Source: Achromobacter spanius
GTDB lineage: Bacteria > Pseudomonadota > Gammaproteobacteria > Burkholderiales > Burkholderiaceae_B
Direction of reading: 5' to 3'
NCBI RefSeq assembly: GCF_029637605.1
Contig: NZ_CP121261.1
Coordinates: 3,534,001 to 3,598,000, forward strand
DNA length: 64,000 bases
Shown piece by piece: positions 1-64,000 of this stretch (its first letter is position 1; the number at the start of each line of letters is the position of its first letter). The position numbers were made by a program, and so were the translations under genes. The notes under the pieces were generated by a model. The model was not told the origin of the DNA. It was given only the letters and a program-made list of their open reading frames with translations, and searched no databases.

Positions 1-177
1 GTCAACACCAGCAAGCACCTGGAGAAGATCCGGCGCGTGCAGCCGGACCTGGTGTTTTCGGTGCAATTGCTGGGCGCGGAGTTGCTGGCGCGCGCCATCA
101 ACGGCGAACCCATGGACGGCCAAGCCATCGCGGACCTGTTCTTCGCCAAGGTCGAGCCGCAGGCGAAACCCGCCTGA
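1..177 (+). CDS. 3' end of a probable potassium-channel / TrkA-N (RCK) protein
   Basis: The window opens inside a reading frame that runs 58 codons to a TGA at 175-177; the start lies outside. The visible residues (VNTSKHLEKIRRVQPDLVFS, followed by LLGAELLARAINGE) resemble the end of an NAD-binding RCK domain in Kch-type ion channels, where 'RxxxPDxV...LGxELLA' recurs. This is family resemblance from memory on a short fragment, so another nucleotide-binding transporter domain is possible. The next gene is convergent, on the minus strand from 221. Confidence 0.4.
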   Translation, partial: VNTSKHLEKIRRVQPDLVFSVQLLGAELLARAINGEPMDGQAIADLFFAKVEPQAKPA

Positions 178-220
178 TCCTGCCGGCGCGCTTTACTGCG
201 AGCCACGCCATGTGCAGCCG

Positions 221-1789
221 CTACGCCGCTTGCGCGCCAGGCGGCGAATGCCGCGCATACCAGGGCACGAAGTCGGCCGACGGCATCGGCCGCGCAAACA
301 AGTACCCCTGAATGAAAGCCACGCCGCGCGTCGTCAGATAATCAAACTGCTCTTGCGTTTCGACCCCTTCGGCCACCACCGCCAGATTCAGGCGATGCGA
401 CAAGGTAATGATGACGTCGAGCACCGGCGCCTCTTCTCCGGACGGCATGATCGCCTGCACGAAGCCCTTGTCGATCTTCAAATAGTCGACGGGAAACTTC
501 TGCAGGTACGACAGCGAGCAATGGCCGGTGCCGAAATCATCAATGGCCACGCGCACGCCCGCCGCGCGCAGCGTATCGATATTGCTGCGGGCCTGGCCGC
601 TGTCCGAGATCAGGCTGCGCTCGGTGATCTCAAGCACAATCAACGGCCGGCGCGCCGCGACCTTGCCCACGAAGGCCTGGATGTCGGGCACCAGCGCAGC
701 GCTGGACAGATGTTCGGGCGCGATGTTCACGCCCACATGAAAGTCGGGCGGCGTCACCCACGACTGCATGTCGCGCTCGATCAAGCGCAGCAGGTGCTGC
801 GTCAAGGGAATGATCATGCCCTCCGCCTCGGCTGCGGCGATGAAAATGTCCGGGCGCACGAAGCCAACGCCAGGGCGGTTCCAACGCATCAGCGCTTCGA
901 CGCCTTCGCACTGCCCCGTCAGTTGTCCATACACGGGCTGATAGTGCACCTGGAATTCGTCGGCAAGCATGGCGCGGCGCAACTGCTCCTTGAACGACAG
1001 CCGGTTCAATTGCAGCCGATAAGCGGCGAAAGCCAAGCCCGCGCCAATCAACAAGGCCGCGGGCAGATAGCCCAGCAAGAGCTGCCGCCAGGCGTCGATC
1101 AGGCTGGCCGTGGGCGCCTTCACATGGATGGTCAGCGCCACGCGCCCGTTGTTGCGCGTGATCTCGTCGTACACGGGTTCAACGCCCGCGTCGGACGCCC
1201 CCCAGGAATCGCTACGGATCGGCGCCCCCTTGCCCACGATCAATTCCAGGCGATAGTCGCCCAAGGTGGCGACGGCGTTAAGCAAGTCCAGCACGTAGCG
1301 TCCATCCACGGCGACGGCGCCGCTGTATCCGGGCGCGCCCGGCTTGCCCAGCAGGATGGCGGGGCGATCCGGCGCCAACGGCGTACCCGCCACGGAAAAC
1401 AGCCAGCGGTCGGGCGTGCCTTCGATGGGCCATTGGCGCAAATCGCCCAGTGCAAAATCCACTTCGCCGACGGCCGACGAACAATAGATGTGCCGCTCGT
1501 TCGACAAGACCAGGGAGCGAAAGTACGGGTTCAGCGTGCCCCAGCGGCGCAGTTGGGGCAGCACATCGGCACAGGGCTGCGGCGTCAGGTCCGCCACCTG
1601 GTCCAGCACGGGCCAGGCCTGCGCCAATATGTTCTCGACCTGCACACGGACAATCTGCGCGGCCGCTTCGGCTTCCATGCGCTGCTGCTTTTTGGCATAG
1701 AACCAGGTCTCTACAGCGCACACCACAACCGGAAGCACCAAGGCGAAGGCCACCGGCAGGTATCTCCAGGAAGGCACACGAACCGTCAT
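221..1789 (-). CDS. Membrane-bound EAL-domain c-di-GMP phosphodiesterase with CSS-motif sensor
   Basis: Predicted inner-membrane enzyme hydrolysing cyclic-di-GMP to pGpG. From the preferred ATG at 1789 it has 522 residues: a first membrane segment around 10-28, a periplasmic CSS-type sensor with a visible Y-C-S-S motif near residue 101, a second membrane segment near 210-230 and a C-terminal EAL domain. The EAL core looks catalytically intact: EALMRW, EITERS, DDFGTGHCSLSYL, KIDKGF and EGVET are all present. No GGDEF domain precedes it. In this family the CSS cysteine is redox-linked and controlled by DsbA/DsbB, which is known biology rather than seen here. An in-frame ATG at 1867 would add 26 residues that do not look like a signal sequence. 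Confidence 0.9.
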   Translation of the reverse strand: MTVRVPSWRYLPVAFALVLPVVVCAVETWFYAKKQQRMEAEAAAQIVRVQVENILAQAWPVLDQVADLTPQPCADVLPQLRRWGTLNPYFRSLVLSNERHIYCSSAVGEVDFALGDLRQWPIEGTPDRWLFSVAGTPLAPDRPAILLGKPGAPGYSGAVAVDGRYVLDLLNAVATLGDYRLELIVGKGAPIRSDSWGASDAGVEPVYDEITRNNGRVALTIHVKAPTASLIDAWRQLLLGYLPAALLIGAGLAFAAYRLQLNRLSFKEQLRRAMLADEFQVHYQPVYGQLTGQCEGVEALMRWNRPGVGFVRPDIFIAAAEAEGMIIPLTQHLLRLIERDMQSWVTPPDFHVGVNIAPEHLSSAALVPDIQAFVGKVAARRPLIVLEITERSLISDSGQARSNIDTLRAAGVRVAIDDFGTGHCSLSYLQKFPVDYLKIDKGFVQAIMPSGEEAPVLDVIITLSHRLNLAVVAEGVETQEQFDYLTTRGVAFIQGYLFARPMPSADFVPWYARHSPPGAQAA

Positions 1790-2094
1790 TCCTGATGTGG
1801 GCAAAACCGCCTCGCTGAAAAGTTCAAACAGCGCCAAAAGGGCGTCGCTGCATGACACACCAAGCATGGCGTAACGTCAAGTTACTTTGGCGCCATCCCC
1901 GCGCGCGCTCGCGGCGCGCGCCACGCTGTGTTTGCGCCAGGTCATACATGGGCAAAGAGACGACGGACGCACGCTGGTATTACGGGCCCGCGCTGGGCTA
2001 TTGTTGACTCACGCCATGCGCATCGCGCCGGCTGCCCCCAACCTGACGGCTTGAGGACTGATTCGTTACCCCTTACCCACTTCGACAAGGACGG
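1790..2094. other. Intergenic gap upstream of the phasin gene
   Basis: About 300 bases between divergent genes. It carries a short inverted repeat GTAAC-GTCAA-GTTAC (about 1871-1885) and a GC-rich palindromic stretch near 1900-1920. An A+G-rich stretch just before 2095 is a plausible ribosome site. No further gene is apparent. Confidence 0.4.
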
Positions 2095-2565
2095 ATGATG
2101 AAGAAACCTACTGCCTCCAATCCCCAAGGAATCGCCGACGCCAACGCCGCCTACTGCCAACGGCTGGCGCAGCTTGCGCAAGACAGCCAACAACGCTGGC
2201 TGGAACTTGGCCGGCGCCTGGCCGACGAGAACGCCACCAAATACCTTTCCGCGCTGGCTCCGCTGCAGCAGCCCGGCGGCTGGCAAAACATCGCGCCCGC
2301 GTGGGGCGAAATCACCCGCAAGCAATGGCAAAGCCAGCTGGAAGCCAGCCAGGCCATCACGCACACGGCGCTGCAAGAACAAGCGGCGCTGGCAGCCGGG
2401 CTGGGCGAGGCCATGAGCGGCTGGTTCAAGACTGTCACCGGCGGCGGTATGACGCTGGCCTCGTCGCCGATGACGCAAATGTGGTCGACCATGTCCGACC
2501 AGATGGCCGCCGCGTGCTCGGCCATGCGCGACGCCAGCCAAGCAGGAGCGCACCATGACGGCTAA
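2095..2565 (+). CDS. Phasin family protein (PHA granule-associated)
   Basis: A 156-residue protein, mostly amphipathic helix rich in Gln, Ala and Leu and without cysteine-rich or membrane segments, as in PhaP-type phasins that coat polyhydroxyalkanoate granules. The segment WQSQLEASQAITHTALQEQ and the later Met/Ala-rich helix fit the phasin pattern. Its last 11 bases overlap the start of the acetoacetyl-CoA reductase gene, so the two are almost certainly co-translated, and this context is the best support. Two adjacent ATG codons at 2095 and 2098 are both possible starts; AAGGACGG lies just upstream. Without the neighbour the call would be weak. Confidence 0.75.
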   Translation: MMKKPTASNPQGIADANAAYCQRLAQLAQDSQQRWLELGRRLADENATKYLSALAPLQQPGGWQNIAPAWGEITRKQWQSQLEASQAITHTALQEQAALAAGLGEAMSGWFKTVTGGGMTLASSPMTQMWSTMSDQMAAACSAMRDASQAGAHHDG

Positions 2566-3301
2566 ACGCACGGCACTGGTGACAGGCGGCGCGGGCGGCC
2601 TGGGCCGGGCCATCGCGCAAGCCCTGCACGACGCCGGCCACGACGTCATCGCCACGTATCACACCAGCGAAAGCGCCGCGCACGCCTGGGCGGAAGAGGA
2701 AGCGTCGCACGGCCGACGCTTCGCGCTATACCAGGTAGACGTCGGCGACCATGCCTCATGCCAGGCGTTGATGCAGCGGCTGGAACAGGACGAACGCACC
2801 ATCGACATCCTGGTCAACAACGCGGGCATCACCCGCGACGCCCGGCTAGCCAAGATGAGCCTGGAAAATTGGACCGAGGTCATGCACAGCAACCTGGATT
2901 CCCTGTTCCACATGACGCAGCCACTATGCGGCGGCATGGCGGCGCGCGGATGGGGCCGCATCGTGAACATTTCGTCGGTGAACGGCAGCAAGGGCGCGTT
3001 CGGCCAGACCAACTACGCCGCGTCGAAGGCCGGCATTCATGGCTTCACAAAAGCTCTGGCGCTGGAACTGGCCAGCAAGGGCGTCACCGTCAACACCGTG
3101 TCGCCGGGTTACCTGGACACGCGCATGGTGCAGGCCGTGCCCGAAGACGTCTTGAAAGAAAAGATACTGCCGCAGATCCCGGTCGGGCGGCTTGGCCAAC
3201 CCGAAGAGGTCGCCGCGCTGGTGGCGTTCATTTGCAGCGACGCCGCGGGCTTCATGACCGGCAGCAATGTCGCCATGAACGGCGGCCAGCATATGTATTG
3301 A
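2555..3301 (+). CDS. phaB: NADPH-dependent acetoacetyl-CoA reductase (SDR family)
   Basis: 248 residues, the normal PhaB length. It reduces acetoacetyl-CoA to (R)-3-hydroxybutyryl-CoA, the monomer step of PHB synthesis, in the cytoplasm. The SDR signature is complete: N-terminal TGGAGGLGRA nucleotide loop, NNAG (in LVNNAGITRD), catalytic Ser in NISSVNGSKG and YAASK with the catalytic Tyr and Lys. The C-terminus NGGQHMY is characteristic of PhaB and not of FabG. It overlaps the phasin gene by 11 bases. No PHA synthase or thiolase gene lies in the window. Confidence 0.92.
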   Translation: MTAKRTALVTGGAGGLGRAIAQALHDAGHDVIATYHTSESAAHAWAEEEASHGRRFALYQVDVGDHASCQALMQRLEQDERTIDILVNNAGITRDARLAKMSLENWTEVMHSNLDSLFHMTQPLCGGMAARGWGRIVNISSVNGSKGAFGQTNYAASKAGIHGFTKALALELASKGVTVNTVSPGYLDTRMVQAVPEDVLKEKILPQIPVGRLGQPEEVAALVAFICSDAAGFMTGSNVAMNGGQHMY

Positions 3302-3394
3302 GCGTCTGGTCCACCCTGCAGAAGCGCCCGCCCACGGCTTCCGTCGGCGGGCGCGCGGCGTAGACGCCTTGCTGCTTAGGTCCTGATAGACCTG

Positions 3395-3417
3395 AAGGCC
3401 CGCCCCGCGCGGGCCTT
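3395..3417. terminator. GC-rich hairpin between convergent genes
   Basis: Perfect 9-bp stem AAGGCCCGC / GCGGGCCTT around a 5-base loop, placed between the convergent ends of phaB (3301) and the GntR gene (3433). A smaller hairpin AGGTC/GACCT lies just before it. There is no clear T-tract, so it may act as a bidirectional but weak terminator. Confidence 0.5.
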
Positions 3418-3432
3418 CCGCCGTTCAGCCGT

Positions 3433-4107
3433 TCAGCCGTCCTGGCGCATGCGGTGCATGGCCACCAGGTTCTTCTTGGTTTCAATGATGTGCGCTTCGA
3501 CCAGGCTTGCCGCCAACGCGCCGTCCTGCTGCCGACAGGCTTCCAGGATGCGGTAGTGGTCCGTCTGCGGGCCTTCCTTGCCGGTGGCCTGCGACATCAT
3601 CTCGTGCGTGTAGCGGTCGGTATTCAAGCCGTATTCCTCGATCAGCCGACGCAGCCGCGTGTTGTTCGCGGGCGCGCACAAGGCCAGATGGAAGCGGCGA
3701 TTCAGCTCGGCCCATTCCGACACGGAATCGGCCTCGTCATAGGCCTTGAGGATGGCTTCCAGGTTGTCCAGGTCGGCCCGCGCCATGTTGGGCACGGCGG
3801 CACGCACGGCATAGCCTTCCAGCGCGATGCGAATGTCGAGCAGTTCGCAGATCTGGTCCACGTCCATGCGGATGACGACGGCGCCGCGGTTCAGGTGATA
3901 GGCCACCAGGCCTTCGGTTTCCAGCTGGCGCAGCGCTTCGCGCACGGGAATGCGGCTGGCCTGGAAACGGGTGGCCAGGGCGTCCTGCTTGAGCGGAGTG
4001 CCCGCTGGCAAGGCACCCGTCAGGATTTCGTAACGCAACTGGTCGCGGATGCGGTGCGGCAAGGCCTGGGCTTTACTGGACGTGCCCTTCGTTTTGGTCA
4101 TGCTCAT
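3433..4107 (-). CDS. GntR-family transcriptional regulator, FCD subfamily
   Basis: A 224-residue regulator with an N-terminal winged helix-turn-helix (roughly residues 15-80; the segments IRDQLRYEILTGALPAGTPL and RIPVREALRQLETEGLV are diagnostic) and a C-terminal all-helical FCD ligand-binding domain with the expected D...R and H residues (LLDIRIALEGYA, LNRRFHLALC). FCD regulators usually bind carboxylic acids, often with a metal. The adjacent divergent genes are the cyd operon, which is not a classical GntR target, so the regulated gene is unclear. Confidence 0.88.
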   Translation of the reverse strand: MSMTKTKGTSSKAQALPHRIRDQLRYEILTGALPAGTPLKQDALATRFQASRIPVREALRQLETEGLVAYHLNRGAVVIRMDVDQICELLDIRIALEGYAVRAAVPNMARADLDNLEAILKAYDEADSVSEWAELNRRFHLALCAPANNTRLRRLIEEYGLNTDRYTHEMMSQATGKEGPQTDHYRILEACRQQDGALAASLVEAHIIETKKNLVAMHRMRQDG

Positions 4108-4459
4108 AACTATCGGGTATCTCTGGGCGAAGGACGGCGGCCTGCGGCAAGCGTCGATGAAGGTTGTTCCAACAGCGGGCTCCCATCGTAGCCGAATGGA
4201 CCGCCGGCTGGAACCGTGGCCCAGCCTGGGCCAAAAGCCGCCGCCTGCCCCGCCCTGGCTGGCCTGATCTGCTTATTCAGGGCCATGCACGCCACTTGCA
4301 GCTAAGCGAAGCACAGCGCCCGCGCCTGCACCCTGCCTGGTTTTGGACGCACTTCCGGCCCAACTGATCCGCTTTTTTATCTGGATTCTGAATCTGTACT
4401 ACATCGCGCCCCGGATCTACCGTTCGAAGCGTAGGACACCGCTTATCAGGAAGACCGCT
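4108..4459. other. Intergenic region between GntR gene and cydA
   Basis: About 350 bases with no convincing gene. It must carry the divergent promoters. A T-rich patch (cttttttatctgg, about 4372-4384) is the least G+C-rich part. I looked for an FNR/ANR-type TTGAT-N4-ATCAA site and did not find a good match. Confidence 0.4.
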
Positions 4460-5896
4460 ATGCATGGCGACGCGCTATTGCTTGCCCGAATACAGTTCGG
4501 GTTCACCATTTCATTTCACATCGTATTTCCCGCCATCACGATAGGCCTGGCCAGTTACCTGGCCGTGCTGGAAGGCTTCTGGCTGCGCACGGGCAAGCCC
4601 GTCTATCGCGACCTTTACCACTTCTGGACCAAGATCTTCGCCGTCAACTTCGGCATGGGCGTGGTGTCCGGCCTGGTGATGGCGTACCAGTTCGGCACCA
4701 ACTGGAGCTTTTTCTCGGACTTCGCCGGCAGCGTCACGGGGCCGCTACTGGCCTACGAAGTGCTGACCGCCTTCTTCCTGGAAGCCGGCTTCCTGGGCGT
4801 GATGCTGTTCGGCTGGACACGCGTAGGCCCGGGCCTGCACTTTTTCTCGACCATCATGGTGGCGCTGGGCACGCTGGTGTCGGCCACGTGGATCCTGGCG
4901 TCCAACAGCTGGATGCAGACGCCCGCCGGCTACGAAATCCTGGATGGCCGCGTCGTACCCACCGACTGGCTCGCCGTGATCTTCAACCCGTCGTTCCCGT
5001 ACCGCCTGGCGCACATGGGCATCGCCGCGTTCCTGGCGACCGCGCTGATGGTGGGCGCGTCCGGCGCGTGGCACCTGCTGCGCGGTGACCGCAGCCCCGC
5101 CGTGAAGAAGATGTTTGCCATGGCGATGGGCATGCTCTTGCTGGTGGCGCCGCTGCAAGCCGTGGTGGGCGACTTTCACGGCCTGAACACGCTGAAGCAC
5201 CAGCCCGCCAAGATCGCCGCCATTGAAGGCCATTGGGAAAGCGAACCCGGCGCCGGCGTGCCCCTGACGCTCTTCGGCATTCCCGACATGGAGCGCGAAG
5301 AAACGCGCTTTGCGCTGAACGTCCCGCGCCTGGGCAGCCTGATCCTGACGCATAGCTGGGACGGCCAGTTTCCCGGGCTGAAGTCGTATCCGCCCGAAGA
5401 CCGGCCCAACGCCACCGTGGTGTTCTGGTCGTTTCGCATCATGGCCGGACTGGGCATGCTAATGATTCTGCTGGCCGGCTGGGCGCTGTGGACGCGCTGG
5501 CGCGGACGGCTGTATGAGTCGCGCGCGCTGCAACGCTTTGCGCTGTGGATGGGGCCATCAGGCATCGTCGCGATGCTGGCCGGCTGGTACGTGACCGAAA
5601 TCGGCCGCCAGCCGTGGATCGTCTACGGCGTGATGCGCACGGCCGACGCGGCCACGCCGCATGGCGTCGGCGAACTGACGCTGACGCTGGCCTTGTTCGT
5701 GGTCGTGTACCTGCTGGTGTTTGGCGCCGGCGTGTCGTACATGCTGCGCCTGATCCGCATGGGCCCAAGCCCCGCGCCCGGCCACGCGCCGCTCTCGGGC
5801 GGCCCGGGTGAACCGCGCCAACCCTCGCGCCCACTGTCCGCCGCGTCCACGCTGGCGGGCATCGAAGCCGCGCCTCGCAAGCCTTCCGGAGTCTGA
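4460..5896 (+). CDS. cydA: Cytochrome bd-type ubiquinol oxidase subunit I (cyanide-insensitive oxidase type)
   Basis: 478 residues from the ATG at 4460, which is preceded by CAGGAAG and gives the canonical N-terminus MHGDALLLARIQFGFTISFH. The subunit carries the haems of the terminal quinol oxidase in the inner membrane. Visible hallmarks: His in the first helix (FHIVFP), a second His in the MGIAAFLAT helix region, the conserved GRQPWIVYGVMRT segment and about nine hydrophobic helices. The periplasmic Q-loop is short, as in CioA-type enzymes. An upstream in-frame ATG at 4343 would add 39 residues unlike the family. cydB follows after four bases. Confidence 0.95.
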   Translation: MHGDALLLARIQFGFTISFHIVFPAITIGLASYLAVLEGFWLRTGKPVYRDLYHFWTKIFAVNFGMGVVSGLVMAYQFGTNWSFFSDFAGSVTGPLLAYEVLTAFFLEAGFLGVMLFGWTRVGPGLHFFSTIMVALGTLVSATWILASNSWMQTPAGYEILDGRVVPTDWLAVIFNPSFPYRLAHMGIAAFLATALMVGASGAWHLLRGDRSPAVKKMFAMAMGMLLLVAPLQAVVGDFHGLNTLKHQPAKIAAIEGHWESEPGAGVPLTLFGIPDMEREETRFALNVPRLGSLILTHSWDGQFPGLKSYPPEDRPNATVVFWSFRIMAGLGMLMILLAGWALWTRWRGRLYESRALQRFALWMGPSGIVAMLAGWYVTEIGRQPWIVYGVMRTADAATPHGVGELTLTLALFVVVYLLVFGAGVSYMLRLIRMGPSPAPGHAPLSGGPGEPRQPSRPLSAASTLAGIEAAPRKPSGV

Positions 5897-5900
5897 CGCC

Positions 5901-6908
5901 ATGGGTATCGACCTTGCATTGATATGGGCCGTCATCATCCTGTTTGGCGTGATGATGTACGTGGTCATGGATGGCTTTGACCTGGGCATCGGCATCCTGT
6001 TTCCGCTGATCCGCGACCGCGAAGAACGCGACGTCATGGTCAACACCGTGGCGCCTGTCTGGGACGGCAACGAAACCTGGCTGGTGCTGGGCGGCGCGGG
6101 CCTGATGGCGGCGTTTCCGCTGGCGTATTCCGTGATACTCAGTGCGCTGCACCTGCCGCTGGTGTTCATGCTGCTGGGCCTGGTGTTTCGGGGCGTGGCG
6201 TTCGAATTCCGCTTCAAGGCCGACGAACACCATCGCCCTTACTGGGACCTTGCCTTCGTGTTCGGCTCGGTCACGGCCACGTTCTTCCAGGGCGTGACGC
6301 TGGGCGCCTACATCGAAGGCATCGCCGTGGTGGGGCGTGCTTACCAAGGCGGCGCATGGGACTGGATCAGCCCGTTCTCGCTGTTCACCGGCCTGGGCCT
6401 GGTGGCGGGCTACGCCTTGCTGGGCTGCACCTGGCTCATCATGAAGACCGAAGGCCGGCTGCACCGCCACATGTGCGCTATCGCGCGGCCGCTGACATAC
6501 ACACTGCTTGCCGTGATCGTGGTGCTAAGCGTGTGGACGCCCTTGGCGCAACCGCAGATTGCGCAGCGCTGGTTCAGCCTGCCCAATATGTTCTGGTTTC
6601 TGCCCGTGCCGGTGCTGGTGGCCGCCGCCGGTTTCGACCTGATCCGGCGTGTGCGCGGCACGCCCGCCGCCGGCCCCTTCCTGCTGTCGCTGGCGCTGGT
6701 GTTCCTGGCCTACACCGGCCTGGGCATCAGCATCTGGCCCGCCATCATTCCGCCTGACATCTCGATCTGGACGGCGTCCGCGCCCCCGCAAAGCCAGGGC
6801 TTCGCCTTGGTCGGCGCGCTGCTGATCATTCCGATTATCCTGGTCTATACCGCCTGGTCGTACTACGTATTTCGCGGCAAGGTCCGCACCGGCGAGGAAT
6901 TCCATTAA
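5901..6908 (+). CDS. cydB: Cytochrome bd-type ubiquinol oxidase subunit II
   Basis: 335 residues and about eight to nine membrane helices, pairing with CydA. The N-terminus MGIDLALIWAVIILFGVMMY and the segment VVMDGFDLGIG, then PVWDGNETWLVLGG, are strong CydB signatures. The ATG at 5901 is four bases after the cydA stop. An in-frame ATG at 5808 lies inside cydA and would add non-membrane residues, so I reject it. The stop codon shares one base with the start of the next small gene, indicating translational coupling. Confidence 0.95.
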   Translation: MGIDLALIWAVIILFGVMMYVVMDGFDLGIGILFPLIRDREERDVMVNTVAPVWDGNETWLVLGGAGLMAAFPLAYSVILSALHLPLVFMLLGLVFRGVAFEFRFKADEHHRPYWDLAFVFGSVTATFFQGVTLGAYIEGIAVVGRAYQGGAWDWISPFSLFTGLGLVAGYALLGCTWLIMKTEGRLHRHMCAIARPLTYTLLAVIVVLSVWTPLAQPQIAQRWFSLPNMFWFLPVPVLVAAAGFDLIRRVRGTPAAGPFLLSLALVFLAYTGLGISIWPAIIPPDISIWTASAPPQSQGFALVGALLIIPIILVYTAWSYYVFRGKVRTGEEFH

Positions 6909-7072
6909 TGCCTGCCTTGATGACACCCCCGGGCGCCACCCGCCCGACACCGGCTTCGTGGCGCAGCCGCCTGCTTTGGCTGCTGCTGATCTGGGCCGCC
7001 AGTGTCGCGGCGCTGGGCGTCGCGGCCTACGCGCTGCGGCTGCTGATGCGTGCCGTCGGCATGTCAACATGA
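6908..7072 (+). CDS. Small DUF2474-like single-helix protein of the bd oxidase operon
   Basis: A 54-residue protein whose ATG overlaps the cydB stop (TAATG). It has a Pro/Thr-rich N-terminus, then SWRSRLLWLLLIWAASVAAL, a single hydrophobic helix, and a short basic tail. Small one-helix proteins (CydX or DUF2474 type) regularly follow cydB and stabilise or mature the oxidase. The WLLLIW...S..AL pattern matches DUF2474 from CIO operons better than CydX. Position and topology carry the assignment. Confidence 0.75.
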   Translation: MPALMTPPGATRPTPASWRSRLLWLLLIWAASVAALGVAAYALRLLMRAVGMST

Positions 7073-7123
7073 GTCCGCGCGCCCACGCCTGCCCCACCCT
7101 TTTCCCTTTGAATCGGAACCGCC

Positions 7124-8536
7124 ATGAAGCGCTATGAAAGGCTGACGGAAGACATCACCGCCTCAATCCGTTCGGGCTTGCTGCAAGTGGGTGACCGCCT
7201 GCCCTCGGTGCGGCAGACGAGCGCCAGCCGGGGCGTCAGCCCGTCCACGGTGTTCAAGGCCTATTACCTGCTGGAAGCGCGCGGCCTGATCCGCGCGCGC
7301 GACCGGTCCGGCTACTACGTGCTGCGTGCGCCGCAGGCCGCCCTGCCCGAGCTGGACGGCTTGTCCAGCGCCCCCGCCGGCCGTCACCCGGTGGACGTCA
7401 GCGACAACGTGCTGCAAGTGCTGAACGCCACGCTGCGCCGCGACATGACGCCTTTTGGATCCGCTTTTCCCAGCCCCTCGCTGCTGCCCTACGCGCGGCT
7501 GGGCAAATTCATGGCGTCGGCTGCACAGCGGCTGGACCCCTGGGGGTCCATCGACGACCTCAGCCCGGGCGACGCGGCGCTGCGCCGCGCCATCGCGTTG
7601 CGCTATCTGGCCGATGGCCTGACGGTGCCGGTGGACGACATCATCATCACCAACGGCGCGCTGGACGCGCTGAACCTGAGCCTGGCGGCGGTGACCCAGC
7701 CCGGCGATGCGGTCATCGTGGAATCCCCCACGTTCTACGCCGCCCTGCAATCGCTGGAACGCAACCAGCTCCACGCCATCGAAGTGGCCACGCATCCGCG
7801 CGAAGGCATCGACCTGCAAGCGCTGGAAGACGCCATCGTGCAGCACCGGCCGCGCGCCTGCTGGTTGATGACCACGTTCCAGAATCCGCTGGGCAGCCTG
7901 ATGCCCGACAGAAAAAAGGAAGCGCTGGTCCGACTGCTGACCCGACATGACATTGCGCTGATTGAAGACGACGTCTACGGCGAACTGTATTTTGGCGAAC
8001 ACCGGCCGCGCCCGGCCAAGGCCTTCGACAAGGAAGGCATCGTGATGCACTGCTCGTCGTTTTCGAAGACGCTGGCGCCGGGTTACCGCGTGGGCTGGGT
8101 GGCAGGCGGACGCTATGCGCGGCAGATCATGCGCAACAAGCTCACCACCAGCCTGGCGACCGCCGCGCCCACGCAGGCCGCCATTGCCGCCTATCTGGAA
8201 AAAGGCGGCTACGACCGCCACCTGCGCCAGTTCCGCCAGGCACTGGCCGTGCAGCAAGGCGAACTGCTGCAAGCCGTGGCGCGCTATTTCCCAAAGGGTA
8301 CGCGCGCCACGCGGCCCGCGGGCGGGTACTTTGTGTGGGTGGAATTGCCTGCGCACATCGACACGCTGAAGGTCCACCGCGCGGCGCTGGATCACGGCAT
8401 CAGCATCGCGCCGGGGCCGCTGTTTTCGTCGTCGGGCGCCTTTCGGAATTTCCTGCGCTTGAACCATGGGCACCCGTGGAACGCCGACATGGAACAGGGG
8501 ATGGCGACGCTGGGCAAGCTGCTGGGGGGTGGTTAG
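7124..8536 (+). CDS. MocR-type regulator: GntR wHTH fused to class I aminotransferase-like domain
   Basis: 470 residues. The N-terminal 70 form a GntR winged helix (ITASIRSGLLQVGDRLPSVR, then GVSPSTVFKAYYLLEARGL); the remainder is a fold type I PLP domain with the Schiff-base Lys in SSFSKTLAPGYRVGW, NPLGSLMP and the phosphate-binding Arg. MocR proteins normally act as PLP-dependent transcription factors, often for vitamin B6 or amino-acid genes, and usually regulate a divergent neighbour. Here the nearest gene lies upstream on the same strand (cyd operon), 51 bases away, so the target cannot be inferred. Confidence 0.9.
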   Translation: MKRYERLTEDITASIRSGLLQVGDRLPSVRQTSASRGVSPSTVFKAYYLLEARGLIRARDRSGYYVLRAPQAALPELDGLSSAPAGRHPVDVSDNVLQVLNATLRRDMTPFGSAFPSPSLLPYARLGKFMASAAQRLDPWGSIDDLSPGDAALRRAIALRYLADGLTVPVDDIIITNGALDALNLSLAAVTQPGDAVIVESPTFYAALQSLERNQLHAIEVATHPREGIDLQALEDAIVQHRPRACWLMTTFQNPLGSLMPDRKKEALVRLLTRHDIALIEDDVYGELYFGEHRPRPAKAFDKEGIVMHCSSFSKTLAPGYRVGWVAGGRYARQIMRNKLTTSLATAAPTQAAIAAYLEKGGYDRHLRQFRQALAVQQGELLQAVARYFPKGTRATRPAGGYFVWVELPAHIDTLKVHRAALDHGISIAPGPLFSSSGAFRNFLRLNHGHPWNADMEQGMATLGKLLGGG

Positions 8537-8582
8537 GGTCAGCGGTTTGTGATCAGCGGGTTCGTGGTGAGCGGGGTTGTCC

Positions 8583-9236
8583 TTAGCGACCCGTAGGCGC
8601 GGCCGCCGCGCGTGCCGCCTCGACCTCGCTCAGCAAGGATGCCGCGTCCGGTCTCAGGGGCAGGGCCAGCTTGCCCTGGCGGTCGATGGCGCCCCATTGG
8701 CCGCCCGTCATGTAGCTGTGCTCACCGTCCGGTGTACGGGCCGTGCGGCAGCCTTCGCACACCACGGCCAGCCCGCCGCTGTAGCGGTCGACCCATTCGT
8801 AAGGGGTGGCCAGCACGCGGTTGAGCCGCGTGTCGTAATAGGCCATGCCGCCCGACCACGGCCCGCGCGTCAGGCCGTCTTCGAAGTCATCCGCGAAATT
8901 GTCGAAGGTGACGACGGCTACCGATTTTCCATCGGGCCGTACCCAGCGCCACGATCCTTGCGTGAATACCGGCGACAAGCCATCCTCGTTGAAGTCCATG
9001 CGCCCAAGCACATCGGCCGCGAACACGACCGTGTCGCCCTCCATCCACGCACAATGATCGGCGGGTTCCAGCATGCCGCCGTCCTGCTTGGCGGCGTACA
9101 GGCATTGCTGGTCATGAGAGGAAGATGAACGCGTGGAGGCGGCATCCGTGGACGCGGTGTTCGCGGGAACAGGAGTCGCGGCAAGAGCTGCTGCCGGCAG
9201 GGCCGCCAGCAGCGTAAACAACAAGGTTTTCAGCAT
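8583..9236 (-). CDS. Secreted WG-repeat-like protein of unknown function
   Basis: 217 residues from the ATG at 9236. A clean signal peptide (MLKTLLFTLLAALPAAALA) is followed by a Thr/Ala/Ser-rich linker and then repeats resembling WG (beta-hairpin) units: SWRWVRPDGKSVAVVTFDNF, then GLAVVCEGCR, and the C-terminal QWGAIDRQGKLALPL. Cysteines near residues 60, 80 and 145 suggest periplasmic disulphides. It stands alone between the MocR gene and a Bug gene. No function can be assigned. An alternative ATG 11 codons upstream would spoil the signal peptide. Confidence 0.7.
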   Translation of the reverse strand: MLKTLLFTLLAALPAAALAATPVPANTASTDAASTRSSSSHDQQCLYAAKQDGGMLEPADHCAWMEGDTVVFAADVLGRMDFNEDGLSPVFTQGSWRWVRPDGKSVAVVTFDNFADDFEDGLTRGPWSGGMAYYDTRLNRVLATPYEWVDRYSGGLAVVCEGCRTARTPDGEHSYMTGGQWGAIDRQGKLALPLRPDAASLLSEVEAARAAAAPTGR

Positions 9237-9278
9237 GCCGGAAATCCTAGCATGCGCCCCGCCGGCCACCGCCCCGCT

Positions 9279-10256
9279 TCAGTTTGCAGTCGCGCCGGAA
9301 TCCTTCACCGCCTGTGCCCAGGTTGCAATCTCGGTCTGGATGAACTTGCCGAACGCGGCCGTGTTCACGTTGGAGGCCTGAGCGCCCTCTTCCATCAAGC
9401 GTTGCTTCACGGCGGGCGCGGCCAACGCGCCGCTCAAGGCCTGGTTAAGCTTCGCGACCACGGCGTCCGGCGTGCCCGATGGCGCCACCACGCCGTGCCA
9501 CGACACCGCCTGAAAGCCCGGCAGGCCGGACTCGGCCATCGTGGGCACATCGGGCAAGGCCGGCGACCGTTCGGGCGACGTGACCGCCAGCGCGCGCAAG
9601 GTGCCCGCCTTCACATGCGGCAGCACGCCCGGAATGGTCGTGAACATGAAGTCGATCTGGCCGCCGATCAAATCGGTAATGGCGGGGCTGCCGCCCTTGT
9701 ACGGCACATGCGTGAACGCCAGCTTCGCCGAACTCTTGAACATCTCGCCGGCCAGATGGCCCGGCGTGCCCGCGCCCGCCGACCCCATGTTGGTCTTGTC
9801 GCCCTGTCCACGGATGTAGCCGATCAGCTCCTGCACATTGGCGGCCTTGACGTTGGGGCCGATCACCAGCACGTTGGGCACCGTGGCCAACAGCGTGACG
9901 GGCGTGAAGTCCTTGACCGCGTCGTACGAAATGCGCGAATACAGTGACGGGTTGATGCCGTGCGTGCTGGCGGTGGCCAGCAGCAGCGTGTAGCCGTCCG
10001 GCGCGGATGTGGCCACCTGCTTGGCGGCGATGGTGCCGTTGGCGCCGCCCTTGTTCTCGATGATGATGGTCTGGCCCAGCGTCTTGCCCGCTTCGGCCGC
10101 GACGGTGCGCGCCAGGATGTCCGACGTGCCGCCCGCCGAGTGCGGCACGACCAGCGTGATGGGCTTGGTCGGGAAGGTCTGCGCATGCGCCACCGGCAGC
10201 AACGGCGTGAAACAGGCGGCCAGCGCAACGCGCGCCAGCAATCGGGGTTGGCTCAT
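9279..10256 (-). CDS. Bug-family tripartite tricarboxylate transporter substrate-binding protein
   Basis: 325 residues with a signal peptide ending near AHA, then FPTKPITLVVPHSAGGTSD, the standard Bug N-terminus. Bug proteins are periplasmic clam-shell receptors that bind carboxylates through bridging waters. Typical segments are present: IIENKGGANG, DGYTLL, KGGSPAITDLIGGQIDFMF. GAGGAGA precedes the ATG. It is the last gene of the tcu block, 76 bases after tcuB, so its ligand is probably tricarballylate, citrate or a related tricarboxylate (inference from context). No TctA/TctB membrane genes are nearby. Confidence 0.92.
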   Translation of the reverse strand: MSQPRLLARVALAACFTPLLPVAHAQTFPTKPITLVVPHSAGGTSDILARTVAAEAGKTLGQTIIIENKGGANGTIAAKQVATSAPDGYTLLLATASTHGINPSLYSRISYDAVKDFTPVTLLATVPNVLVIGPNVKAANVQELIGYIRGQGDKTNMGSAGAGTPGHLAGEMFKSSAKLAFTHVPYKGGSPAITDLIGGQIDFMFTTIPGVLPHVKAGTLRALAVTSPERSPALPDVPTMAESGLPGFQAVSWHGVVAPSGTPDAVVAKLNQALSGALAAPAVKQRLMEEGAQASNVNTAAFGKFIQTEIATWAQAVKDSGATAN

Positions 10257-10283
10257 TGATGTCTCCTCGTTTGTAATCGAATG

Positions 10284-10304
10284 CGGCGCCCTTCCTGGGC
10301 GCCG
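10284..10304. promoter_or_regulatory. Intercistronic hairpin between tcuB and the Bug gene
   Basis: Perfect 8-bp stem CGGCGCCC / GGGCGCCG with a 5-base loop in the 76-base gap between tcuB and the downstream Bug gene. There is no T-tract, so it is more likely an mRNA-processing or stability hairpin than a full terminator. Confidence 0.4.
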
Positions 10305-10332
10305 TCATACCCGTGGCGGATAGGACCGGCGC

Positions 10333-11598
10333 TCAGTCCGACCCGAGTTGCAGCTTGTTGGGCTGGCGCTTTTCGATCGACCACTTGAGCAGCGCGGCCG
10401 AGCGGTAGATGCCGTGCGCGAACTTGCCGTAGGGCAGGGTCAGGAACAGCGCCATCACCACGCCCAGGTGAATGGCCAGCAGCAGCGCCATCGCGCTGCC
10501 ATCACGCCCGGCCAACAGCGCCAGGCCGGTGGCGCTGGTCAGGAACAGCAGCACGATAAAGCCCCGGTCCATCGGTTTTTGCGCGGCATCGCCTTGCTGC
10601 GGATGGCGCTTGATGTTCAACCACAGCAGCCCGGCCGGCCCGATCAGCAGGCCGATGCCGCCCACCGTGCCCAGCAGCACCGGCGCGCTGAAGAACGGAT
10701 ACGGCGCCTGCTGGCCCAGCAGATAGTGGTACAGCGTGGCCACGCAGGTGGCCGCGAAACACAGCATGAAGCCGTAGAACGTGAAGTGATGAAAGCGCCG
10801 CCGCCACAAGGTGAAGGCGTCGTCCGCGTTGTTGCAGCCCTTGCCATGGCCGCCGTCCAGATAGCGCAGCCGCAACGCGTCGTGCGCGGCTTCAGCCACG
10901 GCCGCGCCGGACGCTGCCCCCGGGCTGACGTTGCGCCAGAAGCGTGTGACGCCCACCGCCAGGGCCAGCATCGAAAAACCAAATACCACGCCAAACATCA
11001 GCGCCAGCGTGTTGTGCGGGAACACGGCGTAGAAGTTGCCCGCCATGGGCTCATGAAACAGCCCGCCCGCCATCAGCACGGCCAACACCAGGAACAGCGC
11101 CAGGCCGCCGGCGGTGGCCAACGACAAGACCAGCCCGTTGCGCTTGTACAGCGTGCCCAGCGCGGCGGGCCAGGCGTAGTCGGTGTAGGTCTGCACGCGC
11201 ACCTTGGCCATGGCCTGCGGCACGTTCACCGCGAATTCATGCGGCGGCGCGTACTGGCAGGCGTGCAGACAGGCGCCGCAGTTGTGGCACAGGTTGGCCA
11301 GGTAGTTCAGGTCGGCCTTGCCGAATTCCAGCCGGCGCGTCATGGCCGGAAACACCGCGCAGAACCCTTCGCAATAGCGGCAGGCATTGCATATCTGCAT
11401 GACGCGCGCGACTTCGGTTTCGTCTTCGGTCAGCAAGTCGGCCTGTGGCTTGGCGGTCTTGCCGCGCCACTGGACGGGGTGCTCGACCATGGCGGCCGAC
11501 ATCGCAGGTTGCTCCGCCCCGGCGGGGCCGCCAGGCGTCGAGGAATGCGGGGTGGAAAACGACTGCGCCTCGCGGGCCAGGGCTTCAAGCTGCTTCAT
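10333..11598 (-). CDS. tcuB: Tricarballylate utilization iron-sulfur membrane protein TcuB-like
   Basis: 421 residues. A cytoplasmic N-terminal part holds two 4Fe-4S motifs ([15 protein letters not shown] and [16 protein letters not shown]), followed by about six membrane helices. TcuB reoxidises the flavin of TcuA and passes electrons to the respiratory chain during tricarballylate oxidation to cis-aconitate. The order tcuA-tcuB with an ATGA start/stop overlap (11595-11598) supports the call. CitB, the citrate-utilisation homologue, has the same architecture; the pairing with a flavoprotein dehydrogenase favours tcu. Confidence 0.88.
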
Positions 11599-13001
11599 AT
11601 CGTGCTCTTCGCAAGGGTCTGGGCGCGCGCGGCGGCGGCGGCCCGGGTGCCGGCAATACGGCCGAACGCCGTGCCGATGGACATGCCCACGCCCGCCGTA
11701 TAGCCCTTGCCCAGCACGTTGCCGGCCATCATTTCGCCGGCCACGAACAGGTTGTCGCTGGGCACGTCGTTAAAGCGCACGGCAGCGGTGTCGTCCACCT
11801 TCAAGCCCAGATAGGTAAAGGTGATGCCGGGGCGCAGGGCGTAGCCGTAGAACGGCGCGGTATCGATCGGCCGCGCCCAATGTGTCTTGGCGGGCGCGAT
11901 GCCTTCGGTGTGGCAGTCGTCCAGCGCGGTGTGGTCGAAGGTGCCGACGCGGCAGGCGGCGTTGTAGTCGCGCAGGGTTTGTTCAAAGGTGGCGGGGTCC
12001 AGCCCCAGCTTGTCGGCCAGCTCGGGCAGCGTGTCGGCCTTCACGCCGGGAAACACCGGCGGCATGAAGCGGCCGATGGCCTTGGCGTCGATGATGGAAT
12101 AGGCGATCTGGCCAGGCTGCATCGCCGTCAGGCGGCCCCAGATGGCGTAGCGCTTGGGCCAGAAGTCTTCGCCTTCGTCGTAGAAGCGCACGGCGTCGCG
12201 GTTGACCACCACACCCAGCGACACGCAATCGATGCGGGTACAGATGCCACCGTCGTACAGCGGGGCGCGCGCGTCGATCGCCACGCAGTGCGATTGGGAC
12301 GGGTCGCCGATGCCGTCCGCCCCCGCGTCCAACATGAATTTCAGCAGCACGCCCATGTTGAAGCGCGTGCCACGGATCAGGAAATTGTCGGCCGGCCATT
12401 CGCCGCGTTCGTTCTGGCCCCAGGCTTCGCGCAGCCACTCCCGGTTGGACTCGAAGCCGCCCGCGGCCAGCACACAGGCGCGGGCCTCGATGCGCTCATC
12501 CCCGATGCGCGCGGCCTTGAAACGGCCGTCTTCCAGTTCCAGCGCATCCACCGGCGCGTTGTAGCGGATCTGCACGCCCAGCGCCTCGGCGCTGCGGTAA
12601 TAGGCATTCACCAGCGCCTTGCCGCCGCCCATGAAAAAGGCGTTGGTGCGCGCCACGTGCAGCGCGCCCGACAGCGGCGGCTGGAAGTTCACGCCGTGGC
12701 GGCGCATCCAGTCGCGACAGGTGGAAGATTCGCGGATGACCAGCCGCGCCAGGTGTTCGTTGGTCTGCCCGCCCGTGACCTTCAGCAGGTCTTGCCAGTA
12801 TTCCTCTTCGGGATAGGCGTCGGTCAGCACGTCCTGCGGGGCGTCGTGCATGCAGCGCAAATTGCGCGTGTGCTGCGAATTGCCGCCCCGCCATTCGCGC
12901 GGCGCGGCCTCCAGCAGCAACACGCTTGCGCCAGCCTCACGCGCCATCAGGGCCGCGCACAGCGCCGCGTTGCCCCCGCCCACCACCAAGACATCCACCA
13001 T
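11595..13001 (-). CDS. tcuA: FAD-dependent tricarballylate dehydrogenase TcuA-like
   Basis: 468 residues from the ATG at 13001, which sits seven bases after GAGGGG; a GTG at 13016 is the alternative. The Rossmann FAD loop [20 protein letters not shown] opens the protein and the fumarate-reductase/succinate-dehydrogenase fold continues to the end ([11 protein letters not shown], then [19 protein letters not shown]). Predicted to oxidise tricarballylate to cis-aconitate in the cytoplasm. The cofactor segment [12 protein letters not shown] is the TcuA-like variant. A LysR gene lies immediately upstream on the same strand, and tcuB overlaps downstream. Confidence 0.88.
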
Positions 13002-13079
13002 GTCATTGCCCCTCACATCAAGGGGACGACTCTACCTATTGGATGGCCCGTGCGATATCAGGCGGGCGTCAACAGGTCT

Positions 13080-14006
13080 TCACGAATCGTGAAGAGCCAC
13101 CACCGCCCATTTGCCGTCGCGCGCCAGGGTGCGCGACACATCGGCCAACACCAGCCGGGCGGCCAGCGCCGCGGGCGACAGTTCATCGTCGGACAGGCTG
13201 ACCAGCAGATTGGGGCGAAACAGGTGGGCGTCTTCAATACGCGCCATGTGCAACTGCCCGGGCGCGATGCGCGCCGTGGCCGAACTGGGCTGGATGGTGG
13301 CCGCGTTGCCCAATTGCACCACGTCCATCAGCAACGACAGGCCATCAACTTCGGCCACCACGCGCGGCGTCTGCCCCAGTTGCAGAAACGCATTGTTGAC
13401 CAGTGCCCGCAGCCCGTGGCGCCCGCTGGGCAGCACCAGCGGCAGATGCGCGATATCGGCCAGCCGCGTCGTGTCGCCGTCCGGCACGCCCGGCATGTCG
13501 CGCCGCGCGCACAGGAACAGGGGCTCGTCCAGCAGCGGCATGATGCTCCAGCGGCGCGCGGATTCGGCCTGGAACACGATGGCCAGGTCCAGCAGGCGGC
13601 CGTTGAGCATGTCGGCCAGATGGCCCGACAACGCCTCGACCAGATGCAGCCGAATGTCGGGGTAGCGCTCGTTCATGGCTTGCAGGAACGGCGCGCCCAG
13701 GATGGCGGCGGTGGTGGACGACAAGCCCACGCTGACATGGCCTGCCAGCCGCGCCTGCTGCGCGGCCTGCACGGCGTCATCGGCATGGCGCAGCGCCAGT
13801 TGCGCCTGCCTGAAAAACGCCAAACCCGCATCCGTTGGCACCACGCCACTGGCGCTGCGTTGCAGCAGCCGGGTGGACAGCTCGCCTTCCAGCCGGCTGA
13901 TCTGCTGGCTGAGCGCCGACGTGACCATGCCGATGGACGTGGCCGCGCGGCCGATGCTGCCCGCTTCGACCACGCGCACGAAGTAACGCAGTTGGCGCAG
14001 TTCCAT
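13080..14006 (-). CDS. LysR-family regulator, probable tcu activator
   Basis: 308 residues from the ATG at 14006, starting MELRQLRYFVRVVEAGSIGR, the textbook LysR winged-helix N-terminus. A substrate-binding effector domain follows (residues 90-300). Extending to 14144 would add 46 residues from another gene's DNA. It begins two bases after the GST stop and ends 78 bases before tcuA, so all are probably one transcript. In Salmonella tcuR is also LysR-type, but there it activates tcuABC; the same role here is inferred from position. Confidence 0.88.
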   Translation of the reverse strand: MELRQLRYFVRVVEAGSIGRAATSIGMVTSALSQQISRLEGELSTRLLQRSASGVVPTDAGLAFFRQAQLALRHADDAVQAAQQARLAGHVSVGLSSTTAAILGAPFLQAMNERYPDIRLHLVEALSGHLADMLNGRLLDLAIVFQAESARRWSIMPLLDEPLFLCARRDMPGVPDGDTTRLADIAHLPLVLPSGRHGLRALVNNAFLQLGQTPRVVAEVDGLSLLMDVVQLGNAATIQPSSATARIAPGQLHMARIEDAHLFRPNLLVSLSDDELSPAALAARLVLADVSRTLARDGKWAVVALHDS

Positions 14007-14008
14007 GC

Positions 14009-14707
14009 CTAGGCCGGAATGGTCAGGCCCCGCACCACGGCCGGACGAGCAACAAACGTTTCCAGCACGCGGGCCACGTTCTTGAACCGCGAGAACTCGA
14101 CCAGGTTGCCTGCGTCGTAAAAGCCCACCAGGTTGCGCACCCACGGCAGGATGGCGATGTCGGCCACGGTGTATTCGTCGCCCATGACCCAGTCGCGGCC
14201 TTCCAGGCGCTGGTCCAGCACGGCCAGCAGGCGCTTGGATTCCGCCACATAGCGTTCCAGCGGACGCTTGTCTTCGTAGTCCTTGCCGGCGAACTTATGA
14301 AAGAAGCCCAGTTGGCCAAACATCGGGCCGATGCCGCCCATCTGGAACATCACCCATTGCAGCGTCTCGTAGCGCCCGGCCGTGTCCGTGGGGATGAACT
14401 GGCCGGTCTTGCTGGCCAGGTAGATCAGGATGGCGCCGGACTCAAACAGCGCCAGCGGCTTGCCGTCCGGGCCATTGGGGTCAAGGATGGCCGGAATCTT
14501 GTTGTTCGGGCTCAGCGACAGGAACTCGGGCGAAAACTGGTCCTGCTTGTCGAACGCGACCCGGTGGGCCTCGTAGGGCAGGCCGATTTCTTCCAGCAGG
14601 ATCGACGCTTTCACGCCATTGGGCGTGGGCAGCGAATACAACTGGATGCGGTCAGGATGCTGGGCGGGCCACTTCTTGGTGATGGCGAACGAGTCTAGGG
14701 CGGTCAT
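14009..14707 (-). CDS. Glutathione S-transferase family protein, YfcG/YghU type
   Basis: 232 residues with an N-terminal thioredoxin-like domain and C-terminal helical domain. RIQLYSLPTPNGVKASILLE and NNKIPAILDPNGPDGKPLAL, then FESGAILIYLA, match nu-class GSTs such as YfcG and YghU, which act as disulphide-bond reductases with two glutathiones. The expected Thr/Asn near the N-terminus (TPNG) is present. It is first in a five-gene minus-strand run with the tcu genes, although its role there is unclear. Confidence 0.85.
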   Translation of the reverse strand: MTALDSFAITKKWPAQHPDRIQLYSLPTPNGVKASILLEEIGLPYEAHRVAFDKQDQFSPEFLSLSPNNKIPAILDPNGPDGKPLALFESGAILIYLASKTGQFIPTDTAGRYETLQWVMFQMGGIGPMFGQLGFFHKFAGKDYEDKRPLERYVAESKRLLAVLDQRLEGRDWVMGDEYTVADIAILPWVRNLVGFYDAGNLVEFSRFKNVARVLETFVARPAVVRGLTIPA

Positions 14708-14917
14708 GCGGGGTTTCTCCAGGGGAGGCGGAAGTCGTGACGGGTTATTGCGCCGATCATCCTAGCGCAAATGCCGGAAAATCCGCTGAAATACCCACTT
14801 GCCGACCCGGCTGAACAGGGCCTGTCGGCCTGGTGCCCAGCGCTGTCGGCGAAATAGGGGTTCGTGACACAATTCGGCTCGCCCAACCCCATCCCCGGAC
14901 GCCGCCCCGCAGCCCCC

Positions 14918-16327
14918 ATGACATTTCCGATGCAGCACCCGTTTACCCCGCTATTGCTGGCCGCCGCCGCACTGCTGATGCCAACCGGCGCCCAGGCCGA
15001 CGTCACGGCGGCGTCAAGCGCCACCCCGCCCCCCGGCATGGCCCAATACGGCGTGGGTCCGCATGGCCAGAGCCTGACGCTGACCTTGCTGAACAACCGC
15101 GACAGCGCGCCCGCGCCCAACACGCCCTACCGCCTGTTCCTGACGGGCAAGCAGGACGCCATTCGCAACACGCCCAGCCAGGACGGCATTCTGCACGGCA
15201 CCACCGACGCCGAAGGCCGCACCGCCTGGGTGTGGACGGACAAGGCGTTCCAGCCCGAAGATTTCACGCTGATCCGCCGCGTGGGCGACGGCCCCTGGGG
15301 CCACTTTTTCCAACTGCATTCCAGCGGCAACGACAAGGAACCCGTGCCGGCCTGGCCCTACATCCTGACCATGCACCAGCGCTGGGGCGAACAATGGGTA
15401 GACCTGGGCTACACCACCCGCCAAGGCGCCACGGCCTATTTCAGCCACAACGTGCCGGCAGCCTCCCTGTCCCTGTCCATCGATGCGCCCGTCACCGACA
15501 ACAGGGCGTGCTTTGACGAGCTGGACGCCATCAACCGCAAGTTCAGCCAGAACGATGCCGCCGGCGCGCAGCAGTTGATCCAGACCATGCAATGCGCCGA
15601 CACCCTTCGCCAGCAACTGGATCTGGCTCAGCTATTGCTGATGGTCGGCCGGCAAGACGACGCGCGCCACTGGCTGATGCAATCACGCAAATGGCGGTTT
15701 CCGGAATCGTTCGCGCCCGTCGAAACCCCGCTGCTGAGCGACCGCCTGGGCCTGGAACGGCTGCTGGGCATGCCCGACCTGGCGCTGGCCGACGCACAGA
15801 CGCTGCAACGTCGCCAGACCAAGCCCGGCCGCCCGCCCCGGGCAAGCGACACGGATTGGCCCAACGATATTGCCTATTACCTGGCGGACTTTCCCGACTA
15901 CCTGCCGCAAGCCGAAGAGGAAGCGCGCCGGTCCATCCGCCTGTGGGGTCCCAACCCCTACAACCAGGGCACGCTGGGCTGGATCCTTAGCTTGCGAGGC
16001 GACACCGAGGAAGGCCTGCGCCTGATGCGCGCGTCGTACCGCGAGATATCGCGCAACGAGGAAATCGTGGCCGACTACGGCTTGGCGCTATGGCGCAACG
16101 GCCAGCCGGAACAGGCGACGCGCTTGTGGGACGAGGCCCAGGCGCAGTGCGTATGGGGCCGCCGCCTGTACGCGGCGATGCGCGAGGCGCAGTACGACGA
16201 CCACCCCTATTTCCAGCCCTCGGATTCCGACGCGGTGCAAGCGTATCGGCAACGCTGCGACGGGCCTCGGATAAAACGCAAGACCGTAACTATTGGCCCG
16301 GCGTTGCCACCCGCCCCCGCCGCATGA
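14918..16327 (+). CDS. Secreted protein with TPR-like C-terminal half, function unknown
   Basis: 469 residues from the ATG at 14918; ATG codons at 14864 and 14930 are alternatives. The 14918 start gives a good signal peptide ending LLMPTGAQA. Residues 35-180 are a beta-rich region with many aromatic and Gly residues (GVGPHGQSLTLTLLNNRDSA). From about 200 onward helical pairs resemble tetratricopeptide repeats (QQLIQTMQCADTLRQQLDLA; TLGWILSLRGDTEEGLRLMR). A conserved-looking Cys pair is present. No homologous family recognised with confidence. It stands alone, convergent with the next gene. Confidence 0.6.
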   Translation: MTFPMQHPFTPLLLAAAALLMPTGAQADVTAASSATPPPGMAQYGVGPHGQSLTLTLLNNRDSAPAPNTPYRLFLTGKQDAIRNTPSQDGILHGTTDAEGRTAWVWTDKAFQPEDFTLIRRVGDGPWGHFFQLHSSGNDKEPVPAWPYILTMHQRWGEQWVDLGYTTRQGATAYFSHNVPAASLSLSIDAPVTDNRACFDELDAINRKFSQNDAAGAQQLIQTMQCADTLRQQLDLAQLLLMVGRQDDARHWLMQSRKWRFPESFAPVETPLLSDRLGLERLLGMPDLALADAQTLQRRQTKPGRPPRASDTDWPNDIAYYLADFPDYLPQAEEEARRSIRLWGPNPYNQGTLGWILSLRGDTEEGLRLMRASYREISRNEEIVADYGLALWRNGQPEQATRLWDEAQAQCVWGRRLYAAMREAQYDDHPYFQPSDSDAVQAYRQRCDGPRIKRKTVTIGPALPPAPAA

Positions 16328-16354
16328 CGTTGCGTTTTCACCCGTCGTCGCGTT

Positions 16355-17146
16355 TTACTTTTCGTCCTTCATCTTCACGTCGCTGGCCGTGTCGGCCTTC
16401 AAGCCGCTGGTGTTGATCTTGCCGGGCGGCGGCGCGTCGATCTCGTCCAGATTGGCGGCGGCGGCAGCAGGCGCGGCCACGTCGTCCAGGTTGACGGCAT
16501 CGGCCACGGGGGCCGTGGGCGCGGCGGGCTTGGCCTTGGGCGGCGCCTTCGGGCGCGGTTTGGCCGGCACACGCGGCTTGGTCACTTCAAGCGGGCGCGT
16601 GTACAGATTGCCGTCCTGGTAGACCAGCATGTAAGGCTTGCCGACGGCCGGCTTTACCGTTTGGCGCGCCGTCCACTGGCCGTTGGCCACTTGGAACGAC
16701 AGCGGACCTTCGCAACTGCGATAGCTGTTCTGCCACTTGGACGATTGCACGCCCGACACGCGGTACACGTGATAGACGTGATTGCAGCCAAGTTCCGGCA
16801 CATCCAGCGTGATCAGCGTCGCGCCCGGCACTTCGGACACATTCGCCACCATCATGGACGCGCCCTTGACCTCAAGCTCCATGACCTTCTTCTGGCCATA
16901 CAGCTTGATGTCGTACGAATCGTTGTAGTAACGGCGCAGCGCCGCGCGCTCGCCATTGACGGTGAAAACCTGCTGTTCCTTGGCCAATACTTCGCCGAAA
17001 TCCAGGCCCATCTTGCCCGAGCCGGTACTGACGCAACCGCTCAACGCCATCACGGCGGAAAGGGACACTATTGCGCAAAATGCACGGCTGCCATCGGACC
17101 CATTTGCCGCTTTTGCCGAAACCCATCCGATGAAAGCTGAAGACAC
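16355..17146 (-). CDS. Predicted lipoprotein with Lys/Pro/Ala-rich tail, function unknown
   Basis: 263 residues. A hydrophobic segment ends in ALSGC, a lipobox that predicts a lipid-anchored outer- or inner-membrane protein, although an unusually long N-terminal stretch precedes it. The folded part (residues 50-180) includes a paired-Cys core (LGCNHVYHVYRVSG and YRSCEGPL). The last 80 residues are a low-complexity tail of Lys, Pro, Ala and Asp (PRVPAKPRPKAPPKAKPAAP). The promoter region is shared with the divergent 656-residue gene. No function assigned. Confidence 0.65.
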   Translation of the reverse strand: MSSAFIGWVSAKAANGSDGSRAFCAIVSLSAVMALSGCVSTGSGKMGLDFGEVLAKEQQVFTVNGERAALRRYYNDSYDIKLYGQKKVMELEVKGASMMVANVSEVPGATLITLDVPELGCNHVYHVYRVSGVQSSKWQNSYRSCEGPLSFQVANGQWTARQTVKPAVGKPYMLVYQDGNLYTRPLEVTKPRVPAKPRPKAPPKAKPAAPTAPVADAVNLDDVAAPAAAAANLDEIDAPPPGKINTSGLKADTASDVKMKDEK

Positions 17147-17205
17147 TACACAACCCCTTGATATTGTTGAGTTTTACCCTGAATAGGAACATTCAAAATA
17201 TACGT

Positions 17206-17225
17206 ATCATTTAATGTCAAATGAT
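17206..17225. promoter_or_regulatory. Candidate operator: 7-bp inverted repeat in AT-rich divergent promoter
   Basis: Perfect inverted repeat ATCATTT-N6-AAATGAT in the A+T-rich 128-base gap between divergent genes; this is an unusually AT-rich island for the window. A TATACT (17235-17240) with a poor TTAATG 18 bases upstream could be the promoter of the gene at 17275. The palindrome overlaps that -35 region. The regulator is unknown. Confidence 0.4.
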
Positions 17226-17274
17226 TCGCAATGTTATACTGTAAACCAAAGCGAACAGGGGCAAGGCGAAAAGC

Positions 17275-19245
17275 ATGAAGAAGGTTTGCGTGGCCGCGGC
17301 AATAGCCGCAAGCGTCGGCAGCTTGCCGGCGCACGCCGAGGCGTATCGCCTGGCATATTCCAAAGCGGAAAACATCGAGATCTTCATCGACCACGCCACC
17401 GGTTCGCCGTGGTGCGGTCCGCATCTGGATCTACGCGCCGTGTACGGCGCCGCCCCCGACGCCGCCGCGCTCGGCCGCTTGCTGCCCAAGATCGGCGTGC
17501 TGCTCGGCAAACAATGCCCGCAAGCCGTTGACCTGCGCTGGACCAGCGTTACAAACGCCGGCGCGCGCGTCGCGGACGGCACCAGCACCAAAGCCGCGGG
17601 CTGGGCGATGCAAGTTGCAGCCGCTGCCGCGCCGGCTGCGCCTGCAACACCCGCTACACCCGCTACACCCGCAGTAGCCGCAACTCCAGATGCCGCGCCC
17701 GCCGTCGCCGCAGCGCCAGCCGCAACGCAAGCGCCGGCTCCCGCAGCCGCCGCGCCGCAGCCCGCTCAAGTGGCAACGCCTGCGCCCACGGCCGCGGCAC
17801 CGGCCGCCGCCGCACCGGCCGCCGTCGAGCCTGCCGCCCCCGCCGTGGCGGCAGCACCGGTTACCCCGCCCCCTGTTGCCGCTCCGGCCACTACCGCGCC
17901 TGCCGCTGTGCCTGCTGCCGCGCCTGCCACCGCACCTGCCGCAACCGCAGCCCCCGCCGCAGCCCCCGCCGCAGCCCCGACTCCCGCCCCCGCCGTGCAG
18001 ACCGCCTTCGCCGTCAACGGCTGGACGCCGCCGTCGCCCGCCGCCGTCATGGCCGGCACGCAGCGGCTGAAGACCATGCAGGACCAGAACGGCTGCAAGG
18101 TCGTGTCGACGTTCCGCCTGGGCGAAGGCGCCCAATACATCACGCTGAAAACCGATGGCATGTCCTGCGGTCCCGACGGCTACGCCACGGGCAAGGGCCG
18201 GCTGCGGCTTGAGCGCTCCGACGGCGCGCGCATCGCGCAAAGCAACGACGTCTGGATGGCGGGCGGCATTCCGTTCACCTCGCCCGTTGCCGCCACCCGC
18301 CTGGCGCATGTCGACGACGATGGCTCCCTGTGGTTCCACCTGGACAGCGATCCCGCCAGCCGTTCCCATTATTTGCTGCGTGCCGAACGCATGTCGTATG
18401 GCAGCGGCCTGGATGTGTGGCGCTACACCCGCATCGACGTCGTCACCGAAAACGCGGACGTGTTCCGCAACGCCACCGACATCAAGGTGGCCGTGGACGG
18501 CGCACTGCGCGTGCTGGAGCGCACCGCCGTGCCGGACGCCGGCAATGCCCGCATTGTGTTCTCGGACGATTTCGAGCAAGGCGCTATCGGCGACAAGATC
18601 GAGCATCTGCTCTACATGATCACCGCCGACCGCCCGACCGACTGGCGCACCGGCAAGCCCCGGGGCGAGTGGCGCTACAACCTGCAGTACGCCCAGAACT
18701 ACCTGTTCAAGCGCGACGAAATACTCGCCCGCAAGAAGCGCGAGGAACGGATGCGCCTGGCCAACCAGGAACGCGACAACCTGCGCCAATATCAAAATCT
18801 GGTTGATCAGGCCAAGAGCGACCCCAAGGGCATCCTGGGACGCATGCAGCGCGACGTGCGCTACGACCTGCTGACCGGCGGCGACTACAAGGCCCTGATG
18901 GCTGGCCGCAAGGCCGCCGTGCGCATGGTGATCCATGTGGACGACCACCAGGACAACGACGCCGTGGCCGACTGGCCGTATGAGATCCGCCTGCCCGGCC
19001 AGAAGGCCATGAAGGAAGGCTGGTATCTGGCGCCGGGCGAGCTCACGCTGGACACCAAGCGCCAGGACGACAACGGCCTGCCGCTGACCTTGCTGACGCT
19101 GGGCCAAGCCGCGCCCGTCGCTTGCCAGAAGGCGGGCTGCGCCGACCTGAACGACCCCTTGGTCGGCGCCCGCATGATGCTGGGCCTGCCGGACTGGACG
19201 CCGGAGAAGGCCCAGGCCGTCATCGACCAAGCGAACCAACCCTAA
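17275..19245 (+). CDS. Secreted protein with long Ala/Pro linker, function unknown
   Basis: 656 residues: signal peptide (MKKVCVAAAIAASVGSLPAHA), a small domain with three cysteines (residues 22-110), an Ala/Pro/Thr low-complexity linker from about 120 to 245, and a C-terminal domain (about 250-656) with a charged coiled-coil stretch (KRDEILARKKREERMRLANQ) and a Cys-containing end. The linker is made of near-repeats of PA, APAA and TPAT. Part of the C-terminal coding sequence (18879-19169) is copied in the mosaic at 24346. The gene is followed after 19 bases by a membrane-anchored gene. No domain recognised. Confidence 0.65.
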   Translation: MKKVCVAAAIAASVGSLPAHAEAYRLAYSKAENIEIFIDHATGSPWCGPHLDLRAVYGAAPDAAALGRLLPKIGVLLGKQCPQAVDLRWTSVTNAGARVADGTSTKAAGWAMQVAAAAAPAAPATPATPATPAVAATPDAAPAVAAAPAATQAPAPAAAAPQPAQVATPAPTAAAPAAAAPAAVEPAAPAVAAAPVTPPPVAAPATTAPAAVPAAAPATAPAATAAPAAAPAAAPTPAPAVQTAFAVNGWTPPSPAAVMAGTQRLKTMQDQNGCKVVSTFRLGEGAQYITLKTDGMSCGPDGYATGKGRLRLERSDGARIAQSNDVWMAGGIPFTSPVAATRLAHVDDDGSLWFHLDSDPASRSHYLLRAERMSYGSGLDVWRYTRIDVVTENADVFRNATDIKVAVDGALRVLERTAVPDAGNARIVFSDDFEQGAIGDKIEHLLYMITADRPTDWRTGKPRGEWRYNLQYAQNYLFKRDEILARKKREERMRLANQERDNLRQYQNLVDQAKSDPKGILGRMQRDVRYDLLTGGDYKALMAGRKAAVRMVIHVDDHQDNDAVADWPYEIRLPGQKAMKEGWYLAPGELTLDTKRQDDNGLPLTLLTLGQAAPVACQKAGCADLNDPLVGARMMLGLPDWTPEKAQAVIDQANQP

Positions 19246-19264
19246 CCGCCAGACGAGCAACCCA

Positions 19265-20239
19265 ATGATCAAACAAAAGAAAGGCCTGATCGCAGGCGGT
19301 GTCGTCGTGGTGCTGGCCTGCGCCTGGTGGGGCTTGGGCGCCTACGCCTCCGGCAAGGCGGAAGACGAAATCGTGGCGCTGCTGGACAAGACCGGCCAGC
19401 GCGACATGGTGCGCTGGCAGAGCATTTCGGCGTCGCCCTTCGGGTCCGCCAAACTGAAACAGGTGACGGTCGGCCCGGCGGGCTCGCCCATCGCCCTGAT
19501 CGACACCGTCAAGATCAGCGGCCTGCGCAACACCAGCGACCGCCGCAGCGGCGACGTCACGATCGAAGGCGCCGCCCTGCCCAACGGCACCAGCGTGCTC
19601 AGCCAGACAGACCTGGCCCGCCGCGCCGGCAAGCTGGACCTGCCGCCCGCCAACCTGCGGGTGCGCTGGGACTATCAGCGTGACGACGACAACGCCGAAC
19701 TGCAATTGACCCTGGAACAACCCGAGGCGCTGAACGCCGAACTGGCGTTAAACCTGGAACGGGTCAACGGCGCGGTTTCCCTGGCGGAAGACCGCGACGC
19801 GCTGGTCGGGCTGGCCATGATGGGCATGATGGGCATGGGCCGTATCGACCGCGCGCTGGCGCCCTTGGCGGAACTGCGCGTCATGTCCGGCAGCCTGTCC
19901 GTGAAGGACGACGGCTACGTCAAACGCAGCGTGGAACTCTTCAAGCGTTACAACCTCACCGCCGAACCCGGCGAAGGCAACCCGGACAAGCAGCGCGCCA
20001 AGCAGTTCGACAAGCTGGTCAGCGACAGCCAAAAACGCTGTGAGGACCAAAAGTCCCTGGCCGGCTTCGACGACAACGACGACGCCTGCCAAGCCATCGC
20101 CCGCTTCGCCAGCGGCGACAAGCGGACCATCGCCCTGACCCTCAATCCCCGCAACGGCGTGTCGATCGCCGAATTGCTCTCCAGCGCCAACAACCAAGGC
20201 AAGGTTTTCGCCTTGCTCGCCCCCACGCTTGAGAACTGA
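19265..20239 (+). CDS. Membrane-anchored periplasmic protein of unknown function
   Basis: 324 residues: a short basic N-terminus, one membrane helix (GLIAGGVVVVLACAWWGLGA) and a large periplasmic domain rich in beta-strand-like segments (SAKLKQVTVGPAGSPIALID). The shape resembles YdgA/DUF945-like or AsmA-like proteins, but I could not identify a signature. Met-rich patch MMGMMGMG at about 181-188. Two cysteines sit in a Lys/Asp-rich loop (KRCEDQKSLAGFDDNDDAC). It follows the 656-residue gene after 19 bases and probably forms an operon with it. This gene is exactly what is missing from the mosaic copy at 24.3-24.9 kb. Confidence 0.6.
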   Translation: MIKQKKGLIAGGVVVVLACAWWGLGAYASGKAEDEIVALLDKTGQRDMVRWQSISASPFGSAKLKQVTVGPAGSPIALIDTVKISGLRNTSDRRSGDVTIEGAALPNGTSVLSQTDLARRAGKLDLPPANLRVRWDYQRDDDNAELQLTLEQPEALNAELALNLERVNGAVSLAEDRDALVGLAMMGMMGMGRIDRALAPLAELRVMSGSLSVKDDGYVKRSVELFKRYNLTAEPGEGNPDKQRAKQFDKLVSDSQKRCEDQKSLAGFDDNDDACQAIARFASGDKRTIALTLNPRNGVSIAELLSSANNQGKVFALLAPTLEN

Positions 20240-20247
20240 TCGGCGCC

Positions 20248-20253
20248 TATAAT
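20248..20253 (+). promoter_or_regulatory. Consensus -10 box for the small lipoprotein gene
   Basis: A perfect TATAAT lies 57 bases upstream of the ATG at 20310. No strong -35 is seen at 17 bases (acgctt). The same TATAAT is preserved in the duplicate at 24638-24643, where the sequence upstream of the shared 8-base junction is different, so any -35 there must differ. Confidence 0.45.
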
Positions 20254-20309
20254 CTTCCGCACACGCTGCGTACGACGCGCTTGCCAAGGCGCAGCCGCGG
20301 GAGACTGAC

Positions 20310-20474
20310 ATGACACGCTCATTGATTCGTTTGCTTGCCCTGCTGGCAAGCGCCGTGGTGATAAGCGGCTGCACCTCCAGCCCGGGCGGCCCGCCTCACC
20401 CCGGCGCCGTCAACCCCTACAGTGAAGGCGGCTTTCACGACGCGGGTCCGAACTATCCGGATACGGGTCGCTGA
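20310..20474 (+). CDS. 54-residue lipoprotein
   Basis: Short gene with a clear lipoprotein signal: MTRSLIRLLALLASAVVISG then Cys21 (lipobox VISGC). The mature part is Pro/Gly-rich, with NPYSEGGFHDAGPNYPDTGR at the end. GGGAGA lies just before the ATG. An intact near-identical copy is encoded at 24700-24864; the two differ at residue 3 (Arg/Pro) and residue 24 (Ser/Gly). Retention of the frame and lipobox in both copies supports it as a real gene. Function unknown. Confidence 0.7.
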   Translation: MTRSLIRLLALLASAVVISGCTSSPGGPPHPGAVNPYSEGGFHDAGPNYPDTGR

Positions 20475-20486
20475 ACGAAGCCACGA

Positions 20487-21683
20487 TCAGCCCGCATCCT
20501 GAATGGCCGCGATCACGCGGCCTAGCTCTGCATCGCGATCCGGCTCGTTGGCGCTGAGATAGCGGGGTTCCGGATAAGCGGCCAGTTGCACCACCACCAG
20601 CGCCCGACGCCGGTCTATGTATATGCGCTGCCCGGAATGGCCCATCGCCATCATCGCGCCGTCTTCGCGCAGCCACCAGCTATAGCCATAGCCCGTCAGC
20701 CCCAACGCCTGGCGGCTGGCGGCATGGAACGCTTCCGGTACCGCGTGCGCCACCGTTCCCGCCTGATCGATCCAGCCCTCCGGCAACACGCGCCGGCCAC
20801 CGATGACGCCGTCATCCAAGACAAACTGCCCCACCCTCCCCAGATCTCGCAGCGCCATGCCGGCACGGCTACCGCCGATCTCCTGCCCGTTCTCGGATTC
20901 CAGTGTGTAGAAGGCGTCGAACTCCATGCCATAGGGCTGCCAGATCTTGCGCGACAGATAGTCGGCCAAGGTGCTGCCGGTTGCCGCTGAAATCAGTGCG
21001 CCCAGCAAGTACGTGTCGCCCGTGTTGTAGTGCCAGACCTCGCCCGGCGCATGCAGGCGGCGGCAGGCGCGCAGCAGCGCCAGCACACCGCCTGGCGTCT
21101 TGTCCGCCAGCGACTTGCTGTAGCGGTTCACATCCGACTGCTTGTCCGTGTAGTCCTCGGTCCACGCCATGCCCGAGCACATCGTCATCAGGTGGCGCAC
21201 CGTCACCTGTTCGTAGGCGCAGCCTTGCATGGCGGGCAGATAGTGCGTGACGGGGTCGTCGATGCTGTGGATGGCGCCGTCCTGCACGGCCGCGCCCACC
21301 AACAGCGCGGTCACGGACTTGATGGTCGACATCGTGGACCAGCGGTCGCTCGGCCGCAGGCCCAGGCCGTAACGCTCCAGCACCACACGCCCTTTGCGTA
21401 TCGCCAGCAGGCCGGCCACGTTGTTGCGGTCCATGAATTCCGGCAGGCCGCGTTGCACGCCTTCGGATTCGTACTGGACCTGGACTTCAGGACCGCGTTC
21501 CAGCTCGCGCGTAACCGGCCCGCGCGCCACGCTGCGGGTGGCGAACAACTGGTCGACGATGCGATAGCCGTAGGACTGCAAGCACGGCGGCCACAGCAGA
21601 AAATCTTCGCTGCGAGGCAAGTGAACCGTGGGTTGGGCAATGACCGCGGCGGCGGGCGGGGTAGACAAATCAGTCATGGGCAA
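20487..21683 (-). CDS. Serine hydrolase of the beta-lactamase/CubicO family
   Basis: 398 residues. Class C-type motifs are visible: the SxxK in MSTIKSVTALLVG, a YNTG in place of YxN (VWHYNTGDTYLLGAL), and GHSGQRIYID as the third box. Such enzymes hydrolyse esters, amides or D-amino-acid peptides; few are real beta-lactamases. The start of the protein lacks a signal peptide, so a cytoplasmic esterase is likely. It is 57 bases downstream of the Bug gene, on the same strand, suggesting a shared transcript and a small ester or lactone substrate. Confidence 0.85.
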   Translation of the reverse strand: MPMTDLSTPPAAAVIAQPTVHLPRSEDFLLWPPCLQSYGYRIVDQLFATRSVARGPVTRELERGPEVQVQYESEGVQRGLPEFMDRNNVAGLLAIRKGRVVLERYGLGLRPSDRWSTMSTIKSVTALLVGAAVQDGAIHSIDDPVTHYLPAMQGCAYEQVTVRHLMTMCSGMAWTEDYTDKQSDVNRYSKSLADKTPGGVLALLRACRRLHAPGEVWHYNTGDTYLLGALISAATGSTLADYLSRKIWQPYGMEFDAFYTLESENGQEIGGSRAGMALRDLGRVGQFVLDDGVIGGRRVLPEGWIDQAGTVAHAVPEAFHAASRQALGLTGYGYSWWLREDGAMMAMGHSGQRIYIDRRRALVVVQLAAYPEPRYLSANEPDRDAELGRVIAAIQDAG

Positions 21684-21740
21684 GGCTCGATACGATGCCG
21701 CGCCGCAGGCATGCTGGAGCGCGGTCGGGAAAGGACGGGG

Positions 21741-22766
21741 TCAATCGTTCTGGATGCCCAGGCGCTTGATGATCGGCCCCCAGGTGGAAGCTTCGCGCTG
21801 CATGGCATCAGCCACCGCCGGACCACCAAAGGTCGCGGGTGGCAGCATATAGATCTGGGCCATCTGCGCGCGCGCGCTCGGGTCGGCCCAGAATGCCCGC
21901 GTTGCCTCGGTCAACCGAGCCAACACGGCGGGCGGCGTGCCTTTGGGCGCCATCAGGCCATACCAGCCGTCGCTGGGAAAATCCTTCGCGCCCACTTCGT
22001 AGATGGTGGGCACATCAGGGAGTTCGACCACGCGCTGGCTGCCGAAAACGACTAGCGGCACGGCCTTGCCCGTCTTGATCTGCGGGATCGCGCCCGACAG
22101 CGCATCCGCCGTCAGGTCGATCTGCCCGCCCACCAGATCCATCATGGCCGGCGCCGCGCCCTTGTACGGCACGTGCGACATCTGCAGGCCAAAATGCTGC
22201 GCCAGGAAAGCCACGTTCAGGTGCGTGGAATTGCCCATGCCGGCCGACCCGTAATTCAGGACACCAGGCTTGCTCTTAGCCACCTTGACCAGATCGTCAA
22301 CGCTTTTGATGCCGCTGGCCGGATTCGTAACCAGCACTTGCGACGTGCCGGCAATCATCGTCACCGGATCAAAGTCGCGCACAGGGTTGTAGGCCAAGGT
22401 CTTGTACGAGAACGGATTCAACGACATGTTCGACGTGCTGCCGAACAGCAGCGAATAGCCGTCCGCCGGCTGCTTGGCGACGTAGGCCGCGGCGATGCTG
22501 CCATTGGCGCCGGGTTTGTTCTCGACAATGACGGTGCCGCCAATCGACTTGGCGACGTAGCTGGCCCAGGCGCGCGCCAACGCGTCCGCCGCACCACCGG
22601 CCGATACCGGCACCACGACCGAAACCGGCTTCGTTGGGTAATCCGCCTGCGCGGCAAACGGCGAGATCAAGGCGCAGGCCATGCTCAGGCCCACCAGCCA
22701 GCGGCGCAGCGGACCATCGGGATATTGCGTCGTTGCGGCATCACGAAAACATCGCGTCTGGACCAT
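21741..22766 (-). CDS. Bug-family substrate-binding protein
   Basis: 341 residues; the mature part opens DYPTKPVSVVVPVSAGGAAD after a signal peptide ending AAQA. The IVENKPGANGSIAAAYVAKQ and VPYKGAAPAMMDLVGGQID segments define the family. The signal peptide is unusually long if the start at 22766 is used; an internal ATG 29 codons in (at 22679, MACALISPF) might be the real start. Expressed divergently from the LysR gene at 22897, which probably controls it. Ligand unknown. Confidence 0.9.
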   Translation of the reverse strand: MVQTRCFRDAATTQYPDGPLRRWLVGLSMACALISPFAAQADYPTKPVSVVVPVSAGGAADALARAWASYVAKSIGGTVIVENKPGANGSIAAAYVAKQPADGYSLLFGSTSNMSLNPFSYKTLAYNPVRDFDPVTMIAGTSQVLVTNPASGIKSVDDLVKVAKSKPGVLNYGSAGMGNSTHLNVAFLAQHFGLQMSHVPYKGAAPAMMDLVGGQIDLTADALSGAIPQIKTGKAVPLVVFGSQRVVELPDVPTIYEVGAKDFPSDGWYGLMAPKGTPPAVLARLTEATRAFWADPSARAQMAQIYMLPPATFGGPAVADAMQREASTWGPIIKRLGIQND

Positions 22767-22809
22767 AGCGGCTCACTGAAAACGGGTGCCGGCATGCGGC
22801 GGAAATGAA

Positions 22810-22869
22810 GCGATCTTAGGATCGCCACTAATTGCCGTCCAATGCATAATCGGCTTACCTTGCATAATC
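22810..22869. promoter_or_regulatory. Candidate LysR operator region
   Basis: The divergent gap between the Bug gene and the LysR gene holds a perfect inverted repeat GCGATC-TTAG-GATCGC (22810-22825) and, nearer the LysR start, a direct repeat TGCATAATC (22844-22852 and 22861-22869) spaced by 17 bases start to start. This arrangement is common at LysR-controlled divergent promoters. Binding itself is not shown. Confidence 0.45.
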
Positions 22870-22896
22870 AAAATGAATAATTTCCAGCAAAGGCGC

Positions 22897-23844
22897 ATGA
22901 ACCTTCAGCAGTTGGACCATTTTCTGGCCGTGGTCGAAACCCAGTCTTTCAGTCGCGCTGCCGACAAGCTGCACCTGACGCAACCCGCGCTCAGCCGCAG
23001 CATCCAGGCGCTGGAAGAGGAATTGGGCGGGCCGCTGCTGGAACGCGGCAAGAACAAGACGCTGACCGCGCTGGGCCAACTGGCACTGGCCCGCGCGCGC
23101 CGAGTGCGCGTCGAATTGGCGGAACTGCGGCGCAGCGCCAAGATTCTGGCCGACGTCGAAGGCGGCACCCTGCGCCTGGGGCTTGGCCCCGCGCCCACCG
23201 CGATGCTGTCCGTGCACCTATTGCAGCACCTGATGCAGCGGTATCCCGCCATCAAGGTGCAGCTCAGTGGCGGCACGGCCGACATGCAGTTGCAGGAACT
23301 GCGCGACGGCGAGGTCGACGCGCTGATCCTGCACCGCAGCCAGGTACCCGCGCACGACGACCTGACCTTGGATCTGTTTCCGCCCACGCCGCTGGGCTTT
23401 GTCTGCCGTGCCGGCCATCCGCTGCTGCAACATCAGCACGCCCTTAGGTTTGCCGAACTACGCAAATATCCGCTGGCCGCGAGCGGCCGCGCGATGAGCA
23501 ATGATGTGCTCCACCGTCTGAACGAGTACTTCGGCAACCGCACCCACTTCCACGACGCCATCCAGTACCAGTCGAACGACGTCAACGCCCTGGTCGAAGT
23601 GGTGCGGCGCAGCGACGCTGTATTCTTCGGCGTGCTGCAAGTGGCCCGCGCCCTGATGGAAAGCGGCGAATTGGCGCCGCTGCATTTGTCGCCGCCGCTT
23701 GCGCTCAGCTCGCAATTCATGTTCGTCACCCTGGACGGCAAAACTCCGCCCCCCATACTGGAAAAAGTCCGCGACTGGTGCGCGGCACAGATGGCGGGCG
23801 GGCATGAATCCAGCGAAGCGGATAAGCCCGGCCAATCCGCTTAG
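22897..23844 (+). CDS. LysR-family transcriptional regulator
   Basis: 315 residues from the ATG at 22897 (MNLQQLDHFLAVVETQSFSR), the usual LysR N-terminus. AAAGG lies close upstream. An ATG at 22873 would add eight residues and cannot be excluded; the ATG at 22786 would run through the operator region. HTH segment RAADKLHLTQPALSRSIQAL. Divergent from the Bug gene, which is the likely target. The gene ends 13 bases before the mosaic region. Confidence 0.88.
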   Translation: MNLQQLDHFLAVVETQSFSRAADKLHLTQPALSRSIQALEEELGGPLLERGKNKTLTALGQLALARARRVRVELAELRRSAKILADVEGGTLRLGLGPAPTAMLSVHLLQHLMQRYPAIKVQLSGGTADMQLQELRDGEVDALILHRSQVPAHDDLTLDLFPPTPLGFVCRAGHPLLQHQHALRFAELRKYPLAASGRAMSNDVLHRLNEYFGNRTHFHDAIQYQSNDVNALVEVVRRSDAVFFGVLQVARALMESGELAPLHLSPPLALSSQFMFVTLDGKTPPPILEKVRDWCAAQMAGGHESSEADKPGQSA

Positions 23845-23857
23845 CCCGACAATCCGA

Positions 23858-24011
23858 TCAACCCGGCTGCGCCAACAAGCGCTGAATCTCCGCCTCCGTC
23901 TCCGCATACTTGCCTTCCCCAAAATGCCTGCGCGGTAAGCGGCATCACCGAGGCGGCCAGCGACGTGGCCAACAGCGCGCCCAGCGCGATTTTCTTGAAC
24001 GTAGCGAACAT
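23858..24011 (-). pseudogene. Remnant of thioredoxin-like (TlpA-type) gene
   Basis: Minus-strand copy of the gene at 37704-38243 with 386 bases deleted. The start (MFATFKKIALGALLATSLAA) and the signal peptide through AQA are kept, then the frame jumps to sequence near the old stop. The catalytic CxxC is gone, so no functional redox protein remains. Confidence 0.85.
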
Positions 24012-24043
24012 GGTCATGCTCCTTGAATTGACGTGAGGGACGG

Positions 24044-24345
24044 TCAGTTGAAAAGGTTGCTGATCCAGGCGTAGGCCAGGAAGTCGTACTGGAAATAGAT
24101 GGTGGCGGCGGTCAGGATCAGCAGCACGCCAAAGCCTTGCTGCAAGCGCTGCGTATAGCGCGACAGGCCACGCACCCTTGCCGCGATGGCCTGGCCGCCG
24201 TAGGCGATCACCAGCATCGGAATGCCCGCGCCGATGGCGAACATCAACAACAAAGTGCTGGATTGCGTCAGGTTCTGCGCCTTGGCGGCCAGCACCAGAA
24301 TCGACGCCAGCACTGGGCCGGCGCTTGGCGTCCATACCGCCCCCA
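24044..24345 (-). pseudogene. Remnant of ccdA-like membrane thiol transporter gene
   Basis: 3' part of a copy of the gene at 38276-38965, about 100 codons including the end ISNLFN. The motif WTPCAGP of the intact copy reads WTPSAGP here, so the reactive cysteine is also lost. The 5' end is replaced by a slice of the 656-residue gene. Confidence 0.85.
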
Positions 24346-24699
24346 CGGCGACTACAAGGCGCTGATGGCTGGCCGCAAAGCCACCGTGCGCATGGTGATC
24401 CATGTGGACGACCACCAGGACAATGACGCCGTGGCCGACTGGCCGTACGAGATCCGCCTGACCGGCCAGAAGGCCATGAAGGAAGGCTGGTATCTAGTGC
24501 CCGGCGAACTCACGCTGGACACCAAGCGCCAGGACCACAACGGCCTGCCGCTGACCTTGCTGACGCTGGGCCAAGCCGCGCCCGTCGCTTGCCAGAAGGC
24601 AGGCTGCGCCGACCTGAACGACCCCTTGGTCGGCGCCTATAATCTTCCGCACACGCTGCGTACGACGCGCTTGCCAAGGCGCAGCCGCGGGAGACTGAC

Positions 24700-24864
24700 A
24701 TGACACCCTCATTGATTCGTTTGCTTGCCCTGCTGGCAAGCGCCGTGGTGATAAGCGGCTGCACCTCCGGCCCGGGCGGCCCGCCCCACCCCGGCGCCGT
24801 CAACCCCTACAGTGAAGGCGGCTTTCACGACGCGGGTCCGAACTATCCGGATACGGGTCGCTAA
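24700..24864 (+). CDS. Duplicate 54-residue lipoprotein
   Basis: Intact second copy of the gene at 20310, with 52 of 54 residues the same (Pro at 3, Gly at 24). The lipobox VISGC and the end PDTGR are kept; the stop is TAA rather than TGA. Its TATAAT is also kept at 24638-24643. It is the only complete gene in the mosaic, and a selected dosage effect is possible but unproven. Confidence 0.65.
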   Translation: MTPSLIRLLALLASAVVISGCTSGPGGPPHPGAVNPYSEGGFHDAGPNYPDTGR

Positions 24865-25000
24865 GACTTTCCCCCATCCGCCCCGCGCCGCCGCCCTTGA
24901 CGGTGCGCGAAACGCATAACAGCTTTGTGCGCCGGGTGCATCCCGCCGCAAGCCGGAAATCCTAGACTACCTGCACACAACAGGAGTCAAGGAGAAGGCT

Positions 25001-26221
25001 TTGCAGCCGCTGTTATCAAACGTGAAAGTGCTGGACCTGAGCCGCATTCTGGCCGGCCCCTGGGCCAGCCAGATCCTGGCCGATCTGGGTGCGGACGTCA
25101 TCAAGGTCGAGCGGCCGGGCCTGGGCGACGACACCCGATCCTGGGGGCCTCCGTTCCTGAAGGACGAACAGGGCCAGGACACCAGCGACGGCGCCTACTT
25201 CATCGCCACCAACCGTGGCAAACGCTCCATCACGCTGGACCTGCAGACGCCTGAAGGCCAGGCGCTGGTCAAGGACCTATGCCGCGACGCGGACGTGGTG
25301 CTTGAGAACTACAAGGTCGGCACCCTGGCGCGCATGGGGCTGGACTATGACTCCCTGTCGAAGATCAACCCGCGCCTGGTGTATTGCTCGGTCACGGGCT
25401 TTGGGCAGACCGGCCCGCGCGCCGCCGAGCCGGCCTACGATTTCCTGATCCAGGCCATGGGCGGCCTGATGAGCGTGACGGGCGAACGCGACGACAAACC
25501 CGGCGGCGGCCCGCAGAAAGTGGGCGTGCCCATCGTGGACCTGACCACTGGCGTCTACGCCGCGCTGGGCATCGTCGCCGCCCTGCTGCGGCGCTCGCAA
25601 ACGGGCCAGGGCGAGTACATCGACGTCGCCATGCTGGACGTGCAGGTCGGCCTCTTGGCGAACCAGGCCATGAACTTCCTGTTGGGCAACCGCGTGCCGC
25701 GCCGTACCGGCACCGCGCACCCGAACATCCAGCCGCAACGCACCTTCGCCTGCGCCGATGGCGACATCGTCATCGTGGTCGGCAACGACGCGCAGTTCGC
25801 CACCCTGTGCCGCGTGCTGGGCAAGCCCGAACTGGCGCAAGACCCCCGCTACGTCAGCAACAGCCAGCGCGTGACCAATCAAGCCACGCTAGACCCGATC
25901 CTGGACGCCATCATCGTCGCGCAGCCGCGTGCGCACTGGCTGGCGGCGTTAAAGGATGCCGGCGTGCCGGCAGGGTCCATCAACACCGTTCCCGAAGTAT
26001 TCGACGACCCGCAGGTGGCGCACCGCGCCATGCTGCGCCGCCTGCCGCATCCGGCCGCCGGCACGGTGCCGCAAGTGATGAACCCCTTGCGCTTTGCCAC
26101 GGCGGACTTGCGGGCGGACCGCGCCCCCCCGCTGCTGGGCCAACACACCGCTGACGTGCTGGCGGAACTGGGCCTCAGCACGCAACAGATCCAGGACTTG
26201 CGCCAGCGCAAGATCATTTGA
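25001..26221 (+). CDS. Class III CoA-transferase (CaiB/BaiF family)
   Basis: 406 residues starting at TTG 25001, preceded by AAGGAGAA at a good distance; no ATG is in a better place. Class III enzymes move CoA between carboxylic acids through an aspartyl-CoA anhydride. The family opening (VKVLDLSRILAGPWASQILA) and GADVIKVERPG, then RGKRSITLDL, are visible, and the aspartate in the DVAMLDVQVG region is where the catalytic Asp falls. First gene of a five-gene operon ending at 31643 that appears to activate, hydrate and oxidise an acyl-CoA. Confidence 0.9.
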   Translation: MQPLLSNVKVLDLSRILAGPWASQILADLGADVIKVERPGLGDDTRSWGPPFLKDEQGQDTSDGAYFIATNRGKRSITLDLQTPEGQALVKDLCRDADVVLENYKVGTLARMGLDYDSLSKINPRLVYCSVTGFGQTGPRAAEPAYDFLIQAMGGLMSVTGERDDKPGGGPQKVGVPIVDLTTGVYAALGIVAALLRRSQTGQGEYIDVAMLDVQVGLLANQAMNFLLGNRVPRRTGTAHPNIQPQRTFACADGDIVIVVGNDAQFATLCRVLGKPELAQDPRYVSNSQRVTNQATLDPILDAIIVAQPRAHWLAALKDAGVPAGSINTVPEVFDDPQVAHRAMLRRLPHPAAGTVPQVMNPLRFATADLRADRAPPLLGQHTADVLAELGLSTQQIQDLRQRKII

Positions 26222-26242
26222 ACAAGACGGAGACTCTGGACC

Positions 26243-27040
26243 ATGACCCTGCCTGAAAACTTGACCGGCCCCTACACCGCGCTGGACGTCACCGTGGACC
26301 ACGGCGTGGCCGTCATCCTGCTGGCCAACCCGCCCGTGAACGCCCTGAGCACCGAGATGATGAACGAGTTGTCCTGGGTGCTGGACCGCATTTCGGAAAC
26401 TCCGGAAGTACGTGCCGTGGTGCTGTCTGGCCAAGGCAAGACGTTCTGCGCGGGCGCTGACTTGAAGAACCGCGCGGCCATCATCAAGGGCCCGGGAGAC
26501 CTGCCGCAGCATTCGCGCCGCACCCGTGAGTGCTTTCACGCCATCCGCGAATGCACCAAGCCCGTGATCGGAGCGATCAATGGCGCGGCGCTGGGCGCGG
26601 GCCTGGCCATCGTGGCCTCTTGCGACATCTTGCTGGCCGCGTCCACGGCGGTCGTGGGCCTGCCGGAAATCAACGTGGGCCTGCTGGGAGGCGGACGCCA
26701 TGGCATGCGCCTGTTCGGCCATTCGCGCCTGCGCAGGATGATGCTGACGGGCCTGCGCGTGGATGGCGACGAGCTCTATCGGCTGGGCATTGTTGAAGCG
26801 TCCGTGCCCGCCGAGGCCTTGATGGACCGCGCCCTGGAATTGGCGCATGAGCTGGCGTCCAAGAGCCCCCTGGCCACCGTGCTGGCCAAGCAGACGCTGA
26901 ACGCCATCGAAGACATGAGCCTGCGCGACGGCTACCGGTACGAGCAGGACATGACCGCCGCCATCGCCAAGACCGAAGACGCCCAGGAAGCGCGCCGCGC
27001 CTTCCTGGAAAAGCGCGCGCCCGTATTCCAGGGCAAATAA
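26243..27040 (+). CDS. Enoyl-CoA hydratase/isomerase family protein
   Basis: 265 residues with the crotonase fold: the oxyanion segment (GQGKTFCAGADLK) and the catalytic-region helix (NGAALGAGLAIVASCDIL, PEINVGLLGGG). The second catalytic glutamate position reads EINVGLL, as in many hydratases. Located between two CoA-transferase genes, 21 bases after the first and 9 before the second, so it is in the same transcript. Substrate unknown; hydration of an enoyl-CoA formed by the dehydrogenase downstream is the simplest role. Confidence 0.9.
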   Translation: MTLPENLTGPYTALDVTVDHGVAVILLANPPVNALSTEMMNELSWVLDRISETPEVRAVVLSGQGKTFCAGADLKNRAAIIKGPGDLPQHSRRTRECFHAIRECTKPVIGAINGAALGAGLAIVASCDILLAASTAVVGLPEINVGLLGGGRHGMRLFGHSRLRRMMLTGLRVDGDELYRLGIVEASVPAEALMDRALELAHELASKSPLATVLAKQTLNAIEDMSLRDGYRYEQDMTAAIAKTEDAQEARRAFLEKRAPVFQGK

Positions 27041-27049
27041 GGAGCCGTC

Positions 27050-28273
27050 ATGAACGGAGCATTGGAGGGCGTGAAAGTCCTGGACCTGAGCCGTGTGTTC
27101 TCCGGCCCCTGGGCGGCGCAGATGCTGGCGGACTTTGGCGCCGACGTCATCAAGGTGGAACGCCCGGGCCGGGGCGACGACGTGCGGCACCAGGGCTACC
27201 CGATGCCCGACCGCAAGGGCGAACCCAGCGCGCAGACCTCTTCATTCGTGGCGATGAACCGTGGCAAGAAATCCCTGACGATCGATATCTCGCGACCTGA
27301 AGGACAAGCCCTGGTTCATCGCTTGGCGCAGGGTGCCGACATCGTGATCGAGAATTTCAAGGCAGGCGACCTGCGCCGCTACGGGTTGGACTATGCATCG
27401 CTGTCCGCGATCAACCCCCGACTGGTGTACTGCTCGATCACCGGCTTCGGCCAGACCGGCCCCTATAGCCACCTGCCCGGCTACGACCCCATCTTCCAGT
27501 CCATGAGCGGCTTGATGAGCGTCACCGGCGTGCCCGATGGCGAGCCGGGCGCCGGCCCCGTGAAAGCGGGCTATTCGGTGTCGGACCTGACGGCGGGCTT
27601 CTACGCCGTGGCGGCCATTCTGGCGGCGTTGCGGCATCGCGACCAGGTGTCCGGCGTGGGCCAGCATATCGACCTGGCGCTGCTGGATGCGCAGATCGCC
27701 GCCATTTCACACATCGGCATGAACTACCTGGCCAGCGGCAAACTGCCTGCGCGCATGGGCTCGGCCTCACAGATAACCGCGCCGTTTCGCGCCTTTGCCT
27801 GCCGCGATGGCCACCTGATGGTGGCCGTGGGCAACGACTCGCAGTTTCGCAGCTTTTGCTCGGTCATTGGCCTGCCTGCCTTGGCCGATGACCCGCGCTT
27901 TGTCAGCAATCCGAAGCGCGCCGCCGCGCAAACGGACCTGTCGCGCCTGATCGAGCCGGCCATGCTGGCGCGCACCGTCAGCGAATGGAATGACGCGCTG
28001 GCGGCCGCCAACGTGCCTTGCGGCCCGATCTACACGATGGATCAGGTATTCGAAGACCCGCAGGTGCGGCACCGCAAGGTACTGGGCAGCGTCTTGCATC
28101 CCGAACTGGGCGACATGCCCGTCATCAACAACCCGATTCATTTTTCCGGGACGCCGATCGCACCCGGCCTGCCGCCGCCCCTGTTGGGCGAACACACGGC
28201 GGCGGTGCTGCGCGGTGAATTGGGCCTGTCCGAAGACGAGATCGCGCGCCTGCACGCCGAGGGCATCGTATGA
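27050..28273 (+). CDS. Second class III CoA-transferase (CaiB/BaiF family)
   Basis: 407 residues and clearly paralogous to the gene at 25001: VKVLDLSRVFSGPWAAQMLA and GADVIKVERPG. It keeps the aspartate in HIDLALLDAQI. Two class III transferases in one operon may serve the substrate and product, or form a heteromer as described for some family members. ATG at 27050 after GGAG; the stop overlaps the ATG of the acyl-CoA dehydrogenase gene by four bases. Confidence 0.9.
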   Translation: MNGALEGVKVLDLSRVFSGPWAAQMLADFGADVIKVERPGRGDDVRHQGYPMPDRKGEPSAQTSSFVAMNRGKKSLTIDISRPEGQALVHRLAQGADIVIENFKAGDLRRYGLDYASLSAINPRLVYCSITGFGQTGPYSHLPGYDPIFQSMSGLMSVTGVPDGEPGAGPVKAGYSVSDLTAGFYAVAAILAALRHRDQVSGVGQHIDLALLDAQIAAISHIGMNYLASGKLPARMGSASQITAPFRAFACRDGHLMVAVGNDSQFRSFCSVIGLPALADDPRFVSNPKRAAAQTDLSRLIEPAMLARTVSEWNDALAAANVPCGPIYTMDQVFEDPQVRHRKVLGSVLHPELGDMPVINNPIHFSGTPIAPGLPPPLLGEHTAAVLRGELGLSEDEIARLHAEGIV

Positions 28274-30630
28274 GCAACGTTGACCATGCGCTGATCGAAG
28301 AAATTCGCGACAGCGCCCGCGACTTTCTTTCGCGCCGCGATCAGCGGCAACGCAAGCGCACGGCAAGCGGAATCGATCGCGACTATTGGCGCGACATCGC
28401 CGACGTGGGCTGGCTGGCCATGAGCGTGCCCGAATCACTGGGCGGGCTGGGCCTGGGGTGGCACGCGATGGCGGCAGTGGTCGAGGAAGCCGGCCGCGCG
28501 CAATTGCCCGAGCCGCTGGTGGGCGCCGGCGTGCTGGCCGCCGCGCTGTTGGCGCGTATCGATCCCGTACCCGGATCGGCGCTGCGCGACACGTTGCTGC
28601 AAGACCTGTGCGCCGGCACGCGCATCATCGGCGTGGCCTGGCAAGAAACCGAAGGCCAGTTGGAAGCCGGCGAAGCCGCGGGCGTCTTCGGCGTCAGCGT
28701 CACGGCGCGCGAAGGCACATACGTGCTGAACGGCGAAAAGCGCCACGTCATTCCAGGCGATGGCGTAGACGGCTGGCTGGTAACGGCGGACGGCGAACAG
28801 GGCACCGCGCTGTTCTACCTGGAAGCCGGCACGCCCGGCCTGACCCTGCAAGCGCATGCGCGCGCCGACGGCACCGCCGCTTGCCACCTGAGCATCGAAG
28901 CCGCCGTGGTGCCCGCGCAAGCCTTGCTTGCCCGCCACGATGTGTTGGACGCCGTTGACGCTGCGCTGGACTACGGCCGGCTGATGCAGTCGGCCGAAAT
29001 GATCGGCCTGGCGCGGCAAGTGCTGGCCGATACGGTCGCCTATCTGAATACGCGCCATCAGTTCGGCAAGCCGCTGTCATCATTTCAGGCCTTGCAGCAC
29101 CGCTTGGTGGACGCCGTCATGCAAGTTGAGTTGGCGGCCAATAGTTTGCAAGATGCACTGAACACGCTGTGCGACACGCCGGCCGCGATAACGCAGCCGC
29201 CTGATGCCACCACGCGCAAGATCGTGGCCAGCCGGGTCAAGGCACGCGCGGCGCGCGCCAGCCTCGAAGCGTCACGCCTGGCCATCCAGCTACACGGCGC
29301 CATCGGCTACACCGAGGAATGCGACGTCAGCCTGTACTTTCGCAACGCGCTGCACCTGGCTGCGTGGCTGGGCAATGCCACGGCCCATCGGCAACGCTAT
29401 GGCGCGCTGGCCGAAGACCCGTCGCCCCCTACCGATGACGCGGCTGTGCGGGATGACGCCCAAGCGGAGTTTCCCCGCGAGGCAGACTGGAACGCCATGC
29501 CGGAAGACGACTTCCGCGCCCTCTTGCGCCGCTTCTTCCGCGCGCGTTACCCCGCCCACTTGCGCCATGTGCCGTGGCGCCTGCATTGGGACGAGATCAA
29601 GGGCTGGTACTACACCTTGTCGCGCCAAGGGTGGATTGCCCCGTCATGGCCGCGCGAACACGGGGGCATGGCGCTGTCACCCGCACGGCAGATCGCCTTC
29701 ATCGAAGAAGCCGAACGCTACGGCGTGGCGCGCGCGCCTGACCAGGGGCTGGTGATGCTGGGCCCCATCCTTATCCGATATGGCACCGACGAACAACGGG
29801 CGCGCTTCCTGCCGGGCATCCTGTCGGGTGAGGCGGTTTGGGCGCAGGGCTATTCGGAGCCCGACGCCGGGTCGGACTTGGCGGCCTTGCGCTGCGAGGC
29901 CGTGATCGATGGCGACGACCTCGTTGTCACCGGGCAGAAGACCTGGTCCACGCTGGCGCAGGACGCCACCCACATGTTCATGCTGGTGCGCACCGACAAG
30001 ACCGTCAAAAAGCAGGCGGGCATCAGCTTCCTGCTGGTTGACCTGGCCAGCCCCGGCGTCAGCCGGCGCCCTATCCGGACGCTGTCCGGCCACGAGGAAT
30101 TCTGCGAAGTGTTCTTTGACCAGGTGCGTGTGCCGCGCGCCAACCTGGTGGGCGAACTGAATGCCGGTTGGGGCATCGCCAAGGCGCTGTTGGGCTTTGA
30201 ACGGCTGTTCTCGGGCAGCCCCAAGCATGCCAGCCATGCGCTGCAACAGATCTTCAGCGTGGCGCGGCAACGCGGTCTGCTGGCCGACCCCGCGTTCACC
30301 GACCGGCTTGCCGAACTGCGGCTGGACACCGCCGACCTGACCGCCATGTACCGCGTGTTCGCCGACATGGCGCGGGCTGGGCGCCCCCTGCCGCCGGAAC
30401 TTTCCTTGCTGAAAATCTGGGCCACCGAAACGCATGAACGGCTGGGCGCGCTGCTGATCCAGATTGCCGAGGAATACGGCGGCGTGGAAATGCGGCTGGG
30501 CTATGGCGATGGCGGCGTCCACGCGCTGGCGCCGTATGTCAACGCGCTGGCCGCCACCATCTTCAGCGGCACCAACGAGATTCAACGCAATATCTACGCC
30601 AAACAGGTCCTGGGTCTGGACGGCGCATAA
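28270..30630 (+). CDS. Fused double acyl-CoA dehydrogenase
   Basis: 786 residues, about twice the usual 380-400. Residues 1-375 form one acyl-CoA dehydrogenase unit (SLGGLGLGWHAMAAVVEEAG; RHQFGKPLSSFQALQHRL; LHGAIGYTEE), and residues 400-786 a second (WPREHGGMALSPARQIAF; YSEPDAGSDLAALR; GQKTWSTLAQDA; FSGTNEIQRNIYAKQ). Normal ACADs are homotetramers, and in some bacteria the two subunits of a heteromer are encoded separately; here they are one chain. The second half has the typical FAD-binding segments; the first looks divergent. Predicted to oxidise an acyl-CoA to enoyl-CoA using ETF. Confidence 0.9.
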   Translation: MSNVDHALIEEIRDSARDFLSRRDQRQRKRTASGIDRDYWRDIADVGWLAMSVPESLGGLGLGWHAMAAVVEEAGRAQLPEPLVGAGVLAAALLARIDPVPGSALRDTLLQDLCAGTRIIGVAWQETEGQLEAGEAAGVFGVSVTAREGTYVLNGEKRHVIPGDGVDGWLVTADGEQGTALFYLEAGTPGLTLQAHARADGTAACHLSIEAAVVPAQALLARHDVLDAVDAALDYGRLMQSAEMIGLARQVLADTVAYLNTRHQFGKPLSSFQALQHRLVDAVMQVELAANSLQDALNTLCDTPAAITQPPDATTRKIVASRVKARAARASLEASRLAIQLHGAIGYTEECDVSLYFRNALHLAAWLGNATAHRQRYGALAEDPSPPTDDAAVRDDAQAEFPREADWNAMPEDDFRALLRRFFRARYPAHLRHVPWRLHWDEIKGWYYTLSRQGWIAPSWPREHGGMALSPARQIAFIEEAERYGVARAPDQGLVMLGPILIRYGTDEQRARFLPGILSGEAVWAQGYSEPDAGSDLAALRCEAVIDGDDLVVTGQKTWSTLAQDATHMFMLVRTDKTVKKQAGISFLLVDLASPGVSRRPIRTLSGHEEFCEVFFDQVRVPRANLVGELNAGWGIAKALLGFERLFSGSPKHASHALQQIFSVARQRGLLADPAFTDRLAELRLDTADLTAMYRVFADMARAGRPLPPELSLLKIWATETHERLGALLIQIAEEYGGVEMRLGYGDGGVHALAPYVNALAATIFSGTNEIQRNIYAKQVLGLDGA

Positions 30631-30671
30631 CAACAGCGCGCCTACGCTTGGGCGCCATCAGGAGAGAGACA

Positions 30672-31643
30672 ATGAAGAAAGCACCCGCACTGACGGTGGC
30701 GGCGGTATTGCTGGGCGCGGCGCTTGCGCCCGTGGCGCAGGCCGCGCAACCCTGGCCCAGCCAGCCCATCCGGCTGATCGTGCCCTACCCGCCTGGCGGC
30801 TCGGTGGACAACTTGGCGCGACTGCTGGCGCCGGCGCTGGGCCAACGGCTGGGCCAGACCATCGTGATCGAAAACAAGGCGGGCGCCAGCGGCACCATCG
30901 GCGTGGACGCCACGGTACGGGCCACGCCGGACGGCAATACGTTCGGCTTTGGCGTGCCGGGCGCCATCACCGGCCTGCCCCACGTCATGAAGGTGCCTTA
31001 CGACGTCGGCAGCATTCAGTACGTGTCGTTGGTGGCCCGCATTCCGCAGGTGATCATGGTGAATCCTTCGTTGCCCGACAAGACACTGGCCGCCTTCGTC
31101 AGCAGCGCCAAGCAGCATCCGGGCAAGTACAACTACGGGTCCGCCGGCAACGTCACCACCCCGCATCTGGGCGGCGAACTGCTGAAGCAGCAGACGGGCA
31201 TCGACATCATGCATGTGCCCTACAAGGGCGCTGCGCCGGCCGTTACGGCCCTGCTGTCCAACGAGGTGCAGATGTTTCCCGGGGATGCCTCCGCCGCGTT
31301 GGGCTTCATCAAGGCGGGCAAGCTGCGCGCCCTGGCGGTGGCCAGCCCCGAGCGTTTCGAAGGGCTGCCGGATGTGCCCACCACGCGCGAAGCGGGCTTT
31401 CCCGGTGTGATCGTGGAATCCAACTACGGCATCATCGCGCCCACGGGCACGCCCAAGGACATCGTGGACAAGATGGCGGACGCCATCGCCAAATCATTGG
31501 CGGACCCGACGTTGCGGCAAAAGATGATCGACCAGGGCGCCATGCCGGCCGCCACCACGCCGGACCAGTACCGCGCGCTAATGGAATCGGAATCCAAGAA
31601 ATGGGGCGACGTGATCCGGCGCGGCAAGCTGGGGGTGGAATGA
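30672..31643 (+). CDS. Bug-family substrate-binding protein of the acyl-CoA operon
   Basis: 323 residues from the ATG at 30672, preceded by AGGAGAG; an ATG at 30648 would prepend eight residues. Signal peptide MKKAPALTVAAVLLGAALAP, then QPIRLIVPYPPGGSVDNLAR. It closes the operon of two CoA-transferases, hydratase and dehydrogenase, so it probably delivers the carboxylic acid those enzymes degrade (inference). Confidence 0.92.
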   Translation: MKKAPALTVAAVLLGAALAPVAQAAQPWPSQPIRLIVPYPPGGSVDNLARLLAPALGQRLGQTIVIENKAGASGTIGVDATVRATPDGNTFGFGVPGAITGLPHVMKVPYDVGSIQYVSLVARIPQVIMVNPSLPDKTLAAFVSSAKQHPGKYNYGSAGNVTTPHLGGELLKQQTGIDIMHVPYKGAAPAVTALLSNEVQMFPGDASAALGFIKAGKLRALAVASPERFEGLPDVPTTREAGFPGVIVESNYGIIAPTGTPKDIVDKMADAIAKSLADPTLRQKMIDQGAMPAATTPDQYRALMESESKKWGDVIRRGKLGVE

Positions 31644-31774
31644 TGCTGGGGAAGGCATGTCGCTTGGGGCTCGACGCCCCTTGCGATGTGATGTCCCTTG
31701 CAGTCTGATCCCCCAACCTCGCGCGCTTTGCCGTACGCTTATGCGTTCCTTCCTGCGACCCTAGCCCTGCCAAC

Positions 31775-32737
31775 ATGCCCTCCGCCAAAGCCACCGGCCT
31801 GAGCCTGGACCTTACCGCCGACCTGCACAAATGGCGGGCGTTTCTTGCCATTGCAGAGCTGGGCAGCATCACGCGTGCCGCGCTTTACCTGGACCAGGAC
31901 CAATCGGTGCTCAGCCGCCGCATCAACGCCCTGGAACGCGAGTGCAACGCGCGGCTCTTCAACCGCACGGGGCGCGGCGTGCATTTGTCCGAGGTAGGCG
32001 AACGCCTGTTCCCCTTGGTGCAGACCTTGCTGGGCGACGCCGAGCGCCTGGAGCTGGAGCTGAACGGGCAGGCCCGCGAACCGGCCGGCGAGGTCACGCT
32101 GGGGCTGCTGCCGTCCACCGCGCATCCCCTCATCCGCCGCCTGTTCTCGCGCTTGCGCAAAAACTTCCCCAAGGTTCACCTGAAGATACTTGAGGGCTCC
32201 AGCGGCCAGATTGAAGAGTGGCTGACGGACAGCCGCGTGGACATCGCCATCCTGTACCGGTACGGCGACAAATGCCCGCCGGGCGAGCAGGCGCTGGCCT
32301 ACGTGGATTCGTATCTGGTGGGCGCGGCGGGCGATGCGCGCACGCAGTCCGGCGAAGTCACGTTCGACCAGCTAAATGGCCTGCCCTTCATTTTGCCCGG
32401 CGCCCCTAATGGCTTACGCAACGCGCTGGACGGCCTGGCGCGGGCGCGCAAGATCACCATTGCGCCGCTCATCGAAGCGGACTCGCTGCCGCTGATGAAG
32501 TCGATTGTGGAACATGAACACATGTACACCGTGCTGCCCCTGCACGCCGTGTGGCAGGAAGTGCAGGAGGGCCGCCTGAGCATCGCGGCGCTGCGCGATC
32601 CCAGCATGGGCCGCATCATCTCCATGGCGTTTTCACGGTCCAAGGGACCGGGGCGCACGGTGATGGAAGTGGCGGCGCAGATCGAAACCCTGGTGCGGGA
32701 AATCGGTGGCGAAGGGGTCTGGCACGCCAGCCCCTGA
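31775..32737 (+). CDS. LysR-family transcriptional regulator
   Basis: 320 residues; HTH in the first 75 (KWRAFLAIAELGSITRAALY and QSVLSRRINALERECNARLF). It lies 131 bases after the Bug gene on the same strand and is convergent with the operon ending at 32759. Either operon could be its target. The gap upstream includes a small GGGGC-TCGAC-GCCCC hairpin (31666-31680). Confidence 0.87.
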   Translation: MPSAKATGLSLDLTADLHKWRAFLAIAELGSITRAALYLDQDQSVLSRRINALERECNARLFNRTGRGVHLSEVGERLFPLVQTLLGDAERLELELNGQAREPAGEVTLGLLPSTAHPLIRRLFSRLRKNFPKVHLKILEGSSGQIEEWLTDSRVDIAILYRYGDKCPPGEQALAYVDSYLVGAAGDARTQSGEVTFDQLNGLPFILPGAPNGLRNALDGLARARKITIAPLIEADSLPLMKSIVEHEHMYTVLPLHAVWQEVQEGRLSIAALRDPSMGRIISMAFSRSKGPGRTVMEVAAQIETLVREIGGEGVWHASP

Positions 32738-32758
32738 GCCTTGCCAAACCTCCAGCAA

Positions 32759-33625
32759 TCAGAAGCCGTATAGCCGCGCCGGATTGTCTACCCACACCTT
32801 GTTGCGCAGGACATCATTGCCCAGCCACTCGTACGCCACGTCCACCAATGCATCGGCCGACGGCGCCGAGGCGCCCATCCGCACAAACGGCCAGTCCGAG
32901 CCCCACAGCACTTGATCGGGGTTGGCGGCGGTGAACGCGTCGTGGATGAAGCGCGCGTTGTCGTAGTCGGGCGCGGCGCCCACCCGGCATAGCGTCAGCT
33001 TCATCCAGATGCGGCCGTCGGCAAGCAGGCCACGCAACAGTTGGAACGCGGCGTCTTCCGCACCTCGCGCCGGCACGAGGCTACCCAGGTGATCGATGAC
33101 GATCGGCAGGTCCAGCGCGGCCAAGGCCGGCAGATGCTGCACATAGGCATCGCAAGGCGCCCACAACTGGGCGTGCAGGCCGAACTGCTTCATGCGCGGC
33201 GCTAACGTGGCGATCTGGCCAAAGCCCACGCTGCCGGGAAAGAGATTGCCCGCGGGGTCGCGCGCTTCCAGAAAACGCAGTCCGCGCACACCGCCATCCA
33301 CCATGGCCTGCAACTGCGCATCCGTCACCGACGGGTCGGCCACCGCAATGCCGCGCAAGCGGTCGCGGCCTTGCGCCAAGGCATCCAGCAGCGCGGATGG
33401 GTTCACGCCATAGGGCGCGGGTTGCACCAGTACGCCGCGCGACGCGCCCAGCGTGTCCAACATTTGCAGGTAACGCGCCACGGGCGCATCCGGCGCCGCG
33501 TAGGACGACGCGTGTTGCAAGGGAAAGCGGTCATAGGGGCCGAACACATGGCAATGCGCGTCGCACGCCAAGGCGGGCAGCGTGTGCTTGGGCGTGACGG
33601 GCATGCGCGGCATTTCGGTATTCAT
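32759..33625 (-). CDS. Amidohydrolase, LigI/dicarboxylate lactonase-like TIM barrel
   Basis: 288 residues. AHCHVFGPYDRFP and the terminal barrel motif WGSDWPFVRMG are typical of the COG3618 group that includes 2-pyrone-4,6-dicarboxylate hydrolase and related lactonases. Catalytic pieces HCH, IDHLGS and SDWP are visible. Overlaps the upstream carboxymuconolactone-decarboxylase-like gene by four bases (33622-33625). Probably opens a lactone or pyrone ring in the pathway served by this operon. Confidence 0.87.
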   Translation of the reverse strand: MNTEMPRMPVTPKHTLPALACDAHCHVFGPYDRFPLQHASSYAAPDAPVARYLQMLDTLGASRGVLVQPAPYGVNPSALLDALAQGRDRLRGIAVADPSVTDAQLQAMVDGGVRGLRFLEARDPAGNLFPGSVGFGQIATLAPRMKQFGLHAQLWAPCDAYVQHLPALAALDLPIVIDHLGSLVPARGAEDAAFQLLRGLLADGRIWMKLTLCRVGAAPDYDNARFIHDAFTAANPDQVLWGSDWPFVRMGASAPSADALVDVAYEWLGNDVLRNKVWVDNPARLYGF

Positions 33626-34236
33626 GCTTGCCCCTTCTTTGATAGCGGTGCCAAGACGCTCAAGGCGGGCTGGTCCCCTTGCCGTGGGGTATCCAGCGGC
33701 GCGGGCGCATCGTCCGGCATCGGGATCTCGTGGGCGTTCAAGGTCATGGACACCATGGTGTAGTAGCCGATCACCGCCGTCAGTTCCACCACGCCCACGG
33801 CCTGCCAGCGCGCAACCGCCTCGGCATACAGTGCTGGATCCACCTGGCCGGTTTCTTGCAGTTGGCGCGCGAATTCGTAGACCACCTCATCGTCACGCGA
33901 TTCGAACGACGGCGTGGCGCGCGACTGGATCGCGTCCAGCACCGCATCGGCAATACCCGCCGCGCGCGCCGCCTGCGCGTGGATATGCCATTCGATCTGG
34001 CTGTTCCAGCGGCGCGCGGTCACCACGATGGCCAGTTCGCTGACGCGCGGCGGCAGGCTGGTGCCGAAACGCAGCAAGGCGCCCAGCGCCTGCCAGCGCT
34101 CAGCCAGTTCCGGGCTGTGCAGCGCCGCGCGCAAGGGGCCGACCAGACGCCCGCGCGGGCCCGAGACAATCTTCTCGTACACGCGCTTCTGGTCGTTGGT
34201 CATGCTGTCGGGGGAAGGCAGCGGGATACGGCTCAT
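33622..34236 (-). CDS. Carboxymuconolactone decarboxylase-like (AhpD-fold) protein
   Basis: 204 residues. The best of three adjacent ATGs is at 34236, six bases after AAGG. The CMD-like core (PPRVSELAIVVTARRWNSQI, EWHIHAQAARAAG) has the usual R..E and H residues, but there is no CxxC, so it is not a peroxidase-type AhpD. Together with the neighbouring lactonase it suggests an aromatic or gamma-lactone acid pathway. Overlaps the amidohydrolase gene. Confidence 0.85.
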   Translation of the reverse strand: MSRIPLPSPDSMTNDQKRVYEKIVSGPRGRLVGPLRAALHSPELAERWQALGALLRFGTSLPPRVSELAIVVTARRWNSQIEWHIHAQAARAAGIADAVLDAIQSRATPSFESRDDEVVYEFARQLQETGQVDPALYAEAVARWQAVGVVELTAVIGYYTMVSMTLNAHEIPMPDDAPAPLDTPRQGDQPALSVLAPLSKKGQA

Positions 34237-34265
34237 CATCATCCTTGGTTCGGGGAATGCCACAT

Positions 34266-34880
34266 TCACGGCGTTTCGTCAGGCTGGCTGCGCGCCACAG
34301 ACGGACGCGCGCAAAAATCCAGGTGCCACGCGGCAAGCTGGGGATGCCCGGCGCGCCAGTCGATATCTGGAAAACGATAGTCCATGTACGACAGGGCGCA
34401 GCCGATGGCGATCACGCCCAGGTCGAAATCGCTTGCCGCCAGCGCGGGCGCTTCCGCTTCCAGCGCGGCCAGCACGGCGCGCACCTTCAGCGCGAAAGCG
34501 TCCAGCCACGCCGCCGTCTGCTTTTCCACAGGCTTGTTGCGCTCTTGCCGGAACAGCAGCAAGGCATCCAGAAAGCCGTCGCCCAGCGCCTGCCGGCGTT
34601 CGGCGATCAGACGCGCGGCGGCGTCCGCCGGTAACAAGCGGCCCCCGGCCAACCCGTTCAGGTAGGCACAGATCACCCGCGAGTCATACAAGGGCGTACC
34701 GTCGTCCAGGACCAAGGTGGGCAGCTTGATCAAGGGATTGTCCGCCACCAGATCCAGGTTGGGTTTGTCCATCGCGACCGGCGTTCGAACCAGTTCCACC
34801 TGGCCCTCAATGCCGGTTTCATACAGAACGATCATCACCTTGCGCACAAATGGCGATCTGGGCGACCAATGCAACTTCAT
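34266..34880 (-). CDS. Glutathione S-transferase family protein
   Basis: 204 residues; N-terminal KLHWSPRSPFVRKVMIVLYE and DNPLIKLPTLVLDDGTPLYD, then SRVICAYLN, are clear GST features. The Ser in SPRSPF is the likely glutathione contact. Member of the minus-strand operon between the flavin reductase and CMD-like genes. Maleylpyruvate-isomerase or dehalogenase activity is possible; none is shown. Confidence 0.87.
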   Translation of the reverse strand: MKLHWSPRSPFVRKVMIVLYETGIEGQVELVRTPVAMDKPNLDLVADNPLIKLPTLVLDDGTPLYDSRVICAYLNGLAGGRLLPADAAARLIAERRQALGDGFLDALLLFRQERNKPVEKQTAAWLDAFALKVRAVLAALEAEAPALAASDFDLGVIAIGCALSYMDYRFPDIDWRAGHPQLAAWHLDFCARPSVARSQPDETP

Positions 34881-34917
34881 CGTCTAGCTCCTTGTTCGTT
34901 AAGCGCCGCGACGCGCG

Positions 34918-35562
34918 TCAATGGCCTTGGGCCGGACGCACGGACGGGTCGTTCGCCGCGTCCGGCGCCAGCATTTGAAACAGGTCGCTGGTGTGCGCGT
35001 ACCAGCCGGCGCCATGCATGCGCCCCAGCAGTCCCAGCGCGGGCGTATCCACATGGAAGCGCTCACGGTTCAGCAGCGCATCGTCGCGCAGATACATGCC
35101 CACCACGCGCGCCAACACAATCACGCGCTGCGGCGCGGCCTCGATCACCTGCCACACCTTGCACTCCAACGCCGCCGGGCTTTGCGCGATGCGGGGCGGC
35201 GCCACGATCCGCGAGGGCTGGGTGGAGAGGCCCGCGCGCACCAGTTCATTGACGCTGGCGTCGTAGTCCAGGCTGGTTCGATTCATCTGTTGAGCCAATT
35301 CGGCCGACACCAGATTGATCACGAATTCACCCGTGTCCAGGATGTTGCGCGACGTGTCCTTCAACTGGCCGCCGCGCGGGCCGATGCCCAACGCCACGAT
35401 GGGCGGGTCGCTGCTGACCACGTTGAAAAATGAGAAGGGCGCGGCGTTCAGCTCACCGCGCGCCGATTGGCTGACCACCCAGGCAATCGGGCGTGGCACG
35501 ACCACGCTGGACAGCAGCTTGAAGGCGTCGGCCGACGCCAGTTGGCTGAAATCAAAGTTCAT
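34918..35562 (-). CDS. Flavin reductase / FMN-binding split-barrel protein
   Basis: 214 residues with VVVPRPIAWVVSQSARGELN, PFSFFNVVSSDPP and DTGEFVINLV, characteristic of flavin reductase-like proteins with bound FMN. In such operons they supply reduced flavin to a monooxygenase or act as ester-linked flavoproteins; no partner oxygenase is in this operon. 37 bases separate it from the Bug gene and a GST gene follows. Confidence 0.87.
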   Translation of the reverse strand: MNFDFSQLASADAFKLLSSVVVPRPIAWVVSQSARGELNAAPFSFFNVVSSDPPIVALGIGPRGGQLKDTSRNILDTGEFVINLVSAELAQQMNRTSLDYDASVNELVRAGLSTQPSRIVAPPRIAQSPAALECKVWQVIEAAPQRVIVLARVVGMYLRDDALLNRERFHVDTPALGLLGRMHGAGWYAHTSDLFQMLAPDAANDPSVRPAQGH

Positions 35563-35598
35563 GGCGGCATGCTCTGGCGTGAATGGCGGGAGGTCGTG

Positions 35599-36570
35599 TC
35601 ATTTTGCCAGCAGCCCCAGCGAGCTCAGCAGCCGCTGCATGTCGGCACGGTCGCGGCGAACGTAGGCCTCGGCGTCAGCCGGGGTCAGCGACATCAGCTC
35701 GATCGCCTGCTCTTGCATGACGCGGCGGTATTCGGGGTCGTCGTTCACGGCCCTCACGGCGCTGCTCAAGCGCTGCACGATGTCGGGCGGCGTACCGGCA
35801 GGCGCGGCCAGGCTGTACCAGGTTGCCGCCTGCGCGCCCGGCACACCCGCTTCAGCCAGCGTGGGCACGTCGGGCAACAGCGCCGAACGCTTGTCGGCCG
35901 CGTAGGCCAAGGCAATCAAGCGCCCCTGACGGATGAACGGCAAGCTGGCCGACAGGTTCAGCATGGCCAGGTCGATCTGCCCGCCCACCACATCATTGAT
36001 GGCGGGCGACGCGCCTGCGTACGGGATGTGGTTCAACTGCACATGCGCCGCCTGCTGAAACAATTCGGCGCCCAGGTGCGTGGCGCCGCCCACCCCCGCC
36101 GAGCCATAGCTGAGCTTGCCGGGTTCGGCCTTGGCGCGCGCCAGCAGCGTCGCCACGTCGCGGATGCCGCGCGATGGGTTCACCACCAGCATGATGGGTT
36201 GCACCGCCACCACCGAGCAAAAGGCGAAGCCGTCCACGCCGTCGTAGGGCGTCTTCTGCATCAGCGGCGTAACGACGTGGCCGGCGGAGGTGCCCAGCAG
36301 CAAGGTGTAGCCGTCAGGCTTGGCGCGGGCCACGAAGCCCGTGCCTATGGACGCGCCGCCGCCCGGCTTGTTTTCCACCACCACCGGCTGGCCCAGCCGC
36401 TTTTCCAGCGCACGGCCCAGGCTGCGCGCCACGACATCGGCGGGGCCGCCCGCCGCATAGGGGTTGATCAGGGTCAGCGGACGCTCTGGGTAGGCGGCCT
36501 GGGCGGCGGGCATCGCCACGGCGGCCATCACGCTGGCGGCCATCAGCAGGGATCGGATCATCGATGTCAT
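35599..36570 (-). CDS. Bug-family substrate-binding protein, second of a tandem pair
   Basis: 323 residues: signal peptide ending AAQA, then AYPERPLTLINPYAAGGPAD. Gene start at 36570 is one base from the stop of the preceding Bug gene. Differs clearly from that paralog, so the pair is not a recent duplication. Tandem Bug genes at the head of a catabolic operon suggest two ligands or alternative affinities. Confidence 0.92.
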   Translation of the reverse strand: MTSMIRSLLMAASVMAAVAMPAAQAAYPERPLTLINPYAAGGPADVVARSLGRALEKRLGQPVVVENKPGGGASIGTGFVARAKPDGYTLLLGTSAGHVVTPLMQKTPYDGVDGFAFCSVVAVQPIMLVVNPSRGIRDVATLLARAKAEPGKLSYGSAGVGGATHLGAELFQQAAHVQLNHIPYAGASPAINDVVGGQIDLAMLNLSASLPFIRQGRLIALAYAADKRSALLPDVPTLAEAGVPGAQAATWYSLAAPAGTPPDIVQRLSSAVRAVNDDPEYRRVMQEQAIELMSLTPADAEAYVRRDRADMQRLLSSLGLLAK

Positions 36571-36571
36571 G

Positions 36572-37570
36572 TCAGTCTGCCTTGGCGCCGGACTGCTTGA
36601 TCACCTGTGCCCACTTCACCGTGTCGGTCTTGATCTGGGCCGCGAAGGCTTCGGGCGTGCTGTGCGTGGTCTGGATGCCGTAACCCGCCATGCGCTCGAC
36701 CATCTGCGGCGACTGCATCACCGCGCCAATGTCCTGGTTCAGCTTGTCGATCACGGCGCGGGGCGTTCCCGCCGGCGCCAGCACGCCTGACCACAAGCTG
36801 ACTTCGTACGTCGAGAAGCCCGGCGCTTCCGAAATCGACGGCACATCCGGCAGCACCGGCAGGCGCTTGCGGCTGGTCACGCCCAGCGCACGCACCTTGC
36901 CCTGCTTCACTTGTTCGATGAAATTGGAGGACGTATCGATCATCATCGAAATCCGCCCCGCCAGAAAATCGTTGATGGCGCCGGCGGTGCCCTTGTACGG
37001 GATATGGCGGATATCCACGCCGGCCGTCGACTTGAACATTTCGCCCGCCAAATGGCTGGTGGTGCCGGTGCCCGACGAGCTGAACGTCAGTTCACCCGGC
37101 CGCTGCTTGGCCAGCGCCGCCAGTTCCGCCACGGAATTCACGTTCAATTCCGGGTTCACCACCAGCAGGTTCGACGTCAGGTTAGTCAGCGTGATCGGCG
37201 CGAAACTCTTTTGCGGGTCATAGCGCAGTTTGGCGTACAGCGACGGGTTGATGGTCAGCACCCCCATCGTCGAGTACAGCAGGGTATAGCCGTCGGGCGC
37301 GGCGCTGGCCACGGCCTCCGCGCCGATCGACCCGCCCGCCCCACCCCGGTTTTCCACCACGACAGCCTGGCCCAGCTTGTCCCCCAGCCCTTGCGCCAGC
37401 GCGCGGGCCATCAGGTCCGTTGCGCCCCCGGCGGGAAACGGCACCACCAGCCGGATGGGATGGTCAGGGTAGGCGCCTGCCACGGCGGGTGCCGTCATTC
37501 CCACGGCGCACGCCATCGTTGCGCCCCCCAGCCACAGGCTGACCGACGTCAGCGCGCTTGCGATCTTCAT
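36572..37570 (-). CDS. Bug-family substrate-binding protein, first of a tandem pair
   Basis: 332 residues from the ATG at 37570, giving MKIASALTSVSLWLGGATMA and a mature start near AYPDHPIRLVVPFPAGGATD. An extended reading to 37768 would use DNA of the thioredoxin-like gene and is not credible. First gene of the minus-strand operon that runs to 32759. Its promoter should lie in 37571-37703, downstream of the tlpA-like stop. Confidence 0.92.
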   Translation of the reverse strand: MKIASALTSVSLWLGGATMACAVGMTAPAVAGAYPDHPIRLVVPFPAGGATDLMARALAQGLGDKLGQAVVVENRGGAGGSIGAEAVASAAPDGYTLLYSTMGVLTINPSLYAKLRYDPQKSFAPITLTNLTSNLLVVNPELNVNSVAELAALAKQRPGELTFSSSGTGTTSHLAGEMFKSTAGVDIRHIPYKGTAGAINDFLAGRISMMIDTSSNFIEQVKQGKVRALGVTSRKRLPVLPDVPSISEAPGFSTYEVSLWSGVLAPAGTPRAVIDKLNQDIGAVMQSPQMVERMAGYGIQTTHSTPEAFAAQIKTDTVKWAQVIKQSGAKAD

Positions 37571-37703
37571 GCTGTCTCCAAACCTTGGGTTTTTGTGTTT
37601 GGAGCATGGTATGCGGCGTACCGGGGTGGCGCTATGCGCGGTATCGCATATCTGCTTTGCGCCGCGCCATACCGACCGCGCCCCCCGTTTCCGCCCCTGC
37701 GAA

Positions 37704-38243
37704 TCAACCCGGCTGCGCCAACAAGCGCTGAATCTCGGCCTCCGTCTCCGCATACTTGCCTTCCCCAAAATGGCGGTAGACGATCTGACCCTGCTTGTCG
37801 ATCAGGTAGAAGGCCGGCCAATACTGGTTGCGGTAGGCATCCCAGGTGGCGTAGCGGTTGTCTTGCGCCACCGGGTAGGTGATGCCGAAGCGTTCCAGCG
37901 CCTTCTGCACGTTGGGCGTGGACCGTTCAAACGGGAACTCCGGCGTATGCACGCCCACCACCTCCAGCCCCTGGTCCTTGTACTTCTGATACCAGCTAGT
38001 CACGTAGGGCAAGGTACGCACGCAGTTGATGCAGGTGTAGGTCCAGAAGTCCACCAGCACCACCTTGCCGCGCAGCGACGCCAACGTCAGCGGGTCGCTG
38101 TTGAGCCAGTGCTCGATGCCGGTGAATTCCGGCGCGGGGGTCGGTTTGGAGGCGCCGGCCTGCGCGGTAAGCGGCATCACCGAGGCAGCCAGCGACGTGG
38201 CCAACAGCGCGCCCAGCGCGATTTTCTTGAACGTGGCGAACAT
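37704..38243 (-). CDS. Periplasmic thioredoxin-like protein, TlpA/DsbE type
   Basis: 179 residues: signal peptide through AQA (about residue 29) and a thioredoxin fold with the active-site C71-I-N-C74 in WTYTCINCVRTLP, then FGITYPVAQDNRY and WPAFYLID with the cis-Pro. The CINC site and TC/NC context match the C-terminal domain of DipZ-like proteins. The ccdA-like gene is 32 bases upstream on the same strand; together they would carry reducing power from the cytoplasm to periplasmic thiols. Parts are duplicated in the mosaic at 23.86-24.35 kb. Confidence 0.9.
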   Translation of the reverse strand: MFATFKKIALGALLATSLAASVMPLTAQAGASKPTPAPEFTGIEHWLNSDPLTLASLRGKVVLVDFWTYTCINCVRTLPYVTSWYQKYKDQGLEVVGVHTPEFPFERSTPNVQKALERFGITYPVAQDNRYATWDAYRNQYWPAFYLIDKQGQIVYRHFGEGKYAETEAEIQRLLAQPG

Positions 38244-38275
38244 GGTCGTACTCCTTGAATTGAGGTGAGGGACGG

Positions 38276-38965
38276 TCAGTTGAAAAGGTTGCTGATCCAG
38301 GCGTAGGCCAGGATGTCGTACTGGAAATAGATGGCGGCGGCAGTCAGGATCAGCAGCACGCCAAAGCCTTGCTGCAAGCGCTGCGTGTAGCGCGACAGGC
38401 CACGAACCCGGGCCGCGATGGCCTGGCCGCCGTAGGCGATCACCAGCATCGGAATGCCCGCGCCAATGGCGAACATCAACAACAAGGTGCTGGATTGCGT
38501 CAGGTTCTGCGCCTTGGCGGCCAGCACCAGAATCGACGCCAGCACCGGGCCGGCGCAGGGCGTCCACACCGCCCCCAACGACAGCCCCAGCACAAAGCCA
38601 CCCGCATTGCCGCTGCCCGAGCCGCCCGCGTTGAACGCCAATTGCTGCAAGGGGCCGCCGATGCGGGCGATCAGGCGGTCGTAAGGTTGCGGCCAGATGC
38701 GCACCAGGCCGAACAGCGCCAGCAGCGCGATCGACGTGGACCGCACGGCTTCGTGTACCGTTGCATTCAGGGTGGACAACAGGCTTAGCGCGATACCCAG
38801 ACCGGCAAACGCCAGCACGAAGCCGGACACGACGAACAAGGGACGCCAGCGGTCCGGCCGTTCCAGCGAGGTGCCCAGCAGCACCGGCAGCAAGGGCAGC
38901 ACGCAGGGCGAGGCAATGGTCAGCATGCCGGCCAGCAAAGCGATGGGGGTGTTGATCAGGTCCAT
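38276..38965 (-). CDS. CcdA/DsbD-type membrane thiol-disulphide transporter
   Basis: 229 residues and six predicted membrane helices. Paired reactive cysteines fall in the first helix (TIASPCVLPLLP) and the fourth (AVWTPCAGPVLAS), as in CcdA. It passes electrons from cytoplasmic thioredoxin to a periplasmic acceptor, here almost certainly the thioredoxin-like protein encoded next. Operon order ccdA-tlpA matches cytochrome c maturation and DipZ-type systems. Confidence 0.9.
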   Translation of the reverse strand: MDLINTPIALLAGMLTIASPCVLPLLPVLLGTSLERPDRWRPLFVVSGFVLAFAGLGIALSLLSTLNATVHEAVRSTSIALLALFGLVRIWPQPYDRLIARIGGPLQQLAFNAGGSGSGNAGGFVLGLSLGAVWTPCAGPVLASILVLAAKAQNLTQSSTLLLMFAIGAGIPMLVIAYGGQAIAARVRGLSRYTQRLQQGFGVLLILTAAAIYFQYDILAYAWISNLFN

Positions 38966-39140
38966 GGGGCAAGTCCTTTGGAAAGAGGCCCCATTGCACC
39001 CGCGCCGCGTATCCGGCTTGTGCCGGTTTTGCGTGTTTTTTCCTGGCTTATGTATCTGCCGCCAGGGCGTACACAGTACGACACACTTGCGGCGGCGGCC
39101 GGCGCTATAACCCGTTCATGCCCTGCTACCGGAGACCCTT

Positions 39141-39272
39141 ATGAAGCGCATTCTGGCCGTACTGCTGTTGATGTTCGGCGGTTTCAGCACCGAAGCCGCC
39201 AAGCCCTTCCAATGCCAGCTCATCGCCAATACCCGACCGCGCCGCGACCCGCTGCCGCCGGCCGACCGCTGA
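39141..39272 (+). CDS. Small secreted peptide, 43 residues
   Basis: Short ORF after GGAGA (39131-39135): MKRILAVLLLMFGGFSTEAA is a signal peptide, followed by KPFQCQLIANT and a basic/Pro-rich end. One Cys. Good ribosome site, good signal and G/C-ending codons suggest it is real. Next gene downstream is a response regulator 80 bases away on the same strand. Function unknown. Confidence 0.5.
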   Translation: MKRILAVLLLMFGGFSTEAAKPFQCQLIANTRPRRDPLPPADR

Positions 39273-39352
39273 AGGTGCCGCCTTGGATAAAATCCGCTTA
39301 GCCGCGCGCGTGCTTGCGCGCGTTGCCGCCCCAACCCTTTAGGCCACTGCAG

Positions 39353-40093
39353 ATGGATCAGATTGATCACGTGATGATCGTCGACGACGATCGTGAAATA
39401 CGCGAGCTTGCCGGCAACTTCCTGAAGAAGAACGGCCTGACCGTCACGCTGGCGGCCGACGGCCGGCAGATGCGTTCGCTGCTGGAAAACCTGTCCGTCG
39501 ACCTGATCGTGCTGGACATCATGATGCCGGGCGACGACGGCCTGGTGCTGTGCCGCGAACTGCGCAGCGGCAAGCACCGCCGCATCCCGATCCTGCTGCT
39601 GACCGCGCGCAGCGACGACATGGACCGCGTGCTGGGCCTGGAAATGGGCGCCGACGATTATCTCGTCAAGCCCTTTGTGGCGCGCGAATTGTTGGCCCGC
39701 ATCAAGGCGATTCTGCGCCGCACGCGCATGCTGCCGCCCAATTTCCAGGTGACGGAACCAGGCCGCGAGATCGCCTTCGGCGACTGGCGGCTGGACACCA
39801 CCGCGCGCCACCTGCTGGATGAGAGCGGCACGGTGGTGTCGCTAAGCGGCGCCGAGTACCGGCTGCTGCGCGTGTTCCTGGACCACCCGCAGCGCGTGCT
39901 AAACCGCGATCAACTGCTGAACCTGACCCAAGGCCGCGACGCCGATTTCTTTGGCCGCTCGATCGATCTGCTGGTCAGCCGCCTGCGCCAACGCCTGCGC
40001 GAAGATGCGCGCGAGCCCCGCTACATCAAGACCGTGCGCAGCGAAGGCTATGTGTTCGCGGCGGCGGTCGACGTGTCGGAAGCCAACGAGTGA
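39353..40093 (+). CDS. OmpR-family response regulator
   Basis: 246 residues: receiver domain (VMIVDDDREIRELAGNFLKK; phospho-Asp in VLDIMMPGDDG; Lys in DYLVKPF) and C-terminal winged helix (SLSGAEYRLLRVFLDHPQRV, then DLLVSRLRQRLREDAREPRY). The preferred start is the ATG at 39353. The GTG start of the histidine kinase overlaps its stop. Targets unknown; the adjacent thiol-redox pair is a candidate on proximity only. Confidence 0.93.
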   Translation: MDQIDHVMIVDDDREIRELAGNFLKKNGLTVTLAADGRQMRSLLENLSVDLIVLDIMMPGDDGLVLCRELRSGKHRRIPILLLTARSDDMDRVLGLEMGADDYLVKPFVARELLARIKAILRRTRMLPPNFQVTEPGREIAFGDWRLDTTARHLLDESGTVVSLSGAEYRLLRVFLDHPQRVLNRDQLLNLTQGRDADFFGRSIDLLVSRLRQRLREDAREPRYIKTVRSEGYVFAAAVDVSEANE

Positions 40094-41409
40094 ACCGCAC
40101 CGCCCGCCCGCGTTCCTCCTGGCCCGGCACCCTGGTCGCGCGGCTGTTCCTGATTTTCCTGATCGGGCTGATTCTGGCTTATGGCCTGTCGTTCGCCTCG
40201 CTCTTCTACGAACGCTACAACGCCACCAAGAGCATGATGCTGGGCGACCTGGAACGCGACGTCGCCATCGCCGTGGACGTGCTGGACCGTCTGCCCGCCG
40301 ATGAACGCGAAGCCTGGCTACCGCGTCTTTCCAGCGGGAACCGCCAGTACCTGCTGAGCGACGGCCAGGCCGATCAACCCTTGCGGCTGGACGTCGCGCG
40401 CAATGCCGCCAGCGCCATCGAAGCGGCGCTGGGCACCGCGCGCCCGCTGACCATACGCGCCATGGCAAACGACCCCCGACATATCCAGGCACGCGTCGTG
40501 CTGTCCGATGGGCAGCCCGTGGTGCTGGATATCCACCTGTCGTCGATGCGGCCCGAGCCCTGGCTGCTGGTGGTGCTGGCGGTGCAGTTGCTGCTGCTGA
40601 TCGTTTGCGCGTGGCTAGCCGTGCGGCTTGCCGTGCGGCCGCTGACGCGCCTGGCTCATGCCGCTGAGACGCTGGACCCGAACACCAAGAGTCCCTTGCT
40701 GGAAGAAGGCGGCCCGGCCGAAGTGGCGCACGCCGCCACCGCGTTCAACGCCATGCAAGCGCGCATCGCCGCCCACGTGGCCGAGCGCATGCAGATACTG
40801 GGCGCCATCTCGCACGACCTGCAAACGCCCATCACCCGCATGAAATTGCGCACCGAGTTCATGGACGCATCAGAAGACCGCGACAAGCTGGCGCAGGACC
40901 TGAGCGAAGTGGAAAGGCTGGTGCGCGAAGGCATCGACTACGCGCGCAGCGCGCACGGCAAGGTCGAAACGCCTGCGCGCGTGGACCTGCACGCGTTTCT
41001 GGAAAGCCTGGTCTATGACTATCAGGACACGGGCAAGCCCGTCAGCCTGAACGGCGACCACGCCGGGCCCCTGATGACGCGCCCGCATGCGCTGCGCCGC
41101 ATCCTGGGCAACTTGATCGACAACGCGCTGAAGTTCGCGGGTGCGGCTGAAGTGGACGTGGCGGTGCATGGCGACACGACGGTGTCGATCTTTGTGCTGG
41201 ACCGTGGCCCCGGCATTCCCGAACACGAGCGCGCCGCCGTGCTGCAACCCTTCTATCGCCTGGAGAGCTCGCGCAACCGCGATACGGGTGGCACCGGGCT
41301 GGGCCTGGCCATCGCGCAGCAGTTGGCGGAAGTGGTGGGCGGCACGCTGGCGTTAAGCGCGCGGGAAGGCGGGGGGTTGGCGGTGGAGCTGCGGCTAGGC
41401 GGCTCTTAA
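40090..41409 (+). CDS. Sensor histidine kinase, partner of the response regulator
   Basis: 439 residues beginning with GTG at 40090, coupled to the regulator by a GTGA overlap. Two membrane helices (LFLIFLIGLILAYGLSFASL and LLVVLAVQLLLLIVCAWLAV) flank a periplasmic sensor of about 115 residues. HAMP (VRPLTRLAHAAETL), H-box (AISHDLQTPITRMK), N-box (LGNLIDNALKFAG) and ATP-lid motifs (DRGPGIP, GGTGLGLAIA) are all intact. It is the last high-G+C gene before the lower-G+C island at 41.4 kb. Confidence 0.93.
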   Translation: MNRTARPRSSWPGTLVARLFLIFLIGLILAYGLSFASLFYERYNATKSMMLGDLERDVAIAVDVLDRLPADEREAWLPRLSSGNRQYLLSDGQADQPLRLDVARNAASAIEAALGTARPLTIRAMANDPRHIQARVVLSDGQPVVLDIHLSSMRPEPWLLVVLAVQLLLLIVCAWLAVRLAVRPLTRLAHAAETLDPNTKSPLLEEGGPAEVAHAATAFNAMQARIAAHVAERMQILGAISHDLQTPITRMKLRTEFMDASEDRDKLAQDLSEVERLVREGIDYARSAHGKVETPARVDLHAFLESLVYDYQDTGKPVSLNGDHAGPLMTRPHALRRILGNLIDNALKFAGAAEVDVAVHGDTTVSIFVLDRGPGIPEHERAAVLQPFYRLESSRNRDTGGTGLGLAIAQQLAEVVGGTLALSAREGGGLAVELRLGGS

Positions 41410-41458
41410 CGCAAGATTTTAAAAAGCGCGGCGCATCGATCTAGAAGGGACACCAGGA

Positions 41459-42946
41459 TTACTGATGATCCAGCATCCTCTCGGGGGCAGCGCGAACATC
41501 CCACTGCCCCGCCAACAACCTCGTTGCCAATTCGCCGATACGCCTCAGCGCTGATTTCCGCACATGATCCAAGGGACCCGAAATACTGATTCGTACACAA
41601 TTCCGGTAGGCCCGCGTAGCGCTGAAAATGGAGCCCGGGGCGATCAGAATCCCTTCGTCCAGACACAAGGCAAACAGCCTCTGCGCATCCAGCCCCCGCG
41701 GAAGCTCTATCCATAGGGCCGAACCACCATTCGGGTCCGTCACACACGTGCCAACGGGAAATGATGCACTGATTACCTTGCATGCTTCGCCAATATGCCC
41801 GCGGTTTGCTCTATGCAAGCGTCGAATATGGCGACCATATTGCGACTCCGCCAGTAGCTCCGCCAACGCCAACTCATTGATCGGGCAGTTTCCCACCGAC
41901 ATGGCTGACTTAACACGACGAATCTCGCCACCGAACCGGCCGGGGTGCAGCCAGCCCACGCGTAGCGCGGGCGAAACAGTCTTGGAATATGAGTTGCACA
42001 ACAGTATCCATCCGTCATGATCAAACGACTTCACCGCACGGCGACTGCTTTCGTCATTGACCAAATCGTTATAGACCGCATCCTCGACCATCGGAATCTT
42101 GTTCTCGCGCAATAACTCCTCCAGACGCTTGCGCTCCGTCAGAGGCATGCATGCACCCGTCGGGTTGGAAAGCGTCGGTGCCGACAGAACCGCATCCACC
42201 TTGCCCTGCAGCACCGCCTGCTTCAGCGCATCAACCGACATTCCGTATCGAGGATGCGTCGGAATCTCAAGGCAGCGTAGATTCAGAATTTCCAGGATTC
42301 GCAGAAAGCCGAAGGAAGTTGGGGATTCCAACGCAACGGTGTTCCCGGGTTCCAGCAAGGCTGACAAACACAGCGTGATCGATTCGGTCGTGCCGCTGGT
42401 GATGATCAAGTCCTGAGGGTTAAACGCACACCCTAACGAAAGCGCTCGAAGCGCCACCATCCGACGCAATTCGGTCGCCCCTGCTGCACATGGAGAGCGG
42501 CCAACTGCCCCAGCGCTTCGCGGTACCGCACGCAGCAGCGCCCGCTCGATCGCGCTGGTCTGCACCGGGTCCAATGTGGGATATCCGGTAGCAAACGAAA
42601 TCAACGCCGGGTCTTGCGCGCGCCCCATCACCATATCAATCAGTTCCGCCATTTCAACGCCAGAGACCAAATTGGGAGGCATGTTGACGCGTGACTCGAC
42701 GGCGCTACGCGCGGACCTCACCACGAAGTGGCCTGCCTGAGGACGCGTTTCGATCAAACCTGAATCTTCCAGTATTCGATAAGCCTCGAGCACGGTCGAT
42801 AGAGAGACGCCTTGCTGCTTCGCACACAGTCGCAACGATGGCAGCCTGTCTCCCAGCGCATAGACGCCGAACCCGATAGCGTCTTCCAACTGTGCCGCCA
42901 CCTTCCGATACAGCGGCACGCCAAATCCTCCTTGCCTGCTCCGCAT
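41459..42946 (-). CDS. MocR-type regulator of the chorismate/TrpB2 cluster
   Basis: 495 residues from the ATG at 42946 (alternatives: 42988; the most upstream, 43174, would overlap the divergent gene's start). The N-terminal GntR winged helix (YRKVAAQLEDAIGFGVYALG, VSLSTVLEAYRILEDSGLIE) is fused to a class I aminotransferase-like domain with Schiff-base Lys in NSYSKTVSPALRVGW and a preceding DAVYNDL. MocR proteins commonly regulate a divergent operon and can sense a PLP-amino-acid adduct. Here the divergent operon ends in a PLP enzyme, so the product or its PLP aldimine is an attractive effector (inference). Codon use is less G+C-rich than in flanking genes. Confidence 0.88.
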   Translation of the reverse strand: MRSRQGGFGVPLYRKVAAQLEDAIGFGVYALGDRLPSLRLCAKQQGVSLSTVLEAYRILEDSGLIETRPQAGHFVVRSARSAVESRVNMPPNLVSGVEMAELIDMVMGRAQDPALISFATGYPTLDPVQTSAIERALLRAVPRSAGAVGRSPCAAGATELRRMVALRALSLGCAFNPQDLIITSGTTESITLCLSALLEPGNTVALESPTSFGFLRILEILNLRCLEIPTHPRYGMSVDALKQAVLQGKVDAVLSAPTLSNPTGACMPLTERKRLEELLRENKIPMVEDAVYNDLVNDESSRRAVKSFDHDGWILLCNSYSKTVSPALRVGWLHPGRFGGEIRRVKSAMSVGNCPINELALAELLAESQYGRHIRRLHRANRGHIGEACKVISASFPVGTCVTDPNGGSALWIELPRGLDAQRLFALCLDEGILIAPGSIFSATRAYRNCVRISISGPLDHVRKSALRRIGELATRLLAGQWDVRAAPERMLDHQ

Positions 42947-43018
42947 GATCCTGGCCCCCCGGTTGTATGGCAGCACAAATGGCGTCATAACTTCGTATGC
43001 GAAAGCGCGAATCTGACT

Positions 43019-43051
43019 TTTGTATCGGTCGAGTTTAGCGGTATTTGTATC
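43019..43051. promoter_or_regulatory. Candidate MocR operator: direct repeats TTTGTATC
   Basis: In the 178-base divergent gap, TTTGTATC occurs at 43019-43026 and 43044-43051, 25 bases start to start. A related TTGTATGG is at 42963-42970. MocR regulators such as GabR bind pairs of direct repeats in divergent promoters, so this is a natural binding site candidate; binding is not shown. Confidence 0.45.
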
Positions 43052-43124
43052 TACCCAGATTGCCACCGGATCACCGATGATTTCTTCCAGCTCAGCAGCA
43101 TGAAGCATGGAGAAATAACAAGTC

Positions 43125-44585
43125 ATGACAAGCGTTCGCATAGAGACAATCGAGCTTTCGAAATCCGACGACATTGAGCCATTCTCGGTATACCGAAATG
43201 CTATCGATATGCTTGGAAGGCATCACGCATTTCTCGCCGAATCGGTAAGCGGTCCCGAGTTGGACTGCCAGCAATCGGTGGTCGCGATTCATCGCATAGC
43301 ATCCATCTGTTTTCGCTCGACATCTGCAAACCTTCATGCAGAACCAGACGCCTGGCTGTGTATCCAGCAGGCAATTGCAGCCGTTCCTGGGCTCTTTTCG
43401 TTCAACGCTTCGGGCGACATATCCTTTGCGTGTACTGAAGACCTATGGGACTTCCTGGGTGCGTTGCTCGAGTCAACTTTCAATGTCAGCAGTGAATCGA
43501 CCGAATTTCATCCGGGCTTCATTGTGCGCTTGGGCTACGACGCTGCAGCCTTGAACGAGAAGTCGGCACACGCAGTTTCCCCAGAAGATCCCATCCTCAT
43601 ACGGCTCGACCTATATCAGAATTTCGTAGTTTTCCGAGAGCGCGGCATTCAATTTCACGCATGTCATTTCCCGGGGCTGAAGAAGCCAGACATCGGGAGC
43701 TTAAGACGACTATGCGAACCCGCCCCCCCATTACCCCACTTGACCCCAAATGCCACAGAAATCACATTCTCAAGCACCCGAGAAGATTACTTGGAGCAGT
43801 GCCACACCGCGCTAGAGCACATCGCCCGCGGCGACATCTACCAAGTGCAACTGGGGCATGAAGTCCGAGTCAAATGCAATATTGATCCGGTATCCCTATA
43901 CGCCAGCTTGCGCGAACAAAATCCCGCGCCTTACATGTTTCTTCATCAGTGTGAGGACATGACTTTGGTAGGTGCCAGCCCCGAGAGCTATGTGCGCGTC
44001 GAAGGGGGATGCGTATCAATGCGACCCATTGCGGGAACCCTTGCGAAGTCGCTTGCACTGACCGAGGCAACCCTTCGCAGCGAGCTTTCCGATTCGATTA
44101 AGGAAAACGCCGAACACGTCATGCTGGTTGACCTTTGCCGCAACGACATCGGAAAAATCTGTGAGCCCAACTCGCTCGACGTTCCTTCCTTCATGGCATT
44201 GGAGGCCTATCCGTCGTTGTATCACCTGGTGTCCTCCGTACAGGGCGCCTTAAAAAGCGAATGCAACGTCGTTGCTGTCCTGCGAGCTACATTCCCGGCC
44301 GGAACCATGGTCGGCGCGCCCAAGATTAGAGCCATGCAGATCATTGAAAAGCTGGAGGGCTCTCCCCGCGGGCAGTATGCGGGCGCGTTAGGGCTGATTG
44401 GTTTCGACGGATCCATCAATATGGCTTTATGCATTCGGATGGTTACCCAGACTGACGGCATTTATCGACTGCGCGCCAGCGCGGGAATCGTCTCGGACTC
44501 GAACCCCGAACGAGAATGGCTTGAGACGCTGGCCAAAATGCGGGTGATGCATCGGTGCTTGACCGGTGAGGAGTTGCTCGCATGA
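43125..44585 (+). CDS. Anthranilate/ADIC synthase component I-like, chorismate-binding enzyme
   Basis: 486 residues. The C-terminal 260 form the chorismate-binding fold: REDYLEQCHTALEHIARGDI, GASPESYVRVEGG, MRPIAGT, LSDSIKENAEHVMLVDLCRN, FPAGTMVGAPKIRAMQIIE and GYxG-like YAGALGLI. The key residue in MRPIAGT is Ala303; PabB-type aminodeoxychorismate synthases usually have Lys there (PIKGT). So the amino group likely goes to C2, giving anthranilate or 2-amino-2-deoxyisochorismate. N-terminal FLAES resembles the tryptophan-binding LLES loop but is altered. Uses ammonia from the amidotransferase encoded next (ATGA overlap, 44582-44585). Confidence 0.85.
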   Translation: MTSVRIETIELSKSDDIEPFSVYRNAIDMLGRHHAFLAESVSGPELDCQQSVVAIHRIASICFRSTSANLHAEPDAWLCIQQAIAAVPGLFSFNASGDISFACTEDLWDFLGALLESTFNVSSESTEFHPGFIVRLGYDAAALNEKSAHAVSPEDPILIRLDLYQNFVVFRERGIQFHACHFPGLKKPDIGSLRRLCEPAPPLPHLTPNATEITFSSTREDYLEQCHTALEHIARGDIYQVQLGHEVRVKCNIDPVSLYASLREQNPAPYMFLHQCEDMTLVGASPESYVRVEGGCVSMRPIAGTLAKSLALTEATLRSELSDSIKENAEHVMLVDLCRNDIGKICEPNSLDVPSFMALEAYPSLYHLVSSVQGALKSECNVVAVLRATFPAGTMVGAPKIRAMQIIEKLEGSPRGQYAGALGLIGFDGSINMALCIRMVTQTDGIYRLRASAGIVSDSNPEREWLETLAKMRVMHRCLTGEELLA

Positions 44586-45166
44586 ACGTACTTCTAGTGG
44601 ATGCTTACGACAGCTTTGTATATCTGATCGATCATCACCTGCGATCTCTCGGACTTCTAACTCGGGTAATACGCTGCGATGACCCCGCACTGAACGAAGC
44701 TCTGCTTTACTCTCCCGCGTTCGTTGTCTTAGGCCCCGGCCCCGGGCGGCCAGAGAAGGCGCGGTATCCAGAGTTGGTTCGAGCCGCGGCCGGCCGCGTG
44801 CCAATACTCGGCGTCTGCCTGGGTCATCAAGGCATCGCACAAGCCTACGGCTGCAACATCGTCCAAGCCGTGACCTGCATGCACGGCAAGACCAGCAGCA
44901 TCGTTCACGACAACCAGGGCGTATTCGGCGAACTGACAGACACGCCCTTTTTAGCCACTCGATATCACTCATTGGTGGTAGATCCCCGGAGCGTTCCCCC
45001 TTCACTTCAGGTCAGCGCTCACGCAGCCGACGACGGACACATCATGGGGCTAAGGCATAAAAGCCTTCCGGTAGAGGGTGTGCAGTTTCATCCCGAGAGC
45101 ATCTGCACTCAGCACGGCGCCTCGATATTCACAGGTTTCATCCGCCGTCATGTGAAGACGATCTAA
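44582..45166 (+). CDS. Glutamine amidotransferase (TrpG/PabA type), component II
   Basis: 194 residues, the usual size of a stand-alone TrpG/PabA. Catalytic Cys79 sits in ILGVCLGHQG, oxyanion GPGPG at 51-55 and the His/Glu of VQFHPES near the C-terminus. It supplies ammonia from glutamine to the component I subunit. Start overlaps the previous stop. A primary tryptophan or folate amidotransferase is elsewhere in such genomes, so this looks like a dedicated pair. Confidence 0.92.
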   Translation: MNVLLVDAYDSFVYLIDHHLRSLGLLTRVIRCDDPALNEALLYSPAFVVLGPGPGRPEKARYPELVRAAAGRVPILGVCLGHQGIAQAYGCNIVQAVTCMHGKTSSIVHDNQGVFGELTDTPFLATRYHSLVVDPRSVPPSLQVSAHAADDGHIMGLRHKSLPVEGVQFHPESICTQHGASIFTGFIRRHVKTI

Positions 45167-45192
45167 GCACGATTACATAAAGGGGCATACCT

Positions 45193-45534
45193 ATGAATTC
45201 ACCGAGATACGACGCTGTTTCATTTAGCACCGAACGCGCTGCATGGACCACTTGGTCAAAGCCGGGCGCTGATGGGCGGGTCAAGACGTTCTACTCCAAC
45301 GGAAAGCGGCTCAGGCTATTGGAATTGCCCCCCGGGTTTGACGAGGAAAAGTGGTGCCTTGTCGGCCATCAGGGATACGTCTTTGAAGGGCGCTTCACGA
45401 TCATCTTCGAGGACGGCACCTTTGATTGCCAGCCAGGCGACGCGTTTTCCATTCCAGACGGCGTACGCCACCGATCCAGAGGGTCCATGGACGGTCCCAC
45501 TCGCGTATTCGTCGTGGACAATCACCAAAGCTGA
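45193..45534 (+). CDS. Small single-domain cupin
   Basis: 113 residues; cupin strands YVFEGRFTIIFEDGTF and PGDAFSIPDGVRHRSRG. Motif 2 (PGDxxxxPxxxxH) is intact. The first cupin motif, where metal-binding His residues usually lie, reads GHQGYVFEG and is only partial. It may be an isomerase, a ligand-binding chaperone or a metal-poor structural cupin. It sits between the amidotransferase and the UbiD-family gene, with 26 and two bases of spacing. BacB, a bicupin isomerase in bacilysin synthesis, is a reminder that small cupins act on chorismate-derived quinoids; homology is not claimed. Confidence 0.75.
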   Translation: MNSPRYDAVSFSTERAAWTTWSKPGADGRVKTFYSNGKRLRLLELPPGFDEEKWCLVGHQGYVFEGRFTIIFEDGTFDCQPGDAFSIPDGVRHRSRGSMDGPTRVFVVDNHQS

Positions 45535-45536
45535 CC

Positions 45537-46973
45537 ATGCCGCACACCACAAGCCTGACGCCTGGCTTGCGGACCTCCGCGAGGCGCCTGCACACGTCGC
45601 TGCGCGACGCCCTAAGTGACTATCGTGCTCGCGGATTCGCCGTTCGCGAGGCCGACGTCGGACTACGTCCAAATCTGGAGATCGCCGGGCATTACCGAAC
45701 GCAGTTCGCCACCGTGCCAGGTAGCTCCAAAAGCGGCGACGAGCCCGTGGTCCTATACCAAACGAAAAATGGCGATTTCCCAGTATTGTTGGGATTATTT
45801 GGATCCCGGGAGCGCAATGAATGGTTGCTAGGGGCACGCGCCAGAGAAGGGGCGCACACGCTGATGCGCGCTGCGCTATCCAGACCGCTCCGCCCCTCTT
45901 GGGTCGCGAACCCGCCCTGCCGGGAGCAGCAGGCGCCTGATCGCTTGGCCGCGCTACCCACGCTCACCAGCACAAGCCAAGACGCAGGCTCCTTTATTAC
46001 GTCGGGCCTTGTCTGCGCGGGAGAACCCAACAGCGGATTTGTCAGTCTGTCAATTCATCGGATGCGAGTTCTGGATGATGGGCATCTGACAATTTGGATA
46101 CTTCCGGGCCGAGATCTCGATCACCTATATCGACAGGCGGCAAAGGCCGGACGCGCATTGCCGCTTTCCATAAATATTGGGGTGCCCCCCGTGGTGTACC
46201 TGACATCGTCACTGAGTTCACCACTCGTTGCCCCAGGTGGCGGCGAACTGGAAACCGCTGGCGTCTTGCTGGGGCGCCCCGTGGAAATAGCTCGGTGTGC
46301 CACGAATAGCGCGTTTTGCCTGGCGCAAAGCGAGATCGTTATTGAGGCTTCGCTGCTTCAGCAGACCGTCGCTGAAAGTTCAGGCAGCGGGTCAGATTTC
46401 AGCATGCCGGAGTTTCTTGGCTACATGGGAAAAGCGCAGGACAACTTGCCGGTCGTCCGCGTTTCCGGCGTTTTCCATCGACGCAACGCGATTTACCAGA
46501 CATTCATTGGCCCTGGAAAAGAACAATCAGAGCTACTGGCGCTTGCGTCGGAAGCCGCAATATTGATGCACTTGAACCGCGTCGCTGAACCCCATTTGCG
46601 CGTAAAGGATGCGCATTATTTGGCTGCGGGCGGCGGCCAATTATTGTTGGTTCTTCAAGTTGAAAAGCGGCTTGACCATCCGGAATCCATGCCTCGATTG
46701 CGCGACGCCGTCATGCAATCGCATGCCTTGTCCAAAGGAATAATCGTTGTGGATGAAGACGTGAACATCCATTCGCCAGAAGACGTTTTTTGGGCACTGG
46801 CAACGCGATTCCAGCCTAGCGTCGACCTGTACGTGAGCTCAGGGGCCGCCGGTTTTTCGTTGGACCCGTCTCAGGCAGCAGGTTACTTACACGCAACAAA
46901 CCCCGTCACCGACAAGTACCTGATGGACCTCACCGTTCCCTGCCACCTTCGCCCCCAGTTTGTCCGAACCTGA
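45537..46973 (+). CDS. UbiD-family (prenylated-FMN) decarboxylase
   Basis: 478 residues from the ATG two bases after the cupin stop. UbiD-family features: LRDALSDYRARG start, NIGVPPVVYLTSSLSSPLVA, ETAGVLLGRPVEIARC, IVIEASLLQQTV, then GVFHRRNAIYQTFIGPGKEQ and ASEAAILMHL. UbiD enzymes reversibly decarboxylate aromatic or alpha,beta-unsaturated acids with prFMN made by UbiX. Compared with the usual IVIEGE...EGPFGE-TGYY pattern, the catalytic-region segment here is divergent (MPEFLGYMGKAQDN), so substrate or even activity may be unusual. No ubiX gene is in the window. Confidence 0.85.
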   Translation: MPHTTSLTPGLRTSARRLHTSLRDALSDYRARGFAVREADVGLRPNLEIAGHYRTQFATVPGSSKSGDEPVVLYQTKNGDFPVLLGLFGSRERNEWLLGARAREGAHTLMRAALSRPLRPSWVANPPCREQQAPDRLAALPTLTSTSQDAGSFITSGLVCAGEPNSGFVSLSIHRMRVLDDGHLTIWILPGRDLDHLYRQAAKAGRALPLSINIGVPPVVYLTSSLSSPLVAPGGGELETAGVLLGRPVEIARCATNSAFCLAQSEIVIEASLLQQTVAESSGSGSDFSMPEFLGYMGKAQDNLPVVRVSGVFHRRNAIYQTFIGPGKEQSELLALASEAAILMHLNRVAEPHLRVKDAHYLAAGGGQLLLVLQVEKRLDHPESMPRLRDAVMQSHALSKGIIVVDEDVNIHSPEDVFWALATRFQPSVDLYVSSGAAGFSLDPSQAAGYLHATNPVTDKYLMDLTVPCHLRPQFVRT

Positions 46974-47016
46974 AGAGCGAACAACGGGCGTCACAACACC
47001 AAAGCGAGCACTGGCA

Positions 47017-47703
47017 ATGTCCCTTTCCTTACCGAAATTCGTCATTCTGACCGGCTCAGAGCGAGCCCATGGAAACACCGACCAGATTGCTGCCTACATC
47101 AACGCCCTGCTGGACGGAATGGACTGCGCGACTGACGTTATCCATCTCCGAGAACATCACATTTTGCCTTGCGGCAGCTGCGGCGAGTGCAACATGCGCG
47201 CCAGCGCATGCCACATCGACGACGACATGCCGCTCGTCATTTCACGGCTGAGACAGGCGGACGGCATCGTATATGCAGCCCCCGTTCACGGCTACGGCAT
47301 GGCCCATCCCATGCAGATCTTTATTGAACGTGCAGGCGTGGGTTACCTACGTTTCGAACGCCCGCTGGCCAACAAGGTGGCCGGAGCAGTCGTTACGGGA
47401 AGAAGGTATTCACATGAAGCGGTCGCCGCCCAGTTGATCAACAACATCCTGTTGAATCGAATGATTCTTGTCGGGAGCGGGTATCCCGCCATCGTCCATG
47501 GGGGATCGCCGGGAGCCGCGCTGCATGACAAAGAAGGCCTGGAGTCGATTCGCATGTTGATCGCCCGCATGGCGGGAATGGTCAACCTGATGCGCAGCTT
47601 GTCTCCCGAGGCCATTGTCCGGCATCTCAGCCCCGACACCAGCAACGAGCGCCATACGGGAAGCAGCCTTCCCTCTCATTATCAATCCGTACTTTTGGAG
47701 TGA
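47017..47703 (+). CDS. Iron-sulfur flavoprotein / NADPH-dependent FMN reductase-like
   Basis: 228 residues from ATG 47017; a TTG at 46960 overlapping the UbiD gene is a weaker start. Flavodoxin-like FMN loop at GSERAHGNTDQIA. Compact cysteine motif C52-x2-C55-x2-C58-x6-C65 matches the 4Fe-4S site of iron-sulfur flavoproteins. AAPVHGYGMAHPMQIFIERA is the second flavin-contact segment. It could reduce a pathway intermediate (for example a quinoid or imine) or donate electrons to another enzyme. It is not a UbiX: the fold and motif differ. Confidence 0.82.
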   Translation: MSLSLPKFVILTGSERAHGNTDQIAAYINALLDGMDCATDVIHLREHHILPCGSCGECNMRASACHIDDDMPLVISRLRQADGIVYAAPVHGYGMAHPMQIFIERAGVGYLRFERPLANKVAGAVVTGRRYSHEAVAAQLINNILLNRMILVGSGYPAIVHGGSPGAALHDKEGLESIRMLIARMAGMVNLMRSLSPEAIVRHLSPDTSNERHTGSSLPSHYQSVLLE

Positions 47704-47709
47704 CTACTC

Positions 47710-47997
47710 ATGCAAGCGTCAGAACCATTGCGTCAAATACGGGCACAGATAGATCAAATCGACGATCAGCTTGTTCCGCTACTCGCAAAGCGCATCAGGC
47801 TCGCTTTAGAGGCATCCGAACACAAAAACACCGATGATGAGATTCGCGGATGCGATCGCGTGCAGGAGGTGCTTGAGGGTGTGAAGTTACGTGCGCGAAA
47901 GGAGGGCGGAGCGGTCGACTCCATTTTGGCCATCTACACCTTTCTCGTTCAGGAGCTCACCACCCTGCAACTTCGAGCTAAGGCAGGTCAATCATGA
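47710..47997 (+). CDS. AroQ-type chorismate mutase homologue
   Basis: 95 residues, all helical. AroQ residues line up: Arg in LRQIRAQIDQID, Arg in LLAKRIRLA, Lys in SEHKNTD, Arg in CDRVQEVL and Gln in FLVQELTTLQ. The enzyme family performs the [3,3] rearrangement of chorismate to prephenate; relatives rearrange 4-amino-4-deoxychorismate (PapB) or cleave isochorismate (PchB). In this operon an aminated chorismate or isochorismate derivative is a plausible substrate. ATG follows TTGGAGTG after the flavoprotein; its stop overlaps the start of the B3/4 gene (ATGA, 47994). Confidence 0.85.
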   Translation: MQASEPLRQIRAQIDQIDDQLVPLLAKRIRLALEASEHKNTDDEIRGCDRVQEVLEGVKLRARKEGGAVDSILAIYTFLVQELTTLQLRAKAGQS

Positions 47998-48755
47998 TCG
48001 CCCAGTTTTCCTATGAAAGGCGCTTGGTCGACGACTATCCCAACCTTCGTTGCATGGTCGCTTTTATTGGCGGGATATCGATTGATGCGGACTTTGACGA
48101 CATCGTCAGAGCGAACCTGGATCAGGCTCGGGGCATGCTCACGCAATACGAATCCGAGAGCCGGATTCCATCCATCCAGCAATGGAGACAGGCATATCGT
48201 CGAAACGGCACGGATCCCACGAAATTTCGGATGGCCGCCGAGTCCATTCTGCGTCGACTACGCACGAGTGACGCATTCACGTCGGAACTCCATCCCTTCG
48301 TTGTCCTTTGTAATTCATTATCAGCAATGCATGCCTTGCCGGTCGCTGCACTTGATGCGGATTGCATCGACGGGAATCTGAAAGTGGGATATGCATCTGG
48401 TCACACGCACTATCTAGGATTCGACGGCGAAACCATCGTTGTCCCAAAGGGCGAAATCACTTTCGAGGACGATGCCGGGCAAGCACACGCCCGGCGATGG
48501 TCACACAGGCAAAGTGCCTTTTCCTCGATTTCCGAGCGCACGCAGCGAGCGCTCGTCATTGCCGAAGCCTTGCACGACTCAGCCGAACTCGATCTAGGCC
48601 GCTTGTTGGACAACCTGACCGACGCCGTTGCAAGCCGATGGCCCTCCGGAACGGTGTCAGGAAGATTGCTATCCCAGCAAGACCTCGTCGCTGGATGTCG
48701 CTCACCCTTTCTAGCGCGGCTAGTTTCCTATCCAGATATGGAGGTTATGAAATGA
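47994..48755 (+). CDS. Free-standing B3/4-domain protein (PheRS beta editing-domain homologue)
   Basis: 253 residues. The central and C-terminal parts show the B3/4 pattern: IPSIQQWRQAYRRNGTDPTK, FRMAAESILRRL, FVVLCNSLSAMHALPVAALD and IVVPKGEITFEDDAGQAHAR with RWSHRQS. In bacterial phenylalanyl-tRNA synthetase the B3/4 domain hydrolyses Tyr-tRNA(Phe) and related mischarged products. No synthetase part is present. Start and stop overlap the chorismate mutase and TrpB2 genes (ATGA at 47994 and 48752), so it belongs to the pathway. The simplest idea is trans-editing of tRNA charged with the product. Confidence 0.82.
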   Translation: MIAQFSYERRLVDDYPNLRCMVAFIGGISIDADFDDIVRANLDQARGMLTQYESESRIPSIQQWRQAYRRNGTDPTKFRMAAESILRRLRTSDAFTSELHPFVVLCNSLSAMHALPVAALDADCIDGNLKVGYASGHTHYLGFDGETIVVPKGEITFEDDAGQAHARRWSHRQSAFSSISERTQRALVIAEALHDSAELDLGRLLDNLTDAVASRWPSGTVSGRLLSQQDLVAGCRSPFLARLVSYPDMEVMK

Positions 48756-50113
48756 CCACAGTGACGCGGTTTCTCTTGGACGAATCTCGCATCCCGACGA
48801 CCTGGTACAACCTGGCGGCCGACCTACCGACTCCCGTTCCGCCATTACTGCACCCAAAGACGTACGCGCCCATACAGCCGTCCGATTTGGAGCACCTTTT
48901 CGCTCCTGAAATCATCCGTCAGGAAATGTCGCTCGAACGCCATATTCCCATCCCTGACGCCGTGCGGGACGTCTATCGCTTGTGGCGTCCCTCGCCGTTG
49001 ATGCGCGCACACCGGCTTGAACAGGCGCTGGGAACTACGGCGCGCATCTACTACAAGTACGAAGGAGCATCGCCTTCGGGATCTCACAAACCAAACTCAG
49101 CCATCCCACAAGCCTGGTACAACAAGCAGGCTGGGATTCGAAAACTTGCCACGGAAACAGGCGCGGGGCAATGGGGCGCATCATTGGCATTTGCTGGCCA
49201 ACTGTTCGGTCTGGAGGTCATGATTTATCAAGTTCGCGTGTCCTACGACCAAAAGCCCTATCGTCGCGCGCTCATGGAAACGTACGGCGCGACATGCGTG
49301 GCATCGCCGTCGTCGGGCACCGAAATCGGGCGTTCCGTACTCTCGCGCACCCCCGATCACCCAGGTTCGCTCGGCATTGCCATCTCGGAAGCTGTCGAGA
49401 CGGTTCTAGCCTCGCCCGATACTCGCTACGCGTTGGGATCCGTTATGAACCACGTGCTGTTGCACCAGACAGTCATCGGGCAAGAGGCATTGCAGCAGAT
49501 GGAAATGGCAGGGGACGATCCTGACATCATCATCGGATGCGCCGGAGGTGGGTCGAACTTTGCCGGCATTGCATTTCCCTTTATTGGTCAACAAATGCGG
49601 GGCGGGCGCTCGCGTCGTTATATAGCAGTCGAACCCGCAGCGTGCCCAACATTGACGCAAGGGCGATACGCATACGACTTCGGAGACACAGCAGGCATCA
49701 CACCACTTGCCAAAATGCACACGCTGGGCTCCAGCTTCACGCCGCCTGGGCTGCACGCCGGCGGCCTTCGCTACCACGGCATGGCCCCCATGGTGTCGCA
49801 CCTTGTTGAACTAGGTTTGATTCAGCCCCAGGCCGTGCAACAGATACCGTGCTTTTCAGCTGGCCAGCTTTTTGCGCGTTGCGAGGGGATTCTGCCCGCG
49901 CCCGAATCAAACCATGCCATCGCTGCGGCCATCCAAGAGGCGTTAAGGTGCAAACGTGATGGCACACGCGATGTCATTCTGTTCAACCTGTCCGGCCATG
50001 GACATTTCGACATGACGGCGTATCAGAGCTATATGACTGATAAGTTGGTAGACCTGTCACACGATGAACATGCATTGAACGAAGCGCTATCAGCCCTTCC
50101 TGTTGCTGGCTGA
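48752..50113 (+). CDS. TrpB2-type tryptophan synthase beta-like PLP enzyme
   Basis: 453 residues, longer than TrpB1 (about 400) and the usual size for TrpB2. PLP-binding Lys113 is in GASPSGSHKPNSA; the catalytic Glu135 in ATETGAGQWG; the phosphate loop in IIIGCAGGGSNFAGI. TrpB2 forms an aminoacrylate from Ser or O-phosphoserine and adds a nucleophile, classically indole. No trpA, trpC or trpF accompanies it, so the nucleophile is probably another aromatic made by this cluster. Starts by ATGA overlap with the B3/4 gene. Convergent with the LysE gene. Confidence 0.88.
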   Translation: MTTVTRFLLDESRIPTTWYNLAADLPTPVPPLLHPKTYAPIQPSDLEHLFAPEIIRQEMSLERHIPIPDAVRDVYRLWRPSPLMRAHRLEQALGTTARIYYKYEGASPSGSHKPNSAIPQAWYNKQAGIRKLATETGAGQWGASLAFAGQLFGLEVMIYQVRVSYDQKPYRRALMETYGATCVASPSSGTEIGRSVLSRTPDHPGSLGIAISEAVETVLASPDTRYALGSVMNHVLLHQTVIGQEALQQMEMAGDDPDIIIGCAGGGSNFAGIAFPFIGQQMRGGRSRRYIAVEPAACPTLTQGRYAYDFGDTAGITPLAKMHTLGSSFTPPGLHAGGLRYHGMAPMVSHLVELGLIQPQAVQQIPCFSAGQLFARCEGILPAPESNHAIAAAIQEALRCKRDGTRDVILFNLSGHGHFDMTAYQSYMTDKLVDLSHDEHALNEALSALPVAG

Positions 50114-50124
50114 CCAATGCATAC

Positions 50125-50146
50125 CGCGGGGCTCGACAGCCCCGTG
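50125..50146. terminator. Hairpin between the TrpB2-like and LysE genes
   Basis: Stem CGGGGCT-CGAC-AGCCCCG (50127-50144), extended by one more pair, between the convergent stops at 50113 and 50150. No good T-tract follows on either strand, so it is a plausible bidirectional terminator with moderate strength. Confidence 0.5.
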
Positions 50147-50149
50147 CGG

Positions 50150-50785
50150 TTAATCAATCCGGCTGCGGCGGTATAGCGTCATCGCCGCGGCCAAACCCGC
50201 CAACACCGCCGCGCAACTGCGGTTAAGCCATCTAAGAGCCCCACCCGACAATACTCGCACCGCATGATAGCCGCCGATCGCATACAGGCTCATCAAGGCA
50301 ATGTCGATGATCGCGGTGAGGAGCGCGAAGGTGATGTACTGAGTCGCTACGCTAAAGCCGGTTTGAATGAATTGCGGCAAGAAGGCGGAGAAAAACAGCA
50401 ACCCTTTGGGGTTTGACAACGCAACCAGCAACGAACGCAGAAATGCGGATCGACCGCTACGTGGAATGACCGCATCCGTCGAGGCTGAGGCGACAAGCGC
50501 GGTAGGGGCTCGCCACAAGCTCCAGGCCAGATACAAAAGGTAGAGTGCCCCAATCCATTTCACCACCTCAAAGAGCAGCGTGGATGCCTGCAGAATAGCG
50601 CCCAGGCCCAATCCCACAGCACCAATCAGGATCAGGTCGGACAATGCCGCGCCGAGCATGCCGCAGGCAGCTAGCCGGAAGCCTCCCGTAGCCCCGTTAC
50701 TCAACGCGAGCAATGTCGTGGGCCCCGGAATGATGGTGACGGCCGATACTGCGACCACATACAAAAAAATAGTTGTTGTATCCAT
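50150..50785 (-). CDS. LysE/RhtB-family amino-acid exporter
   Basis: 211 residues from ATG 50785 and six predicted membrane helices. PGPTTLLALSNGATGGFRLA with the PGP near the N-terminus, and LSNPKGLLFFSAFLPQFI, are family hallmarks. An alternative upstream start (50917) adds residues from IclR-coding DNA. LysE/RhtB proteins expel amino acids and derivatives such as Lys, Thr and homoserine lactone. It converges on the TrpB2-like gene and is less G+C-rich than the adjacent IclR gene, so it probably belongs to the island and may export its product (inference). Confidence 0.88.
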   Translation of the reverse strand: MDTTTIFLYVVAVSAVTIIPGPTTLLALSNGATGGFRLAACGMLGAALSDLILIGAVGLGLGAILQASTLLFEVVKWIGALYLLYLAWSLWRAPTALVASASTDAVIPRSGRSAFLRSLLVALSNPKGLLFFSAFLPQFIQTGFSVATQYITFALLTAIIDIALMSLYAIGGYHAVRVLSGGALRWLNRSCAAVLAGLAAAMTLYRRSRID

Positions 50786-50894
50786 GCCGGTTTCCAAGAA
50801 ATACACGTGCGCGCCATGCGATGCGTGCGGCAAGGATAACTTTTGCTTGGCAATCTGTCCGCAAGACCTGGCATTCTTTGCGCTGACGCGGCGA

Positions 50895-51797
50895 CTACTG
50901 GCTGCCCTCTCCCACATACCCCAGCGCCGCGCTGGCCGCCGCGGCTTCTTTTTTCACCGCCGCCACGATCTTGCCGTTCGCCGACACATCGAAACCACCC
51001 GTCGCGCCCAGCGCCGTCAGCACCGCGCAGGGGCGGCCGGTGTGGTCGTACAAGGGCGCCGACACCGCGCTGATGCCGCGCAGGTTCGTGTCTTTCACCG
51101 TGGCGCAACCTGCCGCGCGCACCTGGCGCCGCAGCCCGCCGATGGGATCGTCGCGATCCAGCAAGGCACGCAGGTCGTCAGGCGACTCGGCCAGTTCGGC
51201 CAGCGCCATCTGCTGAATCGGCGCTTCGTCCAAGGCCCCCAGAAACGCGCGGCCGGTGGCGGACCACAGCATCGACAGCACCGAGCCCACGCGCACGTTC
51301 ACCGTGACGGGCAACGCCGGTTCCTCGAAGCGAACAATGGTCGGCCCCTTGTTGCCCATGACGGCGATAAAGCACGTGACGGCCAAGCTCTCACGCAGGC
51401 GTATCAGCACCGGTTCGCTGATGCGCAAGGGGTCGGCCTGGCGCATCGCGGCCACGCCGACCATCAGCGCTTCCAGGCCCAGGTGGTACTGCTGGGTAGC
51501 CACTTCCTGGTCCACCAGCCCCTCGGCAATCAGGCTCATCAGGTAGCGGTGCACCTTGGCGGGGCTTTCGTCCACGTGCGCGGCCAGCGCGGTCAGGCTG
51601 GCACGGCCGCCCAAGCGGGCCAGCCCTTTCAGCACCACCATGCCGGTTTCTGCGGCCTGCACCCGTTGGCGGCGTTCGCGCGGGCGGGCGGCGGATTCCT
51701 CGTCGGGATCCGGGGCGGACGCTTTGGTGGTCGCTTTATTTGGCGACTTCGTGGACGCCTTGGTGGGCGTCCGGGTCGACGGCTTGGGGGGGCTCAT
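50895..51797 (-). CDS. IclR-family transcriptional regulator
   Basis: 300 residues from ATG 51797; a Pro/Lys/Thr/Ser-rich N-terminal tail of about 45 residues precedes a winged helix (ASLTALAAHVDESPAKVHRY, LMSLIAEGLV) and the GAF-like IclR effector domain (VLSMLWSATGRAFLGAL; GISAVSAPLYDHTGRPCAVL). The tail is longer than usual. Divergent from the Bug gene at 51950, with a palindrome in the gap that is the likely operator. Likely regulates the Bug and P450 genes. Confidence 0.88.
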   Translation of the reverse strand: MSPPKPSTRTPTKASTKSPNKATTKASAPDPDEESAARPRERRQRVQAAETGMVVLKGLARLGGRASLTALAAHVDESPAKVHRYLMSLIAEGLVDQEVATQQYHLGLEALMVGVAAMRQADPLRISEPVLIRLRESLAVTCFIAVMGNKGPTIVRFEEPALPVTVNVRVGSVLSMLWSATGRAFLGALDEAPIQQMALAELAESPDDLRALLDRDDPIGGLRRQVRAAGCATVKDTNLRGISAVSAPLYDHTGRPCAVLTALGATGGFDVSANGKIVAAVKKEAAAASAALGYVGEGSQ

Positions 51798-51877
51798 AGC
51801 GGATGCACTTCCTGCAAATAGGGTGCGCGGACGACGACGCGCCGCGAAATCGGCTCCAAGGTTAACCCCTCTTGAAA

Positions 51878-51906
51878 ATTTACGCATTGCGTATATGATT
51901 TACGCA
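51878..51906. promoter_or_regulatory. Candidate IclR operator
   Basis: Perfect palindrome TACGCA-T-TGCGTA at 51881-51893, within ATTTACGCA (51878-51886) that is repeated directly at 51898-51906. It lies in an A+T-rich patch of the 152-base gap between the divergent IclR and Bug genes, where IclR-family sites are usually found. Binding is not demonstrated. Confidence 0.55.
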
Positions 51907-51949
51907 AAAGAAGGGATGCCATCAGGTCATCCCAAAACGGAGACAGCCG

Positions 51950-52951
51950 ATGCGCACCCCGAATCGCCCCCTGAAACGCACTTTCCTGGCCGGCCTGCTG
52001 GCCCTGCCCTTGCTGGCCTGTGCCAACGCTTTCGCCCAACAGGCGCCTGCCAACTATCCGTCCAAGCCCGTGCGCTGGGTGGTGCCGTATGCGGCAGGCG
52101 GCGGATCCGACTTTCTGGCGCGCAGCATCGGTCAGGGCTTGTCGGGTCGCCTGGGCCAACCAGTTGTGATCGAGAACAAGCCGGGCGGCAACACCGCCAT
52201 CGCCGCGTCGGAAACCGCGCGCTCGCCGGCTGACGGCTACACCATGCTGTCGGCCGACAACGGCACACTGGTGTTCAACCCCGCGCTGTACAAGAAGCTG
52301 TCGTACGACCCCGTCAAGGACTTGGCGCCCGTCACGCTGATGGGCCGCTTTCCCATGATTCTGGTGGTGGGCCCGTCCATGAAGGTCAACACCGTGCAGG
52401 AATTCCTGGCCGAGGCCAAGTCACGCAAGGAAGGGCTGGACTACGGTTCCGCCGGCGCGGGCAGCCCGCACCATCTGGCCATGGAACTGCTGAAAGTGGA
52501 AACCGGCCTGACCATGACCCACGTGCCGTATCGCGGCGCATCGCCCGCGCTGGCGGACGTGGCGGGCGGCCAGATCCCCGCCATGATGGTCGACCTGGCC
52601 GCGGGCGCCGGCTTCATCAACGGCGGCAAGGTCCGCGCGCTGGCCGTCGCCAACCCGACCCGCCTGCCGCAACTGCCCGACGTGCCCACCTTCGCCGAGA
52701 TCGGCCTGAAGAACGTGGAAGCGTCCGCGCAAGTGGGCGTGGTGGTGCCGGCCGGCACGCCGCCCGCCGTCATCGACGCGTTGAACAAGCAGGTGGTGGC
52801 CACCATCAATGACCCGGCCACGCGCAAGCGCCTGGTGGACTTCGGCATCGAGCCGGTCGGCAACACGCCCGCCGAGTACGCCGAGATGCTCAAGGGCGAA
52901 CGCGCCCGCTGGCAGAAGCTGATCACTGATCTGAAGATCACGCTGGACTAA
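51950..52951 (+). CDS. Bug-family substrate-binding protein upstream of a P450 gene
   Basis: 333 residues: signal peptide around LLALPLLACANAFAQ, then YPSKPVRWVVPYAAGGGSDF. Bug segments VIENKPGGNTAIAASETARS and HVPYRGASPALADVAGGQIP are clear. First gene of an operon with the self-sufficient P450 120 bases downstream, with IclR divergent. The ligand may be the P450 substrate or a product. Confidence 0.92.
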   Translation: MRTPNRPLKRTFLAGLLALPLLACANAFAQQAPANYPSKPVRWVVPYAAGGGSDFLARSIGQGLSGRLGQPVVIENKPGGNTAIAASETARSPADGYTMLSADNGTLVFNPALYKKLSYDPVKDLAPVTLMGRFPMILVVGPSMKVNTVQEFLAEAKSRKEGLDYGSAGAGSPHHLAMELLKVETGLTMTHVPYRGASPALADVAGGQIPAMMVDLAAGAGFINGGKVRALAVANPTRLPQLPDVPTFAEIGLKNVEASAQVGVVVPAGTPPAVIDALNKQVVATINDPATRKRLVDFGIEPVGNTPAEYAEMLKGERARWQKLITDLKITLD

Positions 52952-52963
52952 GTACTGGACTAC

Positions 52964-53011
52964 GCGCTGAACCAGGCGCTGGCCTAAGCGCTGAATCAAG
53001 CGCTAGGCCAA
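52964..53011 (+). repeat. Two tandem 24-bp repeats after the Bug stop
   Basis: GCGCTGAACCAGGCGCTGGC followed by CTAA at 52964-52987 is repeated with four changes at 52988-53011. If read in the frame of the preceding gene beyond its stop, both copies encode ALNQAL. A CTGGACTA at 52943 also recurs at 52955. So the spacer appears built by slippage or duplication of coding-like sequence. Confidence 0.6.
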
Positions 53012-53017
53012 CCCCCG

Positions 53018-53043
53018 CGGCCTGCCGCCCACGCGGCAGGCCG
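53018..53043. promoter_or_regulatory. Strong leader hairpin upstream of the P450 gene
   Basis: Perfect 10-bp stem CGGCCTGCCG / CGGCAGGCCG with a 6-base loop ending 27 bases before the P450 ATG. No T-tract follows. It may limit read-through from the Bug gene or protect the mRNA end; a regulatory role is inferred from placement only. Confidence 0.45.
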
Positions 53044-53070
53044 ATGCATCACGAATACACGGAAAGCATC

Positions 53071-55422
53071 ATGAGCCAATCGCCCTCTTCCTCGCGCCCG
53101 TCGGGCTGTCCCATCGATCACGCGGCGCTTGCCGCGATGCAAAGCCCCACCGGCTGCCCCGTCAGCCCCCGCGCGGCCGAGTTCGACCCCTTTGGCGATG
53201 GCTACCAGCAAGACCCGCCTGAATACGTGCGCTGGGCGCGCGAGCAGGAACCCGTGTTCTACAGTCCCAAGCTGGGCTACTGGGTGGTCACGCGCTACGA
53301 AGACATCAAGGCGATTTTTCGCGACAACATCACCTTCAGCCCGTCCATCGCGCTGGAAAAAATCACCCCCACCGGCCCCGAGGCCAACGCCGTGCTGGAG
53401 TCGTACGGCTACGCCATGAACCGCACGCTGGTCAACGAAGACGAACCCGCCCACATGCCGCGCCGCCGCGTGCTGATGGACCCGTTCACGCCGGAAGAGT
53501 TGAAGCACCACGAGCCCATGGTGCGCCGCCTGACCCGCGAGTACGTCGACCGCTTCGTCAACGACGGCCGCGCCGATCTCGTCGACCAGATGCTGTGGGA
53601 AGTGCCGCTGACCGTCGCGCTGCATTTCCTGGGCGTACCCGAAGAAGACATGGAGCTGCTGCGCCAATATTCCATCGCGCACACCGTCAACACCTGGGGC
53701 CGCCCCAAGCCCGAAGAGCAAGTGGCCGTGGCGCATGCCGTGGGCAACTTCTGGCAGTTGGCCGGCAAGATCCTGGACAAGATGCGCCAGGACCCGTCCG
53801 GCCCCGGCTGGATGCAATACGGCCTGCGCAAGCAGCAGACGCATCCCGATGTCGTCACCGATTCCTACCTGCATTCCATGATGATGGCCGGCATCGTCGC
53901 CGCCCACGAAACCACCGCCAACGCATCGGCCAATGCCATCAAGCTGCTGCTGCAACACCCCGACGCCTGGCGCGAAATCTGCGAAGACCCCGACCTGATT
54001 CCCAACGCCGTCGAAGAATGCCTGCGCCATAACGGCTCGGTCGCCGCGTGGCGCCGCCTGGCGACGCGCGACGTCGAGATCGCCGGTGTACCGATCCCGG
54101 CAGGCTCCAAGCTGCTGATCGTCACGTCGTCCGCCAACCACGACGAAGGCCAATTCAACGACGCCGACCTCTTCGACATCCGCCGCGAAAACGCCAGCGA
54201 CCAACTCACCTTCGGCTACGGCTCGCACCAATGCATGGGCAAGAACCTGGCCCGCATGGAAATGCAGATCTTCCTGGAAGAACTCACACGCCGCCTGCCG
54301 CATATGAAACTGTCGGAACAGGCGTTTTCCTACGTGCCCAATACCTCGTTTCGGGGGCCGGAGCATCTGTGGGTGGAGTGGGATCCGAAGCAGAACCCGG
54401 AACTTGCATCACCGGCATTGCTGAACGACCAGCACCCCGTGCGCATCGGCGAACCTTCGTCGCACGCCATCACCCGCCCCGTCGTCGTGCAAAGCACGGT
54501 CGAAGCCGCTGACGGCATCCTGCGCCTGCGTTTGGTGTCGCCCGATGGCAAGCCGCTGCCGCGCTGGACGCCGGGCTCGCATATTGATGTGGAATGCGGC
54601 GACACGGGCTTGTCGCGCCAATATTCCTTGTGCGGCGATCCTTCGGAGACCGGTGTATTTGAAATTGCCGTATTGAAGGAAACAGAAGGCCGAGGCGGTT
54701 CCGCATGGATGCACGCCAACGCGACACCCGGCGCGCGCCTGCGCATCCGTGGGCCGCGCAATCACTTCCGCATGAACGAAGCGGCCGACAAACTGATCTT
54801 GATTGCCGGCGGCATCGGCATTACCCCCATCAGCGCCATGGCGCGGCGTGCCAAGGAACTGGGCCTGGATTACCAACTGCATTACAGCGGCCGCGCGCGC
54901 ACGTGCATGGCGATGCTGGACGAACTTACGGCGTTGCACGGCGACCGCCTGCATGCCCACGTCAAAGACGAAGGCACCCGCGCGGATTACGCGGCGCTGT
55001 TGTCCCAGCCGGATGCCGGCACGCAGATCTATGCGTGCGGTCCGCAAGGCTTGCTGGATGGCTTGTCCGCATGCTGCGCCGCGTGGCCCGAAGATGCGCT
55101 GCGCGTGGAACACTTCCATTCCACCTTGGGCACGCTGGACCCGTCCAAGGAACAGCCGTTTGAAGTCGTGCTGAAGGACTCGGGCATCGTCATCAACGTC
55201 CCGGCAGATCAGACCCTGTTGACCGCGCTGCGCGGTGCCAATATCGACGTGCAAAGCGACTGCGAGGAAGGCCTCTGCGGATCGTGCGAGGTGCGCGTGC
55301 TGGAAGGGAATATCGACCACCGCGACGTCGTGCTGACGCGCGCGGAACGTGACGCGAACAACAAGATGATGGCCTGCTGCTCGCGCTCGTGCGGCGGTGG
55401 GAAAGTGGTGTTGGAGTTGTGA
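53071..55422 (+). CDS. Self-sufficient cytochrome P450-reductase fusion (CYP116B-like)
   Basis: 783 residues from ATG 53071. Residues 1-440 are a P450: I-helix GIVAAHETTANASANAI, haem loop FGYGSHQCMGKNLA with ligand Cys388, and EECLRHNGSVAAWRRLATRD. Residues 460-690 are a phthalate-dioxygenase-reductase-like FMN/NADH unit (SRQYSLCGDP; GGIGITPISAM; YACGPQGLLDG). The last 90 residues hold a 2Fe-2S ferredoxin domain (CEEGLCGSCEVRVLEG and the later MMACCSRS). This order, P450-FMN-2Fe2S, is CYP116B. Such enzymes hydroxylate or dealkylate small aromatics using NAD(P)H without partners. Follows the Bug gene and precedes a strong terminator. Confidence 0.95.
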   Translation: MSQSPSSSRPSGCPIDHAALAAMQSPTGCPVSPRAAEFDPFGDGYQQDPPEYVRWAREQEPVFYSPKLGYWVVTRYEDIKAIFRDNITFSPSIALEKITPTGPEANAVLESYGYAMNRTLVNEDEPAHMPRRRVLMDPFTPEELKHHEPMVRRLTREYVDRFVNDGRADLVDQMLWEVPLTVALHFLGVPEEDMELLRQYSIAHTVNTWGRPKPEEQVAVAHAVGNFWQLAGKILDKMRQDPSGPGWMQYGLRKQQTHPDVVTDSYLHSMMMAGIVAAHETTANASANAIKLLLQHPDAWREICEDPDLIPNAVEECLRHNGSVAAWRRLATRDVEIAGVPIPAGSKLLIVTSSANHDEGQFNDADLFDIRRENASDQLTFGYGSHQCMGKNLARMEMQIFLEELTRRLPHMKLSEQAFSYVPNTSFRGPEHLWVEWDPKQNPELASPALLNDQHPVRIGEPSSHAITRPVVVQSTVEAADGILRLRLVSPDGKPLPRWTPGSHIDVECGDTGLSRQYSLCGDPSETGVFEIAVLKETEGRGGSAWMHANATPGARLRIRGPRNHFRMNEAADKLILIAGGIGITPISAMARRAKELGLDYQLHYSGRARTCMAMLDELTALHGDRLHAHVKDEGTRADYAALLSQPDAGTQIYACGPQGLLDGLSACCAAWPEDALRVEHFHSTLGTLDPSKEQPFEVVLKDSGIVINVPADQTLLTALRGANIDVQSDCEEGLCGSCEVRVLEGNIDHRDVVLTRAERDANNKMMACCSRSCGGGKVVLEL

Positions 55423-55529
55423 CGATCAACTGATCGCTTCCGCTACCAACCGCTTCGAAGCGGATACCATCCTTCAAGAATCGGATTGCTACACATTATC
55501 TAGTTCGACCATCCCACCCTTCGGAATTC

Positions 55530-55561
55530 GCCTGCGCCGTCACCCCGGCGCAGGCTTTTTT
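55530..55561 (+). terminator. Rho-independent terminator after the P450 gene
   Basis: Perfect 9-bp stem GCCTGCGCC / GGCGCAGGC with an 8-base loop, followed by six Ts (55556-55561). About 110 bases after the P450 stop. The best terminator in the window. Confidence 0.88.
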
Positions 55562-55718
55562 ATGCCTTGTCGGTTAGTAAAAAAGGCGGTGTACATGCCG
55601 CCAGCAGGGAAACCACGCAGGCGGCAAACGCGCAACCCGCGTGCTAGCTTGCCTCACGCGGGCGTCATCCCAGCCAGCAACAGATGTATCGGAAGACTCG
55701 ATCTGTGGGGAGCTGAAC

Positions 55719-56759
55719 ATGATGAAGAATCTGGCCATCTTCTTTGACGGCACGTGGAACGAACCCAACGACCGCACCAACGCCTACGAGCTTTACAAAG
55801 CCGCCCCGGAAACCAGCACGCAGGAAACCCTGTACATCGAAGGCGTCGGCACCCAAGGCCAAGGCCTGTGGGCCGCCATCGACAAATTCCTGGGCGGCGC
55901 ATTCGGCGCCGGGCTATCCGCCAACATCCGCCACGGCTACCAATGGCTATGCCAACGCCAGGAAGCCGGGGACCACATCTTCCTGTTCGGCTTCAGCCGT
56001 GGCGCGTACTCGGCGCGCAGCCTGGCTGGCATGGTCCGCAAATGCGGGCTGCTTAAAAGCCCCACCGACGACAACGTCGCCGAAGCCTACGCGCTATATC
56101 GCGATGATTGCCATCCGTCTTCCATCGAAGCGCTTTCGTTTCGCACGCAATTTTCGCGCGATACCGACCTGCATTTTGTGGGGGTTTGGGACACGGTGGG
56201 CAGCTTGGGGATACCCGTCGGCGGCATTTCGTTTCCCGGGTTTTCCAAGTTCTATAACTTCCACGACACCGAACTCAGCAACCACGTCCACCATGCTTAT
56301 CACGCGATCGCAACGAACGAATATCGCGAGCCGTATTTTCCGACCTTGTGGACGCGGCTGGTTAATTCCGAACCCCGCCCTGCGGACAGGCCAGTAGAGC
56401 AGCGCTGGTTTATCGGCGCGCATTCGGATATTGGGGGTGGGTATCGGGATGGAAGTTTGCAGACGCTGCCGGCTGCTTGGCTACAGGAGAAAGCGCGGCA
56501 GGTAGGCTTGGAGGCGGGCGTCGCGCACCGGGTGTCTACGGACTATGACCAGTGCCATCCGCATGACTCGTATAAGGAGTTCACGGAGAAAGTGCTGATT
56601 CATGTGAAGAAGCGCGCGCGGATGTGGGATGGCGCGGCGGTGCTGAATTTGACGGTGGATGAGCGGGTGGTGAGGCGGGTGGCAGGGAGTGCGGAATATT
56701 TGAAGGAGTTTCCGGATTTTAAGGAGGCGGTGGTGGGGTTGCCGGTGGGGCGGGGATAG
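55719..56759 (+). CDS. DUF2235-domain alpha/beta hydrolase
   Basis: 346 residues from ATG 55719 (or 55722). KNLAIFFDGTWNEPNDRTNA opens the protein, typical of DUF2235. The nucleophile elbow is in FGFSRGAYSARSLAG and an Asp in VGVWDTVGSLG; a His late in the chain (AHSDIGGGYRD) completes the probable triad. Tle1-type phospholipases of type VI secretion systems belong to this family, but many members stand alone and no T6SS gene is nearby. The last third is notably less G+C-skewed. A second copy's tail is at 59684. Confidence 0.88.
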   Translation: MMKNLAIFFDGTWNEPNDRTNAYELYKAAPETSTQETLYIEGVGTQGQGLWAAIDKFLGGAFGAGLSANIRHGYQWLCQRQEAGDHIFLFGFSRGAYSARSLAGMVRKCGLLKSPTDDNVAEAYALYRDDCHPSSIEALSFRTQFSRDTDLHFVGVWDTVGSLGIPVGGISFPGFSKFYNFHDTELSNHVHHAYHAIATNEYREPYFPTLWTRLVNSEPRPADRPVEQRWFIGAHSDIGGGYRDGSLQTLPAAWLQEKARQVGLEAGVAHRVSTDYDQCHPHDSYKEFTEKVLIHVKKRARMWDGAAVLNLTVDERVVRRVAGSAEYLKEFPDFKEAVVGLPVGRG

Positions 56760-56767
56760 CCCGCCTC

Positions 56768-56796
56768 AAAAAAACCCCGACGATTTCTCGTCGGGG
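56768..56796 (-). terminator. Terminator of the branched-chain amino acid binding-protein gene
   Basis: Nine-base-pair stem CCCCGACGA / TCGTCGGGG (56775-56796) with a run of seven As immediately before it on the plus strand, which gives a T-tract on the minus strand. It follows the stop of the gene ending at 56824, so it terminates that minus-strand transcript. Confidence 0.85.
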
Positions 56797-56823
56797 AGTC
56801 CCTGCACACACAACACAGCTTGC

Positions 56824-58128
56824 TCAGTTCGAATACACCTTGATCTGGTCGCTTTTCAAGACATCCGGGGTCAGGTTCTTTTCAATCCAGCCCATCGACG
56901 TGTCTTCCACGCCCGGGGTGACCAGTTCCGCCGGCACGATCGTAATGTCGGCCAGGACCTTGAACGGGTACTTGTCGCTCTTCTTGGTCACGCCGAACAA
57001 CTGCGCTTCCAGGGCTTGGCCGTCGGCGCGGTGCATTTTGACTTCGCGGCCGTAGCCTTTGAAGTTCACGTCGTGCATGGCGGCGGCCACTTGTTCCACG
57101 GTGGGCCAGGCGCCGCCGTTGTCTTTGATGGCTTTTTCGTAGCCGGCTTTCAGGCCTTGCAGCGCCTGCGCCATGTGGTAGACCGAATAGATGGGATACG
57201 CGCCCGTCTTGTCGTGGAATTTCTTCACGAAAGCCTGGTGCTGCGGGTCGTCCTTGGTTTCCGGGTGCAGGAAGTAGTGGTCGCCGCGCGCGCCGACGTA
57301 GACGCCTTCGGGCAAGGCGTTGCCCAGGCGTTCCAGCGAGCTTTCGGCCAGGGACAGCACGAAGGTGGAGTTCTTGAACAGGTTGCGTTGCGAGGCCTGG
57401 CGTACGAAGTTGTCCAGGTCGCCGCCCCACGAGGTGGACACGATGACGTCTGGGCGCAGGGCTTGCAGGCGGCTGATTTCGGTGGAGAAGTCGGCGGCGC
57501 CGAACTTGGGGAACATCTCGGCCACGACCTTCACGTCGGGCTTGAACTTCTTCAGCGCGGCCATGAAGATGTCACGCGAATCGCGGCCCCAGGCGTAGTC
57601 CTGGTTGACGATGGCGATGGTCTTGAAGTCGGGCTTGACCTTCATCAGGTACAGCACTTGGGCGACCATTTCGGTGGTGGCATTGGCTTGCGTGCGCACC
57701 ACGTACTTGTACTTCTTGCCTTCCAGGGCTTTTTCCGTGCCGCAGTCCCACATCACGTTCAGCACTTTCAGGTCTTCGGCGACGGGGGCCACGATGTTGC
57801 AGTTGCCGCTGGAGATCGCGGACAGCATGACGCGGGTGCCGCCTTCGGCCAGGCGGCGGTATTCGGACAGCAGCTTTTCACCGCCGCCGCCTTCGTCGAT
57901 GTAGCTGGGCACGATCTTCACGCCGTCGATACCGCCCGCGGCGTTGAGATCCTGGATGAGGATTTCGGCCGCGTCTCGAGCGGGCACACCAAACACCGAG
58001 GCCGAGCCCGACAGGAAGGTCGAGATGCCGATGTTCAGTTCCTTGGGCTTGTCGGCGGCGCCGGCCAGGGCTGCGAAGCCGGTCAGCAAAGTGGCGCCTA
58101 ACAGGGCGGCGAGTCTTGAGGTTTTCAT
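56824..58128 (-). CDS. Branched-chain amino acid-type ABC substrate-binding protein
   Basis: 434 residues: signal peptide MKTSRLAALLGATLLTGFAA, then KELNIGISTFLSGSASVFGV, and the paired-lobe fold of LivJ-like proteins (VNQDYAWGRDSRDIF, DVIVSTSWGGDLDNFVRQAS). Periplasmic receptor for an amino acid, aromatic acid or alcohol-related ligand. It follows the broken alcohol dehydrogenase gene on the same strand 37 bases away, so the two likely formed an operon. No permease genes lie here. Confidence 0.92.
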   Translation of the reverse strand: MKTSRLAALLGATLLTGFAALAGAADKPKELNIGISTFLSGSASVFGVPARDAAEILIQDLNAAGGIDGVKIVPSYIDEGGGGEKLLSEYRRLAEGGTRVMLSAISSGNCNIVAPVAEDLKVLNVMWDCGTEKALEGKKYKYVVRTQANATTEMVAQVLYLMKVKPDFKTIAIVNQDYAWGRDSRDIFMAALKKFKPDVKVVAEMFPKFGAADFSTEISRLQALRPDVIVSTSWGGDLDNFVRQASQRNLFKNSTFVLSLAESSLERLGNALPEGVYVGARGDHYFLHPETKDDPQHQAFVKKFHDKTGAYPIYSVYHMAQALQGLKAGYEKAIKDNGGAWPTVEQVAAAMHDVNFKGYGREVKMHRADGQALEAQLFGVTKKSDKYPFKVLADITIVPAELVTPGVEDTSMGWIEKNLTPDVLKSDQIKVYSN

Positions 58129-58409
58129 GGTCTTGTCTCCAGTGTTGTAGTCGGGTCTATGCCCTTAGAAAACGATGGCGTCGCGCAGGCTGCCGCCGGT
58201 GGCGAGGTGATCGAACCCCTCGTTGATCTGGTCCAGCGAAAACGATTTGCCCATCATCCGGTCCACCGGCAACTGGCCGGCTTTGTAGAGGTCGATGTAG
58301 CGGCTGATGTCGATGGCGGGCACGCCAGAGCCCAGGTAGCTGCCGCGTATGTCCGTAAGCTCCCCCTTCAGGTAGACACCGCCCGGTAGAATTTCGGAGC
58401 CTCCCTGAG

Positions 58410-58688
58410 TTGGAGATTCCCTTGAAGAAAAGCAGATTTACCGAGAGCCAGATCGTTGCTGTTCTGAAGGAAGGCGAAGCCGGCATGCCGGTCGCCGAGC
58501 TGTGCCGCAAACACGGCATCAGCAACGCCACGTATTACCTTTGGAAGAGCAAGTTCTCCGGCGTTCAAGTTTCCGAGTTGCAGAGGCTGCGCGAACTGGA
58601 AGCTGAAAACGCCAAGCTCAAACGCATGTTTGCCGACTTGGCGCTGGAGAATGCAGCGATCAAGGATGTCTTGAATCGAAAATCCTGA
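58410..58688 (+). CDS. IS3-family transposase OrfA
   Basis: 92 residues with a helix-turn-helix (ESQIVAVLKEGEAGMPVAEL, CRKHGISNATYYLWKSKF) and a leucine-zipper-like end (LRELEAENAKLKRMFADLAL). Typical OrfA. It ends in the DVLNRKS region that precedes a -1 frameshift into OrfB; an A-run (cgaaaatcc) near 58678 is the possible slippery site. Confidence 0.92.
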   Translation: MEIPLKKSRFTESQIVAVLKEGEAGMPVAELCRKHGISNATYYLWKSKFSGVQVSELQRLRELEAENAKLKRMFADLALENAAIKDVLNRKS

Positions 58689-58708
58689 CGCCGTCGGCCA
58701 GGCGCGAA

Positions 58709-59539
58709 GTGGTGGGACAGCTGGTGCAAGCCAAGCTCTCAATCACGCGCGCTTGTCAGATTGCCGGCCTATCGCGGGCGGCGTACTACAAGAAGCCAAT
58801 GCCGGCATCTGAGCGGGATTCCCAAGTCATTGATGCTCTCAATGCCATTGTGACTCGGCATGGGCGTTGGGGATTCTGGAAGTGTTTCACCCGGCTGCGC
58901 CTCGACGGTCGCGGCTGGAACAAAAAGCGCGTTCATCGGGTGTACTGCGACATGGGTCTGAATTTGCCTCGGCGCTGCAAAAAGCGGCTTCCCGACCGAC
59001 CGCGACAGCCGCTGGATCTGGCCACAGAGCCTAATCGTTGTTGGGCGCTCGACTTCATGCATGACGCTCTCTACTGCGGCCGGCGGTTTCGCACTCTGAA
59101 CGTGATCGACGAGGCGAACCGGGAGTGCTTGGCCATCGAGGTAGGCGTGTCCATCCCGTCTGCACGCCTCATTCGGGTATTGAGCCGTTTGATCGACTGC
59201 TATGGGCCGCCTGACGCAATACGCCTGGATAACGGTCCGGAGATGATCTCAGAGGCGTTCACCCAATGGGCTAGCGCAAAGGGCATCGCGATCCGCTATA
59301 TCCAGCCGGGCAAGCCAAACCAGAACGCTTTCATTGAGCGCTTCAATCGAACTTATCGAACCGAGGTGCTCGACGCGCACCTGTTCGCCAACCTTGAGCA
59401 GGTCCAGGCGATTACCGATCAATGGCTGGTCGATTACAACCAGTACCGCCCGCATGAATCGCTGGGTGGCCTCCCGCCGGTGCAATTCATGCCCCGGCTA
59501 ACCCTTGCTCCGATCGTCTATCAACCGATGTCTACTTGA
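58709..59539 (+). CDS. IS3-family transposase OrfB (rve/DDE integrase)
   Basis: 276 residues with the retroviral-integrase core: first Asp in CWALDFMHDAL, second in AIRLDNGPEMIS and catalytic Glu in NAFIERFNRTYR, then YNQYRPHESLGGLPP. Its frame is -1 relative to OrfA, as expected for programmed frameshifting to OrfAB. GTG at 58709 is the nominal start. Confidence 0.93.
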   Translation: MVGQLVQAKLSITRACQIAGLSRAAYYKKPMPASERDSQVIDALNAIVTRHGRWGFWKCFTRLRLDGRGWNKKRVHRVYCDMGLNLPRRCKKRLPDRPRQPLDLATEPNRCWALDFMHDALYCGRRFRTLNVIDEANRECLAIEVGVSIPSARLIRVLSRLIDCYGPPDAIRLDNGPEMISEAFTQWASAKGIAIRYIQPGKPNQNAFIERFNRTYRTEVLDAHLFANLEQVQAITDQWLVDYNQYRPHESLGGLPPVQFMPRLTLAPIVYQPMST

Positions 59540-59612
59540 CAGGGGTGCTTACGTGTCGCGCTCTTCGCCCACCATCTGCGAGAGCGACAGCGGGAAGCTG
59601 AACTTGCGCGAT

Positions 59613-59681
59613 TTAAGGTGTCAGACTGCATTTTTATTCGCCCGTCCGATCAAACCCAAATAAATGTAGTCTGACACCTTA
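59613..59681. repeat. Palindromic element with TTAAGGTGTCAGACT arms
   Basis: Left arm TTAAGGTGTCAGACT at 59613-59627 and inverted right arm AGTCTGACACCTTA at 59668-59681, separated by about 40 bases of A+T-rich sequence. It sits exactly between the truncated alcohol dehydrogenase and the truncated DUF2235 tail. The arm recurs at 60761 and, inverted with one extra base, at 62152, at the two ends of the IS4-family element. Resembles REP/BIME-like or miniature mobile elements. Confidence 0.75.
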
Positions 59682-59683
59682 GT

Positions 59684-59794
59684 TTTACGGTGGATGAAAG
59701 GGTGGTGAAGCGGGTGGCAGGGAGTGCGGAGTATTTGAAGGAGTTTCCGGATTTCAGGAGTGCATTGGAACAATTGCCCGTAGGTAGGCATTAA
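59684..59794 (+). pseudogene. C-terminal remnant of a second DUF2235 gene
   Basis: 37 codons reading TVDERVVKRVAGSAEYLKEF, then PDFRSALEQLPVGRH-stop, matching the end of the intact gene at 55719 (LTVDERVVRRVAGSAEYLKE). The 5' part is gone; the match starts just after the palindromic element. The two copies diverge at the very end, so this was a paralog, not a piece of the same gene. Confidence 0.85.
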
Positions 59795-59946
59795 GGATAT
59801 GTATATCCTTCCAAATCCCTCCTGCCATAAAATCGGCTGAGCCCGGATTTTAGGGAAGCGAAAGAAAATCAGCCCGGAGGCGACTTCGGATCGAAACTTT
59901 GTCACAGGTACGGTAAAAAGAACGACAGGACGGTTTACAGCGTCGG

Positions 59947-60135
59947 TTATCCGCCCCGTCCCTTCATATTGCGGATAATCGCATTCCAATAACGGACTGC
60001 CGCTACATGCTGCTGGCGAGTAAGCCACGTGATGTTAGTGGGATCATTCGGGTTTCCGCCCAAAACTATAGGTTTTATATAGAACAATTCGAGTCCCTTG
60101 GGGCGCTTACCTTTCTCAAATATTGACGAGCCCAC
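59947..60135 (-). CDS. Orphan toxin C-terminal-like small protein
   Basis: 62 residues starting at GTG 60135, which overlaps the SUKH stop. It contains KPIVLGGNPNDPTNITWLTR and QQHVAAVRYWNAII, a pattern similar to the fragment at 60553 (KFNGSPTNFSNKDILDR...WWNRL). Such G-x-P-x(n)-N-x-TR-x-H-x-WN ends occur at the C-terminus of polymorphic toxins and in partner proteins of SUKH immunity genes. Function uncertain. Confidence 0.55.
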   Translation of the reverse strand: MGSSIFEKGKRPKGLELFYIKPIVLGGNPNDPTNITWLTRQQHVAAVRYWNAIIRNMKGRGG

Positions 60136-60536
60136 TACTGTTCATCCTTGAGCACGAACCACAACTTTTCAAAAGACTCCGATATTTCATCAGCGTATTC
60201 AACATCCATCCCAACAAAAGGGATGCGAACAACGGGAACATTCTCCGCTCGAAAATCAAAACCGTATCCTTCCCCCCCTCCATCAGAACCGAACAAAAAT
60301 ATCCCTGGAGCGAATTCTTCCACCTGATAATCCGCATTAAACGCAATCAGCTCCTCCGCCTTCCAGATAACTAGGTAGTTATCACCAACAAACCCCTCAC
60401 CCCCATTGTGTGTAGCCAAAAAATCGAGATAATCCTGCGGCAACACAAAGGCCATGTTCCGAGACAGTTCATCCAACTCCAGTTTCGACGCCCCTGCATC
60501 TAAATCCCAGGCGGTTAAATCAATTTTATTTTCCAT
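60135..60536 (-). CDS. SMI1/KNR4 (SUKH) family immunity protein
   Basis: 133 residues from the ATG at 60536. Characteristic SUKH features: LPQDYLDFLATHNGGEGFVG and FLFGSDGGGEGYGFDFRAEN. SUKH proteins neutralise a wide range of nuclease toxins in polymorphic toxin loci. It follows a toxin C-terminal fragment (60553) and precedes a small toxin-end gene with a one-base overlap. Clearly lower G+C than the metabolic genes. Confidence 0.85.
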   Translation of the reverse strand: MENKIDLTAWDLDAGASKLELDELSRNMAFVLPQDYLDFLATHNGGEGFVGDNYLVIWKAEELIAFNADYQVEEFAPGIFLFGSDGGGEGYGFDFRAENVPVVRIPFVGMDVEYADEISESFEKLWFVLKDEQ

Positions 60537-60552
60537 ATACGATGTCCTCACT

Positions 60553-60760
60553 CTATTCTCTTCCCTCGACGTCCCTCTGAAGCCGGTTCCACCAAGGAGT
60601 CACTTCTTTTCTATGAACCGCCCTATCCAAAATGTCCTTGTTACTGAAATTGGTTGGGCTACCATTAAATTTGACAGGCTTTCTTTCATGCACGTCAACT
60701 TGAATGTTCACGAGGTCTAGCTCTTTCCTAATCCCGGCATTCGCCGAATTTTCCTGTGAT
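60553..60760 (-). pseudogene. Toxin C-terminal fragment
   Basis: Open frame without a start, from the palindromic arm at about 60760 to a TAG at 60553-60555: ELDLVNIQVDVHERKPVKFN, then GSPTNFSNKDILDR and VTPWWNRLQRDVEGRE. The end resembles nuclease-type toxin tips (GSPT-x-N...WWN). The 5' part was cut off at the IS4-family element. The SUKH gene follows after 16 bases, as its probable immunity partner. Confidence 0.6.
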
Positions 60761-60767
60761 TTAAGGT

Positions 60768-62159
60768 GTCAGACTCTGAGGTTTCCCCACGAATTTATCG
60801 CCGCCCTTCATTGAGTTCTGCAGTGCTCAATGGTGTTCGCAAGAGCTCAAGGACTGACGTTTCGGTCAATGCCAGAGTCCGTTCGGCATAGATCATGGCC
60901 CCAAGCGTAAGCAGCGAGATGGTCGGCCGGTCTTTCCGGTTGTTGGATTCATAGGCTGGCCTCAGTTTTCGGCTCTCAGCTAATTTGCCGACTAGCCACA
61001 GCAAGAACGTCGCTAACGCGTGGATCAACAACAAGATCTGCAGACGCGCGGCACCTGCGCTTTGACTATCCTCGAACGCAAACCCGAACTGATGGGATTT
61101 CAAGTTTCGGAAGGTGCATTCGATACTCATGCGCTTTCGGTAGACCTCAACAATTTCGCGCGCATTCGTATTGGCCAGCGACGGCGATGCACACAGCAGC
61201 CAAGGTTCGCTTTCCCGCCTGGCGCAAACCTCGCTGTGGCTGCTGCGCTTGCGCTGCTTGAACTGAGTCAATGCTTGGCGCTGTTGCGGCGGCTTTCGAT
61301 ACAGGACAAGCCGGGTTTGCACTGGACAGGAGCGGATCATTTGTTGTTCGCCCAGGTCCTGAGGACGCGAACTGGCGGTTGCATAATCCGCCGTGCAACG
61401 CCGCCACGGCTCGTCGCCCGAACGCAAAAACGTGCGCCCGCGGATGCGCCCCACCCAGTACCAGCCCAGTTGATTCAGATAGGTAAACCATGGTCCCCGG
61501 AACCCCGCATCGTTCACGATAATCGGCCGTAGACCTTCGGGTAGCAAGGACTTGAGCTTGGTCAGAAATGTCCTCTCAACACCCGGCGAGTTCTGATCGC
61601 GCAAGGGATGAACGCTCTCGTAGATAGGCACGGCAGCGCCGCGTATCCATAGTGCTGCACGCAATACCAGCCAACTTCGATCCGCCTTCAAATCGGACCA
61701 ATCCACCAAGATAATGGGACGCGTGATCCCCGCCATGAACTGGCGGCACAGCAGTTGATAGAACATGGGGCGTTCGCTATGCAGATGACGGTTGCCCAGT
61801 AGCCGGTCCACGCGCTTGATCCGATGCCTTATCGCTTGTCCAGTCGGCAGTCCGCGCGCCAATCCGCTGAGTGTCAACCGGCGCGTTGCCATCGCACTTC
61901 GCACCGTGCTTATCAAGGCCTTGAGTCGGCTCAAATGTAGGCTAGGGATCGAATCCTGGAGCAGTTTCTGCAATACTCCGACTGCGTGCATGGCCTGGTC
62001 TTCCTTCAAACGGTTTGGTCGCCTGATGAAGGGTATAAGACTGGTGCCATGCACGCCCTAATCACCGCCAACCGAACCGTTTGACCCCACCTCACTGCAC
62101 AGGCTGTTGATTCAAAATGAATTTCGCTGGAAATTCGTGGGGAAACCTCAGAGTCTGAC
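60768..62159 (-). mobile_element. IS4-family insertion sequence with 29-bp perfect inverted repeats
   Basis: Inverted repeats GTCAGACTCTGAGGTTTCCC (continuing CACGAATTT) occupy 60768-60796 and 62131-62159 as exact inverse copies. The outer flanks are also inverted (TTAAGGT on the left, ACCTTAA on the right) rather than direct, so no target duplication is seen. The total length of 1,392 bp suits IS4-family elements. The transposase stop lies inside the left repeat. Confidence 0.9.
60795..62054 (-). CDS. IS4-family transposase (IS10-like)
   Basis: 419 residues. DDE residues fall in IILVDWSDLKADRSWLVLRA and IIVNDAGFRGPWF; the family signature Y-(2)-R-(3)-E-(6)-K is present in EVYRKRMSIECTFRNLKSHQ. 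The N-terminal part and the YREK spacing match IS10/IS4-type enzymes. The reading frame is intact, so the element may be active. Confidence 0.93.
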   Translation of the reverse strand: MHGTSLIPFIRRPNRLKEDQAMHAVGVLQKLLQDSIPSLHLSRLKALISTVRSAMATRRLTLSGLARGLPTGQAIRHRIKRVDRLLGNRHLHSERPMFYQLLCRQFMAGITRPIILVDWSDLKADRSWLVLRAALWIRGAAVPIYESVHPLRDQNSPGVERTFLTKLKSLLPEGLRPIIVNDAGFRGPWFTYLNQLGWYWVGRIRGRTFLRSGDEPWRRCTADYATASSRPQDLGEQQMIRSCPVQTRLVLYRKPPQQRQALTQFKQRKRSSHSEVCARRESEPWLLCASPSLANTNAREIVEVYRKRMSIECTFRNLKSHQFGFAFEDSQSAGAARLQILLLIHALATFLLWLVGKLAESRKLRPAYESNNRKDRPTISLLTLGAMIYAERTLALTETSVLELLRTPLSTAELNEGRR

Positions 62160-62291
62160 CACCTTAATACAAGCCACTTCCTCACCGACGACGCGACGAT
62201 AAAGCTGCTCTGGTGCGCTGCAAATCACCGTCAAATGGGGCGCCGCCACATACCATTGAACCGAAGCGACGCCCCCTTCTAAAAACAACAT
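62160..62291 (-). pseudogene. Short ORF fragment between CdiI and the IS4 element
   Basis: Possible ATG at 62291 opening MLFLEGGVASVQWYVAAPHL and TVICSAPEQLYRRVVGEEVA, then CIKVV, running into the IS end. No ribosome site is obvious. It may be the 5' part of a gene cut by the IS, or chance. Listed because it fills the gap and reads coherently. Confidence 0.25.
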
Positions 62292-62302
62292 AAATGACAG
62301 AA

Positions 62303-62614
62303 CTAAATTTGAGCAGAATTACTCATTAGCAAAACTTGCACTCTTGTTAACCAATGCGCCGGGCGCTCCCCGGAATAGGTAGGGTCAAAGTAGCATCCAA
62401 GAACCTCCACCATAAAAACTTTTAACTCGTCATCATTCATTTCAGCCGCAAGAATCGCATCTATCTCCATCGCCGCGCGAAGAAGATAATCTTTTGGTTC
62501 AGCTTTTAGAATGGCTGACAAAGCAAGCTCCTCCGTTGCAAATTCTTCGGGCCAATCCTGATGGAAATAGCAGCCTAGAAGTTGGCCCAGGGCGTCAAAT
62601 TTTTTGTCTTTCAT
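62303..62614 (-). CDS. CdiI-type contact-dependent inhibition immunity protein
   Basis: 103 residues. LGQLLGCYFHQDWPEEFATE and the closing LGCYFDPTYSGERPAHWL match the CdiI family with the recurring GCYF motif. It protects against the toxin tip encoded immediately upstream; the two genes overlap by four bases (ATGA, 62611-62614). Acts in the cytoplasm by binding the toxin. Confidence 0.87.
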   Translation of the reverse strand: MKDKKFDALGQLLGCYFHQDWPEEFATEELALSAILKAEPKDYLLRAAMEIDAILAAEMNDDELKVFMVEVLGCYFDPTYSGERPAHWLTRVQVLLMSNSAQI

Positions 62615-64000
62615 CGCGAGACAGGGAACCCTGTTAAAACGTTATAACCAAATGGCATACTGGAATTTCGCTGCAAAACAACCCGCGCATTACTAACATC
62701 GAGAGCCTTCTCAGTGCCGCGCACAACGGAAATTCCAACGAACTCAGTAGACGAAGCTGGATTGTATTCCAGAATCAATCTATTCCTGCGACCACTGACC
62801 CATTCTGATATTTTGGTGTGATTCGATTCCAGGACTTTTGACACCACATCCTCGGCGACAGCTCTCGTATAAAAGGAAGATGACGCAGAGATTCGGGGCT
62901 CTTGACCCAAGCGGCTCAGGAGCGAACTTTCGGTTTGGCCAACATGCTTCAAAAGCAAGTGGCCCCCGACATTCTCGTGAGCTTGCAGCCCTCCTCCTAT
63001 AACAATTCGGCTGAAAGCCGTGTCTCCACCAAATGCGGCAGGCGAAATGTTCAAGGCCGTGGGCCGACTAGCCCTCCCGCCCAGCACACCGCCCAATAAA
63101 ACTGCTGCGCCGCTACTTGCAGCCTCAAACTTTCCTTGAAATATACTTTCCAGAGTATTCTCAAGTGCACTGAACGGTGCACCGTAGTATTCGCCCAGCG
63201 TCCCTCCCGCCTTCGCAAATTTCCCCGTGTCGCTCCAAGGTTGGAACTCTTCCGCACGCCCAGTCATCACGGCTGTCGCAGCCAAACCTGTCAACCGCGC
63301 AGTATCCACAGCCATCAGCGGCATCTCAACCAAAGCGTCCTTCGCCCCGACGACAAAATCGCGTGTCAATGCACCTAATTTCTCGGCCATGCTCACAGGC
63401 TCGGTGTCCATCACCGATCGATTTGCACGCCCCTCCTTGAGCCCATAAAAGAATGACCCCTTCCCCCCCCAAGATTCGTTCGGCGCGACACCCTTGCGTG
63501 CCAATGCCAGCGCTTCCAAAGCCGCAGCGGAGTTATTCCCCCCGTTATCCGCCAGCAGTACCCCTTGGTGCCGTGGCTTGTCCTCGGACATGACCCGGAC
63601 TAAGGCGGAGTAGAGATCGTTTTCCGACTCGCCGCTCGTATATGTCGGCGATTCACTTCCATTGACAGGAAGCCCCGCTCGAAGACGCGCCAAAGGCAGG
63701 CCTCCATCATCCATAGACAATGGGTCGCGCACGAAGGCGGCAAGATCTTGCTCGCTTATCCTGATGCCTTGACCCGAACGCCTGCGATCTGTCGACGGAG
63801 GCGATGACTCATCCTGCATCGCGTCGACAACAGCGTTCCCCAACGCATTCCCAAACGCATCAGTCGCAATCCTGACGTAGTCCGCCTTGCCGCCCGACAG
63901 CACCGTGGCGGCAACCCCTCCCACGGCGCCCGCGACGAAGCCGCGCGTCATTCTTTCGCCAAACACAGTCGCGTTGGGCAGAACTGTCGAACTCACCGCT
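62611..64000 (-). CDS. C-terminal part of a CDI-type toxin with RNase A-like tip (CdiA-CT), runs off the window
   Basis: At least 461 residues, open to the window edge; a GTG at 63996 is not necessarily the start. The N-terminal portion has Gly/Ala-rich hydrophobic segments (FVAGAVGGVAATVLSGG and FGNALGNAVVDAMQ) seen near the end of large two-partner-secreted effectors. The last 130 residues match the bacterial CdiA-CT RNase A domain: LQAHENVGGHLLLKHVGQ, SLLSRLGQEPRISASSSFYT, and AEDVVSKVLESNHTKISEWV. The repeated His in HENVGGH...KHVG are the expected catalytic residues. Overlapped by its immunity gene. The delivery part lies outside the window. Confidence 0.8.
   Translation of the reverse strand, partial: AVSSTVLPNATVFGERMTRGFVAGAVGGVAATVLSGGKADYVRIATDAFGNALGNAVVDAMQDESSPPSTDRRRSGQGIRISEQDLAAFVRDPLSMDDGGLPLARLRAGLPVNGSESPTYTSGESENDLYSALVRVMSEDKPRHQGVLLADNGGNNSAAALEALALARKGVAPNESWGGKGSFFYGLKEGRANRSVMDTEPVSMAEKLGALTRDFVVGAKDALVEMPLMAVDTARLTGLAATAVMTGRAEEFQPWSDTGKFAKAGGTLGEYYGAPFSALENTLESIFQGKFEAASSGAAVLLGGVLGGRASRPTALNISPAAFGGDTAFSRIVIGGGLQAHENVGGHLLLKHVGQTESSLLSRLGQEPRISASSSFYTRAVAEDVVSKVLESNHTKISEWVSGRRNRLILEYNPASSTEFVGISVVRGTEKALDVSNARVVLQRNSSMPFGYNVLTGFPVSR

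Follow-up and report, generated by a model that had tools for sequence, protein, structure and literature searches.

A predicted Achromobacter spanius gene cluster in which an SgcD/SgcG-like OPA module accompanies a TrpB-type synthase and a putative tRNA-editing protein

The C-1027 proteins SgcD and SgcG are a characterised ADIC synthase and ADIC dehydrogenase, respectively, and an acyl-AMP ligase has been proposed as the ring-closing enzyme of benzoxazolinate pathways (PMC10098953). A different described route uses PhzE, PhzD and a DHHA dehydrogenase to convert ADIC to 3-hydroxyanthranilate, as in the formation of paulomycin, tilivalline and caboxamycin (PMC8097395). Salmonella TrpB turns over 2-aminophenol, though slowly (PMC9512447), and CtdA, a canavanyl-tRNA(Arg) deacylase, is protective in bacteria that encounter canavanine or use it (PMC10018355).

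Here we describe a cluster in Achromobacter spanius (assembly GCF_029637605.1) with relatives of proteins from each of these systems. It lies in the window, by which we mean the whole 64,000-nucleotide stretch analysed (contig NZ_CP121261.1, positions 3,534,001 to 3,598,000); coordinates below count from its first base. We propose that the operon would convert chorismate via ADIC and 3-enolpyruvoylanthranilate (OPA) to 2-aminophenol, which a TrpB-type enzyme would join to serine, and that the resulting tryptophan-like amino acid would be exported and excluded from proteins by a tRNA-editing protein. This reading, built on sequence comparison, has in our estimate a probability of roughly 0.45. 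At a coarser grain, a preliminary description of this DNA had envisaged that a TrpB-type enzyme couples serine to an aminated, probably decarboxylated ring derived from chorismate, a view that our analysis supports as a prediction.

Eight tightly spaced plus-strand genes make up the operon, between a MocR regulator gene and a LysE exporter gene; this layout, already given in the preliminary description, was verified in its positions, overlaps and domains, and the named domains of all ten proteins exceed their Pfam cut-offs. Overlaps of 4 bases occur at three junctions (TrpE/TrpG, AroQ/B3/4 and B3/4/TrpB2), and the gaps between TrpG and cupin, cupin and UbiD, and iron-sulfur flavoprotein (ISF) and AroQ are 26, 2 and 6 bases; that between UbiD and ISF is 43 bases, provided that ISF starts at the ATG at 47017. 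The ten genes sit on a lower-GC insert at a site that holds a 0.8-kb spacer in the two closest relatives versus 9.5 kb here, and the cluster was likely acquired horizontally.

The MocR-type regulator (41459..42946, minus strand; GntR plus aminotransferase-fold domains, PF00392 and PF00155) is 55% identical to its counterpart in a Herbaspirillum cluster. Its reading frame is open to 43174, and a by-eye comparison with the Herbaspirillum homologue suggests that the start is probably at 42946, which would leave a divergent region of 178 bp (42947..43124) as the probable promoter/operator. This region contains one 8-bp direct repeat, TTTGTATC, with copies at 43019 and 43044, though a two-copy 8-mer may be due to chance. 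The operon would be under MocR control, and its product would leave the cell through the LysE-type exporter (50150..50785, minus strand; PF01810), which is 63% identical to the Herbaspirillum LysE.

All ten genes recur in the same order in Herbaspirillum sp. ASV7 (52–74% identity; LysE on the other strand), and the gene set is therefore more than a chance assembly. Mixta theicola holds a version with a different gene arrangement and no MocR match, and a core without TrpB and B3/4 is found in three genomes (Ruminiclostridium hungatei, an Actinomycetes MAG and a third, G833). TrpE/TrpG, ISF, cupin, UbiD and AroQ co-occur in all six examined loci that hold a window-type cupin and UbiD. The preliminary description had conceded that its proposal would fall if the genes kept company only in the source genome, and these loci show that they do so elsewhere; it had also regarded the set as undescribed, and we likewise did not find it described as a set in the literature searched. 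The cluster is rare: searches for its cupin turned up the source genome alone, both among 43 genomes of the genus and among 398 genomes sampled from the phylum.

Homology supports the opening of the pathway as far as OPA, and the later steps are inferred. The TrpE-like protein (43125..44585; PF00425) aligns over its full length with SgcD (38% over 489 aligned positions, 298 bits), whereas its match to E. coli TrpE is lower (35% over 296 positions, 172 bits), and it carries an RPIAGT motif. The TrpG-type glutaminase subunit (44582..45166; PF00117) scores 190 bits against a TIGR00566 cut-off of 121 and has the motifs GVCLGHQ and VQFHPES. The ISF (47017..47703) shares 47% identity with SgcG across 215 aligned positions; cysteines C52, C55, C58 and C65 are invariant in five cluster copies, and a core signature is common to six cluster copies and five Streptomyces/Pseudomonas plasmid copies. 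Since the ISF is an SgcG homologue and the TrpE-like protein resembles SgcD, the first two steps correspond to a known module, and the pathway very likely runs from chorismate through ADIC to OPA: TrpE with TrpG would aminate chorismate at C2, and the ISF would then dehydrogenate ADIC. The ring amination of the preliminary description is supported, but its ISF, a generic redox partner there, is better seen as a predicted ADIC dehydrogenase. In a tree of TrpE sequences, the window and Herbaspirillum proteins group with a P. syringae plasmid copy (support 87/92); deeper forks are unsupported and branches long, and the tree has no resolved clade uniting the cluster TrpE proteins with SgcD.

The third and weakest step of our proposal would be loss of the enolpyruvyl group from OPA, giving 3-hydroxyanthranilate and pyruvate, through the AroQ-fold protein (47710..47997; PF01817), the cupin (45193..45534; PF07883), or both. 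When a profile of five AroQ copies was compared with PDB sequences, the five best matches were all versions of PchB (E 3e-11 to 5e-9), against 2e-8 for the best chorismate mutase (6al9) and 1e-7 for that of E. coli (1ecm); in bits this is a moderate lead (46.7 versus 37.4), and the protein falls far under the NCBIfam cut-off for isochorismate lyase (PRK07075, 45.1 versus 126 bits). Residues R11, R28, K39, R50 and Q87 are invariant in the five copies and correspond to the PchB residues that bind both carboxylates and the ether. They would suit a substrate such as ADIC or OPA, an enolpyruvyl ether with two carboxylates, and AroQ is therefore likely to act before decarboxylation. PchB cleaves a ring C–O bond of a non-aromatic substrate, and to our knowledge there is no precedent for a PchB-like protein that depyruvylates aromatic OPA.

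The small single-domain cupin, present in 6/6 examined core loci, is a weak candidate for a hydrolase of the enolpyruvyl ether. Its AF2 model (pLDDT 94.7) found generic small cupins as best Foldseek matches. We considered and set aside a KdgF-type hydrolase: KdgF came fifth by profile (E 0.015) and 44th by fold, with other small cupins ranked higher. AroQ and the cupin are both candidates for the same single step.

The same AroQ evidence bears on a rival route, unlikely but not negligible, in which a PchB-like AroQ would split ADIC into anthranilate and pyruvate, UbiD would convert anthranilate to aniline, and TrpB would add aniline to serine, with products such as 4-aminophenylalanine or N-phenyl-2,3-diaminopropionate. 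PchB chemistry would transfer directly from isochorismate to ADIC, the closeness to PchB and the conserved active-site residues agree with it, and UbiD directly precedes AroQ in 4/6 loci, with the ISF alone between them in the other two. However, two enzymes would then share ADIC, and the SgcG-like dehydrogenase and the cupin would have nothing to do, even though each occurs in all six core loci.

Rearrangement of ADIC by AroQ, the mutase reading that the preliminary description included, appears quite improbable. The AroQ fold it named is confirmed and would suit such a route: after rearrangement to a C5-pyruvyl dihydroaromatic, the ISF would aromatise the ring, UbiD would yield 4-aminophenylpyruvate, a general transaminase would give 4-aminophenylalanine and TrpB would modify this further, so that every core enzyme but the cupin has a step. 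But since AroQ is nearer to PchB, a pyruvate lyase, than to the mutases, a Claisen rearrangement is not the default; the route would also take a longer way round to a compound that the known papABC route reaches with three genes, and it would render TrpB superfluous, yet two kinds of TrpB occupy its place. We give similarly little credence to a route in which OPA keeps its enolpyruvyl group, UbiD acts on OPA itself, the TrpB nucleophile is 2-(enolpyruvyloxy)aniline or a ring-closed benzoxazinone, and AroQ and the cupin tailor later. OPA is the last homology-supported intermediate, and its enolpyruvyl carbons are retained in benzoxazolinate formation (PMC10098953), but the ten genes include no acyl-AMP ligase and AroQ keeps its two-carboxylate residues.

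In the route that we favour, through 3-hydroxyanthranilate, the UbiD-family decarboxylase (45537..46973; PF01977, PF20696 and PF20695 above cut-offs) would act next, forming 2-aminophenol with prFMN supplied by the UbiX flavin prenyltransferase encoded elsewhere in the genome. R175, E270 and E280 are invariant in a 24-sequence alignment; the protein lies under the NCBIfam TIGR00148 cut-off (203.5 versus 244.85 bits), and the substrate of a UbiD cannot be read from sequence.

The TrpB2-type PLP synthase (48752..50113) would then join the arylamine to an aminoacrylate derived from serine, with serine or phosphoserine as donor. It exceeds the cut-offs of NF009057 (724 versus 366 bits) and TIGR01415 (621 versus 519), and its best PDB match is 6hul (E 2.7e-138). 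TrpB2 is a cluster member in the window, as the preliminary description had it, and also in Herbaspirillum, but not a fixed one: in Mixta a canonical-type TrpB (TIGR00263, 544 versus 392 bits), additional to another trpB in that genome, takes the role, and half of the six clusters lack TrpB along with B3/4. The catalytic Lys and Glu (equivalents of K87 and E109) are kept in both types. In R. hungatei and the Actinomycetes MAG, a TrpB-like gene lies outside the cluster, at another place in the genome. We also considered a tryptophan operon and rejected it, in agreement with the preliminary description: trpA, trpC, trpD and trpF are missing from the ten genes, and the source genome has a separate canonical trpB outside the cluster.

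The stand-alone B3/4 protein (47994..48755; PF03483), whose domain had been named correctly but given no role, is nearest to CtdA among PDB entries (9f7e, E 7.6e-16; next 9mkl, 1.5e-14). It is present in 3/3 TrpB-bearing clusters, which are all such loci seen in context, and in 0/3 without TrpB; in two searched genomes of the latter kind its profile had no match anywhere. Three relatives (41–46% identical) from other Burkholderiales had no further window-type gene in their short stretches. Since B3/4 is nearest to CtdA and tied to TrpB clusters, it probably serves self-protection by trans-editing: it would clear mischarged tRNA of the product by hydrolysis and so prevent this look-alike amino acid from entering the cell's proteins. 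That TrpB2 and B3/4 are instead unrelated passengers, the pathway yielding a secreted aminophenol or aminobenzoate as the three of six clusters without them may, seems very improbable given that their genes overlap in the operon and travel together in every TrpB cluster with two TrpB types.

A more general statement of our proposal, which we hold slightly more tentatively, is an O2-independent logic in which OPA loses pyruvate and CO2 to leave 2-aminophenol, TrpB enzymes, recruited on at least two occasions, couple this to serine to give a tryptophan antimetabolite, and the trans-editing enzyme is the immunity gene; we did not find this logic in the literature searched. If true, OPA would have another fate besides benzoxazolinate, UbiD and a PchB-like protein would gain new substrates, and the reaction of TrpB with 2-aminophenol, an enzymologists' probe, would be one used by nature itself. 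Built-in trans-editing immunity could also provide a handle for hidden amino-acid antimetabolite clusters, by way of operons that carry a stand-alone editing gene. Direct tests are within reach, as single purified enzymes suffice to assay the proposed steps.

Among known systems, the C-1027 SgcD–SgcG module and the benzoxazolinate and benzobactin clusters share with the A. spanius cluster a TrpE/TrpG pair and an FMN, Fe-S dehydrogenase (38% and 47% identity). The A. spanius cluster differs in adding cupin, UbiD, AroQ, TrpB and B3/4, of which blastp (E 1e-5) found no window-type homologue in the 18–25-kb stretches around five SgcG homologues, and by gene content it is not a benzoxazolinate cluster, the ligase that closes OPA being absent from the ten genes. 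The PchA/PchB salicylate pathway likewise pairs a chorismate-binding synthase with an AroQ-fold protein, whereas the A. spanius pathway would aminate instead of hydroxylate and has the SgcG-like dehydrogenase and UbiD in addition. The PhzE/PhzD route also leads from ADIC to 3-hydroxyanthranilate, but in A. spanius oxidation would come before the loss of pyruvate rather than after it, and neither an isochorismatase nor an NAD-dependent DHHA dehydrogenase is among the ten genes. CtdA, like the window protein, is a stand-alone B3/4, though the latter sits inside a predicted biosynthetic operon; the window TrpB2 scores as a TrpB2 tryptophan synthase, but without the other trp genes in its cluster. 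As predicted from sequence, entry through OPA resembles the known enediyne side-group pathway, after which the route would turn to an aminophenol and its condensation with serine.

The gene set at 41459-50785 is real and conserved. Eight close-packed plus-strand genes occupy 43125-50113 (TrpE, TrpG, cupin, UbiD, ISF, AroQ, B3/4, and TrpB2), framed, as the preliminary description had stated, by a MocR regulator gene and a LysE exporter gene; the former is divergent and the latter convergent, and each domain that description had named was recovered above its Pfam cut-off. In 1-kb windows, GC content across the cluster is 52–60% versus 61–68% on both flanks (53–58% for individual cluster genes; window mean 63%). 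The left-flanking sensor-kinase gene was used as a DNA query against 43 genomes of the genus, and 12 loci, the window's own included, were compared. Since the distance from kinase to right-hand flank is 9.5 kb in the window versus ~0.8 kb in the two closest relatives (whose kinase genes are 93–94% identical to the window's), the cluster looks like an insertion or replacement; in the nine other fetched stretches the right flank had no match, making them uninformative on this point. The spacer of the two nearest relatives (L026 and L027; window site 41410-50900) contains one ORF of ~250 codons, nucleosidase-like by eye, and showed no long match when compared with the window. At 53044-55422, the window also encodes a 792-aa protein that, judged by eye, looks like a fusion of a cytochrome P450 with a flavin/ferredoxin reductase.

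Searches of 43 genomes of the genus and of 398 sampled genomes of the phylum each found the cupin gene once, in the window's own A. spanius genome. Counts for the cupin profile, which include the query genome, were 1 of 247 genomes for the order of Mixta, 1 of 36 for the class of an Actinomycetes MAG, and 2 of 291 for that of Ruminiclostridium hungatei. Two exact peptide patterns taken from the UbiD alignment were used to scan a collection of species genomes, an approach that misses relatives without those peptides; of the five loci obtained, four contain the core (TrpE/TrpG, ISF, cupin, UbiD, and AroQ). With a sixth cluster in genome G833, they show that genes singled out in the preliminary description co-occur outside the A. 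spanius genome. The full ten-gene set is present in window order in Herbaspirillum sp. ASV7 (52–74% identity), where LysE lies on the opposite strand. In Mixta theicola the genes are divided between the strands, one bearing ISF-TrpE-TrpG and the other cupin-TrpB-UbiD-AroQ-B3/4. The clusters of R. hungatei and the MAG contain ISF, a TrpG-TrpE fusion, cupin, UbiD, and AroQ and lack TrpB and B3/4, both of which are likewise missing from the G833 cluster; the fifth scan locus, on a Pantoea edessiphila plasmid, has UbiD only, the rest of the core being absent. The core pathway probably needs no O2, given that R. hungatei, which carries it, is an obligate anaerobe. Each of the three clusters without TrpB additionally encodes a flavoprotein that resembles NAD(P)H oxidoreductases and scores below curated cut-offs; such a protein would be in keeping with an oxidisable aminophenol.

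Several features of these loci lie outside the shared set. Two Ruminiclostridium clusters (L005, from R. hungatei, and L019) additionally have UbiX, a second TrpG-TrpE fusion, and phenylacetate-CoA-ligase-like, ketopantoate-reductase-like, and NAD(P)H-oxidoreductase-like proteins, and nitrogenase-like genes lie directly upstream in R. hungatei (L005 3352-6041; the second assigned by eye). The Mixta LysE homologue (L004 7612-8237) matches in two overlapping reading frames and may be split. Close cupin relatives at ~50–60% (P0293-P0340) occur in Streptomyces, Micromonospora, Catenulispora, Paenibacillus, and Bradyrhizobium, and their gene neighbourhoods may include further pathway variants. Among the matches listed, plasmid searches with B3/4 (identity at most ~42%), cupin (one record, 30%), and UbiD (best 38%) pointed to no second cluster.

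The best-supported part of the route, resting on homology to characterised enzymes, is the predicted conversion of chorismate to ADIC by an SgcD-type TrpE/TrpG and of ADIC to OPA by an SgcG-type ISF. In the C-1027 enediyne pathway, SgcD is reported to make ADIC with pyruvate retained, and SgcG, with FMN and an Fe-S cluster, to dehydrogenate it to 3-O-enolpyruvoylanthranilate (OPA) (PMC10098953). A protein search of plasmids with ISF gave 56 records, of which the best 16 were all from Streptomyces (47–52% identity), five of them annotated as SgcG, including that on the C-1027 producer's plasmid; direct comparison with SgcG gave 47% identity over 215 aligned positions. An alignment of six cluster and five plasmid copies shares ERxGxGxxR...RPLxxK...R[RK]Y...Q...N...LNxMI and a cysteine cluster, with one cysteine missing from the Pseudomonas copy. 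The C-1027 gene order is sgcG, a ligase gene, sgcD, and trpG. The window's TrpE matches SgcD at 38% over 489 positions (298 bits), but its alignment with E. coli TrpE covers chiefly the 296 C-terminal positions (172 bits). In a tree of 16 TrpE-family proteins, the window and Herbaspirillum copies join a P. syringae plasmid copy (87/92) but the deeper forks are not settled by it, so the SgcD-type assignment draws on sequence similarity and the presence of the ISF partner. The A. spanius genome encodes two further chorismate-binding proteins. A region of a conjugative P. syringae plasmid (L040, NZ_CP032632.1, 4719-12463) resembles a benzoxazolinate-type cluster: it carries SgcG-like, TrpE/TrpG, and phenylacetate-CoA-ligase family genes and encodes an EamA transporter and a redox enzyme containing iron. 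ISF matches occur in 23 Pseudomonas plasmid records. Chemistry of the 4-amino-4-deoxychorismate (PabB) type is disfavoured, as TrpE has RPIAGT and not the lysine motif expected for such enzymes.

Beyond OPA, the best-supported route would continue with loss of pyruvate to give 3-hydroxyanthranilate, which would then be decarboxylated to 2-aminophenol. Pyruvate removal, by AroQ or the cupin, is the weakest link. The main rival is that AroQ acts like PchB, the isochorismate-pyruvate lyase, yielding anthranilate and then aniline. This aniline route leaves ISF and the cupin without a task. A five-copy AroQ profile matched PchB best (five versions, E 3e-11 to 5e-9), a moderate lead over chorismate mutases (6al9, 2e-8; E. 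coli, 1e-7), and AroQ fell far short of the curated cut-off for isochorismate lyases. All five AroQ copies share R11, R28, K39, R50, and Q87. At the sites of D48 and E52 in the E. coli mutase, they carry G or A and V. The invariant residues would fit a two-carboxylate enolpyruvyl-ether substrate, i.e., ADIC or OPA, and AroQ therefore likely acts before decarboxylation. Among the core proteins compared, conservation is highest for the cupin (54–69% identity to the window's copy; the others are lower); its structure model is confident, its fold neighbours are generic small cupins, and a KdgF-type role gained no special support from profile or fold matches. UbiD has all three UbiD domains and falls below one NCBIfam subfamily cut-off; UbiX, which supplies its prFMN, is present in the A. 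spanius genome.

In the route through 2-aminophenol, TrpB would condense this compound with serine. The window's TrpB2 exceeds two curated cut-offs, and in its place the Mixta cluster has a canonical-type TrpB (544 bits versus a cut-off of 392), with another canonical TrpB elsewhere in that genome; the PLP lysine and a glutamate at position 109 are kept in both types. That distinct kinds of TrpB, two in all, fill this role speaks for their reaction being part of the pathway. Salmonella TrpB is reported to turn 2-aminophenol over slowly to a new amino acid (PMC9512447).

B3/4 would then serve as self-protection and LysE as product exporter. The best PDB match of the B3/4 profile was CtdA (9f7e, E 7.6e-16), a stand-alone canavanyl-tRNA deacylase whose role is described in PMC10018355, followed by 9mkl; PheRS beta matched weakly (E 0.0087). 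B3/4 is present in all three clusters with TrpB and absent from all three without, and whole-genome profile searches of R. hungatei and the MAG, both with a TrpB-like gene outside the cluster, found no B3/4 match. As a proxy for wider co-occurrence, we asked whether the longest contig was exactly as long in the B3/4 search as in the UbiD (P0001-P0042) or cupin (P0241-P0292) protein searches. Among the nearest 39 of 120 listed B3/4 relatives (the window's own included), 30 were on contigs of at least 5 kb; for 23 of these, a UbiD or cupin relative had exactly the same length, and for seven none had. Of the 81 that followed, one came without a length; 25 of the remaining 80 were on such contigs, and none of the 25 matched; one shorter contig (1,984 bases) did, probably by chance. 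Judged from 3.6-kb stretches, three B3/4 relatives from other Burkholderiales lie outside this gene set. At L011 593-2163, a B3/4 relative outside the set directly follows a gene that by eye encodes an EamA-type transporter, a hint that amino-acid export may accompany other B3/4 proteins too.

Several known pathways were compared with the cluster and rejected. The closoxazole-type anaerobic benzoxazole pathway, considered because of Ruminiclostridium, starts from aspartate semialdehyde and dihydroxyacetone phosphate and not from chorismate (PMC12118335); the paulomycin-type 3-hydroxyanthranilate route described in PMC4802897 and PMC8097395 is disfavoured, as the cluster has no isochorismatase; and the stravidin/amiclenomycin account (PMC13336041), where consulted, names chorismate metabolism once and none of the sought enzymes. 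Searches of open-licence literature returned no account of UbiD, chorismate mutase, and TrpB in one anthranilate-related cluster, no cluster pairing UbiD with tryptophan synthase beta, and nothing joining four of UbiD, iron-sulfur flavoprotein, chorismate, 2-aminophenol, and biosynthesis; B3/4 was absent among the matches listed for self-resistance and trans-editing.

The gene set can now be read more sharply than in the preliminary description, and its chief interest lies in the predicted trans-editing gene and in the reaction proposed for TrpB with 2-aminophenol. Among the closest described systems is the benzoxazolinate cassette, proposed to comprise a synthase, a dehydrogenase, and an acyl-AMP ligase (PMC10098953), the main text of which contains neither "chorismate mutase" nor "decarboxylase". 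Since the genome mining reported there used the ligase, clusters like the window's, whose ten genes include none, would escape that survey. The OPA module is the known part on which the window cluster builds.
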